Shown piece after piece: positions 1-24,398 of a DNA stretch of 24,398 bases (the stretch's first letter is position 1; every line of letters begins with the position of its first letter). The notes under the pieces were generated by a model. The model was not told where the DNA came from and made no database searches. It worked only from the letters and a program-made list of their open reading frames with translations. The translations under genes and the position numbers were made by a program. Source of the stretch: a virus; the IMG/VR virus record IMGVR_UViG_3300006925_000144, positions 1 through 24,398 of that record; one strand, given 5' to 3'.

Positions 1-11
1 AAATAAGAACT

Positions 12-1769
12 ATGAATTTGAAAAACCTATTTGTTTCCCGTGACAAGAATTATGCACGAATTACTGAGGCTGGCGATTACTTAGGTCGCCGCCTACGAGA
101 GAACCTCGTTATTTTCGATATTGATGATTCGAAGAACAGTGTTACTTTTGTTACCGAAAGCAACCACTTAATCTCTTGCGATTATAAAGAGATTAAAGGT
201 CGCTTAACTCTGGAAAACTTTATTGTGGAGGACTTAGACACTATTACCTCCGATGAGGCAATTGATAACCGGGTGGAGGCTGAGGTTCATAAGTTCATGG
301 AATCACTGGTCTCAGACCGTTACGATGTCGCTGAAGTTAACTTTGACAGTATCGTTGAGTCTTTTTCTATGAGAGCCCAAATCGGTAACAGCCGCAAAAA
401 GCTTTCTAAGAAACTAGACCGTTTCAATGAGTCCTACAATATCTTTGAGGCCAAAGCGTACAAGAAGTTTGTTGAGGCACTCCCACTTCTTAAGAAGTTC
501 TTGGAGGAAAATGCAGAGTCTCTCTCCACTAATGCTAAGTTGGTGGAAGGTCTTCGCCTTTCTAAGGTAGTTGGCGATACCTATGACTTACCTAAACTGG
601 ATATTGAAAACCTTAAAGAAGAGTTTGTCGTAGTTCCCTCGAACTCTAAGAGAACTCTTTACGAAATGGTTTGTGATAAGGAACTGGTTCGTAAGGAATT
701 ACTAGAAGCCAAAGACTCCTTTTCTAAAATGTGGCACAATAACGACCACGTCGCTTCTCTAGCATCTAAAATTTACTCAGATGACTCGACCATTAAAGGT
801 ACGTTAAGAGAGGCTGTTGCCGCAGTTCCCTACCTAGCACTATCAAACAAAGTAGACTTAACTAACGTCATGGACGCTACTTTCCAGGTAAGCAACCCCG
901 GTACTGTACCTCAAAAGGATATTCGGGAATTTGTTAACAAGATTTACGAATTCAAAAAACCTCTCAAGACTATGGTTCTTGAGGCACTCAACTCCAAGTA
1001 TGGCGTAAATATTCAGAGCCTTCGCTTTGTACCCTCCTTCAAGGGTTTAGCCGAAGTTCAATCAGAAGTACTGGGTATGATTGCCGAGTCCTGCGACGAA
1101 GGAATTCTTTCCGATGTCCTAAAGGAGTTTGCATCGTGCATGTCCCGTAAGGGCGGTGTGCAGGTACTAGATATCGCAAGCACACTTTCAGAGGTTATGG
1201 CAGAGTCTAATTTCCATATTGTTGATATTGACGAAGACTTCCACATGAAGAAGCTTTCTGATTACTTAACCCACAATTTAGGTGAAGCTCAATACTACGG
1301 AGATGATGATGCCCTGTCTAACTCTGGCGGCAAGTCGAATGGTGATGAGGACGAGAAGAAAAAGGACGAGAAGAAAAAGGACGAGAATGGTGATGAGGAC
1401 GAGAAGAAAAAGAAAGGTAAGAACAAGAAGAAAAAGAAAGGTAAGAACGACCTTACTGGAGACCAAGACGAGCTTGATAAGGACGAGGACGGCGACATCG
1501 ACGCCAAAGACCTAAAGAAGCTTCGTAAAGAAAGTGTAGAGGCTGTTGCAGAAGAAACCGAAGAAGAGGCTGCTGAAGCTGAAGAGGAGGAACACGCTGA
1601 AGACGTTGCACTAGGTTCAGCCGATAAGGACTTCCGCGAATTAGTTGATACTATCGAGGATGTCGTGGGCGATATGGACCTCAACCTAGAAGATGGGGAA
1701 GAAGAGGAGCAAGATATCGCAGCAGGAGAAGGTGAAGAACCTACTCCTCCACAAGATAGCCCTGCTTAG
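12..1769 (+). CDS. Acidic Lys/Glu-rich phage protein with EF-hand-like loop (possible head-core/virion protein)
   Basis: The protein has 585 aa from an ATG at 12; the upstream region is cut by the window edge. Residues 1 to about 420 look like an ordinary mixed alpha-rich domain. Residues about 430-480 are a charged linker with repeated DEKKK units. Residues 489-500 read DKDEDGDIDAKD, which fits an EF-hand or dockerin-type calcium loop (Asp at 1, 3, 5 and 9, Gly at 6, hydrophobic at 8, acidic at 12). The tail from about 515 is very acidic and Glu/Ala-rich. T4-like phages encode acidic, low-complexity prohead-core proteins, and the protein lies just before tail genes, so a scaffold or virion role is possible. 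I do not recognise the family. The last 29 nt overlap the convergent small gene on the other strand. Confidence 0.85.
   Translation: MNLKNLFVSRDKNYARITEAGDYLGRRLRENLVIFDIDDSKNSVTFVTESNHLISCDYKEIKGRLTLENFIVEDLDTITSDEAIDNRVEAEVHKFMESLVSDRYDVAEVNFDSIVESFSMRAQIGNSRKKLSKKLDRFNESYNIFEAKAYKKFVEALPLLKKFLEENAESLSTNAKLVEGLRLSKVVGDTYDLPKLDIENLKEEFVVVPSNSKRTLYEMVCDKELVRKELLEAKDSFSKMWHNNDHVASLASKIYSDDSTIKGTLREAVAAVPYLALSNKVDLTNVMDATFQVSNPGTVPQKDIREFVNKIYEFKKPLKTMVLEALNSKYGVNIQSLRFVPSFKGLAEVQSEVLGMIAESCDEGILSDVLKEFASCMSRKGGVQVLDIASTLSEVMAESNFHIVDIDEDFHMKKLSDYLTHNLGEAQYYGDDDALSNSGGKSNGDEDEKKKDEKKKDENGDEDEKKKKGKNKKKKKGKNDLTGDQDELDKDEDGDIDAKDLKKLRKESVEAVAEETEEEAAEAEEEEHAEDVALGSADKDFRELVDTIEDVVGDMDLNLEDGEEEEQDIAAGEGEEPTPPQDSPA
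1338..1448 (+). repeat. In-frame tandem repeats coding for DEKKK/KKKKKGKN linker
   Basis: A 27-nt unit beginning aatggtgatgagg occurs at 1338-1364 and again at 1386-1412, a 48-nt period. A 21-nt unit beginning aagaaaaagaaagg occurs at 1404-1424 and 1428-1448, a 24-nt period. Both periods are multiples of three, so copy-number change keeps the frame. The repeats encode the highly charged linker of the 12-1769 protein. Slippage or unequal exchange could vary linker length between relatives. Confidence 0.85.
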
Positions 1770-1974
1770 TCCAGTTAATAACGTTATCTACACACGACGA
1801 CCGCAATACAAGGAGTTCGGATATTAAGTTATCCAACTCCTTTATTGTTTGTTCATTGATAGTCCTTCCCTTGGCTTTCATTTGTGTGAGCGTTTGTGCC
1901 ATAATGGTCAGGCGTTCCACCATTTGAGGGGTAACCTCATTTAATTTTCTTTCTTCGTCTTTTTTATTTTTCAT
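1741..1974 (-). CDS. UvsW.1-like small helical protein, coupled to helicase
   Basis: The protein has 77 aa and is predicted to be mostly helical and charged (start MKNKKDEERKLNE). Its ATG (1974-1972) overlaps the TGA stop of the helicase (1973-1971) as ATGA, the typical arrangement for translational coupling, which argues that this small frame is real. In T4 a separate small protein, UvsW.1 (about 76 aa), is encoded directly after the UvsW helicase. Size, position and strand all match, so a UvsW.1 counterpart is the best guess. I cannot confirm sequence similarity by eye. Its 3' end overlaps the end of the convergent 12-1769 gene by 29 nt. Confidence 0.75.
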   Translation of the reverse strand: MKNKKDEERKLNEVTPQMVERLTIMAQTLTQMKAKGRTINEQTIKELDNLISELLVLRSSCVDNVINWTKQGYLVEE

Positions 1975-3320
1975 TTTTTAATCTCCATTCCTAGGGATTC
2001 GTAGGATTTAATACGCTCTTTGGCGTGTTTTTCTAAGTAAGGCGCTCTGTCAAAGAAATCGTAGATAAACACGCGATTCTTAGATTTGTGAATACGTAAG
2101 GCTCGTCCGAGAGCCTGTAGCGTAGCAATCTCAGATTTCAGCCCACGCGCATTAATGAGGTGGGTGATTTCCGGGATATCAATACCTGTTTGCATAATCG
2201 TAGTACCTATTAGGACTGAGACGGAGTCATCTTTAAAGGCGTCGATAGTCTTTTTTCGAGCAGCCAAATCATCTTTTCCTTCTAGTTTAAAGGAGTTAGG
2301 GATACGTGAATGCAAAATCTCAGCATGTTTAAGGTCTTTAACTATTATAAGGGTCCTGGATTGTTTTTGTTGAATTTTTTTCACTAAATCCACGATAATA
2401 TCGTTGCGGTCATCATTCTCCGTGACGAACTTCTCGTATACCTCCCGGTAAGATAGCTCGGTATCCTCCACTGTGCCCGTATCTTTTATGGGTATTATTT
2501 GGATGAGCGGCTCGGTGAGGAATCCTTCGTCAATAAGACCTTTAGCGTCAACTTCTTCAATAATGCCGCCTAGTCCCGATATAAGATTTAGACGGCTCAT
2601 AGGGTCCCGAGGTACTGTGGCAGTCATACCAATCCTGTAAGCAGCGTTAGGGAAAGACTTTATGACCTTGGTAGCGACCTTTCCTTTGGCGAATTCATGT
2701 ACCTCATCAAAAATGATGAAGTCCGACTGTTTAAGGTGGCTATCAATAACCTTATCAATAGACTGGACAGTGCATAACGTCATGGGCTTGAGTATTACTC
2801 CGTCCCCGAAGGCTAGACCTACATCAATCCCCCACTCCCTAAGCTCGTCGTATGTTTGTTTGAGCAGCTGTTTTTTGGTGAAGAAGATAAGACCTGTTTT
2901 CCCTTCTAGAGCTTTAAGTAGCCCTCCGAGAATAAGAGTCTTTCCCGCGCCCGTAGGAGCCTTAACGATACATCCTTTGGCGTCTAATGCCTTTCTAATC
3001 ATGGATTCTTGATAATCTCGTAAAGTTATCCCGGGTAAAGAGATATCGTCAGAGTGGGTAGCAGTCCTCAAATCCTCTATTTCGTAGTCCATACCTAAAT
3101 AAGTAAGGTCTTCCTCGATATGAGATAAAAGACCGGTTCCGAACTTTCCTGTTTTATCAGAGAAAAAATGCTTTTCGCCATTCCAGCCGCCCTTTTTATA
3201 GGCAGAAGAATAGTTATAGCCGGGAACCTTTGCGCTATATTTCTTTTTTAAAGTTGTTAAGAGCTTTTTATTGCTTGTTTTTAGAAAAGAAACATTATTT
3301 TCAACAATAATTTTTAGCAT
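1971..3320 (-). CDS. uvsW: UvsW-like superfamily 2 DNA/RNA helicase
   Basis: This is an SF2 helicase of 449 aa. In T4, UvsW unwinds and branch-migrates recombination intermediates, removes origin R-loops and promotes the switch to recombination-dependent replication. Visible motifs are Walker A APTGAGKT (residues about 121-128), DEVH box (205-208), motif III-like GMTAT (231-235), motif V TTIMQTGIDIP (373-383) and motif VI QALGRALR (402-409). The N-terminal 90 residues contain the GGWNGE...FGTGLLSHI pattern seen in the UvsW accessory domain. The frame stays open to a TTG at 3347, but the ATG at 3320 gives an N-terminus aligning with UvsW, so I chose it. No Shine-Dalgarno is visible; a TATAAT lies six bases upstream. 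It is transcribed divergently from the gp26-like gene and coupled to the UvsW.1-like gene. Confidence 0.93.
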   Translation of the reverse strand: MLKIIVENNVSFLKTSNKKLLTTLKKKYSAKVPGYNYSSAYKKGGWNGEKHFFSDKTGKFGTGLLSHIEEDLTYLGMDYEIEDLRTATHSDDISLPGITLRDYQESMIRKALDAKGCIVKAPTGAGKTLILGGLLKALEGKTGLIFFTKKQLLKQTYDELREWGIDVGLAFGDGVILKPMTLCTVQSIDKVIDSHLKQSDFIIFDEVHEFAKGKVATKVIKSFPNAAYRIGMTATVPRDPMSRLNLISGLGGIIEEVDAKGLIDEGFLTEPLIQIIPIKDTGTVEDTELSYREVYEKFVTENDDRNDIIVDLVKKIQQKQSRTLIIVKDLKHAEILHSRIPNSFKLEGKDDLAARKKTIDAFKDDSVSVLIGTTIMQTGIDIPEITHLINARGLKSEIATLQALGRALRIHKSKNRVFIYDFFDRAPYLEKHAKERIKSYESLGMEIKK

Positions 3321-3323
3321 ATC

Positions 3324-3342
3324 ACTATTATAGTATAATAGT
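3324..3342. promoter_or_regulatory. Perfect inverted repeat holding back-to-back TATAAT elements (divergent promoter candidate)
   Basis: The 19-mer ACTATTATAGTATAATAGT is a perfect 9-bp inverted repeat around one central G (3333). Each arm reads TATAATAGT outward: on the plus strand at 3334-3342 toward the gp26-like gene, and on the minus strand at 3332-3324 toward uvsW. It sits in the only gap between these divergent genes. No -35 box is apparent. T4-type late promoters also consist of a lone -10-like element (TATAAATA), so a shared phage promoter is plausible. It could alternatively be an operator or a weak AU-rich hairpin. Confidence 0.5.
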
Positions 3343-3363
3343 ATCAAACTATTTTAATTAAAC

Positions 3364-4278
3364 ATGCCAAAACCCGAAAAAGAAAAAAGTCTTATTGAGC
3401 TTGCTAGAGAACATATGGAGAAGCAGGGTGCCTCTCCCGAGCAAGGAGTGGACATTCCCGAGGCACCCGTTGCCAGTCGCCATCAAAGCGCTGTAAAACC
3501 TACTTCCGATAAGGGGGAGGAAACTCCACAAATTAAAGAACACTTTGACGGCAAACTATCAGATGCAGTAGCAGACCTCCTTTCTAATGTAACGACTAAC
3601 CAAGACTGGAGAGCCTTAAAACTCCCCTCAAGAGGATTGGCTTATGTAGACTGTGACGAAAGTATTATGATTAAACCTTTTACTTTTGCACAAGAAAGAA
3701 AGTTACGCAGCATTAAAACCAATGCTCAAGGACTAAAGGTGATTAACGCTTTGATTGAAGATTGTGTGCGCGGGCTAGATTACGACTCAATGACTTTAGA
3801 AGACAAAAATTATATTTTGTTTAAATTAAGAGAGATTTCTTATGGTGATGACTATACTATTCAGGCAGAGTGTCAGGAATGCCAGTCAGTTAATAAACTG
3901 ACCGTGAAAATTTCAGAGGTTCCTGTCACTTACGCAGAAGATGGGTTTCAAGAGCCCCTTACGGTCACCCTACCAGATTCCCAACAAGAAGTTAGGTTCA
4001 TAACTCCTCGATGCAAAGATGAGCAGTACCTGGAAAGTGCCGGGAAATTAATTGATAATTTATGGCGCTTCGCTTTATCGGTGGGACAGTACAGCGAGAA
4101 AAAAATAATTAAAGGTTTCTTCGAAGCTACTACAGTCCGCGACGTTGCGTATTTCCGTGAGGCTCTTACGAAAGATAATTACGGCATGAATAAAGCGATG
4201 TCTTACGAGTGCGCGAATTGTGATGCGGTCACCGAAAGTCTTATTCCGTTTACAGAATCTTTTTTCTCAGTGAGCTAG
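3364..4278 (+). CDS. T4 gp26-like baseplate/tail-assembly protein with two CxxC pairs (zero-frame product)
   Basis: The protein has 304 aa, beginning at an ATG 22 nt after the divergent inverted repeat; no Shine-Dalgarno is seen. Residues 1-75 look disordered and charged. The core begins with LPSRGLAY (88-94) followed by IKPFTFAQERKL, a pattern typical of the T4 baseplate-hub gp26-type family (Pfam T4_baseplate). Cysteine pairs C170/C173 and C283/C286 could form one zinc-binding knuckle. The frame ends at TAG 4276-4278, directly after an in-phase T_TTT_TTC heptamer. A -1 shift there would add 60 residues and give a 361-residue product. Its role may be hub assembly or tail-assembly chaperoning rather than a stable structural part. 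The family call is from pattern recognition; the exact T4 counterpart (gp26 or gp51) is uncertain. Confidence 0.82.
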   Translation: MPKPEKEKSLIELAREHMEKQGASPEQGVDIPEAPVASRHQSAVKPTSDKGEETPQIKEHFDGKLSDAVADLLSNVTTNQDWRALKLPSRGLAYVDCDESIMIKPFTFAQERKLRSIKTNAQGLKVINALIEDCVRGLDYDSMTLEDKNYILFKLREISYGDDYTIQAECQECQSVNKLTVKISEVPVTYAEDGFQEPLTVTLPDSQQEVRFITPRCKDEQYLESAGKLIDNLWRFALSVGQYSEKKIIKGFFEATTVRDVAYFREALTKDNYGMNKAMSYECANCDAVTESLIPFTESFFSVS

Positions 4279-4300
4279 AAGCGCGAATCTCCGCTCTAGC
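4260..4300 (+). promoter_or_regulatory. Candidate programmed -1 ribosomal frameshift signal
   Basis: The heptamer T_TTT_TTC at 4260-4266 matches X_XXY_YYZ in the phase of the gp26-like frame (codons TCT TTT TTC). A 7-nt spacer follows (4267-4273). Then comes a stem-loop: GCTAGA 4274-4279 pairs with TCTAGC 4295-4300, A4280 is bulged, GCG 4281-4283 pairs with CGC 4292-4294, and the loop is 8 nt. The zero-frame TAG stop (4276-4278) lies inside the stem. All three parts have the spacing expected for bacterial -1 signals. Confidence 0.8.
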
Positions 4301-4448
4301 GTCGGAAGCTTATTATTTAGTAAAACACGCGAGGTTCAGTTACCAAGACGTGCTACTTATGCCAGCTGTTGAAAGAGATGAGTTTATGGGGCTATTAATT
4401 GATGAGAATCAAAGGGAAAAAGAGTCCTATGACTCCCTAAATAAATAA
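4266..4448 (+). CDS. -1 frame extension of the gp26-like protein (tail-assembly-chaperone-like domain)
   Basis: Sixty codons are open in the -1 frame, starting at the C of the slippery heptamer (CTC AGT GAG) and ending at TAA 4446-4448. The translation begins LSELEARISALASEAYYLVK, continues with HARFSYQDVLLMPAVERDEF, and ends with a charged helix. The aromatic and helical pattern (EAYYLVKHARFSYQDVLLMP) resembles the small C-terminal T domains of frameshifted tail-assembly chaperones. The frame is open back to a TGA at 4221, and no ATG, GTG or TTG occurs before codon 29 of the extension. Independent initiation would therefore remove half the domain. It fills the whole gap before the gene at 4452, leaving only 3 nt. 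Expression as a fusion is inferred, not shown. Confidence 0.78.
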   Translation, partial: LSELEARISALASEAYYLVKHARFSYQDVLLMPAVERDEFMGLLIDENQREKESYDSLNK

Positions 4449-4451
4449 GAG

Positions 4452-5444
4452 ATGACTACATTCAACGGCGTTACTGTAATTCAAAGGGGCAATCGACCTT
4501 CACCTATTATTCCAGCTAAACTGGACTTTTTCAACTATGTTGCGGGCGAACTAAGCGACCCTTTCCAGGTATGCTCTGTTCACATTTTCCCTAATACCGC
4601 CTTTGGTACCGCATCTCCCTACGTAAACCAAACTCCTGGGGATACTGATTACGGTTTGGTGAGCTCTACTGCCACCAATATGGTGTTCCATAACTATAAA
4701 CGGAGCGAGCAGGGTGCGAGAATTGGGTTTGATGCTAATGTAAGTGCTTGTGCTGCCGAGACCGATTACGAAGGAGATTTACGCTATAGCGCGTCTTCAA
4801 TTTTCAAAGAAAAAGTAGGTCATTTCAGCGTTATTCTTCAGCCTAGCGGAACGTATTGGAAAACGGCGGACTGGGACCCCTCGTACAACAATACTGCCTC
4901 TGCGACCGGAGGGTATATTGATATCTGGACTGTGGTACACGCCGAAGGTTCTAGAGCCCAGATTTATGTAAACACCTTCAACATGGATACCGCTAATACG
5001 TTTGCGGTTTCCGAACCACTTGAAGTTACTACCTCCAACAAACTAGTTCAACGGTACGTGCAACTGGGAAGCAAGAAAAGGCTTCAAATACAAACTGAAA
5101 TTGTGGTAGACAATGAATCTATTAAACAAAATCTTCGTAATCTAATGGAGACAGGCTCGTTGCTGTCCAACCCAAAAATTAGTATTACCAAACTAAACGA
5201 AAGTCCGATTTTGGATGCCCGAGTCCAGGTAACCGGGGAAAGTGGTGCAGGTGGGTTCCAGTCCGAAGGGGTATCTTTAGATAGCCAAGGAACTATTAGC
5301 TACGTATGGGATACTAATAATATATCACCCTTCTACACTGGTGAGAAACTCGGTAGTGAAATGGGGGTTTACGAGGTCGCTGTCCAGTATGACGTAGCGG
5401 AAGAAACTATCGTAAGCCCTAGATTTAAGTTAATAGCGAGGTAG
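4452..5444 (+). CDS. Unknown protein, probable virion component
   Basis: The protein has 330 aa from an ATG three bases after the -1 frame stop, with AAGAG just upstream as a weak ribosome site. It is rich in Ser, Thr, Asn, Gly and aromatic residues with alternating polar and hydrophobic stretches, as in beta-rich phage structural proteins. There is no signal peptide, membrane segment or enzyme motif. The C-terminal third (SEMGVYEVAVQYDVAEETIV) looks like an immunoglobulin-like or beta-sandwich strand pattern. I do not recognise the family. Position after the gp26-like gene and before tail genes suggests a tail, neck or baseplate part. The last 20 nt overlap the end of the convergent primase gene. 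Confidence 0.88.
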   Translation: MTTFNGVTVIQRGNRPSPIIPAKLDFFNYVAGELSDPFQVCSVHIFPNTAFGTASPYVNQTPGDTDYGLVSSTATNMVFHNYKRSEQGARIGFDANVSACAAETDYEGDLRYSASSIFKEKVGHFSVILQPSGTYWKTADWDPSYNNTASATGGYIDIWTVVHAEGSRAQIYVNTFNMDTANTFAVSEPLEVTTSNKLVQRYVQLGSKKRLQIQTEIVVDNESIKQNLRNLMETGSLLSNPKISITKLNESPILDARVQVTGESGAGGFQSEGVSLDSQGTISYVWDTNNISPFYTGEKLGSEMGVYEVAVQYDVAEETIVSPRFKLIAR

Positions 5445-6411
5445 CGTCTAGCTCCCAATCTGCCTTGAAGATGTTTGAGTATATATAACCCCCGAAATCC
5501 TTGCGGTCAGAGGCTACCCAAAAATCATTCCAGTCTTTATGCTCCTTCGGGGGAACTAATGAGTAGATGTCTGTGGTCCTTTGTGCCAGCATCCTCTTAC
5601 GAGCCTCATAGAAGCCCTCTCGTCCACTTTCATCGTTATCATAGGCGAGGATTACCTTCTTGCCCTTAAGCTCCTTAGCTTGGACTGTAGACATCTTACA
5701 GCCCTGCGTACAGGTGGCGTTGTACCCCGCTGAACGGAGGGACATCGCGTCCAACGGACCCTCCGTAACAATAACATAATCCTTAGTTTTGTCATACGGA
5801 TACAAAATCTCAGAAGTCTTGATTCCATAAAGACCCTTGCTTGGATTCAGGTATTTTGGGTCTCGGTTAACAAGAGTTCTGGCTTGAAAATAAAAAGGAT
5901 TTCCTTTCTCCGTAAAGTATGGGATAATAACACGTTGAAAGTATCGACCTGTACGTCCAACGTAAAACTTAAAGGAAGATAGTTTTCGTTCGATAGCGAA
6001 CTTGGAAGCGAGACGCTTGAGGTTACTTGGGGAGTTGATATCAGATTTAGGGTTTACCTCCATCCACTCCTTACTGTCACTATCAATGGTGCGGGTGACC
6101 CCGATTGCTTTATTGTCTACGTTCAAGGTAGATACGTCGAAGAGGTCGGCTCCCGCGTCAAAAGCCTTACGTTTTAAAAAATGTTTTGCGGACTGATATG
6201 GGACGTTCTCAATATGAGATACTAGGTGAACCAGATTCCCCTTCTCACCTGATTTGAAATCCGTCCATAGCCCCGAATCAAGATTTACATACAGTTTTTG
6301 CTTGTTATCGTCTGTAAAAATGGAGTTAATTCGTAGTTCCCTGCCAGACTCCAAGGACTCAGGGAAGAGTTCAGAGAGGTAGGTCTTAATAATATTGGCT
6401 GGGACGAACAT
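5425..6411 (-). CDS. TOPRIM DNA primase, gp61/DnaG-like, without zinc cysteines
   Basis: The protein has 328 aa, close to T4 gp61 (342 aa). It should make RNA primers for lagging-strand synthesis with the replicative helicase (gp41 in T4). TOPRIM motifs are VTEGPLDAMSL (EGPLDA at about 217-222), AYDNDESG (DND at 258-260), and KDWNDF (about 292-297), which matches the KDINDM region of gp61. The N-terminal segment has NSIFTDDNKQKLYVN followed by DFKSGEKGN, the layout of a CHC2 primase zinc domain. However, it has no cysteines where the zinc ligands should be; the only cysteines are in the TOPRIM region. The frame is open to a TTG at 6441, but the ATG at 6411 removes an odd hydrophobic leader, so I prefer it. 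It is convergent with the gene before it and divergent from the nuclease gene. Confidence 0.9.
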   Translation of the reverse strand: MFVPANIIKTYLSELFPESLESGRELRINSIFTDDNKQKLYVNLDSGLWTDFKSGEKGNLVHLVSHIENVPYQSAKHFLKRKAFDAGADLFDVSTLNVDNKAIGVTRTIDSDSKEWMEVNPKSDINSPSNLKRLASKFAIERKLSSFKFYVGRTGRYFQRVIIPYFTEKGNPFYFQARTLVNRDPKYLNPSKGLYGIKTSEILYPYDKTKDYVIVTEGPLDAMSLRSAGYNATCTQGCKMSTVQAKELKGKKVILAYDNDESGREGFYEARKRMLAQRTTDIYSLVPPKEHKDWNDFWVASDRKDFGGYIYSNIFKADWELDATSLLT

Positions 6412-6471
6412 CAAGTATATAATAGCAGCGACGAACGCCAAAAAATCCCGATATTACCGGAAAAAAAACAC

Positions 6472-6477
6472 TATAAT
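6472..6477 (+). promoter_or_regulatory. Putative -10-only phage promoter for the nuclease gene
   Basis: TATAAT (extended CTATAATAA) lies 20 nt before the ATG at 6498 in the intergenic space between divergent genes. An A-rich run precedes it, and no TTGACA-like -35 box is visible at about 17 nt. The form resembles the elements at 3334 and 7658, so these may be one promoter class. Confidence 0.45.
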
Positions 6478-6497
6478 AACTAATAAGACCTAAAATT

Positions 6498-7301
6498 ATG
6501 TTTATAAACAAAGTCTCCCCAAGTAAGATAAAGGTTTACGACGAATGCAAGCTGAAGTACAAATTTAAGTACGTCGATTACTTGCCTGAGAAGTCTACCA
6601 ATACCGATGCTCTGCAATTTGGTTCTTACATTCACAAGATTTTTGAAGACGGTGTAGCAAGTACATCAGCGGAAGAACTTAATGAGATTGCGAAGGTCTT
6701 ACGTCGGAACTACACTTTCGACAAAGAGCGCGAAGTGAAGATTGAGAAGTGCATTAACAACTTCTTTGCATTCAATAACTCGCTTTCTTCTTGTGAACAA
6801 ATCTCAACCGAGCAATCTTTTGCGGTTGAACTTAAGCATGGATACGCTGTAAACGGAATTATTGACCGTATCGTAAAGAGTCAGGACGGGGGCTATCTTG
6901 TAATCGACTACAAGACAAGCAAAAGAGCCTCTACCAAAAGGGAGTTATTTAACGACCCTCAAATGCTCTTATACGCTTACGCAGTGTCGGTGTTGTACAC
7001 TGTCCCTATTGCTTCAATAACTTTAGCCCACTACTACCCCCACATGGACAAATTGGTTCATGTTAAATTTTCTGAGCCTCATGTCTTGATGTACATGAGG
7101 AAGCTGACACAGAAAATTTGGGAGATTAGGAAGAAAAAAAAGGATGACTTCTTCCCACAGGTAAACCAGTATTGTGACTGGTGTGGGTACAAAGGTATGT
7201 GCCCTAAACAGAACCCAACTACTCACTTAACTGAGTATGTTGAGGCTGTTAAATCCAAGAAAGCAAAGAAGAGAAAGGTCCCTTTAGGGACTAAGGTCTG
7301 A
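6498..7301 (+). CDS. Cas4/RecB-like PD-(D/E)XK nuclease with Fe-S cluster cysteines
   Basis: The protein has 267 aa. Nuclease motifs are GSYIHKIFE (H46, E50), GIIDRI (D123), VIDYKTSK (D137, K139) and the QMLLYAYAV helix (motif QxxxY), all diagnostic of the PDDEXK_1/RecB superfamily. C17 (YDEC) together with C226, C229 and C235 (CDWCGYKGMC) gives the one-plus-three cysteine layout that holds a 4Fe-4S cluster in Cas4 and AddB nucleases. It is therefore predicted to be a metal-dependent DNA exonuclease acting in recombination or end processing. No cas genes or repeats are nearby, so this is a phage repair or replication nuclease, not a CRISPR adaptation module. It is divergently placed from the primase. 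A small GC-rich hairpin (7278-7291) lies within its 3' end. Confidence 0.92.
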   Translation: MFINKVSPSKIKVYDECKLKYKFKYVDYLPEKSTNTDALQFGSYIHKIFEDGVASTSAEELNEIAKVLRRNYTFDKEREVKIEKCINNFFAFNNSLSSCEQISTEQSFAVELKHGYAVNGIIDRIVKSQDGGYLVIDYKTSKRASTKRELFNDPQMLLYAYAVSVLYTVPIASITLAHYYPHMDKLVHVKFSEPHVLMYMRKLTQKIWEIRKKKKDDFFPQVNQYCDWCGYKGMCPKQNPTTHLTEYVEAVKSKKAKKRKVPLGTKV

Positions 7302-7314
7302 AAGTAACAGGTTC

Positions 7315-7332
7315 AATACTTAGTTAAGTATT
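7315..7332. terminator. AT-rich inverted repeat between convergent genes (weak bidirectional terminator candidate)
   Basis: AATACTTA (7315-7322), GT, TAAGTATT (7325-7332) is a perfect 8-bp inverted repeat in the 29-nt gap between convergent stops at 7301 and 7331. The stem is AU-rich and lacks a clear T-run, so efficiency as an intrinsic terminator would be low. Position is the main support. Confidence 0.35.
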
Positions 7333-7642
7333 AAGAATCAGCTTCTTCTTTCATTACGAAATACTTGGGGTCTTCATATATAAGAGGATAATAATCCTCT
7401 ATGCTGACCGATTCAAAGAAGTTTCTTACTTCCTGGATACTGTACTTATGCTTTTTTGTATATGCTGATACAAGGGTAGATAACTTTAATGGTCTTTGTG
7501 TTTCTAAAGATTTTAAAACTTTTTCTTGAAATATTTCAATAAAGTGTGTAGAAAACCTGTATCTCCATGCTTCTTTAAACTTTAGAGATAAACAGTAATT
7601 TATTTGTTCCATGAATTCGCTAAGACGTATAGAATCATCCAT
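7331..7642 (-). CDS. Small protein of unknown function
   Basis: The protein has 103 aa from an ATG at 7642-7640, preceded by a very AT-rich stretch with TATAAA-like elements. It is helical, and rich in aromatic and charged residues (FKEAWRYRFSTHFIEIF, then VRNFFESVSIEDYYPLIYED). It has no membrane segment, no cysteine cluster and no obvious helix-turn-helix. It is an orphan leftward gene between two rightward units, convergent with the nuclease gene. I do not recognise the family; a small regulatory or host-interaction protein is possible but not supported by any motif. Confidence 0.7.
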   Translation of the reverse strand: MDDSIRLSEFMEQINYCLSLKFKEAWRYRFSTHFIEIFQEKVLKSLETQRPLKLSTLVSAYTKKHKYSIQEVRNFFESVSIEDYYPLIYEDPKYFVMKEEADS

Positions 7643-7667
7643 AATTTATATTTTATATATAATATAG
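7643..7667. promoter_or_regulatory. AT-rich divergent promoter region
   Basis: This stretch is almost pure A/T between a leftward start (7642) and a rightward start (7697). The plus strand has TATAAT at 7658-7663, 33 nt before the ATG. The minus strand reads TATATAAAATATAAATT directly before the leftward ATG, which includes T4-late-like TATAAAT cores. The rightward promoter would head the long tail/baseplate gene run. Confidence 0.45.
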
Positions 7668-7696
7668 AGAAACTTGAACCAGTTCTGACACATAAA

Positions 7697-8083
7697 ATGG
7701 TAAAAATTTTAAAAACTAAATATTTGGGTACGACCCGGAAGCTTCCGACAAAGGAACAGGCGGAAAAACATTCGAAAAGGGTAGCTAAAGGCTGTTTATT
7801 TTCCTTCTACTACAGGTCCAAGAGTGCTACTGACCTTAACCCCCTAATTATTATGATTTCTCCAAAATGGATTGCCAAAAAAGGAGGCTCTTATTTTACC
7901 GGGGTCAACCTAAACACTTTTCCTAAAGATATTCGTCAGGAACTTATTAAGGAGTTCGGTGGACTACCTGTCGGTTCTGTTTCGTACAACGACATTAAAG
8001 CTGCTTCCAAGCGTCATCCCTCGTGTTGTGTCAGGACGTATAACGTAAATAAGGTACGAGCCCTACATAAAGTAGAGATTTAA
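7697..8083 (+). CDS. Small conserved-looking phage protein of unknown function, upstream of tape measure
   Basis: The protein has 128 aa from the ATG at 7697. The frame stays open to an ATG at 7604, but that start would overlap the divergent small gene and its promoter region, so the inner ATG is preferred. The central part (CLFSFYYRSKS, NPLIIMIS, then YFTGVNLNTFPKDIRQELI) matches a pattern I have seen in small unnamed proteins of T4-like phages: an F-Y core, P-L-I, then G-x-N-L-N with a proline and an arginine-rich helix. The C-terminus is basic and contains a CC pair. It ends one base before the tape-measure ATG, so it is probably co-expressed with the tail genes. The function is unknown. 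Confidence 0.75.
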   Translation: MVKILKTKYLGTTRKLPTKEQAEKHSKRVAKGCLFSFYYRSKSATDLNPLIIMISPKWIAKKGGSYFTGVNLNTFPKDIRQELIKEFGGLPVGSVSYNDIKAASKRHPSCCVRTYNVNKVRALHKVEI

Positions 8084-8084
8084 T

Positions 8085-9965
8085 ATGTCTGAAGAAAAAA
8101 TCGACCCCGCACAGCAGAAAATTATAGACTTGCTTTCACAGATTGCAAGTGATAAACGTGGTGGCAAAACGGAAGAGGCGGAAGCTAGGCGAAACACAAA
8201 TTTCAAGAAAAACACCCGGGCTATCAGAGATAATGGGTTAGCTTTAGTGGGGCTCCACCAGGGCATGCTCAGTCTGAAATCCATGATAGGAAAGCAGCTT
8301 CAGATGAATCAAGGTTTAGCGACCGCTTTGGGGCAGACTGGAGACGCCGCGAAAGGTATTTCTGAGGCTACTGGCCGATTCCTCAGAGGTCAGCAAGGCG
8401 CAGAGCAAATGGTCAAGGTGTTTAAAGACGCCGTAGACATGGGAATGACACGGTTTTCCGACCAAACTCTACGGTTTGGCACACAATTGAAGGTTCTTGG
8501 TATTCAGAACAGAACTTCTTTTCAATTAATGCGGGTTAATACCCAGGCACTCGGTTTAGCGGAAGAAGCCTCCCTTGGTCTTGCCCAAGATTTAATCACA
8601 ACTGCCATCGAGAACAAGGACTCTATATCCGGTCTCATCGGCGCCATCAATAGTATGAAGGATGCGATGATAGACACTGCTGTGGAGCTAGGTCCGAAAG
8701 CAGCTATGAATGCCCAGAAAATAGCAGCTATGATGTCGCAAGGTAACTCTGAGCTACAAGAGTCGTCCGCTAAATTCGTTAAATCGTTCTTAGCAGGTAG
8801 TGATGGGTATATGAAAGCTGCCAAGCTAGGTGTTCAATTCACTGGCAAAGAAAGTACTGCTGAGATGGCTCGTAAATTCGAAACCATCCTTGGTAAGATA
8901 CAGGGTCTACAGGCTGGTAAACAAGGAGCAGGTTCTCAATTCTTCTTTGATGCCATGGAGAGGTCCCTTGGTTTAAGTAGAGAGGACTTCAACCTTCAAA
9001 CGCAGATAGGAACAAGTATTCATGCTCTAAAGGAAGGTAATATTAAACAATTAGCTCAGGAGAGCGCTAGCATAAACGCACAACAGACTTTCTGGAACAG
9101 AACAGAGTCCCTCCAAACAAACATATCGGAGGGAGTCGGAAACACTACGACAAAACTGAACGAAATACTCACTAAAATTGATGGTTTCAATCCGACACTA
9201 GGGAACTACCTTGTCCCTATTTTAGGCGGGATTGTTTCCCTGGTGGGTCTTCTAGGACTCAAAAGTCTCGGAAGGGTATTTTGGACCCCCATTAAATGGC
9301 TCGGCAAAGGTCTAGGGAGGGGGCTTAGTGGATTGGGAGTTGTTCTCGCCAACAAAATTTTTGGGGTAAAAAGTGCGGTAATGAAAACCTCTGGCAAAAC
9401 TATTCATGGCGCAGCGGCTAAAGGCGCTGTTAAAAAAGGTAGTGCTGTAGCTATCCAAAAAGGATTCTTTAAAGGGTTGGTCAAAAAGATACCTATTATC
9501 GGCGCAATTGCTGGCGCGGGCTACGCAGTTAGTAGAGCCGTGAAAGGGGACTGGACGGGGGCGGCTATGGAGCTCGCTTCAGGTGTCGCAAGTACAATGC
9601 CAGGATTAGGGACGGCTGCTTCCGTAGGCATCGATGCGGGTCTTATAGCCAGAGACGTAGCAAACAGCCCGACCGGAAAAGTAGCAGACTCGGCAGGAGG
9701 CACCTTCGCAGCTTCCATGTCCGAGGAGCCTGCCCCCATGGTTGCACAAGCAGAGCAAAGAGCTAAATCAATGGACTTCGGTATGTCTGATGCCGGTCGG
9801 CAAGCACTCGTTTCCGTAACAAATGCTTTGCAGGAAAATACCACTGTATTAAGAGAAATTCTAGAGTCTAATAAAGAAAGTAACAATCTGAATGAAGACC
9901 AACTTAAAATTATGTCTGATGACGGGGGACACACACGAATTAGAGCCGGGAGGATGGCATATTGA
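8085..9965 (+). CDS. Tail tape measure protein (gp29-like)
   Basis: The protein has 626 aa. It spans the tail lumen during assembly and sets tube length. Residues 1-360 are helical and Gln/Ala-rich (Gln-Gly-Ala runs). Hydrophobic stretches at about 375-395 (YLVPILGGIVSLVGLLGL), 469-482 (IPIIGAIAGAGYAV) and about 505-525 resemble the membrane-inserting segments of tape measures. The C-terminal tail is helical (TNALQENTTVLREILESN) as expected for hub contact. At about 1.5 angstrom per residue it predicts a tail of about 94 nm; T4 gp29 has 590 aa. The gene lies directly upstream of the tube-cap-like gene, as gene 29 lies before 48 and 54 in T4. Identity rests on architecture and position. Confidence 0.85.
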   Translation: MSEEKIDPAQQKIIDLLSQIASDKRGGKTEEAEARRNTNFKKNTRAIRDNGLALVGLHQGMLSLKSMIGKQLQMNQGLATALGQTGDAAKGISEATGRFLRGQQGAEQMVKVFKDAVDMGMTRFSDQTLRFGTQLKVLGIQNRTSFQLMRVNTQALGLAEEASLGLAQDLITTAIENKDSISGLIGAINSMKDAMIDTAVELGPKAAMNAQKIAAMMSQGNSELQESSAKFVKSFLAGSDGYMKAAKLGVQFTGKESTAEMARKFETILGKIQGLQAGKQGAGSQFFFDAMERSLGLSREDFNLQTQIGTSIHALKEGNIKQLAQESASINAQQTFWNRTESLQTNISEGVGNTTTKLNEILTKIDGFNPTLGNYLVPILGGIVSLVGLLGLKSLGRVFWTPIKWLGKGLGRGLSGLGVVLANKIFGVKSAVMKTSGKTIHGAAAKGAVKKGSAVAIQKGFFKGLVKKIPIIGAIAGAGYAVSRAVKGDWTGAAMELASGVASTMPGLGTAASVGIDAGLIARDVANSPTGKVADSAGGTFAASMSEEPAPMVAQAEQRAKSMDFGMSDAGRQALVSVTNALQENTTVLREILESNKESNNLNEDQLKIMSDDGGHTRIRAGRMAY

Positions 9966-9967
9966 GC

Positions 9968-11047
9968 ATGAACCAAACTGATTTTGTAAACGCGATGGTG
10001 CAAAGTGATAGCGATTTCTCTCAATCGTATAGCACTTCAAGTAAAGATACGGGGCAGATAAATGCCAAGCTTAATCCTATAGATAGATTTCAGTTGAATC
10101 AAGCTATTGAGAGACGGGCAGGACTTCGTTTTAATTATGCTCCTGTTCACGGGGACCCGAACCCTGCGGTAAATGATTATAATTACCAGCAAACAAGAAG
10201 AGTGTGGATTCCGTTCTTCGAAAACCCCATGATAACGGAATCTAGAAAGGCGAATTACGCAAGTAAGAAAATACTTTTACGAAATGAGCCCGTTAGACTT
10301 TACACAGGAAGTGAAGCAAGAAAAATCAAGATAGATATTCATTATAGTCTTATACATATGGCTTCAATGATTGGGCAGCAAGATTTGACTGAAATGTTTG
10401 CTATTAACACTGGACGAATGGATATCTACAACGATACCCTAGCCGTTACCAAGTATCTACAAGATACTTTGGAGAGAGATACCGGCTCTACAGCGGGAGC
10501 GGAATCTGATTCTGACTTAACCAGAAAAGCTCACGAGCGAGGACATTCCTCGGAGGGTCCTTGGGGTCCGAACAACTGGTGGAAAAACCCAGAACAACCT
10601 TCTCCACGCCCCAATTACTGGAATTTCGCGTTAATGTGGGTGATGCGAACTACACCACAGTGGGTTAATCACCATAAAATAATGCAAAAAGTTATAAACA
10701 ACATTAGAAGCGCCGTTATAGGTACTCAACAGATGCCCGTAAAAGGTCCTCCTATTGTCGAATTAAAGTGGGGCACCATGTATAACTACACCCCTTGTAT
10801 TGTAACAGATTATAAAATACAGCCAATTGAGAATGCGGGATACGACACAAAGTCATTAACCGCGCAGCGTCTAAAGGTATCCCTCAGCCTTGAGGAGATG
10901 AGAAATGTTAACGGAAATTTATGGGGTAATCCCGAGATTGGAGGGGACCTTCCAGGATGGGACTCTATTGCCCGTCTCGGTAACATTGACCCTGTTCCTA
11001 CAGACCTTCCTAGAAGTCCCATAACCCCTAACAATACGGTCAGGTAA
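9968..11047 (+). CDS. Baseplate tail-tube cap/initiator (gp48/gp54-like)
   Basis: The protein has 359 aa from the ATG at 9968. These proteins cap the hub and nucleate the tail tube. Residues about 85-125 (ITESRKANYASKKIL then RNEPVRLYTGSEARKIKID) and the end (PPIVELKWGTMYNYTPCIV then QRLKVSLSLEEMRN) match the pattern of T4-like tube-initiation baseplate proteins. An in-frame TTG at 9962 overlaps the tape-measure stop as TTGA and lies 8 nt after GGGAGG (9948-9953). That spacing is better than for the ATG, so TTG is a real alternative start. A Gly/Trp/Pro/Asn-rich segment (about 195-220) looks like a surface loop. Whether it is nearer gp48 or gp54 cannot be told by eye. Confidence 0.84.
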   Translation: MNQTDFVNAMVQSDSDFSQSYSTSSKDTGQINAKLNPIDRFQLNQAIERRAGLRFNYAPVHGDPNPAVNDYNYQQTRRVWIPFFENPMITESRKANYASKKILLRNEPVRLYTGSEARKIKIDIHYSLIHMASMIGQQDLTEMFAINTGRMDIYNDTLAVTKYLQDTLERDTGSTAGAESDSDLTRKAHERGHSSEGPWGPNNWWKNPEQPSPRPNYWNFALMWVMRTTPQWVNHHKIMQKVINNIRSAVIGTQQMPVKGPPIVELKWGTMYNYTPCIVTDYKIQPIENAGYDTKSLTAQRLKVSLSLEEMRNVNGNLWGNPEIGGDLPGWDSIARLGNIDPVPTDLPRSPITPNNTVR

Positions 11048-11051
11048 ACCA

Positions 11052-11351
11052 ATGGCATTAAACGGAGATAGACAAAATATTTTTCAAGGAACAGTTATTT
11101 CCCATAGAGGAAAGACTATAACAGATATAGGAATGTCTAAAAAGTATAGAAGTTTTATAACTTCAATACAAGAGCCTAACCAATCTAAGGTTGCGGTTGT
11201 TCCTAACAATATGGAAGGTCGTCCTGATTTGCTGGCTTATGCGGCATACGGTAACGAGCTTTTGTGGTGGGTTATCGTAGAAGCAAACAACGTATATGAT
11301 TACGAAGAAGACCTAAAAGCAGGTACCCAAATAATTATCCCAATACTTTAA
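11052..11351 (+). CDS. LysM-like baseplate wedge protein (gp53-like)
   Basis: The protein has 99 aa. Residues 57-97 (RPDLLAYAAYGNELLWWVIV, EANNVYDYEEDLKAGTQIIIP) have the LysM layout: a D-L-A-x-x-x-Y-G helix, W-x-I-x-x-x-N-N, and G-x-x-I-x-I-P. This is also the hallmark of T4 gp53 and related small baseplate proteins, which bind inside the virion rather than to peptidoglycan. T4 gp53 is about 196 aa, so this is a minimal version. Weak AGGT lies upstream of the ATG. It sits between the tube cap and the hub, with 1 nt to the next start. Confidence 0.87.
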   Translation: MALNGDRQNIFQGTVISHRGKTITDIGMSKKYRSFITSIQEPNQSKVAVVPNNMEGRPDLLAYAAYGNELLWWVIVEANNVYDYEEDLKAGTQIIIPIL

Positions 11352-11352
11352 A

Positions 11353-14300
11353 ATGACAAAGACAGCCGCGTACAATGCTAACGAGGTTGCGGCAGTTTAC
11401 ATGTCGCTTAACCGGGATGACCTCCTGTCCACAGACGAAGGCGGTTCTAGGCTAAGTTCGGATACCACGTTAAGAAACGGTTTTTATGGTCTATCAGACC
11501 CATTTAATTTGAGGGGTATGCTTGAGTCCTTTGAGGTGGACTTCTCTCAGAGCTCAGGTAAGCAATCCTATCGTATTCGAATCCTAAACCCGACCTCGGA
11601 GCTAGAGGTACTTTTGTTGGGTTTTTACGACGAGGTATTCCCTTCTACCATGTCTACGTTTAAGCAGTTTAAAACAGCCGCTGAACAGGAAGCGAGAATG
11701 CTTGACGTTGTCGGTGACCTAGACAAAGAGCTTTTAGCTAATGACTCTCCTCCCGCACTTCCCTCCATATACTTAAGGTTTGGGTACGGCACCGAGGCCG
11801 ATACGGGACTGTCAAGAATTCACAAGGCTAAAATTTTCGATATTAAATATTATGTATCGGACAAAGAAGATAGGGTAATTGAGCTTCATGCGGTTGACCT
11901 ATTCTCTTACTCTAAACAAAATCCGGATTTTAACAGACGCCCGTACATCGCAAGAGTACCAGTTTCCGATGAGGTAGACGGTCAATTATCGCTTAGGAAA
12001 CCTTCCGAAATTTTAACCGAGATATTTGCCCTCTATACAAGCACTTACCCTGAATGCGTTCCTATTGTGGACTTGGGGTCTTACACTGATAGTATTGATA
12101 ACCTCGTATATTCAGTCGCCAAGGCGTTAGGGGAAAGCGATGCTATATCTGACCGGAACGCTGCCCTTAAAGAGGAGGGTCTTGAAGTTACTGAGAGCGA
12201 CGTAGTAACAGCCGAGGGATTAACTGAAGAAGAGGTAAAAGCGTTCGAGGACTTGCTGGACCGTCCTCTTATCACCGCTAAAAATATAGACCGTGGTGTT
12301 GATGGAACCGTAACTCCCCAAATCTTGTACCAAGCTTTTAAGATGGTTTTTGAGTCAATCGGCTTAAAGTGGGAGATGAACCCGGTCGGTGCTCCAGAAC
12401 CTGTAACTGGCGTTTTATCGCCTAACCAGACAACTGGTTCTAATGTTGACCCTGGCAAGGGTCTTGAAGACGAAGCCAATTCGGCTTCCAATATTAATAA
12501 TCTAAAGGTTAACATTCAAACGGAATGGTTGGAGCCTTCATTTGAGCCCAAGTATACTAAGGTTCAATCGACGGACCCCGAGCTGGATGGTCAAAAAAGA
12601 TTAAGTTTTTGGCCGATGGGTCTTAAGAGAACCTACGCCACCAGCGCCAGGGTCATAGGAACCGGTGAGCAAATAAGACCTCTTACTACTGAAGAAAAAG
12701 CCGCCCACCCGGAGTGGCGTATATGGCTTAATGCAGGGATGGTGAACCCCCAAAATACCGAGGACTTCCCCGGCTTCGCTTTAGCGGACCCCGAAGAGTT
12801 CAGCCCCGACGATTCTTTTAAATTCTCGTTTACTGTTGAGAAACTACAATCATATTTCTTTGCAGAGTCCGTAATAGATGCAAAGAACGCGTTAGCCCTA
12901 GGCACAGGTGACAGTTCTCTTCAGCCCATCCCGGTTAGTTTCCCTATCGTAGTTTATCCAGCTCACACCCAACAAAGTGCCTTTTCTACAGTACCCTTAT
13001 TTGGGGAACAAAATAATGTTGTAGGTCCATCGGTAGCTGGAACCTTTACCGGCGAACTCGCGCCGCTTATCGACGTTGAGAGTGGAATGTGGCAACCTTA
13101 TGCTTACTGGGAAACTTTTCCTGAAAGCCCAATTCAGGATTGGGCTTGGTACGCTAATGAGGTATACCAGAACAGTTACCGGTTTGACCCCCTCCCGCTC
13201 CATAAACTTGCTATTAACCCTTTGCTAGTAAATTTAGAGCCTACCGCCGAAACTGCACTATGGATTCTCCTTAATATACAAAATTACGATGAGAACAAAC
13301 AGAAGCAGCAAGAGGACCTGCGCAAAGGGTTGGAAGAACTTGCAAAGTCAGCCAAAAAAACTTTTTCCGGAATCACTCAGTTTATTTCCGAAAGACCCAA
13401 ACCTGGCGAAGCAACTAGATTCCGTAAATTTATTGATAGATTTTCAAATGCGTATGTAAGTATGGGCGATGACGGTGAGAACCCTCATATCAGCGCGTTC
13501 CTACAATCTATTCTCAATAACCTCAATAGATTGTTAATAGGAAAGAGTTCTAAAATGAGGGTAGTGCAAGTGCAGGTTAATGCCCTTACTCCCGCCGACA
13601 AAAAGAACTTGCAAGAGAATTCTGCTCTTTTTAATGGTATTACTTGGGAGGAAACGTGGGCAAACAATAATAACTGTCTTCTTCTCCTAATGCCTGGAGA
13701 TAGTATTATATCTCAATATTCCGATAGCGTAATAAGACCTATTTTGTCTTTCCCACAAACTAATAGAGGTACGGGACCTAAGTATTGTTGGTTGGATTAT
13801 GGAACCCCGGATTCTATCGTAGCGAACGTAGAGTTTACGGGGGATACTCGTGTGCTTGTTAACCTAGCACAAAGTAATTACAGCGTGAGACAGTGGAATG
13901 ACGTAAGGCAACTTTTTGACGGGAACGAAACTATTTCCAATGAGTTAATTTCCAATACCATTTCTAATATCTTGGCCGACAAAATAGCTAATATTGATGA
14001 TACCCAATCCGTAGAAGCGCAACTACAGCAAAAGGAAGAGCTGCAAAGGTTACAAAAAATAGCACATAACCAGTCTAATATGGAGATTAATGTAGAGCTT
14101 CTCGAACTACTACCAGAATTATTATCCTCGTACCAAGTAGACCCTAAAACTGGTGAGGATGAATTATCTGAATTAGAGGTTGTTACTGAAAATAGTGCCT
14201 TAGAATTAAGAAAATTAGCAAGTCTTGTGTCCAACCCAAAAATATTGCATACGCTTTATCCTGATGTTTATGGGGTGGATGGACAAACTAATAACATGAC

Positions 14301-14724
14301 TACCCCGGCAATTAAAGTTACGGCAAATGGAATCGTGAGGGAAGATAAACCTGTTCGGTTATTACGACAACGAATAGATTTAGATAGTATGAGAAGTCGA
14401 ATATCTAAAGTAGAACAATCGCGAAAGATAACTGACGTGGCGTACAACTATTCTGTCGCGATGCAACAAGAAGCATTTACCATAAAATTAACCACTTTGG
14501 GTATACCTGAAATTGATGACCCTGCATCAGAGTACCTAAGCAGACGAATATGTTTTAAATATTATGACCCTCGATTAGCCAACGGGTCACTTCATTGGCT
14601 TAGTGGCGTGTACCAATTAACAGGCTTTAAACACCGGCTCAACCCATCACAAGGGTTCCTCACCGAATTGGAGATGGTTAGACTCCCGAATGAAAGCCTA
14701 ACTAATCTTAAGGAGGTAACATAA
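11353..14724 (+). CDS. Giant baseplate hub protein (gp27/gpD-like) with long central insertion
   Basis: The protein has 1123 aa, far larger than T4 gp27 (391 aa). The N-terminus (FEVDFSQSSGKQSYRIRILN, residues about 55-80) and PSIYLRFGYGTEAD (about 136-150) resemble the first hub domain. The C-terminus (ICFKYYDPRLANGSLHW, then VYQLTGFKHRLNPSQGFLTE) carries the conserved hub ending in which a strand is followed by x-G-x-x-H and a Gly-x-x-T strand. About 700-800 residues lie between, with coiled or helical parts (DENKQKQQEDLRKGLEELAK) and beta-rich parts. No enzyme motif was recognised in the insert. The gene stop overlaps the spike ATG by one base, fitting the hub-spike pair. There is no ribosome site before the ATG. 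A cargo, pore-extension or assembly role for the insert is inference only. Confidence 0.85.
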   Translation: MTKTAAYNANEVAAVYMSLNRDDLLSTDEGGSRLSSDTTLRNGFYGLSDPFNLRGMLESFEVDFSQSSGKQSYRIRILNPTSELEVLLLGFYDEVFPSTMSTFKQFKTAAEQEARMLDVVGDLDKELLANDSPPALPSIYLRFGYGTEADTGLSRIHKAKIFDIKYYVSDKEDRVIELHAVDLFSYSKQNPDFNRRPYIARVPVSDEVDGQLSLRKPSEILTEIFALYTSTYPECVPIVDLGSYTDSIDNLVYSVAKALGESDAISDRNAALKEEGLEVTESDVVTAEGLTEEEVKAFEDLLDRPLITAKNIDRGVDGTVTPQILYQAFKMVFESIGLKWEMNPVGAPEPVTGVLSPNQTTGSNVDPGKGLEDEANSASNINNLKVNIQTEWLEPSFEPKYTKVQSTDPELDGQKRLSFWPMGLKRTYATSARVIGTGEQIRPLTTEEKAAHPEWRIWLNAGMVNPQNTEDFPGFALADPEEFSPDDSFKFSFTVEKLQSYFFAESVIDAKNALALGTGDSSLQPIPVSFPIVVYPAHTQQSAFSTVPLFGEQNNVVGPSVAGTFTGELAPLIDVESGMWQPYAYWETFPESPIQDWAWYANEVYQNSYRFDPLPLHKLAINPLLVNLEPTAETALWILLNIQNYDENKQKQQEDLRKGLEELAKSAKKTFSGITQFISERPKPGEATRFRKFIDRFSNAYVSMGDDGENPHISAFLQSILNNLNRLLIGKSSKMRVVQVQVNALTPADKKNLQENSALFNGITWEETWANNNNCLLLLMPGDSIISQYSDSVIRPILSFPQTNRGTGPKYCWLDYGTPDSIVANVEFTGDTRVLVNLAQSNYSVRQWNDVRQLFDGNETISNELISNTISNILADKIANIDDTQSVEAQLQQKEELQRLQKIAHNQSNMEINVELLELLPELLSSYQVDPKTGEDELSELEVVTENSALELRKLASLVSNPKILHTLYPDVYGVDGQTNNMTTPAIKVTANGIVREDKPVRLLRQRIDLDSMRSRISKVEQSRKITDVAYNYSVAMQQEAFTIKLTTLGIPEIDDPASEYLSRRICFKYYDPRLANGSLHWLSGVYQLTGFKHRLNPSQGFLTELEMVRLPNESLTNLKEVT
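14710..14717 (+). promoter_or_regulatory. Full Shine-Dalgarno site of the spike gene
   Basis: AAGGAGGT lies 6 nt before the ATG at 14724. It is the only textbook ribosome binding site in the window. It lies within the last codons of the hub gene and fixes the spike start. Confidence 0.85.
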
Positions 14725-15842
14725 TGCCTATTAAGAAAAGTGATATCGAAGCTAGGCGTTCCTGGTTGGCGAATTATGCGAGAAACACGCTTGATAGTAT
14801 GTTGCCGTTTGGCGACGAGACTCCAGTACAAGAGGAAGTCACGTCGAGAACTTCCCAAAGGCACGGCTTTTTTGCTTTAGGCACAGTAGTACAAACTCTT
14901 GATGAACAAAGAGCAGGTAGAATTCGGGTTACTTCCCCCGCATTCCCCGAAGGCGCACAAACATGTGATTATGTATCTCCAATTGCTGGAGCTGGTTATG
15001 GTTTTTTTGCTGTACCAGGAATAGGTGCAACGGTTCTGGTAGCTCGAGTAGCACCCACCGACCCGCCTTCTCAAAATATCTGGCTGGGCTGTTTGTATGC
15101 TCCGGGTCAGGCTGACCTACCCGACACTAAAACTCAACCTTATATTTTAGGAGAAGCTTCTCAACTTCCGAAAAACGAAGTAATGGATAATGGTGAGGCT
15201 CCCCCCAATGACCCCACTGTCTCTTATGGGGTACCTAACGAGTCGGATGTTTATCGGGATAATGACCTCCCCGATTCTTTCGTATTAAAACACCCAAAAG
15301 GACACAGTATATCCTTAACAGATAAGAACACGTCTGAACGTAAAACAAACGAAATTAAATTAAAGACGGGAGGAAACAAGAGACTTGTTATGAGTGATGC
15401 TCCCGCCCCCACGGGAGGAGAAAATATTACCCTCGTTGACGAGAATAATAATCAGGTAAAAATCACAAGCGTTGGTCATGGAAATGTGGGAGATGATTCC
15501 ATTATAACAAGTGTAGGGGGAAATGTAGAAGTAAATACCGAGACGGGAGCGATGGAGCACACCATCAGCAAAAGAAGTACAAAACACTTCTCCGTAGATA
15601 ACTTGGGGTTAGGTGATATAGAACTAACGTCACATAATGGACACATTGTATTAGAAGCGGAAGCAGGAATCACTATAAAATGTGGGGCTTGTAGTATCGT
15701 TATGACTCCCGATGCTATTAATATTAATGGTCCTAATGGAGATGTGGTTATCGAACAAACCTCACTCAACAACCATACGCACCCATACACTGACACCAAC
15801 GTACCACTCGGCACCGTGCCAACTCAGCCACCATCCCCATAA
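14724..15842 (+). CDS. Tail spike/central needle (gp5-like OB-fold plus beta-helix, HxH tip)
   Basis: The protein has 372 aa and the start is fixed by AAGGAGGT. It should trimerise on the hub and pierce the outer membrane. Residues about 48-130 (GFFALGTVVQTLDEQRAGRI to NIWLGCLYAPG) form the gp5/VgrG-type OB-fold. Residues about 190-340 have short repeated polar strands (KHPKGHSISLTD, NEIKLKTGG, ITLVDENNNQVKI, ITIKCGACSIVMTPDAININ) as in the spike beta-helix. H351 and H353 (HTHPY) give the HxH motif that holds iron at the tip of P2 gpV-type spikes. No lysozyme domain lies between OB-fold and helix, unlike T4 gp5, so peptidoglycan cutting must come from elsewhere. The protein ends in a proline-rich tail. 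Confidence 0.92.
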   Translation: MPIKKSDIEARRSWLANYARNTLDSMLPFGDETPVQEEVTSRTSQRHGFFALGTVVQTLDEQRAGRIRVTSPAFPEGAQTCDYVSPIAGAGYGFFAVPGIGATVLVARVAPTDPPSQNIWLGCLYAPGQADLPDTKTQPYILGEASQLPKNEVMDNGEAPPNDPTVSYGVPNESDVYRDNDLPDSFVLKHPKGHSISLTDKNTSERKTNEIKLKTGGNKRLVMSDAPAPTGGENITLVDENNNQVKITSVGHGNVGDDSIITSVGGNVEVNTETGAMEHTISKRSTKHFSVDNLGLGDIELTSHNGHIVLEAEAGITIKCGACSIVMTPDAININGPNGDVVIEQTSLNNHTHPYTDTNVPLGTVPTQPPSP

Positions 15843-15844
15843 CC

Positions 15845-16978
15845 ATGGTTACAGTCATAGAAAAAGAAATATACGGAAGCTCTCTTTGCTTTTGGGGGAA
15901 TACTAGAGATACCCCCGATAGGAATGCGGATGATTTGTCCCCATACTTCGGACAGACGTACCAATTAGACACGGTTTCCGGTAGCCAAACAGTGTATAGG
16001 AATAGGGACCCACAGTCTAACGGAGCATTCCCCCCAACTCCAAAAATTATAAGCAAGTTAAGTATTGAACCTTTATGGACCTATAGTAATATAAATCCTA
16101 ATAGTGTTGCTGGCCCGGGAGGGGGAAGTCCGTACACCGCATTTTTCGGGAATGTGAGAGTACAGCCTTATATTGCAACCCAACCTCTTAACAATCTAAC
16201 CCAAAACTTCTTTGCTTTCTCCGCAAGCAATGATGTAGAATGGAAACTGAATCAATGGGGTCCTACCGCTGGTCTCGAAGAAGGTGCTAACGATATACAT
16301 TATGACGATAAATTCGTATTACAGCCATGGGAAGATTTAAAAGTAAGACTGCTTAACGCTGATTTATCTGGAGAACTACAGACCCTGCCCGCTGGCAATC
16401 CAACTGCCATCGCCGCACGTCTCGGACAGTGGGTCGATAACTGGTATAACTCAACGCAGCCTGTCGCCAAGATTCGCATTGAACTTGATGAATTCACTCC
16501 TTCCTCCCAATATTTTCATCGAGCAAGTCTTAATGATATTGAGTTAAAGGCTACTGAGATTTACGGCAATTACCAGGACATAACCCTTTTAGATTTCCGC
16601 AGTAACTCCCCCACCCTAAACAAACCCCCATTTAACACCTCTTCGTTTACTTCTTTTAGTTTAGAGAATTTAGATTTTAGAAGCGCGTACCCCTGGGGAG
16701 GAATTTCCACAACTAAATTTATGTATTCTATAATGTTGCACACTGAAGGTAATCCCCCCGCAACCAGATATATCAGAAAGTACGTTAGGTTCACAGGAGG
16801 CGTAGCCTCTGATTTAGAAATAAATGGGCTTTTAAAGGATATAGGACCGTTGTTAGTAGACAAAGGACAGTGGTTGGCAGTTAGGCTGCACAATTTTGAA
16901 TCAACCATACCAACCGCAACAGAAGCCCTTACCGCCAGACAAATGCCAGGATTTTGGCTCAACGGAACAATAACCTAA
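15845..16978 (+). CDS. Unknown virion-like protein of the baseplate cluster
   Basis: The protein has 377 aa from an ATG two bases after the spike stop; no Shine-Dalgarno is seen. The composition is rich in Asn, Pro, Gly, Ser and aromatics, with many short beta-like segments, typical of baseplate or fibre-attachment proteins. There is no signal peptide, membrane segment, coiled coil or enzyme motif. I do not recognise the family. Its position between spike and LamG protein suggests a baseplate periphery or fibre-connector part. It is followed by a TATAAT directly before the next gene. Confidence 0.85.
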   Translation: MVTVIEKEIYGSSLCFWGNTRDTPDRNADDLSPYFGQTYQLDTVSGSQTVYRNRDPQSNGAFPPTPKIISKLSIEPLWTYSNINPNSVAGPGGGSPYTAFFGNVRVQPYIATQPLNNLTQNFFAFSASNDVEWKLNQWGPTAGLEEGANDIHYDDKFVLQPWEDLKVRLLNADLSGELQTLPAGNPTAIAARLGQWVDNWYNSTQPVAKIRIELDEFTPSSQYFHRASLNDIELKATEIYGNYQDITLLDFRSNSPTLNKPPFNTSSFTSFSLENLDFRSAYPWGGISTTKFMYSIMLHTEGNPPATRYIRKYVRFTGGVASDLEINGLLKDIGPLLVDKGQWLAVRLHNFESTIPTATEALTARQMPGFWLNGTIT

Positions 16979-16979
16979 A

Positions 16980-16985
16980 TATAAT
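16980..16985 (+). promoter_or_regulatory. TATAAT six bases before the LamG-protein ATG
   Basis: TATAAT is followed by AGACTA and then the ATG at 16992. The same TATAAT-N6-ATG spacing occurs before uvsW on the other strand (3332-3327). If used as a -10 element, the transcript would be leaderless or nearly so. There is no -35 box, and chance in AT-rich DNA is possible. Confidence 0.3.
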
Positions 16986-16991
16986 AGACTA

Positions 16992-19900
16992 ATGACGTTA
17001 TTCACAGAAAAATCTCTTAACTTGATGCCATCACAGGCATTGACGGGGTTAAGCAATTCCTTGCTTGTAGATAAAGAGGCAAAACAAGTTTCTTTGGCAA
17101 CGGCTAACAATAAAATCGCCAAACTCTCAGGGACGTCAGTTTTACGAAACCCAGTAGCAGGTAGAATTCAAGTCGCTAACGGCGAAGGTCCATCCGCTGC
17201 AACCACACAGGAATCTATGAGTGCTCCTGCTGTATCAGTCTCTAACGGAGCGTCCTTACTTAATAACTCAGAAATGAACCCCAATGGAGCGCCCGTATAT
17301 GTGCCCGGCACCGTTCCACCTGAAACATCTTCACAGGACATCGCTGAAATGTCCTCAGAAGTAAACTCATACTTCTCTACTACCGAAACGCCTACAAGTA
17401 ATATAACTACAGGAAAAATATCGGTATTACAGATAGCCGCATCCGAGATTGCAGCGGGAATTAAGCAGATAGATACCACAATTGATTTGATTTCTCTTAT
17501 TTTAGAGCGGAGAGCAAATGGCGAGCTGCCAAACCCAGCTCTTAATTTTTCAGCCTTGAATTTGGACGATATTCCTGAGTTTGCCAAAGAAAAATTGGAT
17601 GCGGCTCTTGATGCCAACGAAAATCTTATTCAGAACAAAATCATTGCTCCTTTTGTTGCGAACCAACGTATACTCAATACACTGAAAGCACAGGCTTCAG
17701 GTATCTTGGGGGATTTGGACCCCGTGTTTGACCTAGATTTTGGTCCCCCTATCTCTACTACAGATAGGTTCGTGCTATCACAAGACGGTCTTTATTATAA
17801 CTCTAGAACAGCTAAAGTCCCTGACATAGTTCCGTACCCCGTGTCTGCTAATATGTGGAACCTTCAATACGATTCTAATAGGGGTGGACGCGGTTTATCT
17901 TTTACGGAAGAGGATGGAGAGAGCACTGTAAATACTATTTTTGATTTAAACAAGGCATACGAAAAAGAGAACCCCAGAGTTAAAGACTTTCTTGAATTTG
18001 ATGATATTCTTCAACAGTTTGAAGACGATAAAATGTCTCATATGACCGAGGTTTCCGGATATATCAGCGAGATTCTAGCAAACGGGTACGGTCCCACAGA
18101 CGCGATTGTCCAGTCCTATACCGCGCAGCTAGGCGCTGTGGCATCTGTGTATGATGGAAAGATAAAAAAGAGAAAGAGACAGCTGACAATCGCAGCGGTT
18201 TACGGGAGAAACGATTTCGCAGTAACCAATAGAACCCACCCTCTCGGTGAAGGTCTATTCTTTCAGTACGAACCCCCGCAAGGCAAAGCTTTTGAGTACA
18301 AGTTACAGTATAAGGAATTACCCGACAAACTAAAAAGCGTAACTTTCTACACTCTAGAAGGAGGTCAGACAGTTCCGTATAATACCCAGTCAAAACAAGT
18401 AGTGGATGTTCAGTTACCAGAAAACATTTTGGCTAAAGTTGGTAGTTGGAAACAAATTCCCCGAATCCCCGTTAACGATTTCTCCTACTTAAAGCAATCG
18501 GATATTCCTTTAAACGCACAAAAAAATATAACCCTATTCTCAGAGGACCTAAACACCGTTATCGTTCCATATCAAGCTCGGTATGTGGTGGCTCCAACTG
18601 ACCGCCCCGTTCGGTCCGTGGACTCGTTGGCGGTAGACCCTATTGGTTTGGGAGACTGGACTCACAGACAAACCTACGGCAGTTTGAGTGCAACAACTCC
18701 TTTGTATAAATCCTTAACTGATGATATTGTGTCTGATGGTCTATTGGCGTGTTACAATTTCCTAGACCCAGACGCCGTCACCCAACCGTCTGGAACTTTA
18801 TACGCTTTAAATAATGCAGCCGAAGGTTCGACCCGTCTCGACGCAAAATTAGTGGGGTGGGATAAATCACTAGTATTTCCTTCGGGTGTTGGTCAAGCTT
18901 ATTTCGCAGGAACCATATTTGATGAACGCGAATCCCAAAATCCTTTATGGGCTAATGTCTCTGGGTCTTATGCTCGACTACCTAACTCTACAAGAAACTA
19001 CAATTTACTTGAACCTAATATCCCATTCAACGGAGTTAGACCTTTAGATAATTTATTCTACAGTAAGAAGGGAATTTCGATTGATTTCTGGGCTTACGTG
19101 CCTAATGTACACAAGAATATGACGGATACTCATAGGTACAGGTTAGCGTTTGCTAATGAGAACAGTGGTCCTGTAGCATCCAATTATGTAGCCGCATCCA
19201 CTCAGTCGAAAGCTGGAGGCACTAACTTTGCTAGAACTATAGGTATGATAATGGGTTGGAGAGACCAGGGCTCCCCAAAAACTAACACTTTGGGGGCATA
19301 TCCTTTTTATTCAAGCGGGTTGGAGTTTTGTATTGCGCCTACTGTAGGACAAAACCAATCTTATACAACCACTCCACAAACATCTTGGGGACATAGTGTG
19401 TGTTTAGCCGAGCGATGGGCCGCCTCCGCAGGAATTACACCTCCGCCAGGAGAAACTACCCAAGTAGGAATGTTTATTCCTAGTTCGGTCCTAACTTCAA
19501 GTGGCTATGGAATCCAGGACGTTAGCTCGGGATACCACCATATCAATATATCTTTTGACTACAATAAAGAGAAAGTAGATTTCCATTTTGATGGAGAATT
19601 ACTTACCACCTCTTCATTAACTGACGTATTGGGAGGCTCCCCTAATGATACAGTGCTTCCAACGGCAGTAAAAATGAATCTAGAGAACCAAACTGATGTT
19701 ATTAGTTTTAATGACCCTACGACCGAGAGCTTTTTAGGAAATACGGTTTATGATGAGAGGTGTACCCCGGAGCGAGTAGCATTCCCAGTATTCACCCCTT
19801 GGATTATTGGTGGTGGGTATACGGATAACATTCCAAGAATCCCCGGCACCAGCTCTAGACCCCAAGGGTTTCTAGGGAGCAACGCAAATAACTTCCATCA

Positions 19901-20162
19901 GCAGACACAAAAAGGTGATTCCGTAAGCTCAATCACTTTGGGAAATTTGGGGGATTATCCCGTGGGTCAGCATGACCCTCCCCTATCAGGAGGAACAGGA
20001 GGAACTCACCCCGCAAGAAGACAGATTCCCCGCAGTGGCTTAGATGGCTTTATCGGTAGTTTTAAGATTTATTCTCGACCTCTAAATACTTCTGAAGCTA
20101 AAATAAATTATGATAGCCAGAAAGGATTCTTTCACAATATCTTAATATCAAGCCCAGAATAA
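16992..20162 (+). CDS. Large structural protein with C-terminal LamG/concanavalin-like domain
   Basis: The protein has 1056 aa. Residues 1-200 are Ser/Thr/Asn-rich and partly disordered; about 140-260 include helices (LQIAASEIAAGIKQIDTTID). From about 585 the sequence follows a laminin-G/concanavalin A-like fold: LLACYNFLDPDA (about 583), ISIDFWAYVPN (about 695), GYHHINISFDYNKEKVDFHF (about 847) with DGELL, and LDGFIGSFKIYSRPL (about 1015), which is the usual final strand set. Such domains bind glycans, so a baseplate-borne adhesin or fibre-attachment protein is likely. The gene lies between the unknown virion gene and gp25 and abuts the gp25 ATG with no gap. There is no Shine-Dalgarno. Folding without a trimerisation motif makes a fibre call less certain. 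Confidence 0.85.
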   Translation: MTLFTEKSLNLMPSQALTGLSNSLLVDKEAKQVSLATANNKIAKLSGTSVLRNPVAGRIQVANGEGPSAATTQESMSAPAVSVSNGASLLNNSEMNPNGAPVYVPGTVPPETSSQDIAEMSSEVNSYFSTTETPTSNITTGKISVLQIAASEIAAGIKQIDTTIDLISLILERRANGELPNPALNFSALNLDDIPEFAKEKLDAALDANENLIQNKIIAPFVANQRILNTLKAQASGILGDLDPVFDLDFGPPISTTDRFVLSQDGLYYNSRTAKVPDIVPYPVSANMWNLQYDSNRGGRGLSFTEEDGESTVNTIFDLNKAYEKENPRVKDFLEFDDILQQFEDDKMSHMTEVSGYISEILANGYGPTDAIVQSYTAQLGAVASVYDGKIKKRKRQLTIAAVYGRNDFAVTNRTHPLGEGLFFQYEPPQGKAFEYKLQYKELPDKLKSVTFYTLEGGQTVPYNTQSKQVVDVQLPENILAKVGSWKQIPRIPVNDFSYLKQSDIPLNAQKNITLFSEDLNTVIVPYQARYVVAPTDRPVRSVDSLAVDPIGLGDWTHRQTYGSLSATTPLYKSLTDDIVSDGLLACYNFLDPDAVTQPSGTLYALNNAAEGSTRLDAKLVGWDKSLVFPSGVGQAYFAGTIFDERESQNPLWANVSGSYARLPNSTRNYNLLEPNIPFNGVRPLDNLFYSKKGISIDFWAYVPNVHKNMTDTHRYRLAFANENSGPVASNYVAASTQSKAGGTNFARTIGMIMGWRDQGSPKTNTLGAYPFYSSGLEFCIAPTVGQNQSYTTTPQTSWGHSVCLAERWAASAGITPPPGETTQVGMFIPSSVLTSSGYGIQDVSSGYHHINISFDYNKEKVDFHFDGELLTTSSLTDVLGGSPNDTVLPTAVKMNLENQTDVISFNDPTTESFLGNTVYDERCTPERVAFPVFTPWIIGGGYTDNIPRIPGTSSRPQGFLGSNANNFHQQTQKGDSVSSITLGNLGDYPVGQHDPPLSGGTGGTHPARRQIPRSGLDGFIGSFKIYSRPLNTSEAKINYDSQKGFFHNILISSPE

Positions 20163-20573
20163 ATGACTAATTTCGATTTAACCTACGTAAAAACTAACGC
20201 CAAGAAAAATATTTTTGGCGTAGCATTCCCGATGATGAAACAGGGAATTGGAGGTTACGTTGCACAGAACGAAAATCTAAGGTCATTGAGGGATTGCGTT
20301 ATTCAGTTGATTATGACTGGAAGAGGGGCGAGAGTTATGAGACCAGATTTTGGGACTGACTTGAGAGCTTCCGTATTTGAACAGTTTACTGACGACCTAA
20401 TTGACACTTTAAGGAGTCAGATTTTAGAAACTATTTCTAAATATGAACCGAGAGTTATTGTTAAGCGTATTTCTTTGACTCCCGACTACGAAAACCATAC
20501 TTTAAAAGTAGAACTTTATATTACATCGAAAGATGATTTGCTAAACGGAGAACTGGTGGAGGTTCTCATATAA
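20163..20573 (+). CDS. gp25: Baseplate wedge protein gp25 (GPW/gp25 family)
   Basis: The protein has 136 aa, matching T4 gp25 (132 aa). It joins the wedge core and starts sheath polymerisation. The lines NLRSLRDCVIQLIMTGRGAR (38-57), RPDFGTDL (60-67) and KYEPRVIVKRI (93-103, with the conserved EPR of the family) are typical of the GPW_gp25 fold. The C-terminal strand (HTLKVELYI) is also as expected. The ATG follows the LamG gene stop directly, and the stop is 2 nt before gp6. The family resembles a lysozyme-like fold in name only; no catalytic residues are seen. Confidence 0.96.
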   Translation: MTNFDLTYVKTNAKKNIFGVAFPMMKQGIGGYVAQNENLRSLRDCVIQLIMTGRGARVMRPDFGTDLRASVFEQFTDDLIDTLRSQILETISKYEPRVIVKRISLTPDYENHTLKVELYITSKDDLLNGELVEVLI

Positions 20574-20575
20574 TT

Positions 20576-22204
20576 ATGCCAACCAACACTAATTATTCCC
20601 GTTATTTTAAAGGCTTGTATAACATATCAGGCTTTGATGGGTCCATTGAGTCCGACTTTTTAAAGTTAGGTCAGGTACCCGATGACCGAAAATCCGACCT
20701 TATTGATTATAATATCAATGGGTTTGACCAGTATCGTAAAGCTTTACAAGATTACTTAAAATCGGTCTATCCACTGGACTACAATAACTTTGCCGCCTCT
20801 GACCTGGGACAGATGCTGCTAGAAATGTTTGCTTATATGTCTTCCGTACTTGCTTTGCGGACTGATATGACAGCCAATGAAATGTACATTGATACTGTAA
20901 AGAGCGAGGATAATCTAAAAAGGCTTTTGGAGCTTATTGGGGTTCGTATGAAAGGTCCCACTGCGTCTAAAGCCACGGGACTATTAACATTTCCAGATAG
21001 CACCACACCAGGTTCTACTGTTGTGATTAATCGAGCCTCCAGAACAATTGAGGTGATTAATCAGCGTAGCAATGTTCCATTGGCATACACCGTAACCAAG
21101 CAGTTAACAGACGGAACTTTAGATTTATTTTCTAAGGACTTATCCTTAGGTTCTGCTGATTTTGAAGGTCAAGTAGCAAGTAGTTTGTTTTTGGTTGAAG
21201 GAGCATTTAATACGGCAAACGGGACATTTAGAGGGGGGGTTAAAACCCGACAAACCTTTGAGATTACCGATGGACCTGTGATTGAAGGTAGTATCGGTGT
21301 TTCGTCCACTGAAGGTGGGGGTACTCTGTATAACGAAATCAGTAACTTATTCCTCGCCTCGGGAGGAGGCACTCCTGTTTTCGAAAAAACTTATACGGGA
21401 GGGTTTGGATGTGTCCTTACTTTTGGGGACGGAGTCAGAGGAAAGCTGCCAACTCCAGGAACGTCTTTTGTAGTTACTTATCGAACCGGAGGTGGGGGTA
21501 ACGGAAACATTGCACGAGGAACTCTAAACAGTACTATTAGATGTTTTAATGGTCCTACTGCAACCCCGGTAGATGCTACCATAACAAACACAACTAAAGG
21601 TTCCGGAGGAAACCCGCCCGAGTCGGTAGAACACGCCAAACGATACGCGCCGTACTTCTTCAGGACTCAATATCGAGCAGTAACAGGGGAAGATTATAAT
21701 ACCCTTGCTAATTCTTTTGTGGGTACGGGGGGAACTACCGCCAAAGCTATGGCTTCATTACGGACTAACGGAGCCGCAGCCAATGTTATAGATTTGTTCG
21801 TATTATCAAAAGCGTCGAACAACCAACTGGAAAGGGCGTCCGTGGCGATGAAGAAAGAATTATTAGATTATTTCCAGAACTATAAGATGTTGACGGATGA
21901 TATAGTCATCTCTGACGGAGTAGTAAGAACGTTAGATTTGGTAGCAACCCTTTATATTGATAAATCTAATAAGAGATTCATTGATTCGATTCAGCAAAAA
22001 GCAGCAGATAAATTGCTTGAGTTTTTTAATGTCGATAACTTAGCTTTCGGTGAAAAGATAAGCATGGCCGAACTGAATAATTTCATGTTAACTGTTCCTG
22101 AGATTAGATTCTTCCAAGTAAACAATCTCCCAGAAAACATTTACGTGAACTTTAATGAAATTGTTCAACTGAACAACTTTGAATTTACTACGGAGCTTGT
22201 ATAA
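20576..22204 (+). CDS. gp6: Baseplate wedge protein gp6-like (baseplate J family)
   Basis: The protein has 542 aa (T4 gp6 is 660 aa, P2 gpJ 302 aa). It forms the wedge dimer that closes the inner baseplate ring. The N-terminal helix pair LGQMLLEMFAYMSSVLALRT (77-96) and NEMYIDTVKSEDNLKRLLEL (101-120) is the J-family signature. VTGEDYNTLANS (about 367-378) is the other conserved block. The C-terminal part includes the J-like KISMAELNNFMLTVPEIRFF strand set. A Gly-rich middle (about 215-350) is probably loop-rich. GGAGG lies about 13 nt before the ATG, too far for strong use. The order 25-6-7 equals the wedge order W-J-I in P2-like phages. Confidence 0.94.
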   Translation: MPTNTNYSRYFKGLYNISGFDGSIESDFLKLGQVPDDRKSDLIDYNINGFDQYRKALQDYLKSVYPLDYNNFAASDLGQMLLEMFAYMSSVLALRTDMTANEMYIDTVKSEDNLKRLLELIGVRMKGPTASKATGLLTFPDSTTPGSTVVINRASRTIEVINQRSNVPLAYTVTKQLTDGTLDLFSKDLSLGSADFEGQVASSLFLVEGAFNTANGTFRGGVKTRQTFEITDGPVIEGSIGVSSTEGGGTLYNEISNLFLASGGGTPVFEKTYTGGFGCVLTFGDGVRGKLPTPGTSFVVTYRTGGGGNGNIARGTLNSTIRCFNGPTATPVDATITNTTKGSGGNPPESVEHAKRYAPYFFRTQYRAVTGEDYNTLANSFVGTGGTTAKAMASLRTNGAAANVIDLFVLSKASNNQLERASVAMKKELLDYFQNYKMLTDDIVISDGVVRTLDLVATLYIDKSNKRFIDSIQQKAADKLLEFFNVDNLAFGEKISMAELNNFMLTVPEIRFFQVNNLPENIYVNFNEIVQLNNFEFTTELV

Positions 22205-22206
22205 CC

Positions 22207-24398
22207 ATGACGATGTCGGATAAAGGTGCGGGACAACAACATTTTAAATCTAATTACATTGAAGTAATCAGACGTATTGTTCCTGAATATTATGAATCAA
22301 CCGAGTACAATCTCTTTGGTTCCGAGGAGGATTTACAGTACCGTGTACTTGGGTCTATCCTTTACCTTGCCAATAACGTTTCAAGTTTAATTGGAGCGCC
22401 GACAACGTATAACCTTCAAGTATCTTCTTTTAGCGGTAATGAATCATATGTCCCCTACTTCGTACCTTTCAATAATCTGACGGATGTAAGCCCCACTACC
22501 TATGAAAAGTATGTTTTAAGACCTTTAGGAAAAACCTTTGGAAGTTTTTCCACCAAAGAAGAATTTTCTAACTTCCTTCTAACATCGGCTCTTCCGCACA
22601 CACAATTTAATTCTGTAACCGAGTTTTTTGGAAGCAGCTTTAGCTCGACAGTTGACCCTAACGCCACTACGATGTCTGGGGTAGCCAATACACTAATTGA
22701 TAAACTGGGCTGGGTGTATTTTCAGAACACCCCCGGAACTGTAGTTGACTCTAACTCAGTTCCTGTAAGCTCTTTCCTGTATAGCTCTATAATGGACAAC
22801 CTATACTACGGAAAGAGAATTCGAACTTCTGATGGGGTACGAAACTTATTTAAGTGGATGTACACGAACACTAAAGGAGACTCCTCTTTATGGGCTTCTG
22901 TACGTGAAAAGTTTGTCCCCGTCCCGTTTAACAACCCCTCTTCCACGTACGAACCTGACCCAGGTCAGGTAGGCAATTTCTATGCCTCTGGAGGACAGCT
23001 TGTAAGCGCCTTAGACACGCTTGTTAGTGTATGGGTAAATGAAGACGACCCTAACTCGTTATACTTCAGAGACATCGTTAACGCGTCTCTCCTGGGGCTT
23101 GACGTAAGCAGGATGGAGAACGCTGGTCCCATGGGCAAAATGCTCAAGGCACTTGCGTATGGATTCTATGATGTACAAACCTCTATTAGGGATATTCAAT
23201 ATTTGTTGGATATTGAGCAGTGCCCGGAAGAATTTTTACAGTACTTAGGAAGGTATTTGGGTTGGACATTTTTCTCTGATGACCCGGATAAATGGCGTGA
23301 CCAACTTAGACAAGCTATTTACCTTTACAAAGCAAAAGGTACAAGACAGGCACTTGCGAATGCGGTAGGCATGGTCATCCCGTCTTCCGTATACACTCCA
23401 AATGCGGTTGTATCTGGACTACAAGAGTTGTGGGAATCTTATGTTCCAAACCTTCTATATTACACGCTTAAAACCGAGACCGACCTAGGAAAGAGTCCAG
23501 AGACATACAAAGCATTCAAAGCGTCATGGACTAAATCCCTAGAATCGTCGGGAATTCCTATAACCGTAACCAATTACGACCCACAAAATCAGGATAATAA
23601 CGTACGATTCGCGGTAGACGCGATTTTAGAATTACTAAATCATCAGTATGGTTATTTAAAGATTGGCGGAATCCCTTATAAGGAAACAGCTTATTGGGAG
23701 CAGCAGAATAGTAGAGGCGTACAGCCAGGGTATTACTATCGAGATGCCGTTCTCCAAGTACCCCCATGGGAGGAGAGTAGATTTTACCAGAACTGTAAGA
23801 TTGGTCCAAACATGGACAACTTCATCCGCAGTGTCTCGTCTATCCTATCACGGACATTTGATGAAGCGGGATGTGGAGTGTCTTCCACTGCTGCGAATAG
23901 TGTAGCCAAATATATATTAAGTTCTGCTTCTATTAAAGAAGCAGAAGGCATCAACGAGCCTGGATGGGGTGCGAATAACTCATTCAAGTTTATGACCTCT
24001 TCTTTACAACTTCCGTTTAACTACGAAAGTGTAATCAAGAACGGGGACCTGGACAGTATGAGTGTGTTTGATTTTTGGAACTCAAAATCTTCTGAAGTGC
24101 ACTCAAAGTTTTTCGCATCGTCAATCGATTTCTCTTCTAATGATTTCACAAACTTAGCGAAGACGAAGCTTGGGCGTAAAGGAATCCCTACCATTGTCAA
24201 TGTGTTCCGGCAGTTTGCGCCTTTCCACACCCTGAATAAGATTTATGTTGGGTCTAGTATTGTGGATGATTACTGGGGGACTCGATATGGTCCTGTAGAT
24301 GACATAAACTACGATATTCCGTGGTCCGGAATCCAAGATATAGAAGTAGTTAATACTATTCAGTCGGACATGGACCAAATACATAGCACCTACACTGC
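22207..24398 (+). CDS. gp7: Baseplate wedge protein gp7-like (tail protein I fold), cut by window end
   Basis: The frame runs from ATG 22207 to the window edge without a stop, giving at least 730 codons; T4 gp7 has 1032 aa. The start lies two bases after the gp6 stop, and a second ATG is at codon 3. Residues about 337-385 contain EQCPEEFLQYLGRYLGWTFF, then DDPDKWRDQLRQAIYLYKAK and GTRQALANAVGM. This is the signature of P2 gpI/gp7-type wedge proteins: P-x-x-x-L-x-x-L-x-x-x-L-G-W, W-x-x-Q-L-R, and K-G-T. Gp7 clamps gp6 and gp10 in the wedge. The size and the following beta-rich segments suggest the T4-sized version rather than the short gpI. The C-terminal end is not in the window. Confidence 0.9.
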   Translation, partial: MTMSDKGAGQQHFKSNYIEVIRRIVPEYYESTEYNLFGSEEDLQYRVLGSILYLANNVSSLIGAPTTYNLQVSSFSGNESYVPYFVPFNNLTDVSPTTYEKYVLRPLGKTFGSFSTKEEFSNFLLTSALPHTQFNSVTEFFGSSFSSTVDPNATTMSGVANTLIDKLGWVYFQNTPGTVVDSNSVPVSSFLYSSIMDNLYYGKRIRTSDGVRNLFKWMYTNTKGDSSLWASVREKFVPVPFNNPSSTYEPDPGQVGNFYASGGQLVSALDTLVSVWVNEDDPNSLYFRDIVNASLLGLDVSRMENAGPMGKMLKALAYGFYDVQTSIRDIQYLLDIEQCPEEFLQYLGRYLGWTFFSDDPDKWRDQLRQAIYLYKAKGTRQALANAVGMVIPSSVYTPNAVVSGLQELWESYVPNLLYYTLKTETDLGKSPETYKAFKASWTKSLESSGIPITVTNYDPQNQDNNVRFAVDAILELLNHQYGYLKIGGIPYKETAYWEQQNSRGVQPGYYYRDAVLQVPPWEESRFYQNCKIGPNMDNFIRSVSSILSRTFDEAGCGVSSTAANSVAKYILSSASIKEAEGINEPGWGANNSFKFMTSSLQLPFNYESVIKNGDLDSMSVFDFWNSKSSEVHSKFFASSIDFSSNDFTNLAKTKLGRKGIPTIVNVFRQFAPFHTLNKIYVGSSIVDDYWGTRYGPVDDINYDIPWSGIQDIEVVNTIQSDMDQIHSTYT

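Follow-up and report, generated by a model that had tools for sequence, protein, structure and literature searches.

We found that a T4-type tail-assembly chaperone gene in an uncultured lineage of marine T4-like bacteriophages probably carries a programmed -1 frameshift, which would yield a short (TAC-N) and a long (TAC-NC) form as counterparts of lambda gpG and gpGT; from the sequence evidence, we put the probability of this reading at about 0.92. The window, by which we mean the whole stretch of DNA analysed (24,398 nucleotides of IMG/VR record IMGVR_UViG_3300006925_000144), has all the features described here on its plus strand. The zero frame is a 304-aa T4 gp26-like ORF (3364-4278), the putative short, gpG-like chaperone, and it closes with TCT TTT TTC TCA GTG AGC TAG. 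In phase with this frame is the slippery heptamer T_TTT_TTC (4260-4266), followed by the 7-nt spacer TCAGTGA (4267-4273) and a stem-loop (GCTAG(A)AGCG / CGCTCTAGC, 4274-4300) whose arms, 4274-4283 and 4292-4300, form 9 bp with a single bulged A at 4280 and contain the zero-frame stop TAG (4276-4278). Between 4224 and the TAA at 4446-4448 the -1 frame has no stop, and the extension past the slip (4266-4448, 60 codons plus TAA) would give a fusion of 301+60 = 361 aa. The in-phase heptamer, the 7-nt spacer, the 9-bp stem-loop around the TAG, the 60-codon -1 frame and the 361-aa fusion had been set down in an earlier note made from the sequence alone, and all were confirmed. The same note described the -1 frame as startless and as filling the gap to the next gene. 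Indeed, the earliest start-like codon past the slip is a GTG at 4350, without a Shine-Dalgarno-like sequence, and the downstream gene begins with the ATG at 4452, directly past the TAA. Baseplate genes resembling gp53, gp5, gp25 and gp6 lie downstream in the window, and the genomic setting is therefore that of a T4-like contractile tail. No recognisable tape-measure gene adjoins the gp26-like gene within the window. About 3.6 kb past the chaperone gene, a 626-aa ORF at 8085-9965 encodes a candidate tape-measure protein; its three PHROG matches are all to long phage proteins (endolysin, peptidase, unknown).

We evaluated the conservation of this layout by scanning viral contigs, which gave 28 related loci with 54-100% identity to the window, 25 of them covering the junction. 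All 25 junction-covering contigs have a T6 run in phase and, at a fixed distance from it, an invariant TAG, past which the -1 frame continues for 54-58 codons. An alignment of relatives, which the earlier note had called for, was built from 20 distinct sequences (alignment A1); in it the T run, the spacer, the TAG and the arms GCTAG/CTAGC are near-invariant, and T_TTT_TTN lies in phase no more than 4 codons from the stop in 20/20. Diversity in the -1 frame by codon position is 0.27/0.18/0.47, and the extension is under purifying selection at the protein level. These data bear on a different explanation, in which there is no frameshift and the extension is read from an internal start, as a short gene in its own right (a small gp51). 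The records of cyanophages and of phages Milchi and phiAS5 do place the start of a short gp51 at an internal ATG, and the huge phage LR756511 has an ATG overlapping the zero-frame stop. However, ATG, GTG and TTG are absent from the first 22 extension codons in 16 of the 20 lineage sequences, the internal ATG at 4359 is missing from L020 and L021, no ribosome-binding site precedes 4350 or 4359, and the selection signal on the -1 frame already starts right at the heptamer, upstream of any start. We therefore regard internal initiation as very improbable. We also looked for relatives in which one unbroken frame spans this point or the extension has a proper start of its own, and found none in the window lineage.

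The stem-loop is likewise shared across the lineage. Its arms pair in 95.8% of alignment cells, compared with 19-39% when the partner is slid, and the hairpin folds in all but one of the 20 lineage sequences, with the inner stem rebuilt differently among sublineages. Compensatory changes are few, with one in the stem (G-C to A-U, in L021). Because the folding energy of the window stem as a single sequence is not unusual for its composition (z -0.18), its role as a frameshift stimulator is something we infer, likely but uncertain. A long-range pairing of the T run proposed by RNAalifold was attributed to invariant columns rich in A/T and discarded. In cyanophages, comparable downstream stems are strong in some sublineages only. 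One such sublineage (L091-L113) has a strong hairpin of ~11 bp (AGTATGGCTCA...TGAGTCATACT) close past the gp26 stop and heptamer, and other sublineages do not have it.

The heptamer and the -1 extension are conserved well outside this lineage. With Methylophilales phage Melnitz (Kyanoviridae) as the point of departure, we gathered 80 further contigs with 65 distinct gp26 genes of the cyanophage type, and all 65 have an in-phase T_TTT_TTN 0-1 codons upstream of the stop, followed by a -1 extension of ~60 residues ('..LSHDSLESYYKLNFxMMQHHNYSLTELENMMPWEREIYVGLL..'). Elsewhere in the two gene sets the motif is rare (6 in 6124 codons and 4 in 15263 codons for the sets of 20 and 65, respectively), so its placement near the stop in 20/20 and 65/65 genes exceeds chance. 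With a profile scan we found the heptamer and the -1 extension in a further 14 divergent lineages, and both are also present in P-HM1, S-RIM8, Pseudomonas phage Milchi, Aeromonas phage phiAS5 and Vibrio phage PG216, whose records give the extension as a small gene of its own, labelled 'gp51' or hypothetical. Homopolymer errors are common, and the earlier note had named a miscounted run, with seven T in truth and one continuous frame, as grounds for rejecting its proposal. The T6 in the same phase in all 25 junction-covering contigs, the conserved TAG within a conserved stem, and the identical layout in the 65 cyanophage-type genes and several isolated phages speak against an assembly or sequencing error, which these independent genomes refute and to which we assign a negligible probability. 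Slippage could instead be by RNA polymerase at the T6 run, with the long form read from edited mRNA; homopolymer runs can slip in this way, and some of the divergent relatives have T7 or T8. In contrast, the run in the window is just T6, the run always sits in X_XXY_YYZ phase with only tandem codons that can re-pair at -1, and in the window lineage the stem follows with a typical spacing, while polymerase slippage requires neither phase, codons nor stem. Transcriptional slippage thus has little to recommend it over programmed ribosomal frameshifting, and we consider it a long shot.

We next consider the identity of the two parts of the predicted fusion. The 304-aa protein matches Pfam PF12322 T4_baseplate above its gathering score (E 7.8e-17) and phrog_150 baseplate hub (E 5.6e-19), and the best Foldseek match of its structure model is the SP-15 baseplate hub subunit (E 4e-16). 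The same model had nothing below E 0.3 against the PDB, neither window protein had a match in NCBIfam, and no solved structure matched the window proteins by sequence. The window extension had no match in Pfam and was not significant against PHROGs as a single sequence (E 0.12). Compared by hhalign with the extensions of named T4-like phages, it gave a probability of 95.6 (E 1.2e-8), and 11 of the 20 lineage extensions matched phrog_634 baseplate hub assembly catalyst, with a best E of 0.0014. Cyanophage extensions match phrog_634 at E 7.5e-28, together with the C-terminal, gp51-covering part of phrog_150. The window extension is thus homologous to the short 'gp51' of cyanophages and vibriophages, and we take it as a TAC-C domain, gp51 C-terminal-like and putatively gpT-like in role. 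The earlier expectation that a search with the extension would hit gpT-like or gp26-adjacent proteins held for the latter ('gp51' and 'baseplate hub assembly catalyst') but not for gpT (probability 5.7). The structure model of the extension is all helical (pLDDT 84.5), with no significant match among viral structures. In T4 itself, PF12322 covers residues 1-201 of gp51 (E 3.9e-52), and T4 gp51 appears from its sequence to be a gp26-like domain followed by the equivalent C-terminal tail fused in frame. T4 gene 51 (L034 5480-6229) and gene 26 look like diverged copies. The link from the window extension to T4 gp51 was drawn through the cyanophage and vibriophage extensions because the direct hhalign comparison was weak and not significant.

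Several gp26-like genes are followed by a homologous extension in another frame. Past the gp26-like gene of SP-15 (L029 6769-6970), LIS04 (L032 6709-6928), GXN1 (L031 6730-7000) and L143, the extension is in the +1 (or -2) frame. Just upstream of the stop, these have a T run, which in GXN1 is broken up, together with a conserved GATTC/GATTT; the record of SP-15 lists this region as a separate 39-aa gene (SP15_046). A +1/-2 frame extension was also observed in two unrelated phages, Flavobacterium phage immuto (L035 4626-4931) and LR756508 (L038 4704-5006). Salmonella phage SeSz-1 (Ackermannviridae; L123 3789-3974, ATTTTCATTTAA) and Vibrio phage D506 (L124 3555-3755, CTTTTCAAGTAATG) have homologous-looking -1 extensions without a classic T_TTT_TTN. 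In LR756511 (L030 6840-7076), an in-phase T_TTT_TTC precedes the stop by a good distance and the -1 frame is open into the extension; with its overlapping ATG (TAATGG), frameshift and re-initiation are both possible there. In SP-15, LIS04 and immuto, the gp26-like gene sits between the tail tube and the tape measure, the same position that G-T occupies between V and H in the lambda gene order V-G-T-H.

Under the proposed frameshift, the majority of ribosomes would terminate at the TAG at 4276 and release the 304-aa short form (TAC-N). Some, held up by the hairpin that follows after 7 nt, would slip by -1 at T_TTT_TTC as tRNA-Phe re-pairs on TTT TTT. For these ribosomes the TAG would no longer be in frame, and they would go on to add 60 helical residues for the 361-aa long form (TAC-NC). 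If lambda gpG/gpGT is a guide, the tape-measure protein may be coated by many short and few long molecules, and the extension may, as in gpGT, recruit tail-tube subunits. It is this analogy, together with the position of the gene between tube and tape-measure genes in SP-15, LIS04 and immuto, that suggests the gp26-like window gene would make TAC-N and TAC-NC. We infer the ribosomal nature of the slippage, its efficiency, its stimulation by the hairpin and the chaperone function of the products. A more speculative idea, which we hold to be possible though doubtful, is that access to the stop hidden in the hairpin and unwinding of the stem jointly set the ratio of short to long form, and that the gp26 family has switched its recoding mode several times with a homologous extension kept throughout, from -1 at poly-T to +1/-2 in Bacillus, Listeria, Streptococcus and Flavobacterium phages and to two genes in T4.

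The abstract of Vladimirov, Gautam and Davidson (Virology 2022) is said to report frameshifting conserved in several T4-like groups, with T4 using genes 26 and 51. Xu, Hendrix and Duda reportedly set out the G-T frameshift class in 2004, for lambda gpG/gpGT and more widely. The earlier note knew of no description for the T4 gp26 family, which was wrong: going by passages that cite it (PMC10885494, PMC12846349), the 2022 study (doi 10.1016/j.virol.2021.11.003) already describes the frameshifted T4-type chaperone arrangement for T4-like phages. In particular, a passage of the PRFect paper cites it for T4-like phages in which a short gene is accompanied by a long, fused one (PMC10885494), and one in the phage Adele paper credits it with reporting that T4-like TAC-N genes carry poly-T -1 signals (PMC12846349). 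Possible additions here are the stop-holding hairpin of the window lineage and the relatives with a +1 (or -2) frame extension (SP-15, LIS04, GXN1, L143, immuto and LR756508). The frameshifted T4-type chaperone would now extend to a large uncultured marine lineage, with a slippery site that is almost invariant outside the T4 group (>80 distinct loci). Both T4 gp26 and gp51 have been listed as hub assembly chaperones, gp51 being absent from the virion (PMC3004832). Sullivan et al. 2010 observed that gp51 of cyanophages aligns to the C-terminus of other gp51 proteins, at ~20% of their length (PMC3037559), which the proposed frameshift would explain. Many cyanophage 'short gp51' genes are thus probably misannotated ends of a frameshift product. 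A literature search for remarks on the reading frame in the KVP40 annotation gave nothing useful.

Compared with known systems, the window gene resembles lambda gpG/gpGT in that one gene would give a short form and a low-level -1 long form, and several relatives have it near the tube and tape-measure genes. The slippery sequence differs from that of lambda, and hhalign of the window domains found no homology (probability 0.2 for gpG and 5.7 for gpT), which places the window gene outside the gpG/gpGT sequence family. The proposal that the gp26-type protein is the functional equivalent of gpG is therefore supported by analogy, through the frameshift layout, but not by sequence, which points to a T4-type family instead. 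The likeness to lambda is one of way of working, not of family membership. According to a passage of the phage Adele paper (PMC12846349), the TAC of Vandenendeviridae/Andersonviridae, different phage families from the window lineage, likewise shifts frame by -1 close to the TAC-N end, where a poly-T motif (GTTTTT) is conserved. P-HM1, S-RIM8, Melnitz and PG216 are closer, with T_TTT_TTN at the end of gp26 and a -1 extension homologous to that of the window. In the cyanophages and vibriophages the heptamer lies 0-1 codons ahead of the stop, as opposed to 3 in the window, gp51 is annotated as a separate small gene, and the downstream stems are different or missing. With the T4-like chaperones in general, the window gene shares the gp26-family short form, the homologous C-terminal extension and the poly-T -1 slippery site in TAC-N, and it differs from them in belonging to an uncultured lineage and in a hairpin that encloses the stop codon. 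Atkins et al. 2016 set out the action of gpG/gpGT and named T4 as an exception (PMC5009743). T4 indeed looks like one, with its short (gp26) and long (gp51) forms split into two genes, 26 and 51, whereas in most relatives examined both forms would come from one gene.
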